A DNA stretch of 64,000 bases from Caenispirillum bisanense. GTDB taxonomy: Bacteria; Pseudomonadota; Alphaproteobacteria; Rhodospirillales; UBA2165. The DNA lies in NCBI GenBank assembly GCA_945877815.1, contig CAMDWJ010000023.1, positions 1-64,000 on the forward strand. Reading direction: 5' to 3'. Positions 1-64,000 of this stretch are shown here, in pieces. The notes under the pieces are model-generated. The model did not search any database and was not told the origin of the DNA. It was given only the letters and a program-made list of their open reading frames with translations. Both the position numbers and the translations under genes were made by a program. Position 1 is the first letter of the stretch. Every line of letters starts with the position of its first letter.

Positions 1-1
1 T

Positions 2-133
2 CGTCTTGAGGGCCTCAATGCCATCTTCAAGGCGGCAAGGGCTCGCGCCCGCGGTTACCGGAAAACCGCCACATTCATAACCGTCATCTACCTAATAGCC
101 GCTCCGCTGCCCGAGATCCTCAAATCCACTTGA
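2..133 (+). mobile_element. C-terminal end of an ISL3-like transposase (runs off the left edge)
   Basis: The open frame enters from the left edge and ends in TGA at 131-133, giving 43 residues. They include RLEGLNAIFKAARARARGY and end in IYLIAAPLPEILKST. This tail resembles the C-terminus of ISL3-family DDE transposases, where 'NARxEGLN..ARARARGY' precedes a hydrophobic end. Only the tail is visible, so catalytic residues and the left terminus are outside the window. The right end of the element must lie between 133 and about 168, where a beheaded regulator gene begins. I could not define the terminal inverted repeat from one end. The family call rests on recognition of the tail only. Confidence 0.7.
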
Positions 134-167
134 AACGTCGAGGAGCCAAGATTTTTCGATTATCGAT

Positions 168-422
168 TTGAGGCGGCGGCTGGCCAAACGCCTGAGCTAT
201 CTCAACAACGAAAGCTCGATTCGCAATTCGGGCGGCGGGCTCAAGATGACCGTGCGGGTCAGCCAGGACGAATTGATCGCCATGATGGGCGTCTCCCAGC
301 ACGAGGCGATCCACAAGCAGCTCCAGCTGTGGAGCCAGCAGGGCATCATCGACATGGACAAGGGCTGGGTCAGCGTCAAGAACCAGCCCGCCTTGGTCGA
401 GATCGTCACCGAGGATTTCTAG
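168..422 (+). pseudogene. Crp/Fnr-type regulator, C-terminal winged-helix fragment
   Basis: The 84-residue frame (TTG at 168) reads like the end of a Crp/Fnr activator. 'RRRLAKRLSYL' matches the dimer-helix end, and 'VSQDELIAMMGVSQHEAIHKQL' through 'GIIDMDKGWVSV' forms the DNA-binding winged helix. The roughly 140-residue cyclic-nucleotide-binding domain that should precede it is missing. In its place is a transposase tail ending at 133. The frame stays open upstream to 99 without an obvious start codon. I infer truncation by insertion. If the fragment is expressed it would make a sensorless DNA-binding domain. Confidence 0.65.
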
Positions 423-443
423 GGCTTCAAGAAGGCAAGGGTT

Positions 444-486
444 CACCCCCACCCCAGCCCTTCCCCCTCAAGGGGGAGGGTGATTT
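444..486. repeat. Dispersed C-rich palindromic repeat
   Basis: A C-rich lead is followed by a short stem (TCCCCC, loop TCAA, GGGGGA). The same design, 'CCCCACCCCA-CCCT', a G/C stem, then 'GATTT', recurs at 32082-32128 between glyQ and glyS. It is a dispersed intergenic palindrome and may also act as a transcript-stabilising or terminating hairpin after the regulator fragment. Confidence 0.6.
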
Positions 487-573
487 ATTTTGGGGAAATG
501 CGTGCTATTGCCCCGCCCGGCCGGCGCTTGTAGGGTCCCCCCGCTTACAGCCCAGCCAGCCGAGGACACCCCG

Positions 574-897
574 ATGACCGACCAGATCCGCGCCGCCCAT
601 ATCCTGATTTCCCATGCCGAGTCCGATTCGGCCTCCGCCAGCAGCCTGACCCGCGACGATGCCCAAAAGCAGATCGAGACCCTCAAGGCCCGCATCGCAA
701 AGGGCGAGGATTTCGCCGAGATCGCGAAGGACAATTCCGACTGCCCGTCATCGCGGGCCGGCGGCGATCTGGGCTTTTTCCGCAAGGGTGCGATGGTGCC
801 GGAATTCGAGGTCGCGGCCTTCGCGCTCGAGGTCGGTGCCACCAGCGACGTGGTCGAGACCGCGTTCGGGTTCCACCTGATCCAGCGCACCGGCTGA
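574..897 (+). CDS. Small cytoplasmic parvulin-type peptidyl-prolyl cis-trans isomerase
   Basis: The 107-residue protein is essentially one PpiC/rotamase domain. It opens with 'RAAHILISH' and contains 'GEDFAEIAKDNSDCPSS' and 'GGDLGFFRKGAMVPEFEVAAFAL', ending 'TAFGFHLIQRTG', all standard parvulin landmarks. It catalyses isomerisation of X-Pro peptide bonds. No signal peptide or membrane segment is present, so it acts in the cytoplasm like single-domain PpiC. The ATG at 574 is chosen because CGAGGA lies 8 nt upstream; an earlier in-frame ATG at 490 adds unrelated low-complexity sequence. It is probably transcribed alone, 75 bp before the exporter gene. Confidence 0.9.
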   Translation: MTDQIRAAHILISHAESDSASASSLTRDDAQKQIETLKARIAKGEDFAEIAKDNSDCPSSRAGGDLGFFRKGAMVPEFEVAAFALEVGATSDVVETAFGFHLIQRTG

Positions 898-908
898 GGT
901 GTTGCCCC

Positions 909-972
909 CCATTTTGTTGCAGAGCGCCATTTTGTTGCAGATATGGGCCGACCGGCCCACATTGGGCCGGTC
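909..972. promoter_or_regulatory. Tandem 15-bp repeats plus a perfect 10-bp palindrome upstream of the ABC exporter
   Basis: The 15-mer ccattttgttgcaga occurs twice, at 909-923 and 927-941, a period of 18 bp. It is followed by a perfect inverted repeat, gaccggccca (950-959) and tgggccggtc (963-972), with a 3-nt loop. The palindrome ends exactly before the ATG at 973. Direct repeats plus a palindrome are the usual look of a repressor operator, or of a translation-controlling hairpin. The role is inferred from position only. Confidence 0.45.
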
Positions 973-2913
973 ATGATCTCCCCCCATGCACGGGCGCACG
1001 CCCACGCCGCGCCCGAGACGGCGGCCGAGCTGAAGCCACCCGCCAAGAAGCTCAACGATTGGAGCGCGCTGCGCTCGCTCGCCCCCTATCTGTGGCCGAA
1101 AGCCGCCGAGCCGGGGGCGACCGACATCCGGGCGCGCATCCTGGTGGCACTCCTGCTGCTCGCGACCTCCAAGGCCGTCACGGTCTGCATCCCCATCGTC
1201 TTCAAGACCGTGATCGATACGCTGCGCCTGCCGGACTCCCAGGGCTGGATCGTCGTGCCGGTCACACTCCTGTTCGCCTATGGCGCGATGCGCATCGCGG
1301 CGCAAGGTTTTGCCGAGCTGCGCGAAGCGGTCTTCGCCAAGGTCGCCCAGCGCGCCATGCGCCAGGCCGGGCTCAAGACCTTCCAGCATCTGCATCGCCT
1401 CGCACTTCGTTATCACCTCGACCGCCACACCGGCGGCCTCAGCCGCGCGGTCGAACGCGGCACCTTGGGCATCGATGCCCTGCTCGATTCGATGCTGTTC
1501 AACGTGATCCCGACCATGATCGAGATCGTGATGGTCTGCACCGTGCTGTGGGTGATGTTCGATGTGCGCTTCGCCGCCGTCACCTTTGGCACCATCGTCA
1601 TTTATGCCGCTTGGACGATGATCGTCACCGATTGGCGGCTCAAATACCGCCGCCAGATGAACGAGATGGAGGGCGAGGCCTCCAACAAGGCGGTCGATTC
1701 GCTCCTCAATTACGAAACCGTCAAATATTTCGGCAACGAGGCGCACGAGGCGAAGCGCTACGACAAGGCCCTGCAATCTTACGAGGCCGCCGCCATCAAG
1801 GCGCATGTCTCGCTCTCGCTGCTCAATGTCGGGCAAGGCAGCGTCGTCGCGGTCGGTGTCACCACCATCATGCTGATGGCGGCCTTCGGCGTGCAGGCCG
1901 GAATCATGACGCTCGGCGACATCGTCATGGTGAACGCCTTCCTCATCCAGTTGTATCTGCCGCTCAACCGCCTCGGCATGGTCTACCGCGAGATCAAGCA
2001 ATCCTTGATCGACATGGACGAGATGTTCGGCCTGTTGCGCGTCACCCCCGAGATCGCCGATAAGCCGGATGCCAAGCCGCTGGAGCCCAAGGGTGGCGAG
2101 ATCGCCTTCGAAGACGTCGATTTCGATTACAACCCCAACCGCCGCGTGCTCAAGGGCGTGTCCTTCCGCGTGCCGGCCGGAAAAAAGGTCGCCATCGTGG
2201 GGCCGAGCGGCGCCGGCAAATCCACCATCTCGCGCCTGCTCTATCGCTTCTACGACGTGACCGGCGGGCGCATCACCATCGACGGGCAAGATATCCGCGA
2301 TGTGACGCAAGACAGCGTGCGCGCGGCCATCGGCGTGGTGCCGCAAGATACCGTGCTGTTCAACGATACGGTCTATTACAACATCGCCTATGGCCGCCCG
2401 GATGCGACCAAGGACGAGATCGAGCAGGCGGCCAAGCTCGCCGCCATCCACGATTTCATCGTCAGCATGCCGGACGGCTATGAGACGCGCGTGGGCGAGC
2501 GCGGGCTGAAACTATCGGGCGGCGAGAAGCAGCGCGTCGCCATCGCGCGCACGATCCTCAAAGGGCCGCAGATCTTGCTGTTCGACGAGGCGACGAGTGC
2601 GCTCGATACCCACACGGAAAAGGAAATCCAGAAATCCCTGCCCGAGGTTTCGGCCGACCGCACGACCCTGGTGATCGCGCACCGCCTCTCCACCGTGGTG
2701 GATGCCCACCAGATCCTGGTGCTCGAACACGGCTCCATCGTGGAGCGCGGCACGCACCGCGATTTGCTGGCCCGCCCGCACGGCATCTATGCCCATATGT
2801 GGGCGCGCCAGCAGGAACAGCAGCAGGCCGAGGACGTGCTGAAACACGCCGCCGAGGAAGAGGCGATCGCGGCGGCGGCCGTGACGGAGACGGCACCGCA
2901 GGCGGCGCAGTAG
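973..2913 (+). CDS. Atm1/HMT-type ABC exporter (fused permease and ATPase)
   Basis: This 646-residue half-transporter has an N-terminal six-helix permease and a C-terminal nucleotide-binding domain. Seen in the ATPase: Walker A 'GPSGAGKST' (about 410-418), 'GVVPQDTVLFNDTV' Q-loop, signature 'LSGGEKQ' (about 514), Walker B 'LLFDEATSALD' and H-loop 'IAHRLST' (His about 570). 'LNYETVKYFGNE' in the permease is a hallmark of Atm1/ABCB7-like exporters, which export glutathione- or persulfide-linked species and support Fe-S or heavy-metal homeostasis. The start could instead be ATG 943, which would put the palindrome at 950-972 inside the gene. The C-terminus is Ala/Glu-rich. It works as a homodimer in the inner membrane. 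Confidence 0.92.
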   Translation: MISPHARAHAHAAPETAAELKPPAKKLNDWSALRSLAPYLWPKAAEPGATDIRARILVALLLLATSKAVTVCIPIVFKTVIDTLRLPDSQGWIVVPVTLLFAYGAMRIAAQGFAELREAVFAKVAQRAMRQAGLKTFQHLHRLALRYHLDRHTGGLSRAVERGTLGIDALLDSMLFNVIPTMIEIVMVCTVLWVMFDVRFAAVTFGTIVIYAAWTMIVTDWRLKYRRQMNEMEGEASNKAVDSLLNYETVKYFGNEAHEAKRYDKALQSYEAAAIKAHVSLSLLNVGQGSVVAVGVTTIMLMAAFGVQAGIMTLGDIVMVNAFLIQLYLPLNRLGMVYREIKQSLIDMDEMFGLLRVTPEIADKPDAKPLEPKGGEIAFEDVDFDYNPNRRVLKGVSFRVPAGKKVAIVGPSGAGKSTISRLLYRFYDVTGGRITIDGQDIRDVTQDSVRAAIGVVPQDTVLFNDTVYYNIAYGRPDATKDEIEQAAKLAAIHDFIVSMPDGYETRVGERGLKLSGGEKQRVAIARTILKGPQILLFDEATSALDTHTEKEIQKSLPEVSADRTTLVIAHRLSTVVDAHQILVLEHGSIVERGTHRDLLARPHGIYAHMWARQQEQQQAEDVLKHAAEEEAIAAAAVTETAPQAAQ

Positions 2914-2972
2914 CCGCAGGCCGAATGGGGATGGCCGGGTTGGCCATTCGGCCGTCTGAGTAAAAATCTTAA

Positions 2973-3006
2973 GCCGTCATGCCCGGGCGAAGACCCGGCC
3001 ATCCAT
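2973..3006. repeat. Short palindromic repeat (GTCATGCCCGGG type)
   Basis: 'gccgtcatgcccgggc' followed by 'gaagacccggccatccat' is one unit of the palindromic family also found around 4221, 7816, 14148 and 18193. It sits downstream of the exporter stop and just before an abrupt drop in GC content at about 3060. Confidence 0.55.
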
Positions 3007-3181
3007 TTTTGTCCCTTCCGAGAGAGTCCTCCCCGCGAAAGCAGAATTCCATCCCCTTGCCGTCCCCACGATTGGACAAAATGTCCCATTCAATAGTCGA
3101 CTTGAATTTAGCATTCATCCGAGTCCGCGCGGTTGGCGGCAGTCTAATATTTTAGCTTGGGAATTCTCAGATCAGATTCAT

Positions 3182-3940
3182 TTGTCCTCCGTCGCACAAA
3201 TCAATTGGCCGAATCGTTTCAGTAAACTTATCGGGGACAAGGCGTTTGGATTACTCGTTGCACACCATATTGGACTACCGGTTCCGCTAACCACCGTTAT
3301 TAGTCGTCGGATCGCTCCATTTACTTTTGGGAGACCCACTCATTCTGGTGAAACTTGGATACGAACAGCTCCTGCGGAGCAAATTCCGGGAAAATTTACG
3401 ACCAAACGAGGTTGGATAGACCCATTCAGACTCCTGCGCGCCGAGGATCCAAACGACAATTCCATACGGTCGATACTCGCCCAACACGGCGTCAGACCAT
3501 TTTATTCCGGCGCTCTTATCACCGGCAGTGACGGTCAACTAATAATCGAGGGTAAACGAGGAGAGGGCGAATCATTGATGCTGGGATCGAGCAGGCCTGA
3601 GACATTGCCTGCCCCAATCGAAAGCGATGTCAGATCACTTTATACGCGAACTGAAGCCTCACTTGGTAAAGTTAGATTTGAATGGGTTCACGATGGGCGG
3701 CAAGTCTGGATCGTTCAATTACACTCAGGTGGAACTGAAACTTCACAAAATTATATAACGCCTAAGAAAGCCAAACGCTGGAAAACTTTCGACGTGACGG
3801 CGGGCCTTGAAGAGTTGCGCCGGACCGTGGAAGCTTTGCCGCCTGGCACGGGTCTTATACTTTCGGAACGAATTGGCCTTACTAGTCACTTTGCTGATGT
3901 CATTCGACGAGCGAATATTCCTGCCCGCATGAAACACTAG
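3182..3940 (+). CDS. PEP/pyruvate-binding (ATP-grasp)-like protein, AT-rich and probably 5'-truncated
   Basis: 252 residues from a TTG. 'LIGDKAFGLLVAHHIGLPVP' matches the 'GGKGANLAEM..GLPVP' lid of PEP synthase/PPDK. 'FEWVHDGRQVWIVQLHSGG' resembles the end of the PEP/pyruvate-binding domain, and 'IGLTSHFADVIRRANIPA' resembles the phosphohistidine swivel ('GGMTSHAAVVAR..RP' in the ppdK at 27249). The region is far more AT-rich than its neighbours, with codons such as TTA, ATA and AAT. The frame is open back to 2960 without a start codon, and residues just before 3182 look protein-like, so the 5' end may be lost. The family assignment is by motif; substrate and role are unknown. It may be a foreign, degenerating phosphotransfer enzyme. 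Confidence 0.55.
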   Translation: MSSVAQINWPNRFSKLIGDKAFGLLVAHHIGLPVPLTTVISRRIAPFTFGRPTHSGETWIRTAPAEQIPGKFTTKRGWIDPFRLLRAEDPNDNSIRSILAQHGVRPFYSGALITGSDGQLIIEGKRGEGESLMLGSSRPETLPAPIESDVRSLYTRTEASLGKVRFEWVHDGRQVWIVQLHSGGTETSQNYITPKKAKRWKTFDVTAGLEELRRTVEALPPGTGLILSERIGLTSHFADVIRRANIPARMKH

Positions 3941-4051
3941 ATCGACATTCAAATCCGAATCGTTACGCGCTAATCCATTTGAGATGGCCATAACAAGCGT
4001 GACCATAGCGGATAACTTCTTGAGCCGTCTTAACCAGCCGATTTGCCCACC

Positions 4052-4213
4052 TCAATTCAACTTAAACAGCCCCTTCGCATTCCCGTAAGCCACCGCCTGC
4101 GCCGTCTCGGGCGGCAAATTGGCGAGCAGGCCCGATCGAACGTTCCGGATGGCCTGTTCGTAGACGCCGTCCTGGCCGCCCGCATCCGTGCCCACCATGA
4201 AGCGGTCGAAGGA
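4052..4213 (-). pseudogene. Remnant of an amidohydrolase (C-terminal 50 or so residues)
   Basis: On the minus strand the frame reads 'FDRFMVGTDAGGQDGVYEQ' through 'LPPETAQAVAYGNAKGLF', ending with TGA at 4052-4054. 'RFMVGTD' and 'AVAYGNAKGLF' are typical of the last beta-strand/helix of amidohydrolase-2 (TIM-barrel) proteins, with the Asp as metal ligand. Upstream, the frame runs into a palindromic repeat whose translation is 'MRGLDPRIH', so the first 200 or more residues of the enzyme are gone. It cannot be functional. Confidence 0.7.
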
Positions 4214-4220
4214 CGAAGGA

Positions 4221-4315
4221 TGGATGCGCGGATCAAGTCCGCGCATCCCGGCGATGATAAGAGTCTTTCCGCGCTATCGCGCTTTCATCCGTGGATGACC
4301 AGGACAAGCCCGGCC
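4221..4315. repeat. Palindromic repeat pair that truncates the amidohydrolase remnant
   Basis: 'tggatgcgcggatcaagtcc' and 'gcgcatcccg' form a compact hairpin. After about 40 bp containing 'ccgcgctatcgcgcttt' comes a second arm, 'gtggatgaccaggacaagcc'. The 'cgcgctatcgcgcttt' phrase also occurs inside the two 259-bp elements at 7842 and 18277, so these pieces belong to one repeat family. Confidence 0.55.
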
Positions 4316-4331
4316 CTGCCCCCCAATTTCA

Positions 4332-4634
4332 TCACGCGATCGCGTCCAGCCCCTTGCGCTCCACGATGTCCAAAAGCCGCGCCGCAGCGCCGCTCGGCTT
4401 CTTCGTTCCTTGTTCCCACGCGGCGACGGTCGATTTGCCGACATTCAGGAAGGCCGCGAAGACGGCTTGGCTGGCTTTCGCGCCGCGGCGGATTTCCGTC
4501 ACCTCCGCAGCCGTGAAGTCGCGCACGGGCGGCAGGCACAGCGCGTCGAATTCGCGCATGGTGAGATCGGACACGAGGCCGATCTCGTGCAAATCCTTCA
4601 TCGAGGCGAGAACATCCTTCCGTATGCTACTCAT
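4332..4634 (-). CDS. XRE/HigA-like antitoxin-type regulator
   Basis: 100 residues. A 'MREFDALCLPPVRDFTAAEV' lead is followed by a helix-turn-helix 'SQAVFAAFLNVGKSTVAAWEQGTKKPSGAAARLL'. This is the standard shape of HigA antitoxins that partner RelE/HigB toxins, where the HTH domain autorepresses the operon. The ATG at 4634 overlaps the stop of the upstream HTH gene (ATGA), so the two are translationally coupled. It is the last gene of a four-gene minus-strand operon starting with the toxin at 5670. No second toxin is visible beside it, so its partner is unclear. Confidence 0.8.
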   Translation of the reverse strand: MSSIRKDVLASMKDLHEIGLVSDLTMREFDALCLPPVRDFTAAEVTEIRRGAKASQAVFAAFLNVGKSTVAAWEQGTKKPSGAAARLLDIVERKGLDAIA

Positions 4635-4930
4635 GAAGCCGTACTCTCCAACACCTTCGCCACCTCGTCCGGCATCTTCGCGATGACGCGCAGATAATTC
4701 TGCGCCGCCGCGTCGGGCAAGCGGCGACCCTGTTCCCAATCGCGCAAGCTACCGACCGGGATTCCGAAGCGGGCGGCGAAAGCATCCTGCGATAGACCGG
4801 TGGCCGCGCGCGCGCGGCGCACGAACATCGCACTCCGCCCGCGCGCATATTCATCGTCGGTCAGCGGCGCATCGTAATCGTAATCCGGTTCAACGAGAGA
4901 CTTCGGGGTAGCGTCTTTGTTCTCGCTCAT
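4631..4930 (-). CDS. Helix-turn-helix antitoxin-type protein
   Basis: 99 residues with an acidic N-terminus ('DYDYDAPLTDDEYARGR') and a HTH 'GLSQDAFAARFGIPVGSLRDWEQGRRLPDAAAQNYLRVI'. This arrangement is typical of antitoxins from BrnTA/HigBA-like loci: an N-terminal toxin-binding tail and a C-terminal Xre-type DNA-binding domain. It begins 9 nt after the stop of the preceding XRE gene and ends overlapping the next one by ATGA. It is a bona fide gene by length, codon use and coupling; its toxin partner is not obvious. Confidence 0.8.
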   Translation of the reverse strand: MSENKDATPKSLVEPDYDYDAPLTDDEYARGRSAMFVRRARAATGLSQDAFAARFGIPVGSLRDWEQGRRLPDAAAQNYLRVIAKMPDEVAKVLESTAS

Positions 4931-4939
4931 TTGCTTTCC

Positions 4940-5302
4940 TCACGGTATCGCCGGGTCGTCCGCGCGCGCGGCGGTCTTGCCCGGCTCGCGGATGTCGCCC
5001 AGGCCCGCGATCTTGACGTCGCCCTCGGGAAACCGCGCATGCAGTTCCAAGGTGCCGCCCATCGCCTCGACAAAACGGCGCAGCGTGTGCAGCATCATGT
5101 CGGTCTTGCGCTCCAGCCGGGAAATCGCCCCCTGATCGACCTTCAGGATTTCCGCCAATTGTTCCTGGGACAATTCGAGTGCCGTGCGCAGCTCCCGCAG
5201 CGCCATTTCCCGGCGCAAGACCTGGGCCTTTTCCGCCACGCGATCCTGCGAGGTGCGCGGCATTTTCGCGACCAGAGTCGAAAACGATTTATGCCCGCTC
5301 AT
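4940..5302 (-). CDS. XRE-family antitoxin (HigA-like) paired with the toxin at 5670
   Basis: 120 residues. The HTH is 'ELSQEQLAEILKVDQGAISRLE', followed by 'FVEAMGGTLELHARFPEG', a common C-terminal strand of XRE antitoxins. The start ATG (5302) overlaps the toxin's TGA by ATGA, so toxin comes first and antitoxin second, the classical higBA order. The antitoxin should bind and neutralise the RelE-fold toxin and repress the promoter at 5671-5828. A short charged tail (ending 'ADDPAIP') lies beyond the conserved part. Confidence 0.87.
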   Translation of the reverse strand: MSGHKSFSTLVAKMPRTSQDRVAEKAQVLRREMALRELRTALELSQEQLAEILKVDQGAISRLERKTDMMLHTLRRFVEAMGGTLELHARFPEGDVKIAGLGDIREPGKTAARADDPAIP

Positions 5303-5670
5303 TTCAATAACCCTTCCGCGCGAAGTTCGGCCAAATGAACGTCGTAGAGAGCGTCGGCCTTGGGCACGTTCTCGTCATACCAGCGATCGTTTCCGCCCTT
5401 GTGCCCGCCGAGGAGCAAAATCGCCGTCCGCAGCGGATTGAACGCATATAAAATCCGGATCGGGTTTCCGCCATGCTGAACCCGCAACTCACGCATATGT
5501 TCGTGGCGCGACGACGCGATCCCGGACGAATAGGGAAACCTCAAGCTCGGGCCCTGTTCCTCCAACAATCGGACGCAGGCCGCGATATCGACCTGCGCGC
5601 CGTCGTCCAGCGCGGTCCACCAATTCTCGAACTCGTCCGTATGTTCGAGCGCCCATGTCATATCATACAT
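5299..5670 (-). CDS. RelE/HigB-family toxin (phage Gp49-like, DUF891)
   Basis: 123 residues. 'FENWWTALDDGAQVDIAACVRLLEEQGPSLRFPYSSGI' followed by 'HEHMRELRVQHGGNPIRILYAF' and 'AILLLGGHKGGNDRWYDENVPKA' is the standard layout of HigB/Gp49-like mRNA interferases that cleave transcripts in the ribosome. 'MRELR' and 'RILYAF' form the beta-sheet core. The ATG at 5670 has AGGA about 5 nt upstream on the minus strand; a second ATG at 5661 is possible. It is the first gene of the operon and is followed by its cognate antitoxin with an ATGA overlap. Confidence 0.88.
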   Translation of the reverse strand: MYDMTWALEHTDEFENWWTALDDGAQVDIAACVRLLEEQGPSLRFPYSSGIASSRHEHMRELRVQHGGNPIRILYAFNPLRTAILLLGGHKGGNDRWYDENVPKADALYDVHLAELRAEGLLK

Positions 5671-5828
5671 ATGTCCTAGAGAACATAAAATCCACCACGC
5701 GCCGGAAGCCTCGCCCCCTTGCGCGGCCTCCGGGCGCTGCCTATTTTGTTCTTGTTATGTTCTTTTCGTCAAGCAGGTACGCAAAATGTTGACATATGTT
5801 AACATGCAAACCATAGTCGGACTGTGCG
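5671..5828. promoter_or_regulatory. Divergent promoter/operator region between two toxin-antitoxin loci
   Basis: 158 bp separate two divergent operons. Seen: agaacataa (5680-5688) is inversely repeated as ttatgttct (5755-5763), and tgttgacatatgttaaca (5787-5804) is an 18-bp near-perfect palindrome with one mismatched pair. The latter contains TTGACA-like bases and lies just upstream of the gene at 5829. These are plausible binding sites for the two antitoxins. The middle (5691-5740) is GC-rich without a clear signal. Confidence 0.5.
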
Positions 5829-6074
5829 ATGGCTCGACCGCGCCATCCCAATAAGGAAGTCGAGGAGGCGGTGGCCTATGCCGAATCGCTCCGTTGGACA
5901 TGGCGGGCGCTCGGCCATTGGGGCCGATTGTTCTGTCCGCACGCCGACCGGGACGGATGCCAAGTCGGCATTTTCAGTACGCCCAAAAATGCGGGCAACC
6001 ATGCGCGGCAGATTATCCGCGCCATAGATCGCTGTCCGCATGCGAAGGAGAAAGCCGACGATGAAAAATTATGA
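5829..6074 (+). CDS. Small HicA-like / putative toxin protein
   Basis: 81 residues: 'VAYAESLRWTWR..GHWGRLFCPHADRDGCQVGIFSTPKNAGNHARQI' summarises it. The pattern 'H-WGRL-CPH--R--C-V-I-STPKN-GNHARQ-' is a conserved small family that I know only as hypothetical or HicA-like. The GH/K-rich substrate face and the Cys-Pro-His motif suggest an RNA-acting toxin, but this is inference. Its last 14 bases overlap the start of a DNA-binding partner, the usual toxin-antitoxin architecture. The promoter palindrome at 5787-5804 lies 24 bp upstream. Confidence 0.7.
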   Translation: MARPRHPNKEVEEAVAYAESLRWTWRALGHWGRLFCPHADRDGCQVGIFSTPKNAGNHARQIIRAIDRCPHAKEKADDEKL

Positions 6075-6597
6075 ATTCAGCATCATCGCCTCCGGCCTGG
6101 ACCCAGAGGCGCCGGATTTCGAAACCCGCTTCTTCGAGGCGGGTTGCGACGATGCGACGATTTCATTCCAGAAGGGTCATATCATCGTCGATTTCACGCG
6201 GGAGGCGGAGTCGCTGGATGTGGCGTTGTCGTCGGCGATCGAGGCCGTGTTGTCGGCGGGCGCCAAGGTGGATCGCGTGGAACCGGACCCGCTGGTGAGT
6301 CTGATCGAAATCGCGGCGCGCACTGGCATGAGCCGCGCCGCCATGACGCAATATTCCAAGGGCCAACGCGGGAAAAATTTCCCTTCCCCGGTGGCGAAGA
6401 TCACATCGGAAAGTTCCTTGTGGGATTGGGCAACGGTGGCCGAATGGCTCTACCGCCACGATAAAGTGAGCCTCGATGTCGCCGTGGAGGCCCAGATCGT
6501 CAAAGAGGCGAATGGGGCCATCTCGTCGGGTGTGGCGCATATGGCGGATCGTCTCAGCGCACTGGCTGCAAAATACCGCCAATCGCTCGCGGCCTGA
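6061..6597 (+). CDS. HTH partner (antitoxin-like) of the HicA-like protein
   Basis: 178 residues. The N-terminal 80 residues ('MKNYEFSIIASGLD', 'FFEAGCDDATISFQKGHIIVDF', 'ALSSAIEAVLSAG') form a predicted alpha/beta domain. The C-terminal part is a MerR/AlpA-like helix-turn-helix, 'LIEIAARTGMSRAAMTQYSKGQRG', followed by 'SSLWDWATVAEWLYRH'. The ATG at 6061 lies inside the preceding gene, so the pair is coupled. I infer a two-gene toxin-antitoxin-like unit, with this protein as DNA-binding neutraliser. Length and motif order match homologues next to the 'CPH/STPKN' family as I recall them; no activity is demonstrated. Confidence 0.7.
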   Translation: MKNYEFSIIASGLDPEAPDFETRFFEAGCDDATISFQKGHIIVDFTREAESLDVALSSAIEAVLSAGAKVDRVEPDPLVSLIEIAARTGMSRAAMTQYSKGQRGKNFPSPVAKITSESSLWDWATVAEWLYRHDKVSLDVAVEAQIVKEANGAISSGVAHMADRLSALAAKYRQSLAA

Positions 6598-6608
6598 ACG
6601 GCGCGGCC

Positions 6609-7787
6609 ATGAACATGGCGCCGCCGGACGCCGGCGAACACATCGCCCCCGCCCCGGTTCTGTTCGATTTCGAGCTTCCGGATGCGCTCCGGCGTGCGCG
6701 TTATGCGGCGCTGCAGCCGCTCGTGCCCGCTTTGCGCGCGCGCGGCTGGACCGAACCCAAGCTGATGCTGCTGCGCGCCCTTGCGCGGGCGGGCGAACCG
6801 CTGACGCAAGGCGAGGCGGCAGCGCGCGCCGGGCTGAATTTTAGAAGCGTGCGGGTGCACATCGATGCGCTCGTGGCGGAGGGATATCTCGTCTGGGTGC
6901 CGCCCGCGCAGCGCGGCTTTTATCCGAAGATCGCGGCGCGCGATATCGCGCGGCGGCACACCAACCTGATCGCGCGCGACGCGCTGCTGAAGCATGGCGG
7001 GCGCGATTGGGCCCAGCTCGCGGCGTTGCCGGCCGAGGCGCGCATCACAGAGCCCATGCGCCGGCGCCTGTTCGCACTGACGGGCAAGCTGCGCCGCGCC
7101 GCGGCCGGCGAGCCGGTGCTCGAGGGCACCAATGCGCCGGACGGCGACGGCGGCGACGATCCCGCCTTCGCCCTGACCCTGGAGACGCGGCGCACGCGGA
7201 TGGCGCTTGTGGCGCGCGTCGCCCGCGCGCTGCGTCCTTACGGTTTCAGCGAAGCGCAGTGGCGCATCTTGCGCATCCTCGCCTGGCAGCCGGGATTGGG
7301 ATGGACCGTCGAAGGGCTCGGGCGGCGCGGCTGTTTCCATTTCGCCAATTCCGCGGTGACGCGTACGCTGTTCATCCTGCATGAGCGCGATCTGATCCGC
7401 CGCAGCGCCATCCTGCGCCCGAAACCCTATCGCACCGACTGGCACGGCCCGCAGCGATTGTTCCGCGCCGAGATCAAACGCGCCGGGCTCGACATGGTGA
7501 GCCGTATCGAGGTGTTTCAGGCGAAGCTCTGCTCCGATCTGTTCGAACGGTTGCGCGGCGACGAGATGGCGGAACTGGACGCCTTGCTTGGGCGCGTCAC
7601 GCTGGCGCTCTTGTGGCGCGACGGCGTGGCACCCGAGGATCAGGACGTGCATCCGCTCGCCCGCGAATACGAACGCTTCGATGCTTACGTGGCCGCCGCC
7701 GCCCGCGCGTTGGAGTTCCACAACCGGATTTTGCGCGAGAACGGATTGCCGATACGCACACGCACCGTCACGCACTGGTGGGAGTAA
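6609..7787 (+). CDS. Tandem double MarR-type winged-helix protein
   Basis: 392 residues with two MarR-like units. The first (about 25-115) contains 'WTEPKLMLLRALARAGEPLTQGEAAARAGL' and 'VRVHIDALVAEGYL'. The second (about 195-350) contains 'YGFSEAQWRILRILAW' and 'NSAVTRTLFILHERDLIRR', ending in helices 'LFERLRGDEMAELDALLGRVTLAL' as in the MarR dimerisation region. A conventional MarR is 140-150 residues and dimeric; this chain may fold as an intramolecular pseudodimer or bind two half-sites. The start at 6609 sits 11 bp after the TA-like operon. I know no named family for it; ligand and targets are unknown. Confidence 0.75.
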   Translation: MNMAPPDAGEHIAPAPVLFDFELPDALRRARYAALQPLVPALRARGWTEPKLMLLRALARAGEPLTQGEAAARAGLNFRSVRVHIDALVAEGYLVWVPPAQRGFYPKIAARDIARRHTNLIARDALLKHGGRDWAQLAALPAEARITEPMRRRLFALTGKLRRAAAGEPVLEGTNAPDGDGGDDPAFALTLETRRTRMALVARVARALRPYGFSEAQWRILRILAWQPGLGWTVEGLGRRGCFHFANSAVTRTLFILHERDLIRRSAILRPKPYRTDWHGPQRLFRAEIKRAGLDMVSRIEVFQAKLCSDLFERLRGDEMAELDALLGRVTLALLWRDGVAPEDQDVHPLAREYERFDAYVAAAARALEFHNRILRENGLPIRTRTVTHWWE

Positions 7788-7841
7788 GCGGCGGGGCGGC
7801 CATCTGAGTAGAGACCCGTCATGCCCCGGCTCGGCCCACTA

Positions 7842-8100
7842 CTGTCCGGTTTAAAATATTTCGAACCGGAACAAAGCCTTCCTCTGCTTATATTTTTGCA
7901 TGATAGAACCGGCTGAGACTCGAACTCCGAAAATAGGTTCGTCATGGCCGTACTTGTTACGGCCATCCACGAATCGGCCATCGGATCATGCAGGGCAAAA
8001 CTGGGTATCTGCGCTCCAACGGTCTTTTCGCGCTATTGCGCTTTCGACCGTGGATGCCCGTAACAAGTACGGGCATGACGGCTTAATTTAAACCGGACAG
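7842..8100. mobile_element. MITE-like element, copy 1 (259 bp, 14-bp terminal inverted repeats)
   Basis: The element begins ctgtccggtttaaa (7842-7855) and ends tttaaaccggacag (8087-8100), a perfect 14-bp inverted repeat. The pairing extends outwards as gcccact/agtgggc with one mismatch. It encodes no protein. Inside are two 32-bp arms (7940-7971 and 8049-8080) that are inverted copies with two mismatches, each itself partly palindromic. A second copy of identical length lies at 18277-18535, with about eleven differences by eye. The rest of the 357-bp gap (7788-8144) is flanking palindromic repeat DNA with no gene. Confidence 0.8.
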
Positions 8101-8144
8101 CAGTGGGCGTGACCCGGCCATGACGAACTCATGTGAATTGCGTC

Positions 8145-9143
8145 CTACCGATCCATATCCACCACGACGCGCCCGCGCACTTGGCCGGCGAGGATCTTGT
8201 CGGCATAGGCCGGCAGATCGGCGAGCCCGATATTGGTGACGATAGAATCGAGCAAGGCCCAGTCGAAACCCTGCGCGATGCGATCCCACGCGGCCACGCG
8301 GCGCGTATATGGAACGAGGCCGGAATCGATGCCGAGCAAATTGACGCCGCGCAGCAGGAACGGGATCACTGTGGTCTCCAACTTGTTCGACGCCGCCAAG
8401 CCGACGGCCGCGCAGGAGGCATCGCGTTTGAGCGCGGCCAGCAGATTGGCGAGGATCGGGCCGCCCACATTATCGATGGCGCCGGCCCAGCGTTCGGACG
8501 CCAGCGGCCCCGAGGGATTTTGTTCAAGCTCGGCGCGGGCAACGATGCTGGTTGCCCCAAGCTTCGTCAGATAATCGTGCTCGGCGGCGCGCCCCGTCGC
8601 GGCCGCGACCCGGTAGCCGAGCTTGGCGAGCAGTGCCACCGCGACCGAGCCGACGCCGCCCGCCGCCCCCGTCACCAGAACCTCGTCTGGTGAATCAGGT
8701 GTCAGACCATGTTCCTCAAGCGCCATGATCGCCAGCATGGCGGTGAAGCCCGCCGTGCCCATCGCCATCGCCTGCGCGCAACTCATGGCGGCGGGCAGCG
8801 GCACCAGCCATTCGGCCTTCAGACGATTCTTTTGCGCATAGCCGCCCCAGCGCGTCTCGCCGACGCGCCAGCCGGTGAGGATCACCTTGTCGCCTGGCTT
8901 GTAAGCGGGTGCGGCCGAGGTTTCGACGATGCCGGCGAAATCGATGCCGGTGACATGCGGATATTTGCGCACCAGGCGGCCGAGGCCTTTCAGCATCAGG
9001 CCGTCCTTGTAATTGAGCGTGGAGTGGATGACGCGCACGGTCACGTCGCCCTCGGGCAAATCGGCCTCGCTCAATGTTTCGATTTGCGCCGCGACCTTGC
9101 CATCGGTTTCGCGCAGCATCAAAGCTGTGAAACGATCGGCCAT
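8145..9143 (-). CDS. acuI: Acrylyl-CoA reductase-like (AcuI/YhdH) zinc-independent MDR oxidoreductase
   Basis: 332 residues of the medium-chain dehydrogenase/reductase superfamily. 'LNYKDGLMLKG' and 'PHVTGIDFAGIVE' open the GroES-like domain. 'VTGAAGGVGSVAVALLAKLGY' is the NADPH-binding Rossmann turn, and 'LLGIDSGLVPYTRRVAAWDRIAQ' is typical of the YhdH/AcuI branch. These reduce acryloyl-CoA to propionyl-CoA with NADPH, detoxifying acrylate or serving 3-hydroxypropionate/DMSP pathways. Catalytic-zinc cysteines are absent, as expected. The start at 9143 lies 2 nt after the pyrC stop, so it follows pyrC in one transcript. Physiological substrate is inferred from the family. Confidence 0.85.
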   Translation of the reverse strand: MADRFTALMLRETDGKVAAQIETLSEADLPEGDVTVRVIHSTLNYKDGLMLKGLGRLVRKYPHVTGIDFAGIVETSAAPAYKPGDKVILTGWRVGETRWGGYAQKNRLKAEWLVPLPAAMSCAQAMAMGTAGFTAMLAIMALEEHGLTPDSPDEVLVTGAAGGVGSVAVALLAKLGYRVAAATGRAAEHDYLTKLGATSIVARAELEQNPSGPLASERWAGAIDNVGGPILANLLAALKRDASCAAVGLAASNKLETTVIPFLLRGVNLLGIDSGLVPYTRRVAAWDRIAQGFDWALLDSIVTNIGLADLPAYADKILAGQVRGRVVVDMDR

Positions 9144-9145
9144 AG

Positions 9146-10213
9146 TCACTCCGCCACGCGCCAATTGAGGGTTTCGCCGGCGAGGAACGGCCGGACCCTA
9201 TCGCCGCCCGCGACCTCGATGGTTTCGGGGACTTTCCAAGGCTCGCGCACCAAGGAGAGCGTCGTCTCATTCACCGGCAATCCATAGAAGGCGGGGCCGA
9301 ACAGCGAGGCAAACCCTTCGAGCTTGTCGAGCGCGCCTTCTTCCTCGAACACCTGGGCATAGGTTTCGATCGCGGCGGGGGCTGAGAACACCCCGGCGCA
9401 GCCGCAATCCATTTCCTTCAAATGAACCGCGTGCGGCGCGGTATCGGTGCCGAGGAAAAAGCGAGGGTCGCCCGACACGGCGGCGGCGCGCAAGGCGAGG
9501 CGATGGGTCTCGCGCTTGGCGACGGGGAGGCAATAATTGTGCGGCCGCAAGCCGCCCTTGAAGAGATCGTTGCGGTTGATCACCAGATGATGCGCGGTGA
9601 TGGTGGCGGCCACGTGATGCGCGTGGGCCGCCACGAAGTCGGCGGCTTCTTTCGTGGTGATGTGCTCGAAGACGATTTTCAGATGCGGAAAGCTTCGGCG
9701 CATCGGCACAAGGATGCGCTCGATGAACACCGCCTCGCGGTCGAACACATCGACGGTGGGATCGGTCACCTCGCCATGGATGAGCAGCGGCATGCCGATC
9801 TCTTCCATCTTGGCGAGCACCGATGCAATCTTGGCAATATCGGTGACGCCGCTGGCCGAATTCGTGGTGGCCCCTGCCGGATAAAGTTTCGCCCCCGTGA
9901 AGACGCCGTCCATGAACCCTTCGGCCAGCGCTTTGGGGTCGCACGCATCGGTGAGATAGCAGGTCATCAGCGGCAGGAAGGGGCGATCCGCGTCGGGCTC
10001 GCCAGACGGCCCCAGTGCCGCTTCGATAATGCGGAGCCGATAGGCGGCGGCGGCGGGTGCGGTGGTCACCGGCGGCACCAGATTGGGCATGACGATGGCA
10101 CGCGCGAAGCTGCGCGCCGTATGCGGCACGACCGCCTGCATCATCGCTGCGTCGCGGAAATGCACGTGCCAATCGTCGGGGCGTGTGAGGATAAGTTTGG
10201 GGGGCGTGGTCAT
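9146..10213 (-). CDS. pyrC: Dihydroorotase
   Basis: 355 residues, class II dihydroorotase length. It catalyses cyclisation of N-carbamoyl-aspartate to dihydroorotate in pyrimidine synthesis. Metal site motifs are intact: 'DDWHVHFRD' (HxH), 'GAKLYPAG' (the lysine that is carboxylated), 'LLIHGE', 'FEHITT', 'TITAHHL' and 'LGTDTAPH' (catalytic Asp). The ATG at 10213 is clear and the acuI-like gene follows 2 bp after the stop. It is a housekeeping gene. Confidence 0.95.
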
Positions 10214-10264
10214 GGGGCGCGAGATTAGGGGGAGTCCGCGGCGGTGTCAGCGCCAATTATCTCG

Positions 10265-10300
10265 CGTTCCCTCTCCTCCCTATAGGCGGAGAGGGTTTTG
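10265..10300. repeat. Palindromic intergenic hairpin (CCCTCTCC...GGAGAGGG)
   Basis: ccctctcc (10269-10276) pairs with ggagaggg (10288-10295), then TTTT. It sits between the 3' end of ygfZ and the 5' end of pyrC, both minus strand. The T-run is on the plus strand, so it is not oriented as a terminator for ygfZ. It resembles the C-rich palindromes at 444 and 32082. Confidence 0.5.
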
Positions 10301-10311
10301 TCTCGTGCCCG

Positions 10312-11202
10312 CTATTCCTTTTCGGGCAAGCTCATCCAGTCCGGCGTCCAGGCCGACAGCGCGGTGTCGCCCGCCATCAGGGGCACACCGTCGAGGCGCG
10401 CCTTGTCGAAGGCGTCGAGCCGGATGAGCGCGATACCGGCAGTGCCGGAGCCTGAGCGCATTTCCCCCGCGTCGCGCCCGTCCAACAGGATCGGCGTGCC
10501 GGGCGGCGGGGCATCGCCTTCCATGAGCCCGCTGCCGATGACGACGGGCATCAGGCGCTTCTTGACCAGCCCGCGATATTTGGTGCGCGCGGTCAGCTCC
10601 TGGCCCATATAGCAGCCCTTGGCGAAATCGACGCCGTGCAGCTCCTCGAAGCCGCATTCGAGCAATACCGACTTGTCCACTTCCATGTCGCGGCTGCCGT
10701 CGGGCAGGCCGAGCGCCAGGCGATGGCGGTCGTAATCATCCTCATTTGCCTCGGCGAGACCGGCCGCGGCCAGGGTCTCACGCGCGGTGGCTTCGGGCAG
10801 GATCGCGCGCCACCCGGCGGCGGCGAGGCGGGGATCGGGGGTCGCGCCCGGAATGGCCACCCGTGCGCCCTCGGCGCCTTCGCCCCAGATCGCCGCAACC
10901 ACGTATCCCTCGAGCCGTTCGATGGTCACCTTGGCGCGCAGCTTGTAGAGTTTGAGCCGGCGCGCGAGATCGTCGATCCGCGCCGCCTCGGCATCGAGCA
11001 CCAGCGCGCCGCTCAGCTCGGAAACGAAAAAATCGTGAAGGAACTTGCCCTGGGCGGTCAAAAGCGCCGCATAGACGGCCTTTCCGGGCGCCACCTGGGT
11101 CACATCGTTGGAGACCAGCCCCTGCAGGAAGGAATGCGCCTCGGGCCCAGCCACCGATAGGGGGCTGCGGGCCGCCAAAAGAGCGAAATTCAGCATACTC
11201 AT
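10312..11202 (-). CDS. ygfZ: YgfZ/GcvT-like tetrahydrofolate-dependent Fe-S cluster protein
   Basis: 296 residues. The diagnostic motif 'KGCYMGQELTARTKYRG' is the conserved 'KGCYxGQE' signature of YgfZ/IBA57. 'SFLQGLVSNDV' near the N-terminus and 'LDAFDKARLDGVPL' near the end fit the GcvT-like fold. YgfZ supports repair or assembly of [4Fe-4S] clusters in a folate-dependent way in the cytoplasm. Two ATGs (11202 and 11196) are possible starts. It is transcribed away from the glycan cluster that begins at 11323, with a 120-bp divergent promoter region between them. Confidence 0.9.
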   Translation of the reverse strand: MSMLNFALLAARSPLSVAGPEAHSFLQGLVSNDVTQVAPGKAVYAALLTAQGKFLHDFFVSELSGALVLDAEAARIDDLARRLKLYKLRAKVTIERLEGYVVAAIWGEGAEGARVAIPGATPDPRLAAAGWRAILPEATARETLAAAGLAEANEDDYDRHRLALGLPDGSRDMEVDKSVLLECGFEELHGVDFAKGCYMGQELTARTKYRGLVKKRLMPVVIGSGLMEGDAPPPGTPILLDGRDAGEMRSGSGTAGIALIRLDAFDKARLDGVPLMAGDTALSAWTPDWMSLPEKE

Positions 11203-11322
11203 AGCCTAACTATATAGAACGCCGGCCCGCCTTGCGCAAAAAAGCGCGGCAAAAGCCCAAGGCAAAAGCGGCGGAACAGGCCAGTATTTCAAAAACCGGC
11301 TTCTCCCCCTATAAGGAGCGCC

Positions 11323-12360
11323 ATGCGGATCACCATGATCGACGACGGGATCCCCTATGATGGCGCGGCGCCCGACGCCCGCCCCCTGGGCGGAGCGGAA
11401 AAGGCCTTTGCCCGGCTGGCGGCGGCCCTGGCCGAGCGCGGCCACGAGGTCACCGCAATCAACCGCACCGCCAGCCAGAGCATCGTCGCCGGCGTCCCCT
11501 GGCTGCCCTGGGACGCGCCCCGCCCGCCCGAAACCGACGTTCTCCTGGCCTTCCGCAAGGCCGCCCTGCTGGACCAGGTGAGCGAGGCCAAACACCGCTG
11601 CCTGTGGCTGTGGGATTCGCCACAGACCCTCGCCGCCGAGGCCGAGCGCGACGCCATCGCGCGCCACCGCCCGACCCTGGTTTTCACCGGCGAGACGCAT
11701 AGCCGGGCACTCAAATCCGAGGCGGTCAAAAGCAGGGTCATCGTGCCCGGCGTCGCCGATATCTACCGCGCCGCATCGGCCAACGAATCGCCCTCGCTGA
11801 CCGCCATCGTCACCACCCATCCGCTGCACGGGCTGCAGACCATCGTGCGGCTGTGGCGCGAACGCGTCCATCCGTCGCGACCGCAGGCCGAACTGCACAT
11901 CTATTCCGCCGTGCTGCGGAAGGCATTGGACGAGGGACGCGCCGACGAAAAACTGCAATCGGTCTATGAAGACGTGCGCGCCGCCCAAAGCGACGGCGTC
12001 ACCGTGCGCCGCCCGCTCGCCGATCCGGGCATGGCCGAGGCCTATGGCCGCGCCCGCGTTCACCTTTATCCCGTCATTCCGCGCGAGATGTATGCGACGA
12101 CCTTGGCGGAATCACAGGCCGCCGGATTGCCCGCCATCGTGCGCGCGACGGGGGGTGCCTCTGCGCAGCTGCTCGAACGAGTGAAAAACGGCCAGACCGG
12201 CTATTTCGCGCCCGACGACGATGCCTTCGCGAACCTCATCCTGGCCTTGGTCGATCCGGACGGCGCGGTCTATCGCAATCTCGCCGGCGAGGCGCGCTCG
12301 ATGCAACGCACGCGCGGCTGGAACGACGCGGCGATCGAGTTCGAAAGTTTATGGACGTGA
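11323..12360 (+). CDS. GT4-type glycosyltransferase (first gene of the glycan cluster)
   Basis: 345 residues, GT-B fold. The N-terminus 'MIDDGIPYDG..PLGGAEKAF' carries the glycine-rich acceptor loop. 'REMYATTLAESQAAGLPAIV' holds the E-x7-E nucleotide-sugar motif of retaining GT4 enzymes. An SD (AAGGAG) precedes ATG 11323 by about 6 nt. It shares its unusual N-terminal plan (DDG...LGG.E) with the transferase at 14336, so the two are paralogues. Followed after 10 bp by a GT9 enzyme. Donor sugar and acceptor are unknown; a cell-surface polysaccharide or LPS role is inferred from neighbours. Confidence 0.85.
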   Translation: MRITMIDDGIPYDGAAPDARPLGGAEKAFARLAAALAERGHEVTAINRTASQSIVAGVPWLPWDAPRPPETDVLLAFRKAALLDQVSEAKHRCLWLWDSPQTLAAEAERDAIARHRPTLVFTGETHSRALKSEAVKSRVIVPGVADIYRAASANESPSLTAIVTTHPLHGLQTIVRLWRERVHPSRPQAELHIYSAVLRKALDEGRADEKLQSVYEDVRAAQSDGVTVRRPLADPGMAEAYGRARVHLYPVIPREMYATTLAESQAAGLPAIVRATGGASAQLLERVKNGQTGYFAPDDDAFANLILALVDPDGAVYRNLAGEARSMQRTRGWNDAAIEFESLWT

Positions 12361-12370
12361 GAACGAATTG

Positions 12371-13330
12371 ATGCGGGTCTTGTTCGTCACATCGACGCGG
12401 GTGGGAGACGCCATCATCTCGACCGGCCTGCTCGACCACGTGCTGCGCGAACATCCGCACGCCCGCATCACGGTCGCCTGCGGCCCGGCCGCCGCCGGCC
12501 TGTTCGACGCGGTGCCCAATCTCGACCGCGTCATCGTGCTCGACAAGATGCTGTTCTCCTTCCACTGGCTACGGCTGTGGATCCTCACCATCGGGAAGAT
12601 GTGGGACCTGGTGATCGATCTGCGCAACGCGCCCGTCACCTACATCCTGTTTCGTAAAGTCCGGCGCGGCATGCCGCGCGAAGGCTCCAACGCACGGCGC
12701 GTCGAACGCATGGCGCGCGTGCTCGACCTGCCCGAACCGCCGGCGCCCCGTCTGTGGCTCGGCGCGCGCGACCGCGCGGCGGCGCTTCACCTCATCCCCG
12801 ACGGCGGCCCGGTGCTCGCCGTTGGTCCGACGGCCAATTGGCGCGCCAAAACTTGGCGCCCGGAGAAATTCGCCGAACTGATCGAACGGCTAACCGGCCC
12901 GATGGGCATCCTACCCGGCGCGCGGGTCGCGATCTTCGGGCGCGACGACGAACGCCCGATGGCGCTGCGCCTGATCGATACCATTCCCGCCGAACGGCGC
13001 ATCGATCTCGTGGGTGAACTCGATCTTCTGACCGCGTCGGCGTGTCTCGCGCGCTGCGCCTTCTATGTCGGCAACGATTCCGGCCTGATGCATCTGGCCG
13101 CCGCGTCCGGCGTGCCGACGCTCGGTCTGTTCGGCCCCACGCAGGAAGCGTTATATGCGCCGTGGGGCGAGCATACCGGCATCGTGCGCACCGATATCCC
13201 GTTCGCCGAGATTTTCCCCAAAGAATTCGATCACCGCACCTCGGATTCGCTCATGGACAGCCTCAGCGTGGACACCGCCGAGGCGGGTGCCCGCGCGCTG
13301 TGGCTGCGCAGCCGCAAGGAGGCCGCGTGA
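12371..13330 (+). CDS. GT9 heptosyltransferase-family protein
   Basis: 319 residues. 'MRVLFVTSTRVGDAIISTGLL' is the N-terminal loop of ADP-heptose:LPS heptosyltransferases (RfaF/RfaC family). 'VGPTANWRAKTWRPEKFAEL' and 'NDSGLMHLAAASGVPTLGLFGPT' are the C-terminal donor-binding motifs. The ATG at 12371 begins 10 bp after the preceding gene. Such enzymes add heptose or similar sugars to the LPS inner core at the cytoplasmic face of the inner membrane. The stop overlaps the next gene's GTG (GTGA). The exact sugar is not deducible here. Confidence 0.88.
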   Translation: MRVLFVTSTRVGDAIISTGLLDHVLREHPHARITVACGPAAAGLFDAVPNLDRVIVLDKMLFSFHWLRLWILTIGKMWDLVIDLRNAPVTYILFRKVRRGMPREGSNARRVERMARVLDLPEPPAPRLWLGARDRAAALHLIPDGGPVLAVGPTANWRAKTWRPEKFAELIERLTGPMGILPGARVAIFGRDDERPMALRLIDTIPAERRIDLVGELDLLTASACLARCAFYVGNDSGLMHLAAASGVPTLGLFGPTQEALYAPWGEHTGIVRTDIPFAEIFPKEFDHRTSDSLMDSLSVDTAEAGARALWLRSRKEAA

Positions 13331-14085
13331 GCAAGTTGTCGGCCGTCGTCAGCGCGCGCAACGAGGAGGGCCGCCTCGCCGCCTGCCTCGAACGCTTGAC
13401 CTTCGCCGATGAGGTCGTCGTCCTGCTCGACCGCTGCACCGACAATACGCGCGCCGTCGCCGCCAAATTCACCGACCGCATCGTCGAAGGTGCATGGGCG
13501 TTGGAAGGCGACCGGCGCAACGCCGCCATCGATGCCTGCGCGGGCGATTGGATCCTCGAGGTCGATGCCGACGAACATGTCCCGGACGCCCTCGCCGGTG
13601 AAATCCGTCGGACCATCGAGATCACGCCGTTCGATTGGCACGAAATCCTAGTCGACAATTACATCGCCGAGCGCCTGGTGCGCCACGGCTGGGGGGCTTC
13701 CTACGGCAAGGCCGCCTATCCCGGCCTGTTCCGCAAGGGCGTGAAGCGTTGGGGGCCGCAGCGCGTCCATCCGAGCCTCACCTGGAATGCGCCCAACGGC
13801 AAAGGCCCGATGCTGGCAAACCGTCTCAATCACTATGTCGACCGCAATGTCTCCGACATGCTGCGCCGCCTCGATTCCTATTCGAGCGCGCGCGGGCGCG
13901 ATCTGCGCGACGCCGGCATCCGCGGATCGCTCGTCAACGACACACGTCGCATCTTTTCGCGCTTCTTCAAATGCTACGTCTCGCGCAAGGGATACCGCGA
14001 AGGCGGCTACGGCCTGCTGATCGCGCTCTTCGCCGGACTCTATCCGATCATCTCGACCATCAAGTCGCGGGTAGACGAGAATTGA
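13327..14085 (+). CDS. GT2 glycosyltransferase, WaaE/KdtX-like
   Basis: 252 residues from a GTG that overlaps the preceding stop. 'LSAVVSARNEEGRLAACLERL' is the GT2 N-terminal strand, and 'WILEVDADEHV' is the metal-binding DxD-type motif. The order 'FADEVVVLLDRCTDNT..GDRRNAAIDACAGDWILEVDADE' matches the WaaE/KdtX branch, which adds glucose to the LPS inner-core heptose. The C-terminus ends in a hydrophobic stretch, 'GGYGLLIALFAGLYPII', likely membrane-associated. It is the third gene of the cluster, followed by 250 bp holding a palindromic repeat. Confidence 0.87.
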   Translation: MSKLSAVVSARNEEGRLAACLERLTFADEVVVLLDRCTDNTRAVAAKFTDRIVEGAWALEGDRRNAAIDACAGDWILEVDADEHVPDALAGEIRRTIEITPFDWHEILVDNYIAERLVRHGWGASYGKAAYPGLFRKGVKRWGPQRVHPSLTWNAPNGKGPMLANRLNHYVDRNVSDMLRRLDSYSSARGRDLRDAGIRGSLVNDTRRIFSRFFKCYVSRKGYREGGYGLLIALFAGLYPIISTIKSRVDEN

Positions 14086-14147
14086 TGATCGGCGCGAGGA
14101 CATATGCGCGAAGCCTATCGCGTCCCGTTCTTTCTCCCCAGAAAAAT

Positions 14148-14300
14148 GCCGTCATACGCGGGCTTGACCCGCGTATCCATCTTCAATGGCGCATGTCTCT
14201 AAGGGCACGTCATTCGCTTACCGGAAGGCCCGCTCGAACGGTGATCTTCACTGATATCGATCGAAAGTTGGATACGCGAGTCAAGCCCGCGTATGACGGC
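14148..14300. repeat. 153-bp unit bounded by 32-bp inverted repeats
   Basis: The left arm (14148-14179, beginning gccgtcatacgcgggcttga) and right arm (14269-14300) are inverted copies with a single mismatch, separated by 89 bp. The core contains no gene. It interrupts the glycan cluster between the GT2 and GT4 genes, the only large gap in that otherwise tightly packed run. The arms belong to the same family as the flanks of the 259-bp MITE copies. Confidence 0.75.
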
Positions 14301-14335
14301 CTCGTTTTGGGCTCGCTTAACCGAGCACTCTTCTA

Positions 14336-15373
14336 ATGGCGCGGATCGTCTTGGCCGATGACGGCATCGTCTTCGACGGCGATACGCCGAAGGAACGCCC
14401 GCTCGGCGGCGTCGAAAGCTCGATCGTGAACTTGACGCGCACGCTGGCGACGCGCGGCCATCAGGTAATGGTGCGCAATATGTGCCGCGAGGCGCGCATC
14501 ATCGACGGCGTCGACTGGGCGCCCCTCGCCGATGGTTTGCCCGAACGTGCCGATCTCTATATCGCCAATCGCGGCGACAAGCTGATCGCGCGGATGCCGG
14601 GCGCCAAGCGCACCGTGTTCTGGATCCACAATCCGGCGCGCTATCTTTTGAAATGGCGCTATCTGAGCAAATTGTGGCGCCACAAGCCGGCCATCGTATT
14701 CATCGGCGACTATCACGCGACTACCTATCCGGTCTGGGCGCCGGGCGGAGATCGCGTCGTCATCCCCTACGGGATCGCTTCGGAATTCGTCGACCTTCCG
14801 GTCCGCCCCGCGCCGGCTATCCCGCGCGCGATCTTCACATCGAACCCGCTGCGCTCGCTCGATTGGCTGCTCGATTTATGGTCAAAGGCGATTCGCCCGC
14901 GGGTACCCGGCGCCGAGCTGCATCTTTTTGCCGGCGCCGCTACCTATGGCGCGGTCGGCGATGCCAAGGCCGCGGAAATGGCGGCTATATTGGCCAAGGC
15001 GCACGATCTCGTGAAAATGGGCGTCGTCGTGCGCGACCCGGTTGCAAAGCCCCGCTTGATCGGGGAATTTCAGTCTGCACGGGTCATGCTGTACAGGGGA
15101 GATCTCAACGAAACCTTCTGTCTCGCCGTCGGCGAGGCCCAAGCTGCGGGCGTTCCAGCCGTTGTCGGACGTTTCGGTTCGGTCGTCGAGCGCGTCATCG
15201 ACGGAGAAACGGGGACGATTGCGGATAACGATATGATGTTCGCCGACGCGGCCGTACGACTTCTGACCGACGATGTCTGGTGGACGCGCTGCCATACGGC
15301 CGCGCTGGACCGACAGGGTCGTTGGGGATGGGATCAGGCGGCGCAGGCATTCGAGGAGTTAATACCGTTATGA
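14336..15373 (+). CDS. GT4-type glycosyltransferase, paralogue of the 11323 gene
   Basis: 345 residues, same length and plan as the transferase at 11323: 'LADDGIVFDGDTP..PLGGVESSIVNL' at the N-terminus and 'ETFCLAVGEAQAAGVPAVVG' with the E-x7-E motif at the C-terminus. 'TVFWIHNPARYLLKWRYL' occupies the acceptor side. The ATG at 14336 follows the TAA of a palindromic spacer. Its stop overlaps the start of the next gene by ATGA, showing translational coupling. It probably adds one residue of the same surface glycan as its neighbours. Confidence 0.85.
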   Translation: MARIVLADDGIVFDGDTPKERPLGGVESSIVNLTRTLATRGHQVMVRNMCREARIIDGVDWAPLADGLPERADLYIANRGDKLIARMPGAKRTVFWIHNPARYLLKWRYLSKLWRHKPAIVFIGDYHATTYPVWAPGGDRVVIPYGIASEFVDLPVRPAPAIPRAIFTSNPLRSLDWLLDLWSKAIRPRVPGAELHLFAGAATYGAVGDAKAAEMAAILAKAHDLVKMGVVVRDPVAKPRLIGEFQSARVMLYRGDLNETFCLAVGEAQAAGVPAVVGRFGSVVERVIDGETGTIADNDMMFADAAVRLLTDDVWWTRCHTAALDRQGRWGWDQAAQAFEELIPL

Positions 15374-16392
15374 AAGTGATGCAGATGATGGCTGGCGCCA
15401 AGTATGGCGGAGCCGAGGCGTTTTTCACGCGCCTCACCATCGCCCTGCAGCGCGCCGGGCTCGACCAGCGCATCGTGATCCGCGAGGACGAGGATCGCGC
15501 GCGACTTCTGCGCGCGGGCGGCGTCGAGCCAATCCAGCTTCCGTTCGGCGGCGCCTTCGATTTTTCGACGCGCTGGGCGATCCGCCGCGTGATCAAGGAA
15601 TATTCGCCTGACATCGTTCTCACATGGATGAACCGCGCAACATCCATGACCCCGCGCGGCAAGTTCGTCCATGTCGGGCGGCTCGGCGGCTACTACAACA
15701 TCAAATATTACCGCAAGTGCCACCACCTGATCGCCAATACCCAGGACATCGTCGATTATCTGCGCACCAACGGCTGGCCCGACGAGAAGGTCCATCATCT
15801 GCCGAATTTCGTCAGCTCGGACCATGTTGCACCCGTGAACCGCCGCAAGATGTACACGCCGGATACGGCGCCCCTCGTCCTGGCACTCGGCCGGCTGCAC
15901 GAGAACAAGGCCTTCGACACCCTGCTTGAGGCGATCGCGCGCGTTCCCAACGTTTATCTGTGGCTCGCCGGCGAAGGGCCGCTCCGCCAGCAATTGGAGA
16001 ATCGCGCCGAGGTTCTCGGCATCAAACCCAGGGTGCGCTTCCTGGGTTGGCGCGAGGACGTCGAGGCCTTGTATGCCACTGCCGATATTTTCGTCTGCCC
16101 TTCGCGGCGCGAACCGCTCGGCAATGTCGTAATCGAAGCTTGGGCGCAAGATATACCGGTCATAGCAGCCGATAGCCTCGGGCCCGGCATGCTGATCCGC
16201 CACGGCGAATCCGGAATACTCGTTCCCGTCGACGATGCCGCGGCGCTCGGCCGTTCAATCAAGCACCTCGCCGAAAATCCGTCGCTGCGCGATCGGCTCG
16301 CCGAAGGCGGGCGCGCGGAATACGAGGCAAACTACACCGAGAACGCCGTCGTCGATCAATATCTGCAGTTCTTCAGCCAGATCATTCGCTAA
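15370..16392 (+). CDS. GT4-type glycosyltransferase
   Basis: 340 residues. 'MQMMAGAKYGGAEAFFTRL' is a GT4 N-terminal glycine loop. 'PLVLALGRLHENKAFDTLLEAI' begins the donor domain, and 'RREPLGNVVIEAWAQDIPVIA' carries the E-x7-E motif. The start at 15370 overlaps the previous stop (ATGA). The stop TAA shares its last base with the ATG of the asparagine synthetase gene. It is the clearest canonical GT4 member of the cluster; the donor is unassigned. Confidence 0.9.
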   Translation: MKVMQMMAGAKYGGAEAFFTRLTIALQRAGLDQRIVIREDEDRARLLRAGGVEPIQLPFGGAFDFSTRWAIRRVIKEYSPDIVLTWMNRATSMTPRGKFVHVGRLGGYYNIKYYRKCHHLIANTQDIVDYLRTNGWPDEKVHHLPNFVSSDHVAPVNRRKMYTPDTAPLVLALGRLHENKAFDTLLEAIARVPNVYLWLAGEGPLRQQLENRAEVLGIKPRVRFLGWREDVEALYATADIFVCPSRREPLGNVVIEAWAQDIPVIAADSLGPGMLIRHGESGILVPVDDAAALGRSIKHLAENPSLRDRLAEGGRAEYEANYTENAVVDQYLQFFSQIIR

Positions 16393-18164
16393 TGTGCGGC
16401 CTTGCCGGCCTGATGACGCGGAGAGGCGCGCCGGACGGCCGGATATTGTCGCTGCTGGAAACCGCGCTCGCCCATCGCGGCCCGGACGGCGTCGGCCGCC
16501 ATAGTGTTGGGCCCACGGGCCTCGTGCATACGCGCCTCGCTATAATCGATCTCGCGACCGGCCATCAGCCGTTGAAGGACGGGGCTGGACGGGCACTCGT
16601 CGCCAACGGCGAAATCTACAATTACGTCGAACTGCGCCGCGAACTCGGCGAGAACCGATTCACAACCCATTCCGACTGCGAGCCGCCGCTGGTCCTGATC
16701 GGCGATCAGGGGGCAGGCTTCGGCCGGCACCTGCGCGGCATGTTTGCGATCGCCGCCTGCGAGGCCGATGGTGCGCGCGCTTATCTCGCGCGCGATCCCT
16801 TCGGCATCAAGCCGCTTTATTATCACGAGAACGCGGATGACATCGCCTTCGCGTCCGAGCCCCGCGCCTTCTTCGCCGCCGGACGCGTCCAGCCGACGCT
16901 CGCACCGGCCAAGGTGCGCGAATTGCTGCAACTTCAATTCACGACCGGCGCCGCGACAATTTTCGACGGCGTGTTCCGTGTGCTGCCCGGCGAGACCCTG
17001 ACGCTGGAGAACGGACGCATTGCCGCGCGTATGCGCCGCGACGCGCTACCCGCCGGAAGCCCGCGCGATGTCGGCGAAGCCGAAGCCCTCAAACTGCTCG
17101 ATGCCGCCTTGATGGATAGTGTGGCGGTGCATCAACGCTCCGACGTGCCCTACGGCATGTTCCTGTCGGGCGGCATCGATTCCTCCGCTATCCTCGCCTG
17201 CATGCGCGCGCTCAACGAACGCCCGGTCGAAGCCTTCACGGTCGGCTTTTCCGGAACAGGTGTGGCCGACGAACGCGCATTGGCGGAACGGGTCGCGCGT
17301 GCCGCAGGCGCGAACTTCCATCCGGTCGATTTCACCGAACGGGATTTCTGGTCGGTGCTGCCCCGCGTCGCCGACGCGCTCGACGATCCGGTCGCGGACT
17401 ATGCGGTGCTGCCGACCTACCGGCTCGGAGAATATGTGAAACAGCAGGGGCTCAAGGTCGTGCTGTCCGGTGAAGGCGGAGACGAATTGTTCGCCGGTTA
17501 CGGACGCTACCGCCGCCTACTGCGTCCGAGATGGCTGGGCGGCCGCGCCATGCGCGCGCACGGGTTGATGGACAGTCTCGGTATCTTGCGCAATGAGCCC
17601 AACGGCTGGCGTGCCGGTATCGAAGCCGCCGAACAGGAAGCGGCACAAGCCGGGCGCACGCGCCTGCAAGCCGCGCAGGCGGCCGATTGCGCCGATTGGC
17701 TGGCCAACGACCTTCTGACCAAGCTCGACCGTTGCCTGATGGCGCATGGGGTCGAGGGCCGCACCCCGATGTTGGACGAACGCGTCGCCGGATTCGCCAT
17801 GCTGCTGCCGGACGGACTGAAAATACGCCGCGGCCAAGGCAAGTATCTACTGCGCCGCTGGCTCGTCGACCGTCTGCCCGAAGCCGATCCCTTTTCCAAG
17901 AAACGTGGCTTCACCGTTCCGGTAACCGATTGGATCGGACGGCGCGGACGCGCGATCGGCGCGCTCGTCGCCGCGCAAGAGGGCGTGCGCGAAGTCTGCA
18001 ATCCGGATCGGGTCGCGGCCCTTTTCGCGTCGCTGGAAAGCAGACCCGACGGCCATGCCGGTCAGGCGGCCTGGACGCTGCTATTCTATGCGCTGTGGCA
18101 CCGCCGTCATATCGAAGGCCGCACCTATGACGGCGACGCCTTCGCCGTGCTCAGCGAGAAGTGA
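16392..18164 (+). CDS. asnB: Asparagine synthetase (glutamine-hydrolysing)-like amidotransferase
   Basis: 590 residues. Cys2 after the initiator Met (MCGLAG) is the class II glutaminase nucleophile, and 'ALAHRGPDG' and 'VANGEIYNY' are glutaminase motifs. 'LSGGIDSS' (about 258-265) is the PP-loop, and 'GEGGDELFAGYGRY' plus 'KLDRCLMAHGVEGRTPMLD' complete the synthetase site. These enzymes transfer glutamine ammonia to an activated carboxylate. In glycan clusters relatives (for example WbpS-type) amidate sugar uronates. The neighbours favour that role but true AsnB activity cannot be excluded. A duplicate of its last 12 codons occurs at 18608-18646. Confidence 0.88.
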   Translation: MCGLAGLMTRRGAPDGRILSLLETALAHRGPDGVGRHSVGPTGLVHTRLAIIDLATGHQPLKDGAGRALVANGEIYNYVELRRELGENRFTTHSDCEPPLVLIGDQGAGFGRHLRGMFAIAACEADGARAYLARDPFGIKPLYYHENADDIAFASEPRAFFAAGRVQPTLAPAKVRELLQLQFTTGAATIFDGVFRVLPGETLTLENGRIAARMRRDALPAGSPRDVGEAEALKLLDAALMDSVAVHQRSDVPYGMFLSGGIDSSAILACMRALNERPVEAFTVGFSGTGVADERALAERVARAAGANFHPVDFTERDFWSVLPRVADALDDPVADYAVLPTYRLGEYVKQQGLKVVLSGEGGDELFAGYGRYRRLLRPRWLGGRAMRAHGLMDSLGILRNEPNGWRAGIEAAEQEAAQAGRTRLQAAQAADCADWLANDLLTKLDRCLMAHGVEGRTPMLDERVAGFAMLLPDGLKIRRGQGKYLLRRWLVDRLPEADPFSKKRGFTVPVTDWIGRRGRAIGALVAAQEGVREVCNPDRVAALFASLESRPDGHAGQAAWTLLFYALWHRRHIEGRTYDGDAFAVLSEK

Positions 18165-18192
18165 CGCACGGCACTTCTCAACTAATGGGGAC

Positions 18193-18224
18193 CGTCATGG
18201 CCGCACTTGTTGCGGCCATCCACG
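18193..18224. repeat. Solitary copy of the MITE inner arm
   Basis: 'cgtcatggccgcacttgttg' and its continuation to 18224 match the 32-bp inner arms of the MITE copies (7940-7971 in copy 1) with two or three changes. Here it stands alone, just downstream of asnB. It lies in the 442-bp gene-free stretch 18165-18606, whose other contents are the second MITE (18277-18535), short palindrome arms and the duplicated asnB tail. Confidence 0.6.
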
Positions 18225-18276
18225 AGCAAAAGCGCGATAGCACGAAAAAGCCGTCATGCGCGGGCTTGACCCACTG

Positions 18277-18535
18277 CTGTCCAGTTTAAAATGTTTCGAA
18301 CCGGAACAAAGCCTTCCTCTGCTTATATTTCTTCATGATAGAACCGGCAGAGACTCAAACTCCGAAAACAGGTTCGTCATGGCCGTACTTGTTACGGCCA
18401 TCCACGAATCGGCCATCGGATCATGCAGGGCAAAACTGAGTATCTGCGCTCCAACGGTCATTTCGCGCTATTGCGCTTTCGTCCGTGGATGCCCGTAACA
18501 AGTACGGGCATGACGGCTGAATTTAAACCGGACAG
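18277..18535. mobile_element. MITE-like element, copy 2 (259 bp)
   Basis: The left terminus ctgtccagtttaaa (18277-18290) differs by one base from the copy-1 terminus; the right terminus tttaaaccggacag (18522-18535) is identical. The length is exactly that of copy 1. Immediate flanks are halves of a palindromic repeat: 'gtcatgcgcgggcttgacc' on the left and 'ggatcaagcccgcgtatgac' on the right, so the element seems to have landed in the loop of such a palindrome. No open frame. A transposase acting in trans would be needed. Confidence 0.8.
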
Positions 18536-18606
18536 TGGCGGATCAAGCCCGCGTATGACGATCTTTTTGATATTTGAATCCCGACGAGAGCGACGAGCGC
18601 GCCATT

Positions 18607-19167
18607 CTACGACGGCGATGCGTTCGCCGTACTCAGCGAGAAATGACGCACGATCGTTTGCGCCGCGGCGCGCGGACTTGAGACCCCGGTGTCGATGGTG
18701 AGCCCCGAATGCGGCAGGTGCGGATAGTCCATCAGACCGTTCGCACGCAGGTGGCGCTGGATCTCGACTGAGCGGAGTTTCCCGAACGCTGCGCGCGATT
18801 CGTCAGCGATGCGCGCATCCTGCACTTCGGTGGCACTGGTCAGCGCCACGAACACGACCTTGCCACCCACGCGCTCGAAGGCATCGACGGCCTCGGCGAC
18901 GAAATCCGGCGACACCGTCTTTTCGGGCGTAAAGGTGAAGATCACTGAAATGCCGGCACAGGCGGCATCGTGCAGAACCGCCAGCCACATCGGCTCGCGC
19001 AAGCGCTCGAAGGGCTCGCTGCCGAATTCGAAAACTGCCGTCAGAGCATCGACGATGAGATGATTGTGGAACAGGCGAAAGCCGGTCAGTTCGGCGACCT
19101 CGCGTGCAACTGTCAGTTTTCCCACCGCCGTCGGGCCATGGATGAAAACCAGGACCGGATCGCTCAT
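18607..19167 (-). CDS. P-loop nucleoside/shikimate kinase-like protein
   Basis: 186 residues. The N-terminal 'VLVFIHGPTAVGKLTVAREVAEL' is a Walker A typical of small-molecule kinases. 'FRLFHNHLIVDALTAVFEFG' and 'ISVIFTFTPEKTVSPDF' follow, and 'VFVALTSATEVQDARIADESR' resembles the LID region. The family is common but uncharacterised. The ATG at 19167 overlaps the stop of the exported-protein gene by ATGA. The last dozen residues ('FSLSTANASPS') are the antisense translation of the duplicated asnB tail, so the native C-terminus has been replaced. Function may be retained because the core is complete. Confidence 0.75.
   Translation of the reverse strand: MSDPVLVFIHGPTAVGKLTVAREVAELTGFRLFHNHLIVDALTAVFEFGSEPFERLREPMWLAVLHDAACAGISVIFTFTPEKTVSPDFVAEAVDAFERVGGKVVFVALTSATEVQDARIADESRAAFGKLRSVEIQRHLRANGLMDYPHLPHSGLTIDTGVSSPRAAAQTIVRHFSLSTANASPS
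18608..18646 (+). pseudogene. Duplicated 3' tail of the asparagine synthetase gene
   Basis: The 39 bases read YDGDAFAVLSEK followed by TGA, the same C-terminal residues as the intact gene ending at 18164. The similarity extends a few bases past the stop (tgacgcac). There are several synonymous changes. It is a leftover of a duplication or deletion that spans the second MITE, and it is not expressed as a gene. Confidence 0.8.
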
Positions 19168-19994
19168 CGCGCGGTCTTCCTGCGGCGCAATTCCAGCACA
19201 TAGGCATGGAGCGCGTCGTTGGCCGCCTGGATGCGCACTCCGTCCGTGCCTGCGTAAGCGCCCTTCACGACGCGATCGACCTCGGCGGTATCGACCAGGA
19301 ACAGATCGGGATGGGCCTCGACGAAAGGAGAGGTCAGATCGGGATAGAAGCGGATCAGGAAGGGCGAAGATGCCCCTTCGGCCAGGAAGGTTCCATCCTT
19401 CAAGCCATACAGCGCGAAGGACAGCGCATCGACCTTGGCTTCGTAATGCCCGCCGGTGCCGCCGCGTTCGCACGAATCCCAATATTCGCGGCGCTCGGGT
19501 GCCGCCAGCAACCGCAACGCCACGCGATCCGCGATCACCTTTTCGGCGCGGTCGCGCAACACAAGCGAGCCCGCGTAATTGACCCAGCAGCCGACGCCCT
19601 TGGGCTCGCGGCTGAACGGCTTCACCTGGATTTCGCCCGGCAGATGAAGCCAGATGCCGCCGCGCGATTGCACGCGCGGCCGGGCGAACGGCAAATCGCG
19701 CTGGATCGCGTTCAATCCGTCCTCGTCGATCGTTGCCCGGGTTCCGGCGAAGAAATCGAGCCGGGACCAATCGCCGCCGCCTTGCAGATTGCCGGTTTCC
19801 GGATCGGCGGCATGATGCGTATGGGTGATCACGTAATCGCCATTGCCGCCCGCGCGAAGGTAAAAGCCGTTCACGATGCGCCCCTGCGGTGCCGCAAGTT
19901 CGCGCCCCCAGACGTCGGGATAGGGGGGATAATCGGCCGCCTGCGCTGCCGAAGCCGCGAGGAGCAGCCCGATGAAAAGCCAGAATCGCTTCAT
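19164..19994 (-). CDS. Exported protein of unknown function
   Basis: 276 residues. 'MKRFWLFIGLLLAASAAQAADYPP' is a clear Sec signal peptide with an AxA cleavage site (shown as separate h-region and 'AQA|AD'). The mature part opens with 'YPPYPDVWGRELAAP'. It has no transmembrane segment and two or three isolated cysteines. I recognise a 'PYPDVWG' N-terminus from hypothetical periplasmic proteins but no function. The start at 19994 is chosen because the signal peptide begins there; longer frames upstream add unrelated sequence. It is transcribed together with the kinase. Confidence 0.75.
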   Translation of the reverse strand: MKRFWLFIGLLLAASAAQAADYPPYPDVWGRELAAPQGRIVNGFYLRAGGNGDYVITHTHHAADPETGNLQGGGDWSRLDFFAGTRATIDEDGLNAIQRDLPFARPRVQSRGGIWLHLPGEIQVKPFSREPKGVGCWVNYAGSLVLRDRAEKVIADRVALRLLAAPERREYWDSCERGGTGGHYEAKVDALSFALYGLKDGTFLAEGASSPFLIRFYPDLTSPFVEAHPDLFLVDTAEVDRVVKGAYAGTDGVRIQAANDALHAYVLELRRRKTAR

Positions 19995-20055
19995 GGGCGC
20001 CAGCTTATGCCAGCGCACCTTATGCGGCCAGGGTTCAGATGCTAGAGTGCCCGCC

Positions 20056-20706
20056 ATGCCGCCGGACCCACCCCAAAAATACGATGCTCCCCTGCTCGAC
20101 CCGGTGGCCCGGACCTTCAGCCTCGGCATCAAGGCTTTCGGCGCGCATCACAAGGCGCTCGCCTGGCACGACGCGGAGCGGATGCAGCGCCGTTTTAACA
20201 TTTTCGCCGGGCTGATCGCCGATATCCCCGAGGAGCGCCCGATCAGCATCAACGATCACGGTTGCGGCTATGGCGCGATGTTCGAAGCGATCCGCCATTT
20301 GCCGGCGCTCAAGCGCGGGCGTTATTACGGATACGACATCAGCCCCGAGATGGTCGCCGAGGCGCGCAAACGCATCCGCGATCCGCGCTGCGAATTTTTT
20401 CTCACGCACGCCGCCCAGCGCGAAGCCGATTATTCATTTGTGTCCGGCACCTGGAACATGAAGATGTGGGCGAGCAACGAGGATTGGCGCGATTTCGTGT
20501 TTGAGAATCTACGCCATCTTTGGACGCAGACCCGCGTGGCGCTCGGCTTCAATATGCTGTCGACGCGCAATCCCTATCGCGAGGAAACGCTCTATTACGC
20601 CGACCCGGTGGAAATGCTCGAGTTCTGCCGGCGCGAACTGACGCCAAATGTGCGGTCGGTCGATCGGCTGGAGCCGAACGAGTTCGTGCTCTTTCTCCTG
20701 CGCTGA
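20056..20706 (+). CDS. Class I SAM-dependent methyltransferase
   Basis: 216 residues. 'ISINDHGCGYGAMFEAI' is motif I (SAM-binding glycine loop), 'YYGYDISPEMVAEARKRI' is motif II with the acidic ribose-binding residue, and 'FVSGTWNMKMW' follows motif III. The ATG at 20056 is divergent from the signal-peptide protein at 19994. The C-terminal part ('TRNPYREETLYYADPVEMLEFC') resembles methyltransferases linked to surface-glycan clusters, but the substrate is not identifiable. Confidence 0.82.
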   Translation: MPPDPPQKYDAPLLDPVARTFSLGIKAFGAHHKALAWHDAERMQRRFNIFAGLIADIPEERPISINDHGCGYGAMFEAIRHLPALKRGRYYGYDISPEMVAEARKRIRDPRCEFFLTHAAQREADYSFVSGTWNMKMWASNEDWRDFVFENLRHLWTQTRVALGFNMLSTRNPYREETLYYADPVEMLEFCRRELTPNVRSVDRLEPNEFVLFLLR

Positions 20707-20728
20707 CCGTCTGTTACAAAGCTAACGA

Positions 20729-21151
20729 ATGACCGAACGCCCCTATCGTCTCGACGACCAAGTTGGACATCTGCTGCGCCGCGCCTATCAGCGGGCCTCC
20801 GGCCATCTGGCGAGCCGCATCCGTCCGCACGATCTGACGCCCATCCAGCACGCGACCTTGATCCGCCTGTGGGAACTCGGGCCTTTGTCGCAGAATCAAT
20901 TGGGGCGCGTCGTCGCCATGCCGCCAGCCAATATCCACAGCCTGGTGCGCCGGCTCGAAAGCCGCGGTTTCGTGCGGCGCGATCCGAGCCCGAAGGACAA
21001 ACGCCTGCTGACGGTCAGCCTGACCGAGGAAGGAAGCGCGCTGGTCGAAGCCCTGATCCCGCTCGATGCCGCCAGCACCGAAGCGGCGTTGCGCGGCCTC
21101 GATGCCGCCGAACGCGCGGCGCTCTACGCCATCCTCAAGAAGATGGTGTGA
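20729..21151 (+). CDS. MarR-family transcriptional regulator
   Basis: 140 residues, the usual MarR length. 'DLTPIQHATLIRLWELGPLSQNQLGRVVAMPPANIHSLVRRLESRGFVRRDPSPKDKRLLTVSLTEEG' spans recognition helix and wing (long run shown as overall order only). 'DPSPKDKR' forms the wing with its conserved D-x-R turn. It lies next to three convergent GST genes, which suggests control of a detoxification response. The ligand is unknown. Confidence 0.88.
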   Translation: MTERPYRLDDQVGHLLRRAYQRASGHLASRIRPHDLTPIQHATLIRLWELGPLSQNQLGRVVAMPPANIHSLVRRLESRGFVRRDPSPKDKRLLTVSLTEEGSALVEALIPLDAASTEAALRGLDAAERAALYAILKKMV

Positions 21152-21769
21152 TCAATCTGCCTTCAAGCCGCGCTGCACCTGCGGGCGGGCGGCGATCGTC
21201 TCAAACCAGCGTTTGACGTTCGGATAGCCTGCGAGATCGATGCCGGTTTCGGCATGACGATTGACCCAAGTGACGTGCGCGATATCGGCGATCGAATAAT
21301 CGCCGACGAAATAGTCCTTACCCTCTAGATGCAACTCGATGGTCTCGAAACAGCGACGCCCGAGAATGCCGAAATGTTTCTTGGCGGCGGGCACGTCTTC
21401 GGGGAAGCGCGTCTCGAACAAAGTGACATTTGCGAAGGTCGGCCCGAAGGTCGATTGCCCATGCAGCGCCCATTGATCGACCAGGAAGCGCGTCGCCGGA
21501 TCGCTCGGGTAGAGCGGGCTGTTCGTCTTGGCGGCGAGGTACGTCATGATGACGTGGCTTTCGATGATGCTGAGCGGTTTGCCGCCGGGGCCTTCGCTAT
21601 CGACCAGCGTCGGGATGCGCCGCGAGGGTGCCACCTTGCGATAATCCGCAGCGAGATTGCTGCCGTCGCGGATATTGACGAGTTGCAGATTGTAGGGGAG
21701 CCCGACCTCCTCCAGCATGATGCGGCCCTTCTGGCCGTTGGGCGTCGGGAAATAATAAAGATCGAGCAT
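21152..21769 (-). CDS. Glutathione S-transferase-like protein 1
   Basis: 205 residues. An N-terminal thioredoxin-like domain ('LDLYYFPTPNGQKGRIMLEE', 'RIPTLVDSEG', 'IIESHVIMTYLA') is followed by a helical C-terminal domain ('DYSIADIAHVTWVNRH'). 'ESxxI' is the glutathione-binding SNAIL/TRAIL-like motif. It is the most diverged of the three tandem genes. The TPNGQK active-site loop resembles Nu-class GSTs (YfcG/YghU), which have disulfide reductase activity. The stop abuts the convergent MarR gene. Confidence 0.88.
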   Translation of the reverse strand: MLDLYYFPTPNGQKGRIMLEEVGLPYNLQLVNIRDGSNLAADYRKVAPSRRIPTLVDSEGPGGKPLSIIESHVIMTYLAAKTNSPLYPSDPATRFLVDQWALHGQSTFGPTFANVTLFETRFPEDVPAAKKHFGILGRRCFETIELHLEGKDYFVGDYSIADIAHVTWVNRHAETGIDLAGYPNVKRWFETIAARPQVQRGLKAD

Positions 21770-21779
21770 GAGCGTTCCT

Positions 21780-22397
21780 TTACGCGAGCGGTGCGTAGGC
21801 GCGTTGAACGGCGGGCCGCGCCGAAATGCGGTCGTACCATTTCTTGACGTTGGGATAATCGTCGGGCCGGAAGCTGCCGGCATACTGGCGCACGTCGGCG
21901 TAATGGGCGAGATCGGCCAACGAATAATCGTCGGCGAAATAGACGCGCCCTTCGAGCCGCTGGTTGATGACGCCGTAGAGATCGAGCGCGTAGGTCTCGT
22001 AGTATTTCTTCGCTCCCGGCACGTCCTCGCTCGAGCGGAAATTGAAATAGCCGTGCTGGGCGAGAATCGGACAAAACGTCGCGATGCCGTAGGAAAACCA
22101 GGTCTCCATCTCGGCGAGCGCGCGTGCGTCCTTGGGGATCAACTGGGAGTTCGTCTTGGTCGCGAGGTAACGCAGGATGGCCGGCGATTCCGGGACGACG
22201 ATCTGGCCGCCGCCGGGCCCGTCGGAATCCACCAGCACCGGGATCTTGTGGCCGACATGGAGCTTGCGGAAACTGTCGCTCAGCTGCTCCCGCTTGAGCA
22301 GCGAAACCGGATGCAGGTTATAGGCAAGCCCCGTCTCCTCGACCATCGTTCGCGCGCGATAGCCGTTGTTGGTCGTCCAGAAATACAGATCGAGCAT
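21780..22397 (-). CDS. Glutathione S-transferase-like protein 2
   Basis: 205 residues; 'LDLYFWTTNNGYRARTMVEE' replaces the TPNGQK loop with TTNNGYR. 'HKIPVLVDSDG' and 'PESPAILRYLA' are the glutathione-site motifs, and 'DYSLADLAHYADVRQY' is the conserved N-capping region. It is clearly a close paralogue of the gene at 23026, sharing the same YFWTTNNGYRART start and the same C-terminal 'KWYDRISARPAVQRAY'. 10 bp precede the next GST start. Confidence 0.88.
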   Translation of the reverse strand: MLDLYFWTTNNGYRARTMVEETGLAYNLHPVSLLKREQLSDSFRKLHVGHKIPVLVDSDGPGGGQIVVPESPAILRYLATKTNSQLIPKDARALAEMETWFSYGIATFCPILAQHGYFNFRSSEDVPGAKKYYETYALDLYGVINQRLEGRVYFADDYSLADLAHYADVRQYAGSFRPDDYPNVKKWYDRISARPAVQRAYAPLA

Positions 22398-22411
22398 GGC
22401 GCCGCCTCCAC

Positions 22412-23026
22412 TTAGATGGCGGCGTAGGCGCGTTGAACGGCGGGCCGCGCGGAGATGCGGTCGTACCACGTCTTGATGTTGGGATAATCCTCAGGCTTCA
22501 GGCTGTCCTTGTACATCCGCACGTCGGCATAATGCGCGAAGTCGGCCAATGAAATTTGATCGCCAACGAAGTAGTCACGCCCGGCAAGACGCTGATTGAT
22601 GACGGTGTACATATCGCGCGCGTAAGTCTCGAAAAATTTCTTCGCCCCCGGTACGTCCTCCGGCGAGCGGAAATGGAAATGACCGTATTGGGCCACGACC
22701 ATGCAGAAGGTCGACACGCCGTAGGAGAACCACGATTCCATCTCAACTTTGGTACGTGGATCGGACGGGATCAAATTGCTTTTGGCCTTCTCGGCGACGT
22801 AGCGCAGAATCGCCGGGGATTCCGGGATCGCGATGGAGCCGCCCGGCCCTTCGGAATCGACCAGCACCGGGATCTTATGGCCGATATGCAGCTTCTTGAA
22901 ATCGTCGCTCAACTGCTCCTTCTTGGGCAGCGCCACCGGGTGCAGGTTATAGGCAAGGCCCACCTCCTCAAGTGCGGTGCGCGCGCGATAGCCGTTGTTG
23001 GTGGTCCAGAAATACAAATCAAGCAT
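22412..23026 (-). CDS. Glutathione S-transferase-like protein 3
   Basis: 204 residues, paralogue of the 22397 gene throughout. 'LYFWTTNNGYRARTALEE', 'HKIPVLVDSEG', 'PESPAILRYVA' and 'RISARPAVQRAY' match its neighbour. First gene of the three-gene GST operon and divergent from the SDR at 23140, with 113 bp between. Tandem triplication suggests selection for dosage or specialised substrates. A disulfide reductase or isomerase role is as likely as conjugation. Confidence 0.88.
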   Translation of the reverse strand: MLDLYFWTTNNGYRARTALEEVGLAYNLHPVALPKKEQLSDDFKKLHIGHKIPVLVDSEGPGGSIAIPESPAILRYVAEKAKSNLIPSDPRTKVEMESWFSYGVSTFCMVVAQYGHFHFRSPEDVPGAKKFFETYARDMYTVINQRLAGRDYFVGDQISLADFAHYADVRMYKDSLKPEDYPNIKTWYDRISARPAVQRAYAAI

Positions 23027-23139
23027 GGGAAGCCCCTGAAAAATTATGGTGTTATTGCGCGAAGCCTAGCCTCGGGCCGGGGTTGCGGCAAGCCGAGCGC
23101 CTCGCCGATAATCGGCGCAAGGATTAGGGAGTAGAAACG

Positions 23140-23901
23140 ATGGATTTGAATTTGACGGGCAAAACCGCGCTGGTGACTGGCGGGAGCAAGGGGATCGGCC
23201 TGGCCATCGCCGAATTATTCGCCGAAGAAGGGGTGAACCTTCACTTGGCAGCACGCGATGCCAAGGGATTGGACGAGGCCGCAGCGGCCATCCGCAAGCG
23301 CTATAACGTCAGCATCGCGACCCATACCGTCGATCTATCCTCCGCCGAAGGCATCGACCGCCTTGGGCAGGACTGCAAGGACGTCGATATCCTGGTGAAC
23401 AACGCAGGCTCGATCCCGTCCGGCCCCTTCCTCGAGGTCGACCGCGATGCATGGCATCGCGCTTACGATCTGAAGCTGTTCGGCTTCATCGATCTCACCC
23501 GCCATATCTATCGCGCGATGGTGGCGCGCCGCAGCGGCGTGATCGTCAATGTCATCGGCGGGGCGGCGCATAATCCGAGGCCGAGCTACATCGCGGGCGC
23601 ACCCGCCAACGCGGCGCTCGACGCCTTCACGATCGGATTGGGGCGCGAAAGCCAAGCCTTTGGGGTGCGCGTCGTCGGCGTCCATCCCGGCACGACCGCG
23701 ACGCCGCGCCAATGGGAACGCTTGAAGCCCATCGCGGCGCAAAAACTCGGCGATGCCGAGCGCTGGAAAGAATTGTTCCCACCGCAGCCCTTCGGGCGGC
23801 CCGCCGAGCCCGAGGAAGTCGCCGACATGGTGGTCTTTGTCGCCTCAGACCGCGCGAAGTGGACGTCCGGCGTCAACTTCTCGATGACCGGCGGGGTTTG
23901 A
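23140..23901 (+). CDS. Short-chain dehydrogenase/reductase with altered catalytic residues
   Basis: 253 residues, classical SDR layout. 'ALVTGGSKGIGLAIAELF' binds NAD(P), and 'VDILVNNAGSIPSG' is the NNAG motif. The catalytic strand reads 'VNVIGGAAHNPRPSYIAGAPANAALDAF': the tyrosine of YxxxK is present, but the lysine position is Ala and the usual serine is Gly/Ile. The subfamily with 'YIAGxxxNAAL' exists, so this is a family variant rather than damage. Substrate and even redox activity are uncertain. Start ATG 23140 is preceded by AGGGAG. Confidence 0.85.
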   Translation: MDLNLTGKTALVTGGSKGIGLAIAELFAEEGVNLHLAARDAKGLDEAAAAIRKRYNVSIATHTVDLSSAEGIDRLGQDCKDVDILVNNAGSIPSGPFLEVDRDAWHRAYDLKLFGFIDLTRHIYRAMVARRSGVIVNVIGGAAHNPRPSYIAGAPANAALDAFTIGLGRESQAFGVRVVGVHPGTTATPRQWERLKPIAAQKLGDAERWKELFPPQPFGRPAEPEEVADMVVFVASDRAKWTSGVNFSMTGGV

Positions 23902-24022
23902 ATTTATTCCTGCTACCGGCGCATGAATTTCCGAATCGCTACGCCCGCGAAAAATCGTCGCATTGCGAAAACGGTCATATTAACCGCCGGCTGAGGACGC
24001 TTTAATGGGATGGCGATGAAAG

Positions 24023-24047
24023 ATCTGTAGTCTCTGTGTCTGCAGAT
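24023..24047. promoter_or_regulatory. Inverted repeat upstream of the cyclic-nucleotide-binding gene
   Basis: atctgtag (24023-24030) and ctgcagat (24040-24047) form an imperfect dyad (one mismatched pair) centred 39 bp upstream of the ATG at 24074. It could be an operator or a short hairpin. No protein can be assigned from the sequence. Confidence 0.3.
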
Positions 24048-24073
24048 AGAAAAACTGTAGGCGATACCAAGAA

Positions 24074-24541
24074 ATGGGACTATTCGATTACGACGCTGCG
24101 GCTCCGCCCGAAGCGCAGCACGGCGAGATCGTCTTCCTCGAAGATTTCTCCAGCGACGATTGGAACAAGATCCTCAACATCGTCGAACCCCGGCATTTCC
24201 AAGCCGGCCAAGACCTCGTGCGCAACGGCGAGCAAGACGACTCATTCTACATTTTGTCGTCCGGCGCGGCCGATGTAATCGTGCGCGACACGAAAGGGAC
24301 CGAGTCGGTTCTGACAACCCTCCCCGAAGGCTCGGTGTTCGGAGAAATCTCATTTTTCGACGGCCAGCCGCGCAGCGCCACCATCCGCTCGATACGCGGC
24401 GGCAGCGCGATTCGGGTATCACGCGCGAATTTCGAAACATTCGCCGCCTGGGAACCCGTTCTCGCGCGCAAACTGTTGCTCGAGCTGGGCAAAGTTCTCG
24501 CGTTGCGGCTGCGTTGGACAACGAAACGCACGGCGAATTGA
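24074..24541 (+). CDS. Stand-alone cyclic-nucleotide-binding-domain protein
   Basis: 155 residues. 'FSSDDWNKILNIVEPRHFQAGQDLVRNGEQDDSFYILSSG' is the beta-barrel of a cNMP domain, and 'FGEISFFDGQPRSATIR' is the phosphate-binding cassette with its Glu and Arg intact, consistent with cAMP or cGMP binding. The remaining C-terminal helices ('VLARKLLLELGKVLALRLRW') lack a helix-turn-helix, so this is a sensor subunit rather than a Crp. Its stop lies 49 bp before the large redox fusion, so the two are probably co-transcribed. I infer allosteric control of the partner enzyme. Confidence 0.88.
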   Translation: MGLFDYDAAAPPEAQHGEIVFLEDFSSDDWNKILNIVEPRHFQAGQDLVRNGEQDDSFYILSSGAADVIVRDTKGTESVLTTLPEGSVFGEISFFDGQPRSATIRSIRGGSAIRVSRANFETFAAWEPVLARKLLLELGKVLALRLRWTTKRTAN

Positions 24542-24589
24542 TCTCGCGCCCCACCTCCGACTTATCCCTGAAGATCGAGCGAGCCCGCA

Positions 24590-27235
24590 ATGAGCCAAGC
24601 CAAAATCAACCCCTTTCCTAACTATCTCGAAATGCCGGCCAAGGTTCCCGTGATCGTCTGGCGCATTTTGCGGGGGCTCGCCCTCGCGGCCGTCATCGGC
24701 ATTTCTTGGCTGGTCGTCGCCTATCCCGACGTCGGTTTCACGATCTTCTGGCGCATCCTCATTCCGTCGTTGCCGCTTTTGTTCGCCGTGGCGCCCGGTG
24801 TTTGGCGCCAGATCTGTCCGATGGCGATGTTGAACCAGATACCGCGAACGCTGGGCTTCAGCCTGGAACGCACATTGCCGCTCTACTTCAAGAATCTTGC
24901 CTACTTCATCGCGGTCTTAAGCTTCTTCTTCCTCGTCAGTCTTCGCCATGTCTACTTCAACAAGGAACCGGCGATGCTCCTGGCGCTGGTCGTAACGGCG
25001 TTGTCGCTGGCGTTTCTAGGCGGCGTGATCTTCAAGGGCCGGAGCGGCTGGTGCGGGACATTTTGTCCGCTCGGCCCCATCCAAAAAGCCTACGGCCTCG
25101 CCCCAATCGCGATCGTGCGCAACGGCTATTGCCCGACCTGCGTCGGCTGTCAGAAAAACTGCTACGACTTCAATCCGCGCGCGGCGTTCCTGAGCGATAT
25201 CTCCGATCCGGACCCGTGGTATGCAAGTCATAAGAAATTTTTCGTCGCTGGCCTTCCCGGTTTCGCCTACGGTTATTTCACAACCGCCGATCCGATGGAA
25301 ACCGGCCTGATCCCCTACTACAGCTACATTGTCGGCTGCATACTCATGGCCCTCGGCGTCTATATGGCGTTGCGGATATTTGTCCGCATGTCCGACTTCC
25401 GCGTTGCGTCGCTATTCGCTTTGCTGGCACTCGGCATTTTCTATTGGTTTAGCGTACCGAACATCGTCAAGGCGGTCGGGCAATTAACTGGATTTCCAAC
25501 CGCGACGTGGATGGAAGCCGCCCTTCTGTTCGTCGTCGCCGCTGTGATCCTTCGGGTGTTCTATAATGGCCAAATCGCCGAGAAGGAGTTCGCCGCGCTC
25601 CGTTCTCCGTCGCAAGGCGAACCGAAAGTCGGTGTCAAGATCGACGCGGTGCGCACGGGCGCCAGCTCCGCTGACGAGTTGGTCAGCGAACGAGCGTCCG
25701 GGCGCAGCTTTGTCGCCGATCCATCGCGGACATTGCTCGAAGGGATCGAGTCCGCCGGATTGAAAATCGATTTCGGCTGCCGAATGGGTGTTTGCGGTGC
25801 GGATCCGATCGCCGTCGTCGAAGGCATGGGAAACTTAAGCGTCCCCGACAAAAATGAACTCGCGACGTTGCGGCGCCTCGGTCTTGAGGGGCGTGCCCGC
25901 ATGGCCTGCGTGTGCAAAGCGACGAAAGGCGGAGTCACGATCGATCTCAAGACCGATCCGCGCAGCCTGCCCGAGTCACCGACGCCGACAGCGCAAGTCG
26001 ACACCGCGAAGGCGCTAGATTTCGAGAAAATAGTGATTATCGGGAACGGCGCCGCCGGGATCGCGGCGGCCGATGAAATCCGCCGGCGCAACACAAGCTG
26101 CACAATCGATGTCGTCACCCGCGAAAATCATCATTTCTATAATCGGATGGGCATCGCACGTCTGTTGTACGGGCGGTCCGGGCTCGACGATCTCTATTTG
26201 ATGCAACCCGATTGGTACGCAACCAAGAACGTGAATGTCTGGCTCAATACGATTGCGACAGGGATCGACACGACCAATCGTCTCGTACGACTGGGAACCG
26301 GGGAGGAACTGCCCTGCGACCGATTGATTCTCGCGCAAGGATCGAGCGCGGTGAGTCCGCCGGTTCCGGGGGATGGCCTTGCCGGCTGTTTCGTCCTACG
26401 AGAGGCGGCCGATGCGATGGCGCTCCGCAGTTGGCGTCAGACGAAGTCTTGCGAGACCGCAGTCGTTCTCGGTGGCGGTGTTCTCGGTATCGAGACCGCC
26501 GACGCCTTACGCCAGCTCAACCTCAAGGTCACCGTCGTGCAGCGTGACGACCGATTGATGAACCGGGAACTCGATCACAAGGGCAGCGCCATCCTGCGCC
26601 ATTTCCTGGAAGGACTCGGTCTCTGCGTGGTGACGGGCGCGACCGTCGCCAATGTCGAAGGACAGGACCGGCTCGAACGGGTCGTACTCACCAACGGCGA
26701 CGTATTAAAGGCCGACATCTACGTTACCTGCGCCGGCGTCCGCCCCAATGCCGAGATCGCACGCGCGGCCGGGTTGGAGGTGAACCGCGGAATCATCGTC
26801 GATTCATCGATGCGAACCTCCGACCCCTATATTTGGGCGGTCGGGGATGTCGCCGAGCTACCGGGCGCGATCAGCGGACTTTGGGCGGTCGGCACTTCGC
26901 AAGCGGGCGTCGCCGTCGATTCCATATTTGGCGCAACTTCGTCCTACGATCCGCCAAGTACGCTGGTGAGTCTGAAGATGACCGGTATCGACGTGAAGGG
27001 ATATGGCGCACCGAATCGCGATCCCAACAACTGCGAGATCATCGAATTCGAAGACGAACCCGCGCAAACGCACCGGCGATTGGAAATCGCGGATGGCCGA
27101 GTTCGCGGCGCCGTGTTCGTGGGCCCTCCCGGCATCGGGAAACATATCGCCCCGATCATTTCATCAAACACGGATATAAGCTCGATCCTCCCCCGCCTTC
27201 GCCTGGGCGATTGGACGGCGTTGGGAGAACTTTAA
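24590..27235 (+). CDS. Membrane redox fusion: NosR/NapH-like 4Fe-4S module, 2Fe-2S domain and FAD/NAD reductase
   Basis: 881 residues in three blocks. (1) About 1-330: several membrane helices with 'CGTFCP' (Cys155, Cys159) and 'CPTCVGCQKNC' (Cys181, 184, 187, 191), as in NosR/NapH/CcoG membrane ferredoxins. (2) About 345-450: a plant-type 2Fe-2S domain, 'CRMGVCGAD' (Cys397, Cys402) and 'ACVC' (440, 442). The usual third Cys is Asp405. (3) About 475-881: a pyridine-nucleotide-disulfide-type reductase, FAD loop 'IVIIGNGAAG' and NAD loop 'VVLGGGVLGIETADAL', related to rubredoxin/nitrite reductase flavoproteins, with 'TSDPYIWAVGDVAE'. NADH to FAD to 2Fe-2S to membrane 4Fe-4S is a plausible electron path. 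The acceptor is unknown; a quinone or partner oxidase is inference. Confidence 0.88.
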   Translation: MSQAKINPFPNYLEMPAKVPVIVWRILRGLALAAVIGISWLVVAYPDVGFTIFWRILIPSLPLLFAVAPGVWRQICPMAMLNQIPRTLGFSLERTLPLYFKNLAYFIAVLSFFFLVSLRHVYFNKEPAMLLALVVTALSLAFLGGVIFKGRSGWCGTFCPLGPIQKAYGLAPIAIVRNGYCPTCVGCQKNCYDFNPRAAFLSDISDPDPWYASHKKFFVAGLPGFAYGYFTTADPMETGLIPYYSYIVGCILMALGVYMALRIFVRMSDFRVASLFALLALGIFYWFSVPNIVKAVGQLTGFPTATWMEAALLFVVAAVILRVFYNGQIAEKEFAALRSPSQGEPKVGVKIDAVRTGASSADELVSERASGRSFVADPSRTLLEGIESAGLKIDFGCRMGVCGADPIAVVEGMGNLSVPDKNELATLRRLGLEGRARMACVCKATKGGVTIDLKTDPRSLPESPTPTAQVDTAKALDFEKIVIIGNGAAGIAAADEIRRRNTSCTIDVVTRENHHFYNRMGIARLLYGRSGLDDLYLMQPDWYATKNVNVWLNTIATGIDTTNRLVRLGTGEELPCDRLILAQGSSAVSPPVPGDGLAGCFVLREAADAMALRSWRQTKSCETAVVLGGGVLGIETADALRQLNLKVTVVQRDDRLMNRELDHKGSAILRHFLEGLGLCVVTGATVANVEGQDRLERVVLTNGDVLKADIYVTCAGVRPNAEIARAAGLEVNRGIIVDSSMRTSDPYIWAVGDVAELPGAISGLWAVGTSQAGVAVDSIFGATSSYDPPSTLVSLKMTGIDVKGYGAPNRDPNNCEIIEFEDEPAQTHRRLEIADGRVRGAVFVGPPGIGKHIAPIISSNTDISSILPRLRLGDWTALGEL

Positions 27236-27248
27236 GCCGGGAAGCCGC

Positions 27249-29945
27249 CTAAGCGTCGACGAACAGCTTGCCCTTGCCGGCCAGCGCCAGGGCCGCTTGG
27301 GCTGCGGCAAGGCGCGCGATCGGCACGCGATAGGGCGAACAGGACACATAGTCGAGCCCGACCTCGGCGCAGAACGTAATCGAGCTTGGATCGCCGCCAT
27401 GCTCGCCGCAGATGCCGAGCTTGATGTCGGGGCGCGTCGCGCGCCCACGATCGGCGGCGATCTGGATCAGTTCGCCCACGCCCTCGCGGTCCAAGGTCGC
27501 GAAGGGATCTTTCTCGAAGATGCCGCGATCTTGGTAATATTGCAGGAACGAGCCGGAATCGTCGCGCGACAGGCCGAAGGTGGTCTGGGTGAGATCGTTG
27601 GTCCCAAACGAGAAGAACTCGGCCCCCTCGGCGATATCGCCGGCGCGCAAGGCGGCGCGCGGCAATTCGATCATCGTGCCGACGAGATATTTGAGCGTGC
27701 GGCCGACGCTCGCACCCACTTCGCCGGCGACCCGGTCGACCATTTCCTTGAGGATGTCGAATTCCTTCTTGGTGCCGACCAGCGGGATCATCACTTCGGG
27801 CGTCACGGTCGTGCCGCTCGAAGCCGCGACCTCGGCCGCCGCCTCGAAGATGGCGCGGCACTGCATCTCGTAGATCTCGGGATAGACGATGCCGAGGCGG
27901 CAGCCGCGCAGGCCCAACATCGGATTCGATTCGTGCAGCGAGGCCGCGCGCGCGCGCACCTCGGCCACCTTGGCGCCGGCCGCCGAGGCGACCTCTTCCA
28001 TCTCGGCGTCGGTGTTGGGCAGGAATTCGTGCAACGGCGGATCGAGCAGACGGATAGTGACGGGTAGGCCCTTCATGATGGTGAAAAGCTCGATGAAATC
28101 GGCGCGCTGATAGGGCACAAGCTTGGCGAGGGCGGCGCGGCGTTCGGTCTCGCTGCCGGCCAGGATCATCTCGCGCATATGGATGATGCGCTGCGGATCG
28201 AAGAACATGTGTTCGGTGCGGCACAACCCGATGCCTTCGGCGCCGAACTTCACCGCGGTCGCGGCGTCTTCCGGCGTTTCCGCATTGGTGCGCACCTTGA
28301 GCTTGCGCACAGCGTCGGCCCATTCCATCAGGGCCGCAAAATCGCTGCTCAGCTCGGGTTGGATGGTTTTCACCTCGCCCAGCATCACTTCGCCGCGCGA
28401 GCCGTCGATGGTGATGATCTCGCCGGCCTTCACGACCTCACCCTTGGCGGTCAGGGTCTGAGCGCGATAATCGACGCGGATGTCGCCGGCGCCGGCGACG
28501 CAGGGCCGCCCCATGCCGCGCGCAACCACGGCGGCGTGGCTGGTCATGCCGCCGCGCGTGGTGAGAATTCCTTGGGCCGCGTGCATGCCGCCGATATCCT
28601 CGGGGCTGGTTTCGATACGCACGAGAATGACCTTCTCGCCCTTGGCGGCGAGATCTTCCGCATCCTTGGCGGAGAACGCGACCTTGCCGGTGGCGGCGCC
28701 GGGCGAGGCCGGCAATCCCTTCGCCAGCACGTGGCGCGGCGCCTTGGGATCGAGAGTGGGGTGCAACAATTGATCGAGCTGCATGGGGTCGATACGTTTG
28801 ACTGCTTCCTCGCGGCCGATCAGCCCGTCATTGGCCATATCGACGGCGATGCGCAGCGCCGCCTTCGCCGTGCGTTTGCCGGAGCGCGTCTGCAGCATCC
28901 ACAGCTTGCCCTCCTGCACGGTGAATTCCATGTCCTGCATGTCGCGATAATGTTTTTCGAGACGTTCGCGCACGGCGCACAGATCGCCGTAGAGCGACGG
29001 CATCTGCTCTTCCATCGAAGGCAGATCACCGTTGCCCTCGATGCGCTCGGCCTTGGTCAGCGTCTGCGGCGTGCGAATGCCGGCGACGACGTCTTCACCT
29101 TGCGCATTGACCAAATATTCGCCGTAAAAGCGGTTTTCGCCGGTCGAGGGATTGCGCGTGAAGCACACGCCTGTCGCCGACTTGTCGCCCATATTGCCGA
29201 ACACCATCGATTGGACATTGACGGCGGTGCCCCATTCGACGGGGATATCGTGCAGGCGGCGATAGATCATCGCGCGATCGTTCATCCAGCTGCCGAACAC
29301 GGCGGCGATGGCGCCCCACAATTGCTCGTGCGGGTCCTGCGGGAACGGGCGGCCCAATTCTTCCTTCACCTTGGCCGCATAGGCCTTGGCGACTTTCTTC
29401 CAATCCTCGGCGGTCAGCTGGGTGTCCAGCGCCACACCAGCTTCTTCCTTATGCTCCGACAGGATTTCCTCGAAATGGTGATGCTCGACGCCGAGCACAA
29501 CGTCGCCATACATCTGGATAAAGCGGCGATAGGAATCATACGCGAAGCGTTCGTCGCCGCTCGCTTTCGCCAGCCCCTTCACGGTTTCGTCGTTGAGGCC
29601 GAGATTGAGGACGGTATCCATCATGCCCGGCATCGAGGCACGGGCACCCGAGCGGACCGAGACCAGCAGGGGGTTCTTGGGATCGCCGAATTTCGCGCCG
29701 ATGATTTTCTCGACCCGCGCCAGCGCGGCGGCCACCTGATCCTTCAGATCGTCGGGATAGCTATTCGCGTTCTTGGTGAAATAGGTGCAGACCTCGGTGG
29801 TCAGGGTGAAACCCGGGGGCACTGGCAGGCCTAGGTTGGACATCTCGGCCAGGTTGGCACCCTTGCCGCCCAGCAGATTGCGCATATCGGCCTTGCCGTC
29901 GGCCGATCCATCGCCGAACGCATAAACCCACTTCGTGCCGCTCAA
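27249..29945 (-). CDS. ppdK: Pyruvate, phosphate dikinase
   Basis: 898 residues, standard PPDK length. N-terminal ATP-grasp: 'LLGGKGANLAEMSNLGLPVPPGF' and 'SVRSGARASMPGMMDTVLN'. Central swivelling domain: 'TRGGMTSHAAVVARGMG' with the phosphorylated His at about 470. C-terminal PEP/pyruvate barrel: 'GIGLCRTEHMFF', 'NPMLGLRGCRLGI' and 'GICGEHGGDPSS' (catalytic Cys). It interconverts pyruvate, ATP and Pi with PEP, AMP and PPi. It begins with TTG at 29945, overlapping the glyS stop as TTGA, so it is coupled to the glycyl-tRNA synthetase operon. Convergent with the redox fusion (13-bp gap). Confidence 0.97.
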   Translation of the reverse strand: MSGTKWVYAFGDGSADGKADMRNLLGGKGANLAEMSNLGLPVPPGFTLTTEVCTYFTKNANSYPDDLKDQVAAALARVEKIIGAKFGDPKNPLLVSVRSGARASMPGMMDTVLNLGLNDETVKGLAKASGDERFAYDSYRRFIQMYGDVVLGVEHHHFEEILSEHKEEAGVALDTQLTAEDWKKVAKAYAAKVKEELGRPFPQDPHEQLWGAIAAVFGSWMNDRAMIYRRLHDIPVEWGTAVNVQSMVFGNMGDKSATGVCFTRNPSTGENRFYGEYLVNAQGEDVVAGIRTPQTLTKAERIEGNGDLPSMEEQMPSLYGDLCAVRERLEKHYRDMQDMEFTVQEGKLWMLQTRSGKRTAKAALRIAVDMANDGLIGREEAVKRIDPMQLDQLLHPTLDPKAPRHVLAKGLPASPGAATGKVAFSAKDAEDLAAKGEKVILVRIETSPEDIGGMHAAQGILTTRGGMTSHAAVVARGMGRPCVAGAGDIRVDYRAQTLTAKGEVVKAGEIITIDGSRGEVMLGEVKTIQPELSSDFAALMEWADAVRKLKVRTNAETPEDAATAVKFGAEGIGLCRTEHMFFDPQRIIHMREMILAGSETERRAALAKLVPYQRADFIELFTIMKGLPVTIRLLDPPLHEFLPNTDAEMEEVASAAGAKVAEVRARAASLHESNPMLGLRGCRLGIVYPEIYEMQCRAIFEAAAEVAASSGTTVTPEVMIPLVGTKKEFDILKEMVDRVAGEVGASVGRTLKYLVGTMIELPRAALRAGDIAEGAEFFSFGTNDLTQTTFGLSRDDSGSFLQYYQDRGIFEKDPFATLDREGVGELIQIAADRGRATRPDIKLGICGEHGGDPSSITFCAEVGLDYVSCSPYRVPIARLAAAQAALALAGKGKLFVDA

Positions 29946-32062
29946 CGGTCGCCCCCTTCGATTTGAGAGAAGTCCGCCACCTGATTCATCGTCCCACGAA
30001 TCCGCGACAGGAGTCGAAGACGATTCACGCGCAGCGGCACGTCATCGCTATTAACAGTCACATTGTCGAAGAACGCATCGACAGTTGCCCGCAGTGTGCT
30101 CAACTTGGTCATGGCGTCCGTATAACGCTCTTCTTGGAGAATAACTTCCAAGTCGGCCGAAATTTTGGTCAGTTCCGTCACCAGGTTGCGTTCTTCCACG
30201 AGGACCAGAGCATTCGCTTCCGGCTCGCCAGTGTAGGACTTGGCGTCTCGTTTTTCCTCGATTTTGAGGATGTTCGCGGCCCGTTTATAGGCGATCAGCA
30301 GATTAGCGCCATCCTCACTTTTCACGAAGGAGGCGAGCGCCTCCACCCGGGCCAGAATATCGATCAGATCGTCCTGGCCGCCCTGCGCGAAAACCGCAGC
30401 AATCAGGTCGTGGCCGACGCCCTGGTCGCGCAGATGGGCCTTCAGGCGCTCGATAAAAAACCCAAGAAGATCGTCAGCCAAGGCCGCAGGATCGGCTGCG
30501 CCTGCCAGATCCTTTAGGGGGCGCAGGGCCGATACGAACAGCGGCCGTAGCGCGAGCCGTAGTTTGTTCTCAAGCACCAGCCGGATGACACCGAGTGCCG
30601 CGCGGCGCAGCGCATAGGGATCCTTCGATCCAGTCGGTTTCTCTTCGATGGCCCAGAACCCGACCAGGGTATCGATCCGGTCGGCGAGCGCCATGGCCAC
30701 GCTGACCGGCATCTTCGGGCACGAATCGCCGGGGCCTTGTGGCGAATGATGGTCGCGGATCGCATCGGCGACCGCTGCGTCCTCGCCGTCGTTGAGCGCG
30801 TAGTAGCGGCCCATGATGCCCTGCACCTCGGGGAATTCGCCGACCATGCCGGTGGTGAGATCGCATTTGGCGAGATCGGCCGCGCTGCGCACCTTGTCCT
30901 TGTCGGCACCCGGCACGAAGGCCGCGATCTCGGTCGCAAGCTCGCGCACGCGGCTCATCTTGTCGGCAAGCGTGCCGAGCTTGGCATGGAAGGTGACGTT
31001 CTTGAGCGACGGCGCGCGCGATGCCAGCGTCTGTTTGCGGTCTAGATCCCAGAAGAATTTGGCATCGGCCAATCGCGCGCGCAAAACGCGCTCGTTGCCG
31101 GCGACGATGGCTTTGCCGCCGTCCGCTGTTTCGCGGTTGGCGACCACGATAAAGTGCGAAGCAAGCCGGCCATCGGTATGTTCCATGGCAAAATATTTCT
31201 GGTTCTTGCGCATGGTGGCGGTCAGAACCTCGGGCGGGATATCCATGTAATCGTCGTCGATGGAACCGATCAGGCTCACCGGCCATTCGACCAATCCAGC
31301 GACCTCTTCCAGCAAAGCCGGATCGTCGCGCAAACGAAGGCCCAGCGCCTTGGCCAAGGCTTCGGCATCGGTCTTGATCTTGGCGCGGCGCTCGTCCTGA
31401 TCGAGGATGACATAGGCATCCTTCAGCCCGCGACGGTAATCGGCGACACCTGTGACCAGGAACGGCTCAGGGTCCATGAAGCGATGGCCGTAGCTTTGGT
31501 TGTTCCAAGTAAAACTGATTTCCTCGGCGATTCCGCTGGCGGGTCGCACACCCAAGCCCCAATCATTATTCACCGGTTTGCCATCGAGCAGGCAGAGGAT
31601 GTTCTTGATCGGCCGCACCCATGAGACGGCCGAATTGTGCCAGCGCATCGATTTCGGCCATGGAAATCGGATAAGCACATCCGAAACAACTTTTGCGATG
31701 GACTCCTCGGCGCCTTCACCCTTTTTCTCGATCACCGCGAAGTAGAAATCGCCCTTCTCGGTCGAACGCTTCTCAAGCTGTTCGATCGCAAGCCCGGTCG
31801 ATTTGACGAATCCCTCCAGCGCCTTGACCGGCGCATCGAGGCGCGGCCCGCGCCGCTCCTCGGAAATATCCGGAGCCTTTTCCGGGATGCCCTCGACCAC
31901 CAGCGCCAGGCGGCGCGGCGTGGCAAAGGCGCGCGCGCGCGTATGGGTCAATCCGACGGCCGCCAATCCTTCGGTCACCAGACGCTTGAGATCGTCCGCC
32001 GCGCGCGGCTGCATGCGCGCGGGGATTTCCTCGGACAGAATTTCGAGAAGCAGTTCAGGCAT
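29942..32062 (-). CDS. glyS: Glycyl-tRNA synthetase, beta subunit
   Basis: 706 residues. 'LLLEILSEEIPARMQ' is the conserved GlyS N-terminus, with 'FPWPKSMRW', 'FAMEHTDGRLASHFIVVAN' and 'RRAALGVIRL' further on; the C-terminal 100 residues form the anticodon-binding DALR-like domain. It works with the alpha subunit as an alpha2beta2 tetramer charging tRNA-Gly. The start at 32062 is chosen at MPELLLEI; a longer frame upstream runs into the C-rich repeat. Order on the minus strand is glyQ, repeat, glyS, ppdK. Confidence 0.97.
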   Translation of the reverse strand: MPELLLEILSEEIPARMQPRAADDLKRLVTEGLAAVGLTHTRARAFATPRRLALVVEGIPEKAPDISEERRGPRLDAPVKALEGFVKSTGLAIEQLEKRSTEKGDFYFAVIEKKGEGAEESIAKVVSDVLIRFPWPKSMRWHNSAVSWVRPIKNILCLLDGKPVNNDWGLGVRPASGIAEEISFTWNNQSYGHRFMDPEPFLVTGVADYRRGLKDAYVILDQDERRAKIKTDAEALAKALGLRLRDDPALLEEVAGLVEWPVSLIGSIDDDYMDIPPEVLTATMRKNQKYFAMEHTDGRLASHFIVVANRETADGGKAIVAGNERVLRARLADAKFFWDLDRKQTLASRAPSLKNVTFHAKLGTLADKMSRVRELATEIAAFVPGADKDKVRSAADLAKCDLTTGMVGEFPEVQGIMGRYYALNDGEDAAVADAIRDHHSPQGPGDSCPKMPVSVAMALADRIDTLVGFWAIEEKPTGSKDPYALRRAALGVIRLVLENKLRLALRPLFVSALRPLKDLAGAADPAALADDLLGFFIERLKAHLRDQGVGHDLIAAVFAQGGQDDLIDILARVEALASFVKSEDGANLLIAYKRAANILKIEEKRDAKSYTGEPEANALVLVEERNLVTELTKISADLEVILQEERYTDAMTKLSTLRATVDAFFDNVTVNSDDVPLRVNRLRLLSRIRGTMNQVADFSQIEGGDR

Positions 32063-32081
32063 GGGCCACCACCCGGGAAGG

Positions 32082-32128
32082 CCCATCCCCCCACCCCAAC
32101 CCTCCCCCACAAGGGGGGAGGGGGATTT
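32082..32128. repeat. C-rich palindromic repeat in the glyQ-glyS spacer
   Basis: 'ccccccaccccaaccctccc' followed by 'ccacaaggggggagggggat' repeats the design of 444-486. It fills most of the 81-bp spacer between glyQ and glyS. A hairpin here could set the ratio of alpha to beta subunit message. That is inference. Confidence 0.6.
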
Positions 32129-32143
32129 GGGCTAAGGCCCCAC

Positions 32144-33031
32144 TCATAGCTGCGTGTCCTTCGCGAGCCAGGCTTCGCAGCAGCCTTTGGCCAATGCACG
32201 CACGCGCGCGATATAGGCTTGGCGCTCGGTGACGCTGATGACACCGCGCGCATCGAGCAGATTGAAACGGTGCGAGGCCTTGATGCATTGATCATAGGCA
32301 GGCAGGGGCAATTCATGCGCCAGCAGCGACTTGCACTCGGCCTCGGCATCCTCGAATTCGCGGCGCAGCATGTCGGTCCCGGCGAATTCGAAATTGTGCG
32401 CGGAGAATTCGCGCTCGGCTTCGAGATAGATGTCGCCGTAGCTGACCCCCTTGCCGTTCCAATCGAGGTCGTAGACGTTCTCGACCCCCTGGATATACAT
32501 GGCGAGGCGTTCGAGCCCGTAGGTCAGTTCGGCCGCGACCGGGTCGCAATCGATGCCGCCGACCTGCTGGAAATAGGTGAATTGGCTGACTTCCATCCCG
32601 TCGCACCAGACTTCCCAGCCCAAGCCCCAGGCACCGAGGGTCGGGCTTTCCCAATCGTCCTCGACGAAACGGATGTCATGCAGGGCGGGATCGATGCCCA
32701 GCGTATAGAGGCTTTTCAAATACAGCTCCTGCACATCGGCGGGCGACGGTTTCAGGATCACCTGGAACTGATAGTAATGCTGCAATCGATTGGGGTTTTC
32801 GCCGTAGCGCCCGTCGGCCGGCCGGCGCGAGGGCTGCACATAGGCCGCATTCCATGCCTTCGGCCCCAAGGCCCGCAAGGTGGTCGCCGGATGGAAGGTT
32901 CCAGCCCCCATCTCCAGATCGTAGGGTTGCAGGATCACACAGCCGTACTCGGCCCAATAAGCCTGCAGCTTCAGGATCAGGGATTGGAAGCTCGGAGCGC
33001 CCTCGCGGGCGGCAGTCGGGCGCCTCGCCAT
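32144..33031 (-). CDS. glyQ: Glycyl-tRNA synthetase, alpha subunit
   Basis: 295 residues. '[43 protein letters not shown]' (given in order, class II catalytic strand) is the GlyQ N-terminus. '[20 protein letters not shown]' is motif 2, and '[18 protein letters not shown]' is near motif 3. The protein binds glycine and ATP. The start ATG 33031 precedes an upstream gap of 90 bp. Pairs with glyS. Confidence 0.97.
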
Positions 33032-33121
33032 GTCAAATACTTCCGGCGCTATTCAGGAGACGGGGATAGATAAAGGGGTGGGGTTACAGGGTCAAGGACT
33101 CAAGGGTTGCGAACAGCCCAT

Positions 33122-33367
33122 CTAGCCGGCCGGATAGGGACAGCGGCCATTGGCGCAGGCGCGCGCGTCCCCCGGCACGAAATCGCCGCAAATCCGGCAT
33201 TTTTCCATATCCAGGGCTTTGGGATCGTTCTTGCCGCGACCGTCCCCTTTGGCGTCGTCGCGGCTGCCGAAAAAGCCGGTCAAGCCGCGCCGCTTGATGG
33301 CCTTGTAGAGGACCCATCCAACGATCGCGAGGAGAATCAAAAGCAGCAGCTTGGGGATACTGAACAT
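33122..33367 (-). CDS. Small membrane protein with a C-terminal zinc-ribbon (PP0621-like)
   Basis: 81 residues. One N-terminal membrane helix ('KLLLLILLAIVGWVLYKAI') is followed by a charged linker and 'MEKCRICGDFVPGDARACANGRCPYP', whose four cysteines (CxxC and CxxxxC) can hold a zinc ion. This is the PP0621 family layout, with unknown function. It lies 2 bp after the upstream membrane protein and probably shares its transcript; glyQ is 90 bp downstream. Confidence 0.75.
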   Translation of the reverse strand: MFSIPKLLLLILLAIVGWVLYKAIKRRGLTGFFGSRDDAKGDGRGKNDPKALDMEKCRICGDFVPGDARACANGRCPYPAG

Positions 33368-33369
33368 GG

Positions 33370-33639
33370 TTAACTCGATTTGCGCCCGGCGCGCAGGTTA
33401 TTCCACAACACATATAGACCAACGAGCACCACGACGGAAAACAGCGCACCGCCGAAGATCTTGCCGACGCCGAAGAGCACGACAGCCATGCCGCCGCACA
33501 AAATGACGAAAAAGGCGGCAAAGATGGGAAAAAACGCGCGCGGAATCATGAGATTCGCGCCGTGCTCATAGGCGGCGGTCAGATCGTATTTTTTCTTGTC
33601 CGGCTTCGTCGCCGTCGCATCCTTGTCGGGTTCGGCCAT
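33370..33639 (-). CDS. Small two-helix membrane protein of unknown function
   Basis: 89 residues. A charged N-terminus ('DKDATATKPDKKKYDLTAAYEHG') precedes two hydrophobic helices ('FFPIFAAFFVILCGGMAVVLF' and 'ALFSVVVLVGLYVLW') and a short basic end. No known motif. It follows the S49 protease with a 6-bp gap, so one minus-strand operon 34497-33122 is likely. Confidence 0.7.
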   Translation of the reverse strand: MAEPDKDATATKPDKKKYDLTAAYEHGANLMIPRAFFPIFAAFFVILCGGMAVVLFGVGKIFGGALFSVVVLVGLYVLWNNLRAGRKSS

Positions 33640-33645
33640 GCGCGA

Positions 33646-34497
33646 TTATAGCCCGAACCGCGCGCGCCACAGACGCTCTTCGACAAGATCGAACAGGTCG
33701 GCACCCACGGTTGCACCGAGGCGCGCGCCCAATCCGAAACGGCGCGCCAGCCAGCTTTGGCGCGCGCCGATGGGGCGGAAGCGAACATTCTCGCCATAGC
33801 GTTCGCGCATCACCTGGGTCAGCTCGCCGATGCCATCGACCAGGCCCAGCGCCAAAGCGCGGCGCCCGGTCCAGAAGGCCCCCGTGAACAATTCCTCCTC
33901 GGGTGCTTTGAGTTTGCCGGCGCGGCGCGCACGCACCAATTCCTTAAAGGCGTCGTGCACGTCGCGCTGCAGATCCTTGAGATGAGCGACCTCGCCCGCA
34001 TCCTCGGGCTGGAACGGATCGAGCATGCCCTTGTTTTCGCCGGCGGTGTAGACGCGCCGCTCGATACCGTAGCGCTTGAGCAATTCGGGAAAGCCGAAGC
34101 CGGCCGAGATGACGCCGATGGACCCAACGATGGAGGTATCGTCGGCGAAGATTTCGTCGGCCGCGCAGGCGAGCATGTAACCGCCCGACGCCGCGACATC
34201 TTCGGCAAAGGCGATGACGGGAATTTTATGCTGCTCGGCCAGTGCGCGGATGCGTTTGACGATCAACGAGGATTGGGCGGGAGCACCCCCCGGCGAATTG
34301 ATGGCGAGCGCCACGGCGCTCAACCCCTGCAACGCGAAGGCGCGCTCCAACGGCTGTACGAGTGCCGCCGCCGTCAGGCCGGGGCGCAATCCCCCCGACC
34401 GCTCGCCGATAACGCCGGCGAGACGGATGACGGCGACGAGCGGTTTCGGATTGCGAAACCCCGGGACGCGCAGCGCATGAAGCCAGGAACGGATCAT
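33646..34497 (-). CDS. sppA: S49-family signal peptide peptidase (SppA/SohB-like)
   Basis: 283 residues. 'PLVAVIRLAGVIGE' opens the fold, 'SLIVKRIRALAE' follows, and 'AEDVAASGGYMLACAADEI' carries the nucleophilic Ser. 'VYTAGENKGMLDPFQPE' holds the general-base Lys. The short single-domain length fits bacterial SppA36K/SohB. It degrades cleaved signal peptides at the inner membrane, although no clear membrane helix is seen, so it may be peripheral. Confidence 0.87.
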   Translation of the reverse strand: MIRSWLHALRVPGFRNPKPLVAVIRLAGVIGERSGGLRPGLTAAALVQPLERAFALQGLSAVALAINSPGGAPAQSSLIVKRIRALAEQHKIPVIAFAEDVAASGGYMLACAADEIFADDTSIVGSIGVISAGFGFPELLKRYGIERRVYTAGENKGMLDPFQPEDAGEVAHLKDLQRDVHDAFKELVRARRAGKLKAPEEELFTGAFWTGRRALALGLVDGIGELTQVMRERYGENVRFRPIGARQSWLARRFGLGARLGATVGADLFDLVEERLWRARFGL

Positions 34498-34556
34498 GCG
34501 CTAGGGTATGCGGCCCCCCGGCATCGGTGCAAGCGCGGGACTTAAATCCCCAGGCC

Positions 34557-35090
34557 TTAAATCCTATGCAGCAGGTTCACCAGATCGTCGGCATGTTCCT
34601 CTTCGACCTTGAGGATGCCCTCGATCATGATGCGCGTCGTCGGATCGTCGTTGCCGAGCCAGCGGATGATTTCCGAATAGGTTTCGATGGCGATGCGTTC
34701 GGCCACCAGATCCTCGGCGATCATCTGTTCGAGCGTATCGACATTCTTGTATTCGGCGTACGAACGCAGGCTCAGCCCGTCGGGATTGAAGTTCGGATTT
34801 CCGCCAAGCTGGGTGATGCGTGCGGCCACCTGATCGACATGGCCCTGTTCCTGGGTCGCGTGTTCCAGGAATTCGGCGGCGGCAGCCTGCGAATTGGCCC
34901 CATTGGCCATGTAATAGTGGTTCTTGTTGCGCAAAACGCAGACGATTTCGGTCGCCAGCACTTCGTTCAGCACATCGACGACCTGCCAACGGTCGGCCAA
35001 ATAGGCCTCGGTAACGGCACCATCCATCATCTTGGCGCGCGCACGTTGGCGGATTGCCTCCAAATCGGACGTAAAATGGTCTTTGGGCAT
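34557..35090 (-). CDS. Ferritin-like/bacterioferritin-related protein
   Basis: 177 residues, all-helical. 'LNEVLATEIVCVLRNKNHYYMAN' and 'FLEHATQEQGHVDQVAARITQLGG' give the first E and ExxH metal ligands; 'AEDLVAERIAIETYSEIIRWL' and 'ILKVEEEHADDLVNLLHRI' give the second pair. This four-helix di-iron plan matches bacterioferritin-like proteins, but I do not see the haem-ligand Met in its usual place. Iron storage or oxidation protection is likely. Single gene, promoter to the right (35091-35165). Confidence 0.82.
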   Translation of the reverse strand: MPKDHFTSDLEAIRQRARAKMMDGAVTEAYLADRWQVVDVLNEVLATEIVCVLRNKNHYYMANGANSQAAAAEFLEHATQEQGHVDQVAARITQLGGNPNFNPDGLSLRSYAEYKNVDTLEQMIAEDLVAERIAIETYSEIIRWLGNDDPTTRIMIEGILKVEEEHADDLVNLLHRI

Positions 35091-35165
35091 CGGGACTTCT
35101 CCTAAGCTCTTGGGATCAATCTGAACTCGGAGAAGCGGGTTTTGTTCCCGGCCGTGCCGGGTTTT

Positions 35166-35912
35166 TTATCGCGGCGTGATCACAAGTCCTTGGCCGTGGC
35201 GCAAGACGGCTTCCGCGCCGGTGCTAAAGGCCCCGTTGGCCTCATGCAACACGAGGCCCGGCAAATGCCGGATCGATTGTCGAGCCAATCCGGCGACCGT
35301 CTTGATGCCTTGGATCAGCGCACGTTTCGGCCCGAGCGGGCAAATCGCGGCTTCGGCGCCGGCCGCGACCAGAAGTGCGGCGACCTCGGCCGCCCGATCC
35401 GCCCGGTGAATGAAGGTCACGCTGCCGCCCGGCTGCGTACGGCCAACGCAGAAGCGAACCCAGCTTGCCAGATCGGCGGCGCCTTCGACGCTGGCCAGTG
35501 CGCGGGACCGATCGGGCGAGACATGTCCGCTACCGGCCCGCATGTAGGGCGGATTGGCCATCACGTGGTCGAACTGGGTTTCCGCGATCTGCGGCGGCGG
35601 TGCCAAGATATCGCCGGCGAAAAAGGCGACCCGGCCGGACATCGCATTCAGCGAAGCACTTTCGCGCGCAAGGGCAACGAGATCGGCTTGCAGATCGAGC
35701 CCGACGACGCGCACACCCGCGACGCGGGCCGCGAGGCACAGTGCGGCGGCCCCGGTGCCACATCCTGCTTCCAACACCTGCTCGCCGGACTTCACCGGGA
35801 TTGCGGCGGCAAGCAGCACCGGATCGATGGCCGCGCGCAGGCCGCCCTGCGGCTGGATCAAACGGACGCGCCCGCCCAATAACTCGTCGAGACTCGTCGC
35901 GATCTCAGTCAT
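35166..35912 (-). CDS. TrmN6-like tRNA1(Val) adenine-N6 methyltransferase
   Basis: 248 residues. 'VLEAGCGTGAAALCLAARV' is the SAM motif I, and 'FDHVMANPPYMR' is the NPPY motif of N6-adenine methyltransferases. 'LIQPQGGLRAAIDPVLLAAAI' near the start is typical of the TrmN6/YfiC family, which methylates A37 of tRNA. The start at 35912 (MTEIATSL) is coupled to the stop of the DUF2007 gene (8-bp overlap). Family assignment is firm; the exact tRNA substrate is inferred. Confidence 0.87.
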   Translation of the reverse strand: MTEIATSLDELLGGRVRLIQPQGGLRAAIDPVLLAAAIPVKSGEQVLEAGCGTGAAALCLAARVAGVRVVGLDLQADLVALARESASLNAMSGRVAFFAGDILAPPPQIAETQFDHVMANPPYMRAGSGHVSPDRSRALASVEGAADLASWVRFCVGRTQPGGSVTFIHRADRAAEVAALLVAAGAEAAICPLGPKRALIQGIKTVAGLARQSIRHLPGLVLHEANGAFSTGAEAVLRHGQGLVITPR

Positions 35913-36138
35913 TTGAAGAAGATTGGCCGTCGAAATGCCGAGCGGATTCTTCCTGCAGCCGGCGCGCGTGCTCATAATCGTCGTCGGCGACCATGATGCG
36001 CCGGGGGATCGCGACAGTACTGCCTTCGAGGACACTGGTATGGGTATCCAGCACGAAGATCTCGATGCCGTTCTCCGCCATCAGGGCGCGAAGCCACGAA
36101 ATCAGGACCTGATTATTGGTACGCAGCAACTCGATCAT
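35905..36138 (-). CDS. DUF2007 (putative signal-transducing) protein
   Basis: 77 residues: 'MIELLRTNNQVLISWLRALMAENGIEIFVLD' then 'VAIPRRIMVADDDYEHARRLQEE' is the DUF2007 family, a small ferredoxin-like alpha/beta domain often fused to transporters or methyltransferases. Start 36138 is chosen at the conserved MIELLRT. It overlaps trmN6 and is divergent from ispB. Function unknown. Confidence 0.82.
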   Translation of the reverse strand: MIELLRTNNQVLISWLRALMAENGIEIFVLDTHTSVLEGSTVAIPRRIMVADDDYEHARRLQEESARHFDGQSSSND

Positions 36139-36236
36139 CGCAACCCCTTCGGGGCACCCGCACTTGACCCACCGAGTGGGGCGCACTTATGCTTTAGCAT
36201 ATCACCGGCTCGTCATGTGAGTGGAGAATCAAGGCC

Positions 36237-37253
36237 TTGGGCGTCGTCGTCAATCTCGAGAGCGGTCATCCCGCGCAGCCGACCATCGACGCGCTGGTGG
36301 CGCTCACGCGCGACGATATCCGCGACGTCAATGAATTGATCGTGCGCGCGATGGACAGCCCGGTCACGCTGATCCCGCAATTAGCCGGCCATATTGTCGC
36401 CGCCGGGGGCAAGCGGCTGCGCCCGATGATGACCATCGCGGCCGCCCAGATGTGCGGCTATCAGGGCCGGCGCCATATCGGACTCGCGGCCTGCGTCGAA
36501 TTCATCCATACCGCCACCTTGCTTCATGACGACGTGGTCGACAGCAGCGATCTGCGGCGCGGCTTTGCTTCCGCCAATGCGGTCTGGGGCAATCAGGCGA
36601 GCGTGCTGGTCGGCGACTTCCTGTTCAGCCGCGCATTCGAATTGATGGTCGCCGACGGAGCCCTCCCGGTGCTCAAGGTGCTGTCGCACGCGTCGGCCGT
36701 GATCGCCGAAGGCGAAGTGCTGCAACTCACCACCACATCGAATACCGAAACCAGCGAAACCGCCTATCTTCAGGTCATTCGCTCCAAAACCGCCGAGCTG
36801 TTCGCTTCCGCCTGCCAGATCGGCGCCTTGGTGAGCGATCGGCCGAAGGTCGAGGAAGAAGCGTTGCAGGCCTTCGGGATGAATCTCGGCATCACCTTCC
36901 AGCTGATCGACGACGTGCTCGACTATTCGGCCAAGCAGGCCGTGCTCGGCAAAACCGTCGGCGACGATTTCCGCGAGGGCAAGATCACCCTGCCAATCAT
37001 CCTCGCCTATCGCCGCGGCGACGACGAGGAACGCACCTTCTGGCGCCGCACGCTCGAGGATCTCGATCAGACCGATACCGATCTCGACCGCGCCATCGGC
37101 CTGATGACCAAGCACCGCTCGCTCGACGATACCGTCGAACGCGCGCGCCATTACGGCGCCATCGCGCGCGACGCCATGGGCATTTTCGACGACAGCCCGG
37201 CCAAGCGCGCCCTCGTCGATGCCATCGATTTCTGCATTCACCGGGCCTATTAG
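36237..37253 (+). CDS. ispB: Polyprenyl (octaprenyl-type) diphosphate synthase
   Basis: 338 residues. The first Asp-rich motif is 'LLHDDVVDSSDLRRG' and the second 'LIDDVLDYSAK', both intact. 'GGKRLRPMM' is the conserved Lys-Arg motif, and 'VWGNQASVLVGDFLFS' fits long-chain trans-prenyltransferases. It extends FPP with IPP to make the ubiquinone side chain. Start is TTG 36237 with an AAGG just before it. tRNA-Pro lies 62 bp downstream. Confidence 0.95.
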   Translation: MGVVVNLESGHPAQPTIDALVALTRDDIRDVNELIVRAMDSPVTLIPQLAGHIVAAGGKRLRPMMTIAAAQMCGYQGRRHIGLAACVEFIHTATLLHDDVVDSSDLRRGFASANAVWGNQASVLVGDFLFSRAFELMVADGALPVLKVLSHASAVIAEGEVLQLTTTSNTETSETAYLQVIRSKTAELFASACQIGALVSDRPKVEEEALQAFGMNLGITFQLIDDVLDYSAKQAVLGKTVGDDFREGKITLPIILAYRRGDDEERTFWRRTLEDLDQTDTDLDRAIGLMTKHRSLDDTVERARHYGAIARDAMGIFDDSPAKRALVDAIDFCIHRAY

Positions 37254-37314
37254 GGCAGTTTCCCTGCCGCTTGCCCTCCTCCCGGCCCCCTTGTATAACG
37301 CGCCCTCCACCGAA

Positions 37315-37391
37315 CGGGAAGTAGCTCAGCCTGGTAGAGCACCACGTTCGGGACGTGGGGGTCGGAGGTTCGAATCCTCTCTTCCCGACCA
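37315..37391 (+). tRNA. tRNA-Pro (anticodon CGG)
   Basis: 77 nt with CCA encoded. Acceptor stem cgggaag/cttcccg (37315-37321 with 37381-37387), D-arm gctc...gagc, anticodon stem ccacg/cgtgg with loop ttcggga. The anticodon is CGG, which reads CCG proline codons. The T-arm contains ggttcgaatcc. Discriminator A and CCA end at 37391. Confidence 0.95.
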
Positions 37392-37442
37392 TCTAAACAG
37401 TGGTCCGCGCCGTTCGGTGGGTGACGACGGGAGTAACCCCGC

Positions 37443-38051
37443 TTGGACCAAGTACCCATATCCAACACTGCGGCTCCGGCACCTGTCTCGGCTTGGATCG
37501 TTCAGGGCATCGATTTCCGCAATCTGTTCTGGGTGGCGCTTCTCTTCGCCTCGATGATCTGGGCCATCAATGCTCCGCACTATGAATGGCCGTTGCGCTT
37601 CATCCATGTCGCAAGCGGCGTGCTGCTCACGGGCGCCGACATCATCATGGGATTCCTGATCGGACCGACCCTGCGCCTGCTCGATTTTCCGGCGCGGCGC
37701 ACCTTCACGCTCAAACTGTTGCCCAAGACGCTGTTCATCTTCACCCCACTCGGCATCGTGGCCCCCACGTCCGGCTGGTACTACGCCGAACGGCTCGGCT
37801 ATACGCAGCTCGACTATCCGGATTATTGGTGGATCGTCGGCGCGCTCGTCGTGTCTGCGGTCCTCGCGGTGCAGGGCCTATTCATCCTGCTGCCCAGCAA
37901 CATCCGCGCCTATCTCGAAATGCGTAAAGAGAACCCCGATCCGGCCAAGGTCGGCCGCATCATGCGGACCTATTTCTACACGGTGGCCTCGCAAGGCGTG
38001 ATGCAGATCCTGATCGTCACCATTATGGTGAAGATGGCCGGCGGGCTCTAA
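37443..38051 (+). CDS. DUF2269-like integral membrane protein
   Basis: 202 residues from TTG 37443. Five hydrophobic helices: 'NLFWVALLFASMIWAI', 'FIHVASGVLLTGADIIMGFL', 'LFIFTPLGIVAPTSGWYY', 'WWIVGALVVSAVLAVQGLFIL' and 'VASQGVMQILIVTIMV'. The HVASGVL segment resembles the DUF2269/CopD-like family of membrane proteins. There is no catalytic motif. The tRNA gene precedes it by 52 bp. Function unknown. Confidence 0.7.
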   Translation: MDQVPISNTAAPAPVSAWIVQGIDFRNLFWVALLFASMIWAINAPHYEWPLRFIHVASGVLLTGADIIMGFLIGPTLRLLDFPARRTFTLKLLPKTLFIFTPLGIVAPTSGWYYAERLGYTQLDYPDYWWIVGALVVSAVLAVQGLFILLPSNIRAYLEMRKENPDPAKVGRIMRTYFYTVASQGVMQILIVTIMVKMAGGL

Positions 38052-38055
38052 CCCG

Positions 38056-38862
38056 TCAGGGCTCAAACGCCAGAATGCGCGTGGCACCCCCGGCCGCCTG
38101 CAACATGTGCGCCTCGGGGATTTCGATCCAACCCTCCTTGGCCTCGTCCAACGGTTCCGACAGGACCAGGACCGCATCGTCGCCCGGTGCGAAATACACG
38201 GCCGCGTCGCGCGTTTCGATCTTCGAGCCGGTCGCGTAATAGAGCGAGGGCGAACGCGCGTCGTTGGAATAACGAAGCGCGTAGATCGAGCTTCCGTCGG
38301 AGACAGCCGAGGCCATATGGAACGGCTCTGTCACACCGGCTTCATCCATCACGCTCAGGACCTGGCGCACGGTGCGCTGAAAGGCACCCGGCACGTCGTC
38401 CTCCAAGCCATTGCCGCAGGCGAGGAGGAAGAACGCCTCGCTGTCGGTCGTCCCGATCCGGTCGCGATAAATTTCGTCCGGGATCAGGCGTTCGATGGCG
38501 CGACGGATACGTGCGAAGCCACCGATCGCTCCGTTGTGCATGAACAGGAACTTGCCGCGCCGGAACGGATGGCAATTCTCGCGGCTGGTCGAACTGCCTG
38601 TCGAGGCGCGCACATGGGCAAAAAACAAGCGCGCGCTGATCTGCTCGGCAAGGCTGCGCAAATTTGCATCGTTCCACGCCGGCAAGGTATCGCGAAAAAT
38701 GCCGGGAGAGGCATGCTCGCCGTACCAGCCGACGCCGTCGCCGTTGGTCGGCACCACGCCGCGAGTCGCAGACAGGCTTTGGCGGATCAGCGAGTTCTTG
38801 GGTTTGAACAGCAGCTCCTGCAACGGCAGAAGCGGCCCGCCATAGGCCAGCCAACGACACAT
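38056..38862 (-). CDS. Class II glutamine amidotransferase (YafJ/EgtC-like)
   Basis: 268 residues. 'MCRWLAYGGP' places the catalytic Cys at position 2. 'NGDGVGWYG', 'FFAHVRASTGSS' and 'NCHPFRRGKFLFMHNGAIGG' build the glutaminase site, and 'DSEAFFLLAC' follows. The family includes YafJ, EgtC (ergothioneine) and related hydrolases. No synthase domain is attached. Substrate is unknown. Confidence 0.85.
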   Translation of the reverse strand: MCRWLAYGGPLLPLQELLFKPKNSLIRQSLSATRGVVPTNGDGVGWYGEHASPGIFRDTLPAWNDANLRSLAEQISARLFFAHVRASTGSSTSRENCHPFRRGKFLFMHNGAIGGFARIRRAIERLIPDEIYRDRIGTTDSEAFFLLACGNGLEDDVPGAFQRTVRQVLSVMDEAGVTEPFHMASAVSDGSSIYALRYSNDARSPSLYYATGSKIETRDAAVYFAPGDDAVLVLSEPLDEAKEGWIEIPEAHMLQAAGGATRILAFEP

Positions 38863-38966
38863 CCTCCTCGTCCTCCCTCAGGATCGGTCTCGCCACTCAA
38901 GTGCGGCGATTCGCGCCTACGAGGAAAGTCGAGACTTACCGAAAGCGCGGACTTGAGGGCGCGCGC

Positions 38967-39362
38967 TCAATCGAGCAGTGCGATGCCTTGGATCTCGATC
39001 ATCATGCCGGGATGCGCGAAACCCGCGCAGGTGATCAGCATGCTACCCGGGAACTGGCCTTCTTTGAAGAATTCCTTGCGGATATCGACGAATTCCTTGC
39101 CGTAGCGCGAATCGATGATGAACACGGTCATGGTAACGATATCGTCCAGCGTACCGCCCGCTTCCTTCATCGTCTCGCTCATATATTCAAAGGTCCGGCG
39201 CACCTGGGCCGCAAAATCGCCGACGAACGGCTTGCCGTGCTTGTCCATCGAGGCAGCGTGCCCCGCGAGCCAGATGGTGCGGTTTCCTCCCTTGGTGATG
39301 ACGGCGGGCGAGAACGAACGTTCCTTCTGCCAAGTGCCGCGAACATAGCTGCGCTCTACCAT
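38967..39362 (-). CDS. RidA-family (YjgF/UK114) protein
   Basis: 131 residues. 'VRRTFEYMSETMKEAGGTLDDIVTMTVFIID' and 'FPGSMLITCAGFAHPGMMIEIQGIALLD' are the core of RidA-like trimers that hydrolyse 2-aminoacrylate and other imines. The canonical Arg is replaced by sequence around 'TCAGFAHPG', a variant seen in the RutC-like subgroups. It is followed (37 bp downstream, same strand) by the dienelactone hydrolase, suggesting a shared degradative role. Confidence 0.82.
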   Translation of the reverse strand: MVERSYVRGTWQKERSFSPAVITKGGNRTIWLAGHAASMDKHGKPFVGDFAAQVRRTFEYMSETMKEAGGTLDDIVTMTVFIIDSRYGKEFVDIRKEFFKEGQFPGSMLITCAGFAHPGMMIEIQGIALLD

Positions 39363-39399
39363 GACTCTCTCCTTTTAATTGAGCGTGTGAAACTGCCGT

Positions 39400-40050
39400 T
39401 CATTTCAATGTGTCGAACAGCTCGAAGGTACGCTTGTGCGCCAAAGCCTGGGCATCGACATCGATCGACGAGGAGGCAAAGCCGTGCGGTGCTTTGTAGA
39501 CATGCGCTGTGATCGCCGGATTTTTCTTCACCGCTTCCAGGATCTTGTCGCGTTCCTCGTCGGGATAGGTCTGATCGTGCTCGGCGATATGCAGGATAAG
39601 CGGCTGCTTAATATTGCCGACTTCGTCCAGCAGCGTGTGCAGCCGTGTGCCGTAGTAACTGGTCGCCGCATCGGCGCCGAAGCGCGCGACGCTCAAAAAG
39701 GCGGTATTGCCGCCGGCGCAGAATCCCGTCACGCCGATCTTGCCATTGCAATCGGGCATCGCCTTCAGGGCCGCCATCGTCGATTTGGTGACTTCGAGCA
39801 TGGTCGGGAATTTCATGGTCGTGCGGAAGCTGTCGCCCTCGCCGCGCTCCACATCGAAGAAATAGTCGGGAACAGCGACGAGATAGCCTTGGTCCGCGAA
39901 ATGGTCCGCGATGCCATGATAGAGCGGCCGCAGACCGTGGATATCCAGGCCCACGACGACGCCCGGCCCACGCCCGCCCTTGGGGTGCGATAGATACGTG
40001 GGATAGGCGTTGCCGTTGCTATCCTTGAATTCGACGATTTTGCCGTTCAT
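39400..40050 (-). CDS. Dienelactone hydrolase family protein 1
   Basis: 216 residues, alpha/beta-hydrolase of the DLH type. 'GVVVGLDIHGLRPL' holds the oxyanion loop, 'IGVTGFCAGGNTAFLS' the Cys nucleophile, and 'AEHDQTYPDEERDKI' the acidic residue; the His is in 'HVYKAPHGFASS'. DLHs hydrolyse dienelactones in ring-cleavage pathways. Start 40050 (MNGKIVEF) is chosen by homology. Related hydrolases lie at 45669 and 46358. Confidence 0.85.
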   Translation of the reverse strand: MNGKIVEFKDSNGNAYPTYLSHPKGGRGPGVVVGLDIHGLRPLYHGIADHFADQGYLVAVPDYFFDVERGEGDSFRTTMKFPTMLEVTKSTMAALKAMPDCNGKIGVTGFCAGGNTAFLSVARFGADAATSYYGTRLHTLLDEVGNIKQPLILHIAEHDQTYPDEERDKILEAVKKNPAITAHVYKAPHGFASSSIDVDAQALAHKRTFELFDTLK

Positions 40051-40164
40051 GCGGCGTCCCCCCGGTATGTGACGATCGTTGCCGCAGTGTAGGAAGTCCT
40101 GTGCGTGACGGAAAGGCCGCCGAAAGTGTTGCATCCGTCGCGTCCGCACGATAGCGACGGGGAT

Positions 40165-41427
40165 ATGTCCTCACACGGCGCACTGGGCGGCATCGGCCGC
40201 GCCCTCGGCAATTCGAGCTTCCGACAGTATTTCTATGGGCTGATCGCGAGCACGACCGGCTTCTGGGCCTATCGCGTGGCACTCGGCTGGTTGGTTTGGG
40301 AATTGACCCATTCGCCGGCCTGGCTTGGACTTATCGTTTTCGTCGAAGTCGTGCCGATGCTGCTGCTCGGACCGGTCGGCGGGACCGTGGTGGACCAGAA
40401 GGGTGCGCTCAAAATAACACGCATGACCCAGGTCTGTTGGGCCGTCGTGCTGACCATGCTCGCAGTCCTGACCTTGATGGGATGGGCGTCCAAGGAAGTG
40501 CTGCTGGTCATAGCGTTTCTGCAAGGTGTCGTCGCGGGCATTTCCAACCCGGGGCACCTCGCTCTTGTCGCGAAAATCCTGCCGCGCTCGGATCTATCGC
40601 CGGCCATCGCATTGCAATCGGGTGTCGTGCAAACCGGTCGTTTCGTCGGTCCGGCAATTGCCGGCCCCCTACTCGTTTATTTCAACGCCGGCGTGGTCTT
40701 CGCGCTCGTCGCCGCGGCATTTACCTTCGCCGCCGTCAATCTGTGGTTCGTCAAAACCCTGGAGCCCGAGACGCCAGCCGGTTCGCGCGGCTTTCTTGGC
40801 GATTTCGCCGACGGCATGCGCTACACTTTCGAGCATTTCGCGATCCGGACCATCATCGTCTACACCGCGATCATGTCGTTCCTTTTGCGGCCGGTGGTCG
40901 AATTGCTGCCGGGTTTCGCCGACGTGGTCTTCGGGCGTGGGGCCGAGGGGCTCGCTTGGCTGCTGTCGGCCTTCGGCCTGGGATCGCTCATTTCCGCGGT
41001 GCATATCGCGATGCGCGGCGAGACGAAGGGCCTGACCCGCATATTCACGATCAATCTGATCATTGGCGCGATTTCGCTTCTTGCCTTCGGCTTCACCGAG
41101 AATTTCTGGCTGGCGATGGCGCTGACCGTGGTCTTCGGAATGACGACCAACACGGTTTCGATCGCCAGCCAGATATTGTCCCAGCAAATGGTCGCCGGCC
41201 ATATGCGTGCCCGCGTGATGAGCATATTGGGCATGACTTTCCGCGCCGTGCCGGCCGCCGGCGCGCTGTTCCAGGGATGGGCGGCTTCGGCCTTCGGATT
41301 GAATGCGCCCGTGATCTTCGCATCGATCCTCTGCATCCTCGCCTGGGCGCGGCTCGTCCATATTTCCGGGCGGGGCAATCTCGCGAAGCAGGCCGAGGGC
41401 GATCCGCCGACCACCGCAGCGAAATGA
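40165..41427 (+). CDS. MFS exporter (EntS/DUF894-like)
   Basis: 420 residues, 12 predicted helices. 'FRQYFYGLIASTTGFWAYRVALGWLVWELT' and 'GPVGGTVVDQKG' (conserved cytoplasmic loop 2-3) match the EntS-type MFS family. Second-half loop 'QILSQQMVAGHMRARVMSI' is also typical. Start at ATG 40165 follows GACGGGG; an earlier GTG at 40105 is possible. Substrate unknown; probable efflux of a metabolite or siderophore-like molecule. Divergent from the DLH gene. Confidence 0.85.
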   Translation: MSSHGALGGIGRALGNSSFRQYFYGLIASTTGFWAYRVALGWLVWELTHSPAWLGLIVFVEVVPMLLLGPVGGTVVDQKGALKITRMTQVCWAVVLTMLAVLTLMGWASKEVLLVIAFLQGVVAGISNPGHLALVAKILPRSDLSPAIALQSGVVQTGRFVGPAIAGPLLVYFNAGVVFALVAAAFTFAAVNLWFVKTLEPETPAGSRGFLGDFADGMRYTFEHFAIRTIIVYTAIMSFLLRPVVELLPGFADVVFGRGAEGLAWLLSAFGLGSLISAVHIAMRGETKGLTRIFTINLIIGAISLLAFGFTENFWLAMALTVVFGMTTNTVSIASQILSQQMVAGHMRARVMSILGMTFRAVPAAGALFQGWAASAFGLNAPVIFASILCILAWARLVHISGRGNLAKQAEGDPPTTAAK

Positions 41428-41463
41428 AGATTCGTTTATTCTAATTTATTAAATATCTATATT
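41428..41463. promoter_or_regulatory. AT-rich spacer upstream of the dioxygenase fusion
   Basis: 36 bases of almost pure A/T (attctaatttattaaatatc...) precede the ATG at 41464, with no Shine-Dalgarno-like bases. Such a stretch in GC-rich DNA is promoter-like, and translation could be leaderless. This is positional inference. Confidence 0.35.
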
Positions 41464-42552
41464 ATGCCTCCTCATCCGTGTGGGAGAGAGACAACGCCCT
41501 CCAATTTCGAGATCGGCGATCCGGTCCCGGCAATCGTCTTGCCGAACCGATCACGACAATCCATCAATCTCGCGGGTCAGGACCGCGCCGGCGCCATGCT
41601 GGCTCTATGGCGCACCGGCGGCGACGTCTCCTTGGCCGATCTCACGCACGCCGAACGTCTGGCGCCCGACTTCGCGCAAGCAGATGCACACGTGATCCAT
41701 CTGGTGGTGGGTGCGATGCCCGACGGCGTCCCCGCACCCGGCTGGGACAGTGCGCTCACGCAACTCTTCGATCCGCGCAACGAGGTCGCCCAGTTGTTCG
41801 GCCTGGAAAGCCCAGGCGTCATTCTGCTCGACCGCAACCGACGATTCCAAGGCGCCTTCGCAGGCCTTGGCCCCGAACAGGCCTTGGCGCTGTGTCGCAC
41901 CCATCACGATCGAGAAGTGCCGGGAATAATCACGGAACAAGCCCCGGTCCTACTCATCCCAAACATCTTTTCCGCAACGGACTGCGATGCGCTTATCGAT
42001 TATTGGAACCACGGCGCCAAGGAAGACGGCAACAATCTCGCCAGCACCGACGGCGGCAATTATTACGACGGCCCACAAATAAAACGCCGTGCCGATGTCG
42101 CCATCCAGAGCAAGCAATTGTTCGATTTGGTCAAAACGCGCGTCGAGCGGCGCGTCTTTCCCGAACTGCTCAAATCCTTCCAATTCACGCTGGCCCGGAT
42201 GGAGATGCCACGTATCGGTTGTTACGATTCCGCCGTGCTTGGCGAATTTCGTCGGCACCGCGACAATACGACGCCCTATACCGCGCATCGCAAATTCGCG
42301 CTCAGCATCAATCTCAACGACGATTACGACGGCGGCGAAGTCGCATTCCCCGAATACGGACGCAAGGTCTACAAGCCGGCGCCGGGCGGTGGCGTCGCAT
42401 TCTCGTCATCGCTGCTGCACGAGGCGCAACCGGTCACGCGCGGACGACGCTTCGGCCTGTTCACCTTTTTCACCGACGAAGAAGGCGGGCGGCGCGAGGC
42501 CGAGATGATGGCCAAGCATGGCGACAAGCTGAAGCAATATACGCTCACTTAA
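41464..42552 (+). CDS. Fusion of a peroxiredoxin/TlpA-like domain with a 2OG-Fe(II) dioxygenase
   Basis: 362 residues. N-terminal about 150 residues ('SNFEIGDPVPAIVLPNRS', 'MLALWRTGGDVSLADLTHAE', 'GLESPGVILLDRNRRFQGAF') resemble an AhpC/TSA thioredoxin fold but lack the catalytic cysteine motif. The C-terminal part is a P4H-type dioxygenase: 'VLLIPNIFSATDCDALIDYW', metal ligands 'EFRRHRDNTT' (H-x-D) and 'LLHEAQPVTRGRRF' (distal His and the 2OG-binding Arg). Such enzymes hydroxylate proteins or small metabolites. It lies between an MFS gene and a convergent CMD gene. Substrate unknown. Confidence 0.83.
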   Translation: MPPHPCGRETTPSNFEIGDPVPAIVLPNRSRQSINLAGQDRAGAMLALWRTGGDVSLADLTHAERLAPDFAQADAHVIHLVVGAMPDGVPAPGWDSALTQLFDPRNEVAQLFGLESPGVILLDRNRRFQGAFAGLGPEQALALCRTHHDREVPGIITEQAPVLLIPNIFSATDCDALIDYWNHGAKEDGNNLASTDGGNYYDGPQIKRRADVAIQSKQLFDLVKTRVERRVFPELLKSFQFTLARMEMPRIGCYDSAVLGEFRRHRDNTTPYTAHRKFALSINLNDDYDGGEVAFPEYGRKVYKPAPGGGVAFSSSLLHEAQPVTRGRRFGLFTFFTDEEGGRREAEMMAKHGDKLKQYTLT

Positions 42553-42559
42553 GGTCCGC

Positions 42560-43150
42560 CTATTTGGGCAGCGGCACCGATCCCGCCTGCGCGGCGATAT
42601 CGGCGGCACGCCCCTGCAAAGCCAGCATCGTGTAAAGACCCACGAGTGCCGTCAGCTCGATCACCAAAGCATCGCTGCCCAACACCTTACGCACCGCCTG
42701 GTGGGCCACATCGGTTACGCCGGTCGGTCCGAGCAGCTCGCTGGTATAGACATAGATCGCTTCCTGCGCAGCGCTCACGAATTTCGGGCGCTGCAGATTG
42801 CGGATTGCACCGATAATTTCGGCGCCGATCCCCGCCTTCTCGGCAAGTCCGACCCGCACGTGCCAAACGTAATCGACCGACCAATGTCGCGCGATAACCA
42901 AGGTTGCAAGCTGCATCAAGTCCTGCGGCAAGCCCGCCGCCCGGATATGCTCGCGCATCAATTCGAATTGTTCGGCCAGTTGCGGGACATGCAGCAGGAT
43001 CGCCGACGGGCCCGCATATTCCTCGTTGCGTTTCTCAAAGATAAAATCGCCGACTCGGCGCTGCTCTTCGCTCGCAGCCTCTCGCGTGATCAACGGAATG
43101 CGCGGTTGCTTAGCCAATTCGATCTCCTTTTCCCCATCGTTCTCGTTCAT
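42560..43150 (-). CDS. Carboxymuconolactone decarboxylase-family protein
   Basis: 196 residues. 'LPQDLMQLATLVIARHWSVDYVWHVRVGLAEKAGIG' is the CMD/AhpD helical core (here the catalytic CxxC is absent). 'AIRNLQRPKFVSAAQEAIYVYTSELL' follows. The family includes decarboxylases and peroxiredoxin-linked proteins; without the cysteines a decarboxylase-like or structural role is likely. Alternative starts at 43159 or 43165 exist. Divergent from the substrate-binding protein at 43208. Confidence 0.78.
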   Translation of the reverse strand: MNENDGEKEIELAKQPRIPLITREAASEEQRRVGDFIFEKRNEEYAGPSAILLHVPQLAEQFELMREHIRAAGLPQDLMQLATLVIARHWSVDYVWHVRVGLAEKAGIGAEIIGAIRNLQRPKFVSAAQEAIYVYTSELLGPTGVTDVAHQAVRKVLGSDALVIELTALVGLYTMLALQGRAADIAAQAGSVPLPK

Positions 43151-43207
43151 TATAAGCATTAGCAATCAAAAAGGGCTTCGCCCAGGACAAGAATTAAGGA
43201 GATCGGA

Positions 43208-44752
43208 ATGGGGACCGCATCCATCGCCAAAATCACCGGGCTCGCACTGACGGCGGCAATCTTGTGCGCGGGGCCCGCCGAGGCCCAAAAATCGACCAAG
43301 ACGCTGCGCATCGCGCTGCAGGATCCGATTCGCACGATCGACGAATACAACGATTCCAAGCCGGAAAATTCCCTGCTCTCCAGCGTGCTCTACAGCTCGC
43401 TCCTCTGGTTCGATGCGCGCCCCGGCGTCTTACGCCCAGGCCTCGCGAAATCCTGGGCGCGGATCAACCCGACCACGGTCGAATTCGAGCTACGCGACGA
43501 CGTGAACTGGCACGACGGCGAAAAGATGGATGCCGACGACGTGGTGGCGCTCATATCCTGGGTCGCCGACGACAACTCTAAATACGGCCGCAAGAATTCC
43601 TTCACCTTCATCAAGGGCGCCGAAAAACTGAGCCCCACCAAAGTGCGGATCGCCATGAAGGAACCGACGGCAGTCGATCTAATCACATTCGCGCAAATCA
43701 CACCGATCTATCCGGAGCATGTCTTTGCCCCGCTCGAGGATAAATCCGCCTTCGGGCGCAATCCGGTCGGAACCGGTCCCTATCGCGCGACCATGGTCGA
43801 CCGCAACAAGGGAATCTTCGCGGAAAAATTCAAAGGCTATCGGCTGTATGGATTCGGTCATCCGGACACGAATGTCGAGAAATTCACTGCTCTGCCGATC
43901 AACGACGCGCAAACGCAAATCGCGCAGTTCATCACCGGCAATATCGACGTAGTGCGCGATCTGGCGCCCGACCAAGCCCGCGACCTGATCGCCAACAAAA
44001 AATACGCGCTCACGGTCAGCGACGGCCTCACCATGGCGTTCCTGCAGCTCGATGCCTCGGGGCGATCGGGCCGCAAGGAGTTGCAAGATGTCCGCGTGCG
44101 GCGTGCCCTGCACATGGCGGTCGACCGCAAGACCATTGCGTCGGAATTGATCTGGGGCGGCGGCAAGGCGCGGCCGCTCGATGCCTTTTGCGTCAAGGCG
44201 ATGACGGGCTGCGAATATTCGACCAAAGCCCCGGACTACGATCCGGCCGGTGCCAGGAAACTGCTGGCGGAGGCCGGCTATCCCAACGGGTTCGAACTGA
44301 CAATTTATGCGACCGGCGAGCGCAATGGCCGCAACGCTCAGGCGGTCGCGGGATATCTCACCGCCGTCGGCGTCAAATCCGGCGTGCGCATCATCAATTT
44401 TCCGACGCTGTCCGACCTTCAGCGCGACGGCAAGCTCGAGGCCTATGTCGCGACCTACCCGCCTTCGATCTCCGACGTCGATCAGACCATGAACCGTTTC
44501 TTCGCCAAGGGCCGGCGCGATTTTTCCGGCGATCCCATGCTCAACGAGGCCACCGAGACCGGCGCCGCCGAGGTCGATCCGGCCAAACGCGCCGCCATCT
44601 ATCGCCAGGCCTTCGACAAAATCAACGAGCAGGCCTATGCGCTGCCGCTCAGCAATTTCCCGATCCTCTTTACCCACACGGCCGATCTTTCGATCCGCGA
44701 CGATTCGCTGGGCGCCTGGGGTGCCGAGATTTTCGACTTCAGCTGGAAATAG
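43208..44752 (+). CDS. ABC transporter substrate-binding protein, family 5, copy 1
   Basis: 514 residues. A Sec signal peptide ending 'GPAEA|QKST' precedes the solute-binding fold. 'DRNKGIFAEKFKGYRLYG', 'SYLxxRxAL'-type 'VRVRRALHMAVDRKTIASELI' and 'YPNGFELTIYATGERNGR' are family-5 (DppA/OppA) landmarks. It binds a peptide or other organic ligand in the periplasm. No permease or ATPase gene lies nearby in the window. Paralogues at 55696 and 57390 share the AQKS-x-DT-x-R mature start. Confidence 0.9.
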   Translation: MGTASIAKITGLALTAAILCAGPAEAQKSTKTLRIALQDPIRTIDEYNDSKPENSLLSSVLYSSLLWFDARPGVLRPGLAKSWARINPTTVEFELRDDVNWHDGEKMDADDVVALISWVADDNSKYGRKNSFTFIKGAEKLSPTKVRIAMKEPTAVDLITFAQITPIYPEHVFAPLEDKSAFGRNPVGTGPYRATMVDRNKGIFAEKFKGYRLYGFGHPDTNVEKFTALPINDAQTQIAQFITGNIDVVRDLAPDQARDLIANKKYALTVSDGLTMAFLQLDASGRSGRKELQDVRVRRALHMAVDRKTIASELIWGGGKARPLDAFCVKAMTGCEYSTKAPDYDPAGARKLLAEAGYPNGFELTIYATGERNGRNAQAVAGYLTAVGVKSGVRIINFPTLSDLQRDGKLEAYVATYPPSISDVDQTMNRFFAKGRRDFSGDPMLNEATETGAAEVDPAKRAAIYRQAFDKINEQAYALPLSNFPILFTHTADLSIRDDSLGAWGAEIFDFSWK

Positions 44753-44763
44753 CTAAAGCTCCG

Positions 44764-45621
44764 TCAGACCGTGGCGACGAGCATTTCCTCGCCGCTCAAC
44801 GGCCGGAAGCCGTCCGATCGGCCGGCGAAATAGCGCTCGGCCAGTTCGGGGGCCGACACGTGTCGTACATTTCTGAAGCCGGTTTCGCGGGCGAGGGCGA
44901 GCATCTCCGGCGGCGAGAAGAAGCTGAGGAAAGGTGTGCCGGCGGCGCGGGCCCCCTTCTCCGACATCTGAAGCCCCATCCGCAATTCGGGATCCACGAG
45001 TTCCATCGGCAGCAGAAATGTCATGGCGAGCGTCGATCCCGCCGCGAGCCCCGAGATCTGACGGAGGGACGCCGCAACCGCTTCCTTGGTGAGGTACATG
45101 CTGACGCCGGTGGACGCCACCACGGCGCGCCGCGCGGCATCGAAACCGGCGGGCGGCAATTGTTCCAACCACGATTGACCGGACTCGAAATCGACCGGAA
45201 CGAGCCCCAGCCAGTCGGGGATACCGAAACCAAGATCGATCAAGCGCTGCCGTTTCCACGTTTGCGTTGCGGGCTGATCGATCTCGAATATCCGCAGGCG
45301 GGAAGCGAGGTCAGGACGGCGCTGGGCGAAGGTGTCGAGACCCGCGCCGAGGATGACGTATTGGCCGACGCCGTGGCTGGTCTGATCCACCACCAGATCC
45401 TCGATGAAGCGGGCACGCGCCACGATGGCGGCACGAAAGTAGCTTGTGAAGCGCGGGTCCAAGTCCGGGCGGCTGCGCCAGCCCGCATCCGGGGCGGCTA
45501 GGCGAAAGCCGATCTCGTCTTCGATCACATGCGGGGGCGCATCGACCTCGACATGTAAGGCGCGCCATAAGGCGACGCGCACCGCAGTGTTGTCAGGCAC
45601 AGTGGTTTGGTTCTTTGGCAT
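44764..45621 (-). CDS. SAM-dependent methyltransferase of the LCMT/PPM1-like family
   Basis: 285 residues. 'QYVILGAGLDTFAQRRPDL' is SAM motif I and 'LRIFEIDQPATQTWKRQRL' the motif II region characteristic of the PPM1/LCMT and YktD-like (Mycobacterium-type) methyltransferases. 'VVASTGVSMYLTKEAVAASL' follows. These modify leucine carboxylates or secondary metabolites. It is convergent with the family-5 gene. Substrate unknown. Confidence 0.85.
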   Translation of the reverse strand: MPKNQTTVPDNTAVRVALWRALHVEVDAPPHVIEDEIGFRLAAPDAGWRSRPDLDPRFTSYFRAAIVARARFIEDLVVDQTSHGVGQYVILGAGLDTFAQRRPDLASRLRIFEIDQPATQTWKRQRLIDLGFGIPDWLGLVPVDFESGQSWLEQLPPAGFDAARRAVVASTGVSMYLTKEAVAASLRQISGLAAGSTLAMTFLLPMELVDPELRMGLQMSEKGARAAGTPFLSFFSPPEMLALARETGFRNVRHVSAPELAERYFAGRSDGFRPLSGEEMLVATV

Positions 45622-45668
45622 AAGGTTCTGTTACTTTGGGCCGGACATCAGAGGGAATTGGGTCGCGC

Positions 45669-46361
45669 CTACGACGACTTCAAACGGTCAAGTATCGGCA
45701 GGGTGCGGGCCCAGGTGAGCGCCGCCGCATCGGGCGCATAGGCCTTCGATTGCGACGGGCAGGTATAGCCGTGCTTCACGCCGGGATAGATGTAAATCTC
45801 GGCCGACGGGTTGCGCTGCGTAGCCGTGCACACCTTAAGCAGCAGTTCGGCCGGCATGGCGAAATCCTCGTCGCCCCAATGCAAACTGAGCGGCACCGTC
45901 GTGGCGGCCAGTTCGTCCAGATGATTGCCGAAAACCGAACCATGGAACGATGCGCCCGCGTCGCAGCCGAGTTTGGCCGCCGCAATGATCGCAAACGGCC
46001 CACCGAAACACAGCCCGATCACCGCCGTCTTGCCGTTGCACGATGGATGGGCGCGCAATTGCGTGAGAACGGCCGTTAAATCGCGCGTGCCGCTGGACGC
46101 CAAGCCGGCGCGATCCTCGGCCCGCGCGGAGGCGCGTCTGACGCCCTCCTCGGTGCGCGGCATCGGCCCCTTGTCGTCGCGCCAGAACAGATCGGGTGCA
46201 GCGGACAGAAAGCCCCGCGCCGCGAGATCGTCGCACATCTTAATGAGATCATCGTCGACGCCGAAGATCGTCGAAACCATGACGATCCCCGGACCTCGAC
46301 CGGCGGCGGGGGCGGCGAGATAGCAGTCGAATGCGCCCTCGTCGCTCCGCACCAACATCAA
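45669..46361 (-). CDS. Dienelactone hydrolase family protein 2
   Basis: 230 residues. 'AVIGLCFGGPFAIIAAAKLGCD' has the Cys nucleophile elbow; 'LHWGDEDFAMPAELLL' supplies the acid and 'YPGVKHGYTC' the His. It overlaps the next gene's start by 4 bases (ATGA), so the two DLH genes form one transcript. It shares the 'EGAFDCYLAAPA' opening with its tandem partner, indicating duplication. Confidence 0.87.
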   Translation of the reverse strand: MMLVRSDEGAFDCYLAAPAAGRGPGIVMVSTIFGVDDDLIKMCDDLAARGFLSAAPDLFWRDDKGPMPRTEEGVRRASARAEDRAGLASSGTRDLTAVLTQLRAHPSCNGKTAVIGLCFGGPFAIIAAAKLGCDAGASFHGSVFGNHLDELAATTVPLSLHWGDEDFAMPAELLLKVCTATQRNPSAEIYIYPGVKHGYTCPSQSKAYAPDAAALTWARTLPILDRLKSS

Positions 46362-47074
46362 GCCGCCTTTTTCGGGTTCTTCAGCTTGTCCAGAACCGGC
46401 AGAACGCGCGCCCAGGTAAGGCCGGCCGCCTTGGCATCCCAGGCCGCAGCCGACGGGCCGGTGTAGCCGTGCTTCACGCCGCCCGGATAGATGAATATCT
46501 CGACGTTCTTGTTGGTCGCGGCGATCGCGTTGACCTTCTCCAGCAAGTCGGCCGGCATGGAGAAATCCTCATCGCCCCAATGGAGCGAAAGTAGCTTATC
46601 GGCTTTTTTCATATTGTCGAGCTGATGCTCGAAGCCGCCGCCGTGATAGGAGGCGCCGGCATCGCAGCCGAGTTCGGTCACACCGAGGACCGCGAAGGGT
46701 CCGCCGTAACACAGACCGATGATCGCGGTCTTGCCGTTGCAACGCGGATGCTTACGCATTTCCGTCAAGGTCGCGTCGAGATCGCGCTTGGTGCCCGCGA
46801 AAATCTCCGGGCCTTCGATACGGGCGAGTGCACGCTTGAACCCATCGGGGTTCATCGGGATCGGCCCCTTGTCGCCACGCCAGAAATTATCGGGTGCAGC
46901 GGCGATATAGCCCTGCGCCGCGAGATCGTCGCACATCTTCTTGATGTCGTCGTTGAGACCAAACGCGGACGGCCCGAAAACGATCGCCGGCACCTGATCG
47001 CTGCCCCCCGGCACCGCAAAGTAGCAGTCAAAAGCGCCTTCCGCGGATTTAATAACGGTAATCTGACCGATCAT
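46358..47074 (-). CDS. Dienelactone hydrolase family protein 3
   Basis: 238 residues. 'IIGLCYGGPFAVLGVTELGCD' is the nucleophile elbow with Cys, 'LHWGDEDFSMPADLLEKV' the acid loop, 'YPGGVKHGYTGPS' the His. 'SAEGAFDCYFAVPGG' opens the chain. It lies 15 bp after the ThDP enzyme's stop and runs in the same direction, so CapA, ThDP enzyme and the two hydrolases are probably one operon. Confidence 0.87.
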   Translation of the reverse strand: MIGQITVIKSAEGAFDCYFAVPGGSDQVPAIVFGPSAFGLNDDIKKMCDDLAAQGYIAAAPDNFWRGDKGPIPMNPDGFKRALARIEGPEIFAGTKRDLDATLTEMRKHPRCNGKTAIIGLCYGGPFAVLGVTELGCDAGASYHGGGFEHQLDNMKKADKLLSLHWGDEDFSMPADLLEKVNAIAATNKNVEIFIYPGGVKHGYTGPSAAAWDAKAAGLTWARVLPVLDKLKNPKKAA

Positions 47075-47089
47075 AAGCCCCCCTAAATC

Positions 47090-48802
47090 CTACGTACAAA
47101 TTACATTAAGCAGCGCCTGGCGCTTCTCGACCTCGACGACCTTGCGTGCGCGTTCGAGCGCTCCCATGAGTTGCGCGGGATCGCTCACCGCCTCGCCATA
47201 ACCGTCGGCGACCTCAACCGCCTTTTCGTATTTATTGGCGGTATCGAGGAACGTGAGCGGCGGGCGGTTCGATTTCTGCGCATAGCCGTTGGGCATGACG
47301 CGGTTGGTCGAATTGCGCACCGCGCCCCAAATCCGGTTGTTGAAGACGATATGGAGCAGCGGCAGATTCGATTCGGCCGAAACGAAATGCGATGCGACCG
47401 GATTGCCGAACATGTAAGAGCCGTCGCCATAAGCGCCGATGACGAATTTGTCCGGGCTGGCCAGTTTCGCGCCGAGCGCCGTGCCGGTCCCGGCCCCCAG
47501 GCCCGAGGCCGCCGTGGCGCTGAATAGCGTTCCAGGGGCCGTCGTCGTCACATATTCCTGCATCAGGCCCGATTCGGTCACGACGACGCTATTCGCGTCT
47601 TTAATCTCGTCAATACAATGGCTGAGCCACGCCGGGTGAATAGGAGAGGAATTCATTTTTTCCTCCAACAGGCGTTTGCGATCGTCCAACAACTTGGCAT
47701 GTAGATCGCCGATCTTTTTGCGCCGTGCGTCGATCTGCGCCTGTTTGGTCTTCATCGGCCCTGCCATCGCATCGTTCAGCAAGGTCAGACCGAGGCCGAC
47801 TGTCGTAGTGAGCGCGATGTCGCTCTGATGGCCGCGGATCGGGATGTAGCGATAGAGAGGGTCGGGCGCCACATTGATGACGACCGCGCCCTCCTTCAGC
47901 TTGTGCTGATGCGGCAGCCAGGGAACGACCGAATCGAGAACCAAGATCACATCGGCCTCGCCAAGCAGCGGGCGCGGCTCGAAACCGAGATTCATCGGAT
48001 GATCCGACGAGAGCGAGACGAAGCGGTTGCGGTACTGGATGACCGGGATCGCGTATTTTTCCGCGAGCGCACCCAAAGGCGCCATCACGTCGAGCGCGCG
48101 GCCGGCCGAACTTGCCACGATCAGCGGCGTCTCCGCCTTGGCCAGTAGTGCCGCCACCCGTTCCAACGTGGTCGGATCGGGCGCCGGTGGGCTCGCCGGC
48201 TGCATGCGGCCGGGAACGCTGTAGGAAAACGTATCCAGACGCTGTGCGATCACTTCGCGCGGCAGAGTAAGATAGACCGGGCCCGCCGGCTCGGAGCGCG
48301 CGATGGTGAGCGCGCGGTCGACGACCGTTTCCAACTGCGGCGCGTTGCGCAATTCGTATTCCCATTTGACGCTTTCGCGCAGCACGCCGGCCTGGTCGAA
48401 CATCTCCTGCGTCCAATTAATATCCATGTCACGGTGGCCGACATAGGTATCCTCGTTGATCGGCGTGCGGCCCGCCGAATAGAGCATGGGAACGCCGCCG
48501 CGCGATGCATTCATCAGGCCCATCAGCCCGTTGGCCGTGCCGACGTTGGTATGAACCATCACCGCCTGCATACGCCCAGTGACCAGGTAATAGCCGATCG
48601 CCATGTGCAGTGCGGTATTTTCGTGCGGACAAGTGATCGGAATCGGCGCCAGCCCAACGCCGGCACCGGCGCGCGTCAGCCCTTCGATGATGGGACCGAA
48701 ATCCGAGCCCGCATTGGCGAAAAGATAGTCAATGCCGCGTTCGGCCAGCAGCGTGAGATAGGCCTCGGCGACGGTCACGCCGGAAAGTGTCTTAATCGTC
48801 AT
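47090..48802 (-). CDS. Thiamine-diphosphate-dependent enzyme (acetolactate synthase/benzoylformate decarboxylase-like)
   Basis: 570 residues with Pyr, central and PP domains. 'CPHENTALHMAIGYYLVTG' contains the catalytic Glu that contacts the aminopyrimidine. 'IGAYGDGSYMFGNPVASHF' begins the GDG...N ThDP-Mg motif. The middle 'VIVASSAGRALDVMAPL' is the central domain. It has the general form of acetolactate synthase/2-ketoacid decarboxylases but no clear FAD site; substrate is unassigned. Genes around it point to degradation of an oxo-acid or related aromatic. Confidence 0.85.
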   Translation of the reverse strand: MTIKTLSGVTVAEAYLTLLAERGIDYLFANAGSDFGPIIEGLTRAGAGVGLAPIPITCPHENTALHMAIGYYLVTGRMQAVMVHTNVGTANGLMGLMNASRGGVPMLYSAGRTPINEDTYVGHRDMDINWTQEMFDQAGVLRESVKWEYELRNAPQLETVVDRALTIARSEPAGPVYLTLPREVIAQRLDTFSYSVPGRMQPASPPAPDPTTLERVAALLAKAETPLIVASSAGRALDVMAPLGALAEKYAIPVIQYRNRFVSLSSDHPMNLGFEPRPLLGEADVILVLDSVVPWLPHQHKLKEGAVVINVAPDPLYRYIPIRGHQSDIALTTTVGLGLTLLNDAMAGPMKTKQAQIDARRKKIGDLHAKLLDDRKRLLEEKMNSSPIHPAWLSHCIDEIKDANSVVVTESGLMQEYVTTTAPGTLFSATAASGLGAGTGTALGAKLASPDKFVIGAYGDGSYMFGNPVASHFVSAESNLPLLHIVFNNRIWGAVRNSTNRVMPNGYAQKSNRPPLTFLDTANKYEKAVEVADGYGEAVSDPAQLMGALERARKVVEVEKRQALLNVICT

Positions 48803-48810
48803 ACGAATTC

Positions 48811-50172
48811 CTACAAAGCGACGTGCCCGACGCCGTTCTTATTGATAATTTTTGTATCGTAAAAAGACGATAACCGCTGGGTCCGCGCAAGGATTTCCTC
48901 GGCCCGCTCGCCCGCCGCGATGATCGGACGGCCGCGTTGCGCCCGGTTCAGCTTGAAGCCGAGATCGATGGGCAGCACTTCGACGGCGGCCAGCTTGTGC
49001 GCCTTGAAACGGCATACCGCCATGATCGAATGCCAGAATTCCGGATAGGCCGGAAAGCCTTTGGTCTCATTGTCGGTGCGCGCTTCGAAGAAATCGGCGG
49101 GCGTCGCGTCAGGACCCAAACCGAAACGCGCATAGGATTCAGCCGGGAAGGTCGTCACTGTGTCGTTCTGAAAGATGAAATTGCCGAGACTGTAGAACAG
49201 CGGCTTGCCCTTGTAGATCTCGACGCCAAGCGAGATGTGCGGACCGTGGCAGACGAAGGCATCGGCTCCGGCGTCGATGGCCATGCGACCGAACTCGCGC
49301 GCGAAATCGGCAAGTTCCTCCATCTGCGCGTTGCTCTCCGCCTTGTCGGCATTACGTTCCGAGAAGGCATGGCAATGGAAGGAGAACACCACCCAATCGG
49401 CCTGACGGCGGGCTTCCGAAACCCATTTCATATTGCCGGTGACATCGGCCTTGTTGAGCTTGTTCGATGTGTGGAAGCCGTCGCCCGCAACGAACTTCTT
49501 GCTCAGGAAATCGATCACCGAATTGGTCGATCCGCCGGCCTCGGCGGCTGAAAAGAAGCTTTTGGATCGCCGGCGATGCTCGTAATCGAACCCAAGCTGC
49601 CGGCTCATCACCGACAATTGTTCGAAGGCCTTGGTATCGACGGTGTATGTCGTGTTCCAGCCGACCACATTGACGCCGGGCCGACCTTTGAGTTCGAGGC
49701 TTTGGTCGGAGGGGCGATGCCACGGACTAAAAAAAGCATTGGCTGAGACAAGGGCGACACGGCCGGCACGGGTATCGAGATAGCCGGGGCGGCGCGCCTC
49801 GGTCATGTTGCGCCCCGAACCGGAATGCACGAGCCCGGCATCGTCGACATGCTTCAATGTCGCCAACAGGCCTTCGTGCCCGAAATCGGTCGCGTGATTG
49901 TTGGCGGTACTGACCATATTGATGCCCAGCCACTTGATATCTTCGAGCAGATGCGGCGGCGTGGTCATCATGGTGCCGACGCTCATGTCGTGCACGCCTT
50001 CGTCCTCGGTACGCACGGTCGATTCCAGATTGGTGAAGGTCGCATCGGCGCCGCGGCAGATATCGCGGATGGCCAGATAGTTCTTCTCGGTGAAGGGCGT
50101 GAGCTTCCGGCTCACCATCGAATCCCCGGTCAGCACCAGATTGAAGTCGCCCAACTGTGAATCGTAAAGCAT
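48811..50172 (-). CDS. CapA-family (poly-gamma-glutamate synthesis-like) metallophosphatase-fold protein
   Basis: 453 residues. 'LVLTGDSMVSRKLTPF', 'ADATFTNLESTVR', 'GINMVSTANNHATDFG' and 'FVCHGPHISLGVEIYKGKPLFYSLGNFIFQ' are CapA landmarks with metal-binding D, N, H residues. No signal peptide is visible, and it has extra segments compared with true CapA. Cytoplasmic CapA-like proteins occur in catabolic clusters, but their role is uncertain. Ends 8 bp before the ThDP gene. Confidence 0.83.
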   Translation of the reverse strand: MLYDSQLGDFNLVLTGDSMVSRKLTPFTEKNYLAIRDICRGADATFTNLESTVRTEDEGVHDMSVGTMMTTPPHLLEDIKWLGINMVSTANNHATDFGHEGLLATLKHVDDAGLVHSGSGRNMTEARRPGYLDTRAGRVALVSANAFFSPWHRPSDQSLELKGRPGVNVVGWNTTYTVDTKAFEQLSVMSRQLGFDYEHRRRSKSFFSAAEAGGSTNSVIDFLSKKFVAGDGFHTSNKLNKADVTGNMKWVSEARRQADWVVFSFHCHAFSERNADKAESNAQMEELADFAREFGRMAIDAGADAFVCHGPHISLGVEIYKGKPLFYSLGNFIFQNDTVTTFPAESYARFGLGPDATPADFFEARTDNETKGFPAYPEFWHSIMAVCRFKAHKLAAVEVLPIDLGFKLNRAQRGRPIIAAGERAEEILARTQRLSSFYDTKIINKNGVGHVAL

Positions 50173-50191
50173 GGTCCTACTCCTTAATCAT

Positions 50192-50250
50192 CATGCTGAG
50201 CCTGTCGAAGCATGAAAGTGCCAATACCCTTCGACAAACTCAGGGTGAAG
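50192..50250. repeat. Palindromic repeat (CTGAGCCTGTCGAAG type)
   Basis: 'catgctgagcctgtcgaagc' and, 13-15 bp later, 'cccttcgacaaactcagggt' are inverted relatives (gctgagcctgtcgaag against cctgagtttgtcgaag). This is the common 'CTGAGxxTGTCGAAGxx' intergenic repeat of Proteobacteria. It sits between the CapA start and the CaiB stop. Confidence 0.75.
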
Positions 50251-50259
50251 GCACTTCGA

Positions 50260-51495
50260 CTAAAATTCCTGCGTTTGTTCGGCGATGGGCGCGTCCAGAA
50301 CGGCGCCCATTTTCGTGAGAGTCTCGATTGCGGTATCGTCGTAGCCGCAGAGATCCTTGAGCACGGCGCGGGTATGTTCGCCCGCATGCGGCGGATAGTC
50401 GTAATGCGCGCGCGGAGCCTCGGTCAACTTGACCGGATCGCCGGCCACGCGCGCGCGATCGCCGTCGCGCTTGCCCTGGAGTTCCAACAGCATCTCGCGG
50501 TGCAGCACCTGCGGCTCGGCAAAGGCACGATCGATGGAATTGATGACCGCGGCGGGTGCGCCGACCTTGTGCAGGCACGCGATGATCTCGGTCGAGGTCA
50601 CGGTTTTGCAGCCCTCGTCGATGATCTTGCGCAGATCGGCTTTGTTGCGGTTGCGGTCCTGCGGCGTGAGAAATCGCGCATCCTCGATGATCTCGGGCCG
50701 CCCTATCGTTCGGGCCAGTGCTTCGAAGGGGCGCGGGCCGTTCGCCGCGATCATGACATCGACGCCGTCTCTGGCGGCGACGCAATAGGACAGCGCGTAG
50801 GAATCGTGTGCGCGCCCCTGAAGCCCAGGAACTTTACCCGATTGAAGATATGCAGCCGCCTGATAGCCGACCATCGCCACCTGCACGTCGAGCATCGAGA
50901 TATCGATAAATTCGCCGAGACCGGTCTTCTCGCGCCGCAACAGCGCCGCCAGGATACCCGTCGTCGCGTACATGCCGGCGCAGATATCCCCGGTGGGAAT
51001 GCCGGCGCGCACCGAGCGGCCGCCGAGTTCGCCGGTCAGGCTCATCACTCCGGACATGGCTTGCACGATCGGATCTAGCGCGCCGCGACCGGCATCGGGG
51101 CCGGTCTGCCCGAAACCGCTGATCGAGCAATAGACGAGACCGGGAAAGTCCGGCTTGAGATCTTCGTAGGATAGTCCGAGCCGCGCCATCACGCCGGGGC
51201 GGTTGTTCTCGATCAGCGCGTCGCACTTGGCGAGCACGCGACGCGCGACGGCACGCCCCTCGGGCTTTTTCAGATCGACAATGATCGAGCGCTTGTTGCG
51301 GTTGAAGCTGAGATAATAGGTGCTCTCGTCCCCAGCAAAATAGGGCGGCGTCTTATGCGTCGGATCGCCGCCCGGCGGTTCCAGCTTGATCACGTCCGCG
51401 CCGAGATCGCCCAGCATCTGGGTCCCGTAGGGCCCGGCCAGCCGTTGGGTCAGATCGAGAATGCGCAGATGGGACAGCGGACCGTCTGACGGCAT
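50260..51495 (-). CDS. CaiB/BaiF family CoA transferase (type III)
   Basis: 411 residues. 'LDLTQRLAGPYGTQMLGDLGADVIKLEPPGGDPTH' is the conserved N-terminal block and 'IPTGDICAGMYATTGILAALL' holds the catalytic Asp. 'LGEFIDISMLDVQVAMVGYQ' is further on. It transfers CoA between organic acids. The ATG at 51495 lies 5 bp after the acyl-CoA dehydrogenase stop, so the two are one operon: activation to CoA ester followed by oxidation. Confidence 0.93.
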   Translation of the reverse strand: MPSDGPLSHLRILDLTQRLAGPYGTQMLGDLGADVIKLEPPGGDPTHKTPPYFAGDESTYYLSFNRNKRSIIVDLKKPEGRAVARRVLAKCDALIENNRPGVMARLGLSYEDLKPDFPGLVYCSISGFGQTGPDAGRGALDPIVQAMSGVMSLTGELGGRSVRAGIPTGDICAGMYATTGILAALLRREKTGLGEFIDISMLDVQVAMVGYQAAAYLQSGKVPGLQGRAHDSYALSYCVAARDGVDVMIAANGPRPFEALARTIGRPEIIEDARFLTPQDRNRNKADLRKIIDEGCKTVTSTEIIACLHKVGAPAAVINSIDRAFAEPQVLHREMLLELQGKRDGDRARVAGDPVKLTEAPRAHYDYPPHAGEHTRAVLKDLCGYDDTAIETLTKMGAVLDAPIAEQTQEF

Positions 51496-51500
51496 GGAGA

Positions 51501-52730
51501 TCAGTCCTCGCCGCCGCGATCTTTCTTCTTCGCCACTGGATCGCGATGACGGCCGAGGATGCGGTCAGAAATGATCATCTGCTGAATTTCCGAGGTGCCC
51601 TCGAAAATCTTGGTGAGACGCGCATCGCGCCAATAGCGCTCGACCTGGAAATGCTTGGTGTAGCCGGCGCCGCCATGGATCTGGATGGCCTCGCTGCAAA
51701 CTCGCTCGGCCATCTCAGAGGCGAACAGTTTCGCCATCGAGGCTTCCTTGTCGCATCGCCGTCCGGTATCGATCTCGGAACAGACGTAATAAAGAAGCTG
51801 GCGCGCCGCCTCGACCTCGGTCGCCATCTTGGCGATCTTGAAGCGGATCGCCTGGAAATGGGCGATGGGGCGGCCGAATTGTTCGCGCTCGAGCGCATAT
51901 TTGACGGCATCTTCCAACGCGCCACGCGCTACGCCGATGGCGCGCGCCGCAGTATGCGCGCGCGCGGTCTCAAGACCCGCGGCCCGGTCGTAGAAGGCCT
52001 TGCCGATCTCGCCGACGATCGCGTCCTTGGGAACGCGCACGCCGTCGAACGCCAGTTCCCAGGTCTTCCAGCCGAAATAACCGATCTTGGGGAGCGGCGT
52101 GCCGGTCAAGCCCTTCGGGAACTTGCCGCGCTCCTTATCAAGGAAAAAAGCGGTGAGGCCGAGATGGCGGCGATCCTCCTCGCCCGTGTCGGTGCGCGCG
52201 ATGACCGTGATGTAATCGGCGCCGTCGGCGAAGGTGCACCAGCACTTGTTGCCGGTGATGACCCAATCGTCGCCATCGCGCACCGCGCGCGTCTTGATAC
52301 CGCTGATATCGGAGCCGGTCTGCGGCTCGGACATTGCAAGCGCGCCGAGATAGTCGCCTTTGGACGAGCGCTTATGCAGATCGCGCCACATCTGGTCGCT
52401 CATAAATTGCGCGCGCGGCACACGATTTCCTTGGCGGATGATCGAGCCCACGCTCATCCAGGCGCGCGATAACTCCTCCGTCACCAGGCAATATTCGAAG
52501 CAGCCGAGTCCGAGCCCGCCAAGATCTTCGGGAACCAGCATGCCGAAATAACCCATCTCGGCGAGCTTGGCGCGCAGATCCATGGGAATGTCGCCCTGGA
52601 CCGGATCCAATTCATTGGCGACCGGCAGAACCTCGTTCATAGCGAAGTCACGCGCCGTCTCCTGAATCATCCGGCGTTCCTCGGTCATGTAGCCGATTGA
52701 CGTTCTGTTCGGCAAAGGCATGTCTTCCAT
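51501..52730 (-). CDS. Acyl-CoA dehydrogenase
   Basis: 409 residues. 'LGLGCFEYCLVTEELSRAW' and 'LAMSEPQTGSDISGIKT' are the N-terminal substrate motifs. 'FAMxxVQIHGGAGYTKHFQVER' region and 'IFEGTSEIQQMIISDRILGR' hold the FAD-binding and catalytic Glu. Start 52730 has GGGGAG upstream. It oxidises an acyl-CoA thioester, probably made by the neighbouring CoA transferase. Divergent from the MarR regulator at 53000 across a 269-bp promoter region. Confidence 0.93.
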   Translation of the reverse strand: MEDMPLPNRTSIGYMTEERRMIQETARDFAMNEVLPVANELDPVQGDIPMDLRAKLAEMGYFGMLVPEDLGGLGLGCFEYCLVTEELSRAWMSVGSIIRQGNRVPRAQFMSDQMWRDLHKRSSKGDYLGALAMSEPQTGSDISGIKTRAVRDGDDWVITGNKCWCTFADGADYITVIARTDTGEEDRRHLGLTAFFLDKERGKFPKGLTGTPLPKIGYFGWKTWELAFDGVRVPKDAIVGEIGKAFYDRAAGLETARAHTAARAIGVARGALEDAVKYALEREQFGRPIAHFQAIRFKIAKMATEVEAARQLLYYVCSEIDTGRRCDKEASMAKLFASEMAERVCSEAIQIHGGAGYTKHFQVERYWRDARLTKIFEGTSEIQQMIISDRILGRHRDPVAKKKDRGGED

Positions 52731-52999
52731 GTATCGCTCCCCGGGCTACGAAGGAAAACGCGTCATTTTCGCGCGTTTCATTGAGTTAAGACTTTGCCCG
52801 CCGGACCGTGTGTTTGCAACTCGTACCGAACCGGTCGTGTCGTCTGTTCACGATTTCGACGAGCGAATTATGCGGAGGCGAACCATCGTACCCCGGCCCA
52901 GTCTCATACCCTCTTGTTGCGCCGCAAAAATTCCATTAAGCAGAATACCCATACCGTGTAGCCATTGTGCTGGAACTAAATAGACGGATCGAAGCGACC

Positions 53000-53557
53000 A
53001 TGAAACGACAGATCAACAAAGGCACGAATGAATTGCTCCCCGATGTCAGCGACGTGGCCACATATGATGGAAGCCCGCAGGACATGTCCGTCTTCAAGGC
53101 CCTGCAACAGCATGAATTCGCAACCTATCGAATCAGCGTTCTATCACGCATTTTCGATCGGCTCGCCGACCGTAGACTCCTGAAGAAACGCGGCCTGTCC
53201 TTGACCGATTCGCGCGTGCTCGGGCACCTCTATATCAACAAGCTGGCGACCGTGCGCGGGCTTGCGCTCGAGATGCACATGCACCGCCCGCAGATCAGCC
53301 GTGCCATGTCGACCTTGGTGCGCCGCGGCTATGCCCGCAAGAAAAACGATCCCCTCGATCGCCGCAGCGCCGTTTTCACGATCAGCGCCAAGGGCAACAA
53401 ATTCTATGCCGAGATGATGACCAACAGTCACGACCGTCAGAAATCAATCGCCGAGTGCCTCGGCGTCGACGGCTATAACGAGCTGAACGAAATCCTACGC
53501 ACTCTGATCGATATTTTTGGGCCGCACGATCAAGACATCGATCAGCCGATCGACTAA
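53000..53557 (+). CDS. MarR-family regulator, probably of the CoA operon
   Basis: 185 residues (ATG 53000; a GTG at 52967 adds 11). 'LSLTDSRVLGHLYINKLATVRGLALEMHMHRPQISRAMSTLVRRGYARKKNDPLDRRS' gives the helix-turn-helix and wing (order only). Typical MarR length is 145; this has a 45-residue N-terminal extension. It is divergent from the acyl-CoA dehydrogenase and likely binds in 52731-52999, where accgaaccggtcgtgtcg contains the dyad gaccggttc-like half-sites. Ligand is probably the degraded acid. Confidence 0.85.
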   Translation: MKRQINKGTNELLPDVSDVATYDGSPQDMSVFKALQQHEFATYRISVLSRIFDRLADRRLLKKRGLSLTDSRVLGHLYINKLATVRGLALEMHMHRPQISRAMSTLVRRGYARKKNDPLDRRSAVFTISAKGNKFYAEMMTNSHDRQKSIAECLGVDGYNELNEILRTLIDIFGPHDQDIDQPID

Positions 53558-53585
53558 TCCCGTCGATCGGGACGCATAGCCGCTC

Positions 53586-54548
53586 TCAATGCGCCGGCCG
53601 GTTCCCTTTCAGGATCCGGTCCACCTCGACGAGATCGTCGCCCGTCAGCGCCCAGCCGGCCGCTTTCACGTTCTGCTCCAACTGAGCCGGGCTGGACGCA
53701 CCCGCGATGATGCTCCAGATCACGGGTTTGGAAGCGAGCCAGGAGAAGGCAAGCTCAAGCAGGGTATGGCCGTGCGCTTCGGCGAAGACCCTGAGCCGAT
53801 CGGCGAGTGCCACATAGTCCTCGCGCAAAAAGTGATCGGCAAGTTCGCCAGGGTTGGAGAGACGCGTCCCCGTCGGCTTTGCCTGACCTGAACGGTATTT
53901 GCCGGTAAGCACGCCCGAAGCGAGCGGGAAAAACGGCAAGAACCCCAATCCATATTGGTTGAGCGCCGGAATCACCTCGCCCTCAACCTCGCGGTTGAGC
54001 AGGCTGTATTCGCTCTGGTTCGACACGAACCGGTTGATCCCTAAGCCGCGCGCGATGAATTCCGCCTCGGCTATCTGCCAACCTGCATAGTTGGAGCTGC
54101 CGACATAACGTACTTTGCCCTCGTGGATTAGATCGTCCAGCGCGCGCAAGGTCTCCTCGACCGGGGTCGCGGGATCGGGTTTGTGAAGCTGATACAGATC
54201 GATCCAATCAGTTCGAAGACGCTTCAAACTGTCTTCGACGGCCAGTTTAATATAGCGGCGCGAACCGCCCTTCTTGGTCTGATCGCCGTTAAATGGCAGG
54301 CCGAATTTGGTGGCCAGGATGACATCCTTACGCCGTTCGCCGAGGAATTGGCCGAGCAAAGTCTCGGAAGAACCGTTACTGCTCCGCGTGTAGATATCTG
54401 CCGTATCGAAAAAAGTAATGCCAAGATCGAGCGCCTTGTGGATGATCGCCTTGGTCTGTTCGGCATCGTTACGCCCGCCGAAATTGTTGCAGCCGATCCC
54501 AACAATCGAGACTTCCATACCGCAGGCGGGAATGGTTCGTCGTTGCAT
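53586..54548 (-). CDS. Aldo/keto reductase
   Basis: 320 residues, TIM-barrel AKR. 'GITFFDTADIYTRSSNGSSE' has the Asp and Tyr, 'VILATKFG' the Lys and 'DLYQLHKPD' the His of the catalytic tetrad. 'GFLPFFPLASGVLTGKYRSG' and the NADPH pocket 'IAGASSPAQLEQNVKAAGW' complete it. It reduces aldehydes or ketones. Start at 54548 is set at MQRRTIPACGMEVSIVG. It is convergent with the MarR gene. Confidence 0.9.
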   Translation of the reverse strand: MQRRTIPACGMEVSIVGIGCNNFGGRNDAEQTKAIIHKALDLGITFFDTADIYTRSSNGSSETLLGQFLGERRKDVILATKFGLPFNGDQTKKGGSRRYIKLAVEDSLKRLRTDWIDLYQLHKPDPATPVEETLRALDDLIHEGKVRYVGSSNYAGWQIAEAEFIARGLGINRFVSNQSEYSLLNREVEGEVIPALNQYGLGFLPFFPLASGVLTGKYRSGQAKPTGTRLSNPGELADHFLREDYVALADRLRVFAEAHGHTLLELAFSWLASKPVIWSIIAGASSPAQLEQNVKAAGWALTGDDLVEVDRILKGNRPAH

Positions 54549-54645
54549 ATGAGTACTCCCAAATCTAGCCTTCACACTATCCTGACCTTGTCGACGGCCC
54601 ACGTCATCCCCCATGCTGCACAAAATAATCGCGGGGACACCGGAC

Positions 54646-55605
54646 ATGCCGACCATATCGCTCTCGAAGATGCGTTACGACATCACCCTGCCACTGTTCG
54701 ACGGCCGAGCCGGTGTCGAGGGCGTCACCTTTGCTCCGCAAGCCGACAGCCCGATGGTCTTTGGCGACGTGCCCGCCCTACGCGCCGGCAATTCCGGCCT
54801 ATGGGATCTCAATCTAGGTTATTGGCTGAACGGGATCGAAGCCGGCTGGGACTTCGTCACCTTGCCGCTGTTCATCAAACGCAAGTCGGTGCTGCAGGTT
54901 ATCTTCGTGCGGACGGATGCCGGGATCGAACGCCCGGCAGACCTTGCCGGCAAACGGATCGGCTCGCGTTCCTACCGCACATCTGTAACGATCTGGGCGC
55001 GCGGCCTGCTCGCCGAACATTACGGCGTCGATCTCGCTGCGACGCGCTGGGCCGTCCAGACGGCCGAATACTTTCCGCAACATGGAACCGCGCCGAAAGT
55101 CGAGCAGATCGATCCCAAGGCATCGCTCGCCGATCTTCTGATCGCGGGCGAGATCGATGCCATGATCACCGACATTTCCGACGGGCCGCTGTGGCGCCGG
55201 CTGGAAAGCAGTCCGACAGTCCGCCGACTTGTTCCCGATTATGCGGCCGAAGATCTGCGCCTTCATCGCGACCATGGCGTTTTTCCGCCGATGCATTTGA
55301 TGGTCATGGGCGGCCCGCTCGCGCGTGCCCATCCGGAAATGCCGCGAAAAATCTATGACGCTTTCGAAAAAGCGAAAAGTCTTGCCTATCTGGATACCGT
55401 CAATGACAGGGGCGGACTGACCCTCGTGGATATGCGTGAGCGCTTCTTCGAGCAACAGGATCGGTGGGGCGATCCCTGGGTCTACGGCATCAAGGCCAAC
55501 CGCCGCATGATCGATGCCTTCGTGCGCTACAATCTCGAGCAAGGGGCTATCAAATCGCCGCTTTCCGATCGGCAGATTTTTGCCGCCGGCACGCTCGACA
55601 CCTAA
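54646..55605 (+). CDS. Cytosolic SBP-like protein of the 4,5-dihydroxyphthalate decarboxylase/NMT1 family
   Basis: 319 residues, type II periplasmic-binding fold without a signal peptide. 'MRYDITLPLFDGRAGVEGVTF' and 'VIFVRTDAGIERPADLAGKRIG' (the NMT1/THI5-like hinge) with 'ANRRMIDAFVRYNLEQGAI' near the end match the 4,5-dihydroxyphthalate decarboxylase-like group. These may decarboxylate phthalate-type acids or bind ligands. Starts at ATG 54646 (GGGGAC upstream), with a 33-bp longer alternative. It lies next to family-5 binding genes. Confidence 0.8.
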   Translation: MPTISLSKMRYDITLPLFDGRAGVEGVTFAPQADSPMVFGDVPALRAGNSGLWDLNLGYWLNGIEAGWDFVTLPLFIKRKSVLQVIFVRTDAGIERPADLAGKRIGSRSYRTSVTIWARGLLAEHYGVDLAATRWAVQTAEYFPQHGTAPKVEQIDPKASLADLLIAGEIDAMITDISDGPLWRRLESSPTVRRLVPDYAAEDLRLHRDHGVFPPMHLMVMGGPLARAHPEMPRKIYDAFEKAKSLAYLDTVNDRGGLTLVDMRERFFEQQDRWGDPWVYGIKANRRMIDAFVRYNLEQGAIKSPLSDRQIFAAGTLDT

Positions 55606-55695
55606 CGCTTGTTCGTGCACAGACGTTGTGGCTGTAGGCAACGGTTCTGATATAGTTGTGGCAATAACAAACGTGTTTCTCAGCGGGAGGCTTAT

Positions 55696-57255
55696 CTGTC
55701 CGTAAGAATAGCTGGTATTGCGGGATTGGCTGCGGCACTCGCCGTCGCGGGCCCGGCCTACGCACAGAAGTCGGCCGACACCATTCGCATGGCGATCAAC
55801 GACATGTTTCCACTCGTCGATCCCTACAATTTTCCGCAGGACGAACAGACGACGTTCAACATCGCGATCTATCAGGGCCTGGTCAATTACGACGAGCACA
55901 ATGGAAAGTATGTAAACAGCAGCGCGAAGGCGTGGCGACGGATCGACGACAAGACGCTCGAATTCGACATCAAGGAAGGCATCAAGTTCCACAACGGCGA
56001 CGAACTGACGGCCGCTGATTTCAAGGCGACCTATGAATAGGCCGCCGACGAGAAGACCCGCATCCGCTTCAAGGAGAACTTCACCTGGCTCGATAGCGTC
56101 GAGGTGCTGGGCCCCTACAAGATCCGCATCCATTCCAAGCGCTTGAATCAGGGCGATCTATTCCGGTTCGCCTATTCCATGCGCGTAATGAACAAGAAGG
56201 CGCTGGAGAGTATCGAGAATCCACTCGAATACGGCCGGCTCGCGCCCATCGGCACCGGCCCGTACAAAATGGTCTCAATCGACAAGACCAAGGGCGTGCT
56301 CGTCGAGCGCTTCGACGGCTATCGTAACGATCCCACCGTCTATGCCCGCGCGCCCGTGAAACGCGTACAGGGCATCCCGATGCCCGATCGCCAGTCGCAG
56401 CAGGCGCAACTGCTGACCGGAGGGCTCGATCTGATCCGAAACGTACAGCAGGATTACGCGGCTGAGTTGGCGAAGTTGCCCAATCTCGCCGTTACCGCGA
56501 GCCCGAGCGCCTTCATGCTTTATGTTACGCTCGATGCGGCGGGCCGATCGCAGAACAAAGTCTTCAAAGACGAACGCGTGCGCAATGCCTTCGTCATGGC
56601 GATCGACCGCACCTCGCTCGTCAAGAACATTATCCCCGCCGGCGACAAGGCGGTGATGCCCGACGGCATCTGCTTCAAGACGATGCTGGCCTGCGAGATC
56701 ACCAAAAAGCCCTACGCCTACAATCCGACCGAAGCGAAGAAGCTGCTGGCCGATGCGGGATATGCGAACGGCGTCGACGTCACGCTTTATGCTCATGAGC
56801 CGTTGGCCTACATCGCGACTGCGATCGCGGGCGAGGTGCGCAAGGTGGGCTTCCGCGCAAGTGTCGAAGCGATGCCATTAGGACTGTACGTCAAGAAACG
56901 CGGCGACGGCGACCTCACCTCATTCGTCGGCGCCTATCCCACCGGCGTCGGCCCGGACACATCCGGCATGCTGAGCTTGTTCTTCGGCCAAGACCGGGAC
57001 TATTGGCAGAACCAAATGATCTCGAACGCATGGACAAAAGGCGAATCGGAACTCGATCTCGCCAAACGCACGGCTCTTTATACGCCTGCGCTCAACCTGA
57101 TCAACGAGCAGGCCTATATCGTGCCCATTTCGGAGATGCCGATGGTCTGGGCGCACAGTAAGGATGTGAAGATCCTGCCCAATCCGCTGTCCACCTCCGA
57201 CCCCAAGCTCGGCGACTACGCCTGGGCCGACTACAAACCCAAGGACCACAACTAG
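55696..57255 (+). pseudogene. Family-5 substrate-binding protein, copy 2, disrupted by an in-frame TAG
   Basis: A 519-codon frame like its neighbours is broken by TAG at 56038-56040. On the left is 'AQKSADTIRMAINDMF..HNGDELTAADFKATYE', and after the stop the frame continues 'AADEKTRIRFKENFTW', matching 'DEKTKIRFKDRYDW' in the intact paralogue. The natural start is also odd: GGGAGG at 55685-55690 precedes CTG at 55696, with no ATG; a TTG at 55726 lies inside the signal peptide. The two defects suggest loss of function, unless the codon is recoded. A plausible intact ancestor had Trp, Gln or Glu at the stop. Confidence 0.85.
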
Positions 57256-57279
57256 ATTTGGTCGACTTCGTCAACAATA

Positions 57280-57309
57280 GGGCGGCGCGGGACTCGCGCC
57301 GCCCTTTTT
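57280..57309 (+). terminator. Rho-independent terminator after copy 2
   Basis: gggcggcgcg (57280-57289), loop ggact, cgcgccgccc (57295-57304), then TTTTT. It is a strong stem 25 bp after the pseudogene stop. Confidence 0.88.
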
Positions 57310-57389
57310 CGTATCCGCCATTGCCGACAGTTCCCGCCGCAACAGATTTCTGATATAGGAATGCCCAAGACCAATTAAGGGAGAATTCC

Positions 57390-58940
57390 ATGTCACGTAA
57401 ACTAACCGGGATTTTGTCAGTCGTGGCGGCGGCGCTTTTGATTGCCGCGCCCGTAAATGCCCAAAAATCCAAGGATACGCTTCGCATCGTCATCAACGAC
57501 ATGTTCGGCGCGATCGACCCCTATAATTTTCCTCACGACGAGGCCGGATCGTTCTACCGCACGATCTACAGCAATCTGCTGGATTTCGACGAACATAAGC
57601 AAAAATTCGTTCCATCGCTTGCCAAGTCTTGGAAGCGCGTTAGCCAGACGGTCCTGGAGTTCGATCTGCGAGACGACGTGACCTTCCACAACGGCAACAA
57701 ATTCGATGCCGACGATGTCGTGGCGACCCTGGACTGGCTGCGCGACGAAAAAACCAAAATCCGCTTCAAGGATCGTTACGACTGGACGATCCCGGAAAAG
57801 CTCGGGCAGTACAAAGTCCGCATCACGGCCAAGCAGCCGCTCTCGACGGATATGAGCAATCTTTCGTACCGCTTCAAAATGCTCGATGCCGAGACCATGA
57901 AGGGCCTACAGAATATGGGCGACTACGGTCGCTTCACGCCGGTTGCGACGGGCCCCTATAAGGTCGTGGACTTCGATGCCAACCGCGGCCTCCTGGTCGA
58001 AGCGGTGGCGAACCATTGGGAGAAAACCCCGTACAGCCGCGCTCCTGCGAAGCGCGTCCATGGCATTCCGGTTCCAGATCGTCAGACTCAGGTCGCGAAA
58101 TTCCTGACCGGCGAAATCGACCTTCTGCGCAACGTCGAGCCAGAAACGGCGAAAGAACTTGGCGCGATGGGCCACACTGTCAATCCAACGCCGGCACAGA
58201 ATCTGCTCTATGTCACGCTTGACGCCGCCGGACGCTCGAAAAACAAGCTCATGATGGACGAACGCATCCGCAAAGCCTTCATCATGGCGATCCCGCGCGA
58301 CCAGATCGTCAAGACCTACGTTCCGGGCGGCGCCACGGCCGAACAGCCGCCGGCGATCTGTTTCAAGAAAACCGTCGCCTGCGCACCCAGCAATAAGATC
58401 TACGACTATAATCCCGCCGAAGCGAAGAAATTGCTGATCGAGGCCGGCTATCCCGATGGCCTCGATATGGTTCTCGACGTCTTTGCTCCCAGCAGACAGA
58501 TCGCTGAAGCCATCGCCGGCGAAGTCCGCAAGGTCGGCTTCCGCATGACGGTGAACCCCATGACGCTTGGCGTTTACGTCAAGCGTCGTGGCGACGGCGA
58601 GTTCACCGCGTTCGTCGGCTTTTATCCGACCGCCGCACAGCCGGACGTCGCTAATCTACTCGACTTCTTCTTCGGCGCCGATCGCGACTATTGGCAAGAC
58701 CCATCGATTGCCAAGGCCGCCGCTGAAGGCAACCTGGAGTTCGATTTGGCAAGACGCACGCAGATATACATCCCGGCGATCAACCGTATCAACGAGAAGG
58801 CTTACATTTTTCCGATCTCGGAACTTCCCTTGCTGTTCGTCAGCACCAAAGATGTGAAGGTTCTGTCCAACCCCGTCAGTTCGGCGGAATCTCGTCTCGG
58901 CGACTATGCCTGGGCCGACTACAAGGAAGTGCGACCGTAA
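57390..58940 (+). CDS. ABC transporter substrate-binding protein, family 5, copy 3
   Basis: 516 residues. Signal peptide 'LTGILSVVAAALLIAAPVNA' then the mature 'QKSKDTLRIVINDMFGAIDP'. Family-5 features: 'PYNFPHDEAGSF' near the start, 'VRNAFIMAIPRDQIVKTYV'-like 'RIRKAFIMAIPRDQIVK', and 'TEQPPAICFKK'. It is closely related to the disrupted copy 2 and shows what that gene should encode. SD AAGGGAG precedes ATG 57390. No permease is nearby. Confidence 0.9.
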   Translation: MSRKLTGILSVVAAALLIAAPVNAQKSKDTLRIVINDMFGAIDPYNFPHDEAGSFYRTIYSNLLDFDEHKQKFVPSLAKSWKRVSQTVLEFDLRDDVTFHNGNKFDADDVVATLDWLRDEKTKIRFKDRYDWTIPEKLGQYKVRITAKQPLSTDMSNLSYRFKMLDAETMKGLQNMGDYGRFTPVATGPYKVVDFDANRGLLVEAVANHWEKTPYSRAPAKRVHGIPVPDRQTQVAKFLTGEIDLLRNVEPETAKELGAMGHTVNPTPAQNLLYVTLDAAGRSKNKLMMDERIRKAFIMAIPRDQIVKTYVPGGATAEQPPAICFKKTVACAPSNKIYDYNPAEAKKLLIEAGYPDGLDMVLDVFAPSRQIAEAIAGEVRKVGFRMTVNPMTLGVYVKRRGDGEFTAFVGFYPTAAQPDVANLLDFFFGADRDYWQDPSIAKAAAEGNLEFDLARRTQIYIPAINRINEKAYIFPISELPLLFVSTKDVKVLSNPVSSAESRLGDYAWADYKEVRP

Positions 58941-58965
58941 AATACGAGCACCGCAACCGATCATG

Positions 58966-59002
58966 CCGCCCGGCGCGACCTCGCGCCGGGCGGTTTTGTT
59001 TT
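58966..59002 (+). terminator. Rho-independent terminator after copy 3
   Basis: ccgcccggcgcg (58966-58977), loop acct, cgcgccgggcgg (58982-58993), then TTTTGTTTT. It isolates copy 3 from the MetE-like gene at 59076. Confidence 0.93.
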
Positions 59003-59075
59003 GGCACTTAACGTTCTTGCCTTTAGCCGTTGCTCCCGGCAACGTTCCCTCGCATACGAACACTAGGAGAGTACA

Positions 59076-60206
59076 ATGGCCAACCGCCCCTTTCGCGCCG
59101 ACCATGTCGGCAGCATGCTGCGCCCGGACAATCTGATGGAGGCGCGCATCGCCCATGCCGCCGGCACGCTGGATGCGCAATCACTGAAAAAGGTCGAAGA
59201 CGCGACCATCCGCGACGCCATCAAGCTGCAGGAAGATGTCGGCTTTCAAGCGGTCACCGACGGCGAATTCCGCCGCTCCAGTTGGTTCCGCGACTTTCTG
59301 CTCGGCTTCGACAATGTGAAAGTCGCCGAAGGCAAGCTCGAGCTGTTCTTCAAGAACGCCGATGGCACGCTGACCACCAACAAGCCGAACAGCATGGCCG
59401 TCACCGGCAAGGTCGCGCGCTCCAAGCCGATCCAGGTCGAGGACTTCAAATTCATCAAATCGGTGACCAAAGTGATGCCGAAGGTCTGCATCCCCTCGCC
59501 GACCCTGATGCATTTCCGCGGCGGGCGCGAGAATATCGATATCAAGGCCTATCCCCAGATGAGGGATTTCTTCACCGATATCGCCAAGGCCTATCAGGCC
59601 GAGATCAACGACATGGTCGCCGCCGGTCTCAAATACATCCAGATCGACGACACCAATCTCGCTTATCTCTGCGACGAGAATTTCCGCGACGCGGTCAAAC
59701 GCATCGGCGAGGACCCGAATAAACTGCCGCAGCTCTATGTCGATCTCATCAACGATTGCCTGAAAACCGTACCGTCCGACGTGATCACGGCCATCCATCT
59801 GTGCCGCGGCAACGCATCTTCCGGCGGTATCGCCTCGGGCGGCTACGAGCCGGTGGCCGAGGCGCTGTTGGGCGGGCTCAACGTCAACGGCTTCTTCCTC
59901 GAATACGACGATGCGCGTTCGGGCGATTTTTCGCCGCTGCGCTTTACCGGCAAAAACAAGACAGTCGTGCTCGGCCTGGTGACCACCAAACGCGCAGAAC
60001 TCGAATCCAAGAACCTGCTAAAATCGCGCATCACCGAGGCGACCAAGCATCTCGCGCTCGAACAATTGGCCTTGAGCCCGCAATGCGGCTTCTCGTCGGG
60101 CGTCGGCGGCGATATGGGCCGGCGCCGTGCCATCGATATCGACGGCGAACGCGCGAAATTCTCGCTTGTCGTCGAAACCGCCCGCGACGTTTGGGGCGGC
60201 CTCTAA
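59076..60206 (+). CDS. MetE C-terminal-like (cobalamin-independent methionine synthase-like) protein
   Basis: 376 residues, a (beta/alpha)8 barrel. 'FRADHVGSMLRP' is the N-terminal RxxHxGSxxR motif. Zinc ligands appear as 'AIHLCRGN' (His, Cys) and 'LSPQCGFSSG' (Cys). 'YIQIDDTNLAYL' is on the barrel. It lacks the N-terminal half of full-length MetE (about 750 residues), so it is one of the small paralogues. Such proteins methylate or demethylate small thiols, or cleave other groups. It is co-directional with PrpD 10 bp downstream. Confidence 0.85.
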   Translation: MANRPFRADHVGSMLRPDNLMEARIAHAAGTLDAQSLKKVEDATIRDAIKLQEDVGFQAVTDGEFRRSSWFRDFLLGFDNVKVAEGKLELFFKNADGTLTTNKPNSMAVTGKVARSKPIQVEDFKFIKSVTKVMPKVCIPSPTLMHFRGGRENIDIKAYPQMRDFFTDIAKAYQAEINDMVAAGLKYIQIDDTNLAYLCDENFRDAVKRIGEDPNKLPQLYVDLINDCLKTVPSDVITAIHLCRGNASSGGIASGGYEPVAEALLGGLNVNGFFLEYDDARSGDFSPLRFTGKNKTVVLGLVTTKRAELESKNLLKSRITEATKHLALEQLALSPQCGFSSGVGGDMGRRRAIDIDGERAKFSLVVETARDVWGGL

Positions 60207-60216
60207 ACCCCGCGCG

Positions 60217-61545
60217 ATGGTGAACCTGCTCGAACAGATCGGCAGCACGCTGGCAACGCTCGATCCGCGCGCCTATACGGACGCGGATCGTGCGGCGCTC
60301 GAAACTCATCTCATCGATACCGTCGCGGCCTCGGTCATTGGCGCGACCACGCCGGACGGCGCCGCGGCGCTATCGTTCCTCGCCCATGGACTAAGCGGTC
60401 CGCTCGATGAGATCGCGACCCGCGTGGCACTCACCCGCGCGACCGAATTCGACGATATCCACCTCGCTTCGGGCACCACACCGGGCTCCATCGTAGTTCC
60501 GACGGCCATCAGCGTCGGCGGCATTCTCGGCCTGCAGGATGCCTATACTTTCGCTGCCGCCGTCTGCGCGGGCTACGAGGCCATGACTCGTTTGGGGGCA
60601 GCGATCAACGGCCAGGCCGCCGGCTATCGCGGCATCTGGGCCACCTATTTTTGCGCGCCCTTTGCGGCCGCAGCGGTGACCGCACGTCTTCTCGGCCTCG
60701 ACGGCGAGCGGACCGCGCATGCGCTTGCGATCGCGCTGACCATGAGCGCCGGGCGGGCGGGCGCCACACCAGGCGGACGCGCGGCGCGCTGGCTGCTCGC
60801 CGGCGAAGCGGCACGCTCTGGCTGCAAGGCGGCACTTGCGGCTTCCGACGGTTATCGCGGCGATCTGGCGCTCCTGGACGGCAAATATCTGCCCACCGCC
60901 CATAACATCGAACCGGCGCTCGATCATTTTTCCGCCGATTGGGGCAGCTCCGTTCTGGCGCGCACCAGCATCAAGCCCTATTGCTCGGCCAAACAATTGC
61001 TGGCGGCGGTGGCAGGCTTCGAACAGCTGCTCGCGCGCGGTATCGATCCGCGCGACATCGAAATCGTGCGCGTCTTCGTCCCCCGCGATTTCGCGCCCAT
61101 GATCGGCCACGGTGTTTCAGCCGGAAATCGCCTGAGCAGCATCACCAGCGCGCCCTATCAGATGGCTCTGGCTGCGCTCCATCGCGCAGGACTATACGAC
61201 ATCGCGCGCGATCCATTTTACATGAACGACACGATCGCCACCCTGATGGGTAAGATCACGGTTCACGGATACGAGGAATTCGACAACCATCTGCCCGGCT
61301 GTTGGCCGGCCAAGGTCGAAATCGTCGTGCGCGGGCAATCGGAGACGACCCTGGTGCTCGAAGCGCCCGGCGATCCTGCGCAGCCCTTCACCGTCGACGC
61401 GGTCGCTCAGAAATTCCATGCCGCCGCCGATGGAATGCTCGGCGCGCACGAGGTGAACGATTGGATCGCGGCGGCGCGAAGCGCGGTCGGCGACGACGAC
61501 GCGCTCGAGGACTTGCAGACCCGCTATCTCGGTTTCGGCCGCTAG
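60217..61545 (+). CDS. MmgE/PrpD-family protein
   Basis: 442 residues. 'FDDIHLASGTTPGSIVVPTAISVGG' and 'AVCAGYEAMTRLGAAIN' are the helical-domain motifs; 'YRGIWATYFCAPFAAAAVTARLLGL' and 'SIKPYCSAKQLLAAVAGF' follow. Families include 2-methylcitrate dehydratase and cis-aconitate-type enzymes, plus many unknowns. Its TAG overlaps the stop of the convergent Gfo/Idh gene in the tetranucleotide CTAG at 61542-61545. Substrate unknown, probably a hydroxy-acid. Confidence 0.87.
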   Translation: MVNLLEQIGSTLATLDPRAYTDADRAALETHLIDTVAASVIGATTPDGAAALSFLAHGLSGPLDEIATRVALTRATEFDDIHLASGTTPGSIVVPTAISVGGILGLQDAYTFAAAVCAGYEAMTRLGAAINGQAAGYRGIWATYFCAPFAAAAVTARLLGLDGERTAHALAIALTMSAGRAGATPGGRAARWLLAGEAARSGCKAALAASDGYRGDLALLDGKYLPTAHNIEPALDHFSADWGSSVLARTSIKPYCSAKQLLAAVAGFEQLLARGIDPRDIEIVRVFVPRDFAPMIGHGVSAGNRLSSITSAPYQMALAALHRAGLYDIARDPFYMNDTIATLMGKITVHGYEEFDNHLPGCWPAKVEIVVRGQSETTLVLEAPGDPAQPFTVDAVAQKFHAAADGMLGAHEVNDWIAAARSAVGDDDALEDLQTRYLGFGR

Positions 61546-62576
61546 GCTTTTACCTTGGCGACGCGACCATCCCGTATGGCCCGATAGCAGGCTTCGCTGA
61601 TCGCCAGCGCCTGCATCCCGTCCTCGGCGCTCGTCATCGGCTCACCCACACCTTCGATCGCGCGGTTGAACTGCTCGATCTCAAGTCGGAAAGTCTCAGT
61701 TGGCGCGAAGTAGCGCATCGCCCTGCCGGTCGCATTAATCAGTTCCAGACTGACGCGCGGATCTTCGCCGGCACCCGTCAGATAGGCGAAAGAGTTCTCG
61801 ATGACGATCGATCCCGTTGAGCCGTGGATTTCGATGGGGCGGCGCGCGTAGGGGATCTTATTGCTGGATACCGCGTGACCGATCGCGCCTTTCGACAACT
61901 TCATCATCAGGCCCGCGATCCGTTCGTTGGGCGGATCGTCGCGCGTCGCATCGGTGAAGGCGAAAATCTCCTCGATCTCCTGGTCGATAAGATAGGCAAG
62001 CGTGTCGAACGCATGATCGCCCAAACTCATCAGCGAACCGCCGGAACGGAACTTTGGATCGGCGCGCCAATTACCGCCGCCGGGCGGAGGCGTCGTGCGC
62101 GCCGGGGGCCGCAACGTGACCTGAACGCGCGCGAGATGCACCTCGCCGATCTCGCCCGCCTTGATCATGCGGCGCGCTTCCTGATGAGCCGCATCGTGGC
62201 GCTGTTGGTAGACGACACCCAATGTCACGCCGTGACGGCGGCACGCCTCGATGGCCCGATCGCAGTCGCGCGCCGAAATCGCCAAGGGCTTTTCGATCAG
62301 GATATGTTTGCCCGCCTCGGCCGCCGCGACCGTATTGTCGGCATGGAACCCGTCCGGGGTGCAGTCGTAAAGGGCGTCGATCTCCGGATCGGCCAAAACC
62401 TCCGCGAGCGTCGTGTAAACCTTGGCAAAGCCGTGCTTGTGCGCGAAGGCTTCACCGCGTGTGCGGTCGCGGCTGAGAATGGCAACCGGCCGGGTACCAG
62501 CCGCCTTCACCATCTGGGGAACCACGTTGGTATCGGCATGCCTGCCGGGGCCGAGCAACGCCCATCCAATTGTCAT
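61542..62576 (-). CDS. Gfo/Idh/MocA-type NAD(P)-dependent oxidoreductase
   Basis: 344 residues. 'GWALLGPGRHADTNVVPQM' is the Rossmann start (GxGxxA variant). 'ILIEKPLAISARDCDRAIEA' is the EKP motif, and 'YQQRHDAAHQEARRMIKAGE' follows. It oxidises or reduces a sugar-like or cyclitol substrate. It is 10 bp upstream of the HyuA stop and transcribed in the same direction (HyuA first). Confidence 0.9.
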   Translation of the reverse strand: MTIGWALLGPGRHADTNVVPQMVKAAGTRPVAILSRDRTRGEAFAHKHGFAKVYTTLAEVLADPEIDALYDCTPDGFHADNTVAAAEAGKHILIEKPLAISARDCDRAIEACRRHGVTLGVVYQQRHDAAHQEARRMIKAGEIGEVHLARVQVTLRPPARTTPPPGGGNWRADPKFRSGGSLMSLGDHAFDTLAYLIDQEIEEIFAFTDATRDDPPNERIAGLMMKLSKGAIGHAVSSNKIPYARRPIEIHGSTGSIVIENSFAYLTGAGEDPRVSLELINATGRAMRYFAPTETFRLEIEQFNRAIEGVGEPMTSAEDGMQALAISEACYRAIRDGRVAKVKA

Positions 62577-62586
62577 GCGAATGTCC

Positions 62587-64000
62587 TCATGAGCCGGCCT
62601 TGACCGAAATGATCAGCTCGCCGGTATCGGCGACGGTGCAGCGGTCGCCCGCGAACATCACGGTGGTCGAGGCATATTCCTGCACCAGCGCCGGACCTTC
62701 AACCATGTCGCCCGCTTTAAGCGACGCGCGGTCGAAGACCACGCAATTCACCGCCGTTTCGGCGCTGTCGAAATAGACATCGCGCCGCGTCGGCGCCTTG
62801 GCGGCGCCGTCGAGACTTCCCGTTACCTTGGGCAAGGTCAGGGTCGGGCGACGGCCGAGCGCCACCAGGCGATAGTTCACCATCTCGACCGCTTCGTCGG
62901 CGGCGTGATGAGCATAACGGTGTTCGTGCAACTCGTCGAAATCCTTGCGGATACCGGCGGCATCGCCCCCCTCGATCTTTTTTAGGTCGACCGGAACCGA
63001 GAGCGTGAATTCCTGGCCGACATAACGCAGATCCAGCTTGATCTGGAATTCGACCTGTTCGCTGAGTTTCAGATCGCGCTTAGCCTGTTCCACCGTCTCG
63101 GCATGGATCTTCACCAACTCGCGAAAATCGACCTCGTCCAAAAGGGCGAGGCGCGTTCGGATGAAATCCTGCCGCTCGTCGGCCATCAGCATGCCGAGGG
63201 CGGAGAAATGCGCCGGAAAACGCGGGATGATTACCGTCGGGATGTGCAATTCCTTGGCGATCAGGATCGCATGCAACGGCCCGGCGCCGCCCGAGGCGAC
63301 CATCGCGAAATCGCGCGGATCATAGCCTTTTTCCACCGAGACTTCGCGCACCGCGAGCGACATCTTGGTCACGGCGATCTGGATGATGGCACGCGCCACG
63401 GCGCGCGGCGACATGCCCAACACTTTGGCAAGCTTCTCGTCGGTGCCGTTGAGCGCGCCATCGAGATCGAGCGGCATTTCACCACCCAGGAAATCCTTGG
63501 CACCGACACGACCAAGAATGACGTTGGCATCGGTGATGGTCGGCTCCAGCCCGCCATTGCCATAGCAGATTGGTCCGGGATCCGCGCTAGAGGATTGCGG
63601 GCCGACCTTGAGCGCGCCGACTTCGTCGATCCAGGCTATCGAGCCGCCGCCGGCACCCACCTCAACCACATCGACCACCGGCGCCATCACCGGATCTCCG
63701 CTGGCATAGCCGCCGACATAATAGCCCTCGGCCATGGTCGCCTGGCCCTCGCGGATCAGGCTCGCCTTGGCGGTGGTGCCGCCCATATCGAAGGAGATGA
63801 TATTCTCGTAACCCAAGGCACGGCCGATTTCGGCGCCCGCTATGATGCCGCCGACGGGGCCGGATTCCATCATGGTGACCGGTTTCTGCACCGCGACTTC
63901 GGGGCTCATGACGCCGCCGTTCGACTGCATGATGGCGAGATCGCCTGCAAAGCCGATATCGGTCAGGCGCTTGGCGAGACTATGCACATAGCCGCTCATG
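62587..64000 (-). CDS. hyuA: Hydantoinase A / N-methylhydantoinase subunit (5' end outside the window)
   Basis: About 470 residues visible; the gene continues beyond the right edge (full-length HyuA is near 690). 'NIISFDMGGTTAKASLI' is the acetokinase-like phosphate-binding loop, 'VVEVGAGGGSIAWIDEVG' and 'SSADPGPICYGNGG' are signature motifs, and 'GMLMADERQDFIRT' starts the C-terminal domain. HyuA is an ATP-dependent lactam/hydantoin or 5-oxoproline hydrolase subunit that pairs with HyuB. Partner not seen in the window. Confidence 0.93.
   Translation of the reverse strand, partial: MSGYVHSLAKRLTDIGFAGDLAIMQSNGGVMSPEVAVQKPVTMMESGPVGGIIAGAEIGRALGYENIISFDMGGTTAKASLIREGQATMAEGYYVGGYASGDPVMAPVVDVVEVGAGGGSIAWIDEVGALKVGPQSSSADPGPICYGNGGLEPTITDANVILGRVGAKDFLGGEMPLDLDGALNGTDEKLAKVLGMSPRAVARAIIQIAVTKMSLAVREVSVEKGYDPRDFAMVASGGAGPLHAILIAKELHIPTVIIPRFPAHFSALGMLMADERQDFIRTRLALLDEVDFRELVKIHAETVEQAKRDLKLSEQVEFQIKLDLRYVGQEFTLSVPVDLKKIEGGDAAGIRKDFDELHEHRYAHHAADEAVEMVNYRLVALGRRPTLTLPKVTGSLDGAAKAPTRRDVYFDSAETAVNCVVFDRASLKAGDMVEGPALVQEYASTTVMFAGDRCTVADTGELIISVKAGS

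Follow-up and report, generated by a model that had tools for sequence, protein, structure and literature searches.

The locus and the architecture of its two products

The window (the whole stretch of 64,000 nucleotides analysed here) carries on its + strand two adjacent open reading frames, one encoding a cyclic-nucleotide-binding (CNB) protein and the other a multidomain membrane oxidoreductase, both of which are open and which are separated by 48 bp. Their features are as follows:

24074..24541, + strand: stand-alone CNB domain protein with a C-helix and without a DNA-binding domain (155 aa; Pfam, AF2 and homologous loci)
24083..24091, + strand: F4-x-Y6 motif in the N-terminal tail (pLDDT <50), F and Y being nearly invariant across the CNB family
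24335..24379, + strand: phosphate-binding cassette, residues 88-102 (E91 = CRP E72, R100 = CRP R82, S101 = CRP S83)
24518..24523, + strand: T149-T150 of the C-helix, aligned with CRP T127-S128 (adenine contacts)
24590..27235, + strand: membrane NAD(P)H oxidoreductase fusion (881 aa)
24650..25603, + strand: membrane module, NapH-type, about 8 TM, with invariant C76, C155, C159, C181, C184, C187 and C191
25679..25945, + strand: 2Fe-2S ferredoxin domain with invariant C397, C402, D405 and C440, Asp replacing the third Cys
26024..27184, + strand: FAD/NAD(P) reductase domain, NirB/ferredoxin-reductase (TodA, BphA4) type (profiles, PDB, Foldseek)
26540..26545, + strand: Q651-R652 at the position of BphA4 E175-T176 (alignment; PMC7397466), predicting NADPH preference

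The flanking genes are unrelated to the pair (SDR and GST-type genes on one side and a PEP-utilising dikinase on the other). Three successive related glutathione S-transferase-type genes occupy 21152-23026 on the - strand, an apparent tandem duplication. No promoter-like site was found in the approximately 50 bp before the CNB gene, where the range of an earlier sequence-only reading of this DNA starts (24023). In a composition test for horizontal transfer, the GC content of the pair was 59.6%, compared with 61.7 ± 2.2% for the window.

The CNB protein matched PF00027 (Pfam, E 2.8e-19), and its AF2 model (pLDDT 83.5) showed a CNB fold with a C-helix behind it, at which the chain ends, the nearest structures being the CNB domains of CRP and GlxR. 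No helix-turn-helix family was matched in profile searches. Thus, the missing DNA-binding helices that the sequence-only reading had pointed out were confirmed, and the protein does not have the C-terminal helix-turn-helix of CRP/FNR transcription factors. The F-x-Y motif of its tail might be a docking contact with the fusion.

The AF2 model of the fusion (pLDDT 84.8) contains about eight TM helices at residues 21-338. Fer2 (370-445) and Pyr_redox_2 (480-759, E 3.6e-57) were found by Pfam, with Fer4_5 at 134-166 just under the cut-off; in a scan of 23 family members, Fer2 was present in all, Fer4_5 in 22 and the NapH models in 20-22. Profiles and model together bore out the order that had been proposed, that is, a membrane 4Fe-4S module followed by a 2Fe-2S and an FAD/NAD(P) domain, and a membrane redox role is supported. 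Like proteins of the NapH/MauN/NosR type, the fusion has a multi-TM module with a CxxxCP motif, further 4Fe-4S cysteines and a profile match, but it is joined to 2Fe-2S and FAD/NAD(P) domains, has about eight TM helices and carries neither an FMN-binding nor a periplasmic domain. TIGR02163 matched 20 of the 23 members, all under the curated cut-off (best E 3.6e-9), and the window fusion reached 17.3 bits where the cut-off lies at 234 (TIGR02163/NF007013). Instead of the two CxxxCP and two 4Fe-4S motifs of NapH/MauN, it has one CxxxCP (C155/C159), one CP (C76) and one CxxCxxCxxxC (C181-C191). The FMN-binding domain of flavinylated extracytosolic NapH-like systems (PMC8238504) was not found in the fusion, and no neighbour other than the CNB gene is conserved. 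In the Foldseek search the FAD domain was matched, with ferredoxin reductases as its closest relatives, and the membrane fold had no structural match; when the fusion was searched against plasmids and, as a single sequence, against the PDB, the FAD domain alone was likewise matched.

The seven cysteines of the membrane part and C397/C402/D405/C440 were invariant in all 33 aligned fusions. No invariant His was found in the membrane part of these sequences, and therefore there is no haem b ligand. The 2Fe-2S pattern, C-x4-C-x2-D...C, resembles that of E. coli SdhB, in which Asp can serve as a [2Fe-2S] ligand, and this ligand variant (C-x4-C-x2-C/D...C) occurred in 33 of 33 fusions. By loop prediction the invariant cysteines, like the soluble domains, face the cytosol, and no periplasmic domain is present, which would put the electron acceptor in or at the membrane.

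The FAD/NAD(P) domain shares fold and sequence with the NirB N-terminal domain, TodA, BphA4 and putidaredoxin reductase, but it is attached to a membrane module and has mostly Q/H-R in place of the NAD-ribose Glu. In BphA4, this residue is Glu175, to which the NAD ribose binds and which is held to repel NADPH and favour NADH (PMC7397466). Residues 19-58 of the query aligned with BphA4 148-187, two stretches of equal length that were read as ungapped, so that Q651 corresponds to position 175 and R652 to 176. Across the 33 aligned relatives, position 651 was Q in 20, H in 11, N in one and V in one, and position 652 was R in 29; the Glu of NADH-specific ferredoxin reductases was found in none. 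A BphA4 variant with E175Q/T176R/Q177G has been solved (4h50). No CoADR-type active-site Cys was present in the segment behind the first FAD motif of the aligned fusions. Because the NADH-favouring Glu is missing throughout and mostly replaced by Q/H and then R, sequence comparison makes NADPH, or dual use, more likely as the donor than NADH alone; the NADH assumed in the sequence-only reading is not supported, and NADPH is the better prediction.

Conservation and spread of the pair

A peptide-pattern scan over 84,980 genomes yielded fusion homologues at 39 loci in alpha-, beta- and gammaproteobacteria (34-63% identical), with carriers that include Rhodoblastus, Accumulibacter, Rubrivivax and Cocleimonas. 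Two loci (L067 and L073) are cut by contig ends and were left out, and in both genomes CNB plus FHA genes were found at another contig end. A CNB gene of the same family lies directly upstream of the fusion on the same strand at 33 of the 37 testable loci, with a gap of 2-383 bp (median 35), and is missing beside it at four (L043, L044, L054 and L062). The chance of a CNB gene as any one neighbour is about 0.4%, given 17 CNB domains in the genome and an estimated 3800 or so genes. Since the CNB gene recurs upstream amid otherwise unrelated genes, CNB and fusion are a conserved module and not a chance pair. The question that the sequence-only reading had itself set as a possible refutation, namely whether the pairing extends to other genomes, is thereby answered in its favour across three classes. 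Besides the CNB gene, and an FHA gene in one clade, no further gene is common to the loci, and a larger operon was rejected on this basis.

Divergence of the CNB proteins followed that of the fusions (r 0.79, reached in 0 of 5000 permutations), which is supportive only, as such a correlation is expected of any co-inherited pair. Carriage of the fusion is rare, at 6 of 385 class genomes in evenly drawn samples. The close relatives of the host that were searched gave matches to the FAD domain alone, and the module is therefore dispensable. The tree departs from taxonomy, the betaproteobacterial Accumulibacter grouping with the alphaproteobacterium Acidisphaera, which suggests that the CNB-fusion pair has been transferred horizontally as a unit.

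Several variants of the arrangement were also observed. One fusion (L044:12605-13516) is lengthened at its C terminus by 300 aa that match nothing in Pfam and appear to include one TM segment. A stand-alone relative of the membrane module (355 aa, E 4e-54), which has no reductase domains and adjoins an MCP-type gene, is encoded at L095:9413-10477 on the - strand. In two Rubrivivax genomes the CNB gene is present twice, as an FHA-linked copy at a contig end and as a copy with its own fusion (L124 and L127 versus L125 and L126).

Cyclic-nucleotide contacts and their loss in a sister clade

The CNB alignment used the E. coli CRP sequence as its reference. All seven aligned cAMP contacts of CRP (G71, E72, R82, S83, R123, T127 and S128, the last S as T) are present in the window CNB, and the same set is intact at L040, L042, L045 and L076. 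Of the 16 other CNBs encoded in the window's genome, 14 have the E/R pair, which hence is not by itself special to the window CNB, and one matches the complete contact set. The host genome gave seven matches to class III cyclases, which were found in 37 of 42 carriers. In Rhodoblastus, the CNB-fusion pair of two loci is divergently adjoined by a gene for a class III cyclase (L046:7073-9370 and L049:4912-7212, - strand). Taken together, the intact contact set, the cyclases of the host and the cyclase adjoining two Rhodoblastus pairs make cAMP competence of the window CNB plausible at the sequence level. The cyclase neighbour was dropped as a general feature of the pair, as it is confined to the two Rhodoblastus loci; beside the cyclase, both of these also have a conserved gene of 242 aa whose product resembles FecR on visual inspection.

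A sister clade of 17 members differs in these respects. No readable CNB retains the ribose Glu and, except at L048 and L064, the phosphate Arg is lost too (FGISSFLDGEASA and similar); thus, the CRP-type signature (a G-E...R-S/A cassette plus a C-helix T/S) that the window CNB shows is not found there, and still the CNB-fusion pair is kept. It follows that cAMP gating cannot be universal and that the CNB must act otherwise in this clade. The proposal of cyclic-nucleotide gating therefore stands in part: the contacts it requires are intact in the window CNB, but as a general function it fails, since the sister clade has lost the Glu and Arg. The tail and C-helix are kept in both clades, while the ligand residues are lost in one, which fits a constant subunit interface with a variable input.

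The sister clade has also gained a gene. In every testable member a TagH-like FHA gene adjoins the CNB gene, upstream and on the same strand (divergent at L057), and the FHA gene was recorded at 16 loci (L048, L050, L052-L054, L056-L059, L063-L066, L068, L071 and L078); at L054, FHA and fusion are present and the CNB is missing. The encoded protein resembles TagH, the T6SS-associated FHA protein, and three of four tested FHA proteins exceeded the cut-off of TIGR03354 (273 bits at L050 versus 120); the window has no TagH-like gene. The FHA gene was missing at all 16 testable loci whose cassette is intact and present at 15 of 15 with a degenerate one (Fisher p 3e-9), but these cases are not independent and the association is effectively one event, because the tree puts the carriers in one clade. 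The loss of ligand residues together with the gain of the FHA gene suggests a changed input in the sister clade. A T6SS link of the FHA gene was rejected despite the TagH-like score: TssC is missing from most FHA-clade genomes, and also from the window's genome.

Proposed function and alternatives

The reading that we prefer, and hold to be about evenly poised between right and wrong, is that a membrane NAD(P)H:quinone-type oxidoreductase has the CNB as its regulatory subunit, on which cAMP acts as the switch in the clade of the window. NAD(P)H, more likely NADPH, would reduce the FAD of the inner-membrane fusion; the [2Fe-2S] cluster (3 Cys + Asp) would take over the electrons and hand them on to the 4Fe-4S centre or centres at the cytosolic face of the NapH-type module, with a membrane acceptor, most probably quinone, as their final destination. 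The dedicated CNB subunit would be bound to the fusion, its FxY tail perhaps serving as the contact; in the window's clade the cAMP state of the CNB would switch electron flow, and in the sister clade the altered CNB and the TagH-like FHA protein would reflect a change of input. The data show directly that the pair, its domains and the ligand residues are conserved; the complex, its gating, the direction of electron flow, the quinone, cAMP and NADPH are what we infer from them. The membrane segments of NapH have been proposed as a quinol-oxidising site (PMC5928378), and because the redox domains appear cytosolic and no periplasmic domain is present, quinone or a similar membrane acceptor would be the most economical reading. 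Gating by cAMP in the window's clade is a good but unproven hypothesis. Its strongest form, in which cAMP directly and non-transcriptionally gates a membrane NADPH:quinone oxidoreductase through the CNB and the sister clade has swapped to FHA phosphothreonine signalling, we consider rather improbable.

The individual parts of the module are already known. In the open-access literature we found no description of the CNB together with this chain order, of the predicted NADPH use or of the FHA exchange, and to our knowledge direct, non-transcriptional cAMP control of bacterial electron transport is hardly documented. A clade with intact contacts beside a sister clade that has naturally lost them offers a clean comparative system for testing such control, and the predicted NADPH use, if true, would give electrons an unusual way into the pool of the membrane.

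The CNB might instead be a subunit that has a structural role or senses a nucleotide such as NADPH, and not a cAMP sensor, as in HoxI of the NAD-reducing [NiFe] hydrogenase. HoxI is likewise a stand-alone CNB-fold subunit of an NAD(P)H-linked flavo-iron-sulfur enzyme and is clearly homologous (hhalign probability 97, E 1e-11); in HoxI a His stands in place of the phosphate Arg, and the title of a 2005 study by Burgdorf reportedly speaks of activation by NADPH. By analogy this closest precedent shows that such a CNB subunit need not bind cAMP, and a role of this kind accounts for the survival of the pair after loss of the cNMP residues. However, HoxI has V-V where the window clade retains the T127/S128 equivalents together with every other aligned CRP contact. 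HoxI also does not have the FxY tail, and its partner is soluble and unrelated to the fusion. HoxI is encoded with hoxFUYH, whereas the fusion is the sole conserved neighbour here and the homology is one of fold only. We regard this explanation as unlikely, if worth keeping in view. A CNB domain also occurs on a pyridine-nucleotide flavoprotein in the CNB-fused thioredoxin reductase (PMC6544261), which, unlike the pair, is a single soluble chain with disulfide chemistry and without a membrane or Fe-S part.

It is quite unlikely that the fusion feeds NAD(P)H electrons not to quinone but to one particular partner enzyme in the membrane, such as a desaturase, a hydroxylase or a metalloprotein, under regulation by the CNB. 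FAD plus 2Fe-2S is indeed the arrangement of oxygenase ferredoxin-reductase systems, and many different partners use NapH-like modules (PMC8238504), but no partner enzyme gene is conserved beside the pair, the FHA gene of one clade being the sole extra.

Very unlikely is a regulatory redox sensor, which would read the NAD(P)H/quinone state and signal through CNB or FHA with no bulk electron flow: the companions of the fusion are solely of the signal type (CNB and FHA) and a related rhizobial system has FHA on a NapH-like protein beside a histidine kinase and response regulator, but the cofactor ligands of a full electron-transfer chain are invariant and no output domain is conserved.

This rhizobial system (R. 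etli 8C-3 and A. fabrum) is a case of its own in which FHA accompanies an NAD(P)H chain of the NapH type. Like the module, it has adjacent genes for a NapH-like membrane module, FHA and an NAD(P)H/2Fe-2S reductase, but the reductase is of the FAD_binding_6/NAD_binding_1 type and non-homologous to that of the fusion. No CNB was found in it, and a degenerate CNB within the FHA-NapH protein was considered and dropped (profile comparison probability 1.9). The rhizobial pair lies at L096:4736-10200, L129:9037-14288 and L131:9013-14023 and encodes a NapH-like protein with a C-terminal FHA domain and an FNR-type FAD/2Fe-2S reductase annotated as hybrid-cluster NAD(P)-dependent oxidoreductase; it is divergent from genes for a cytochrome c peroxidase, a histidine kinase and a response regulator.
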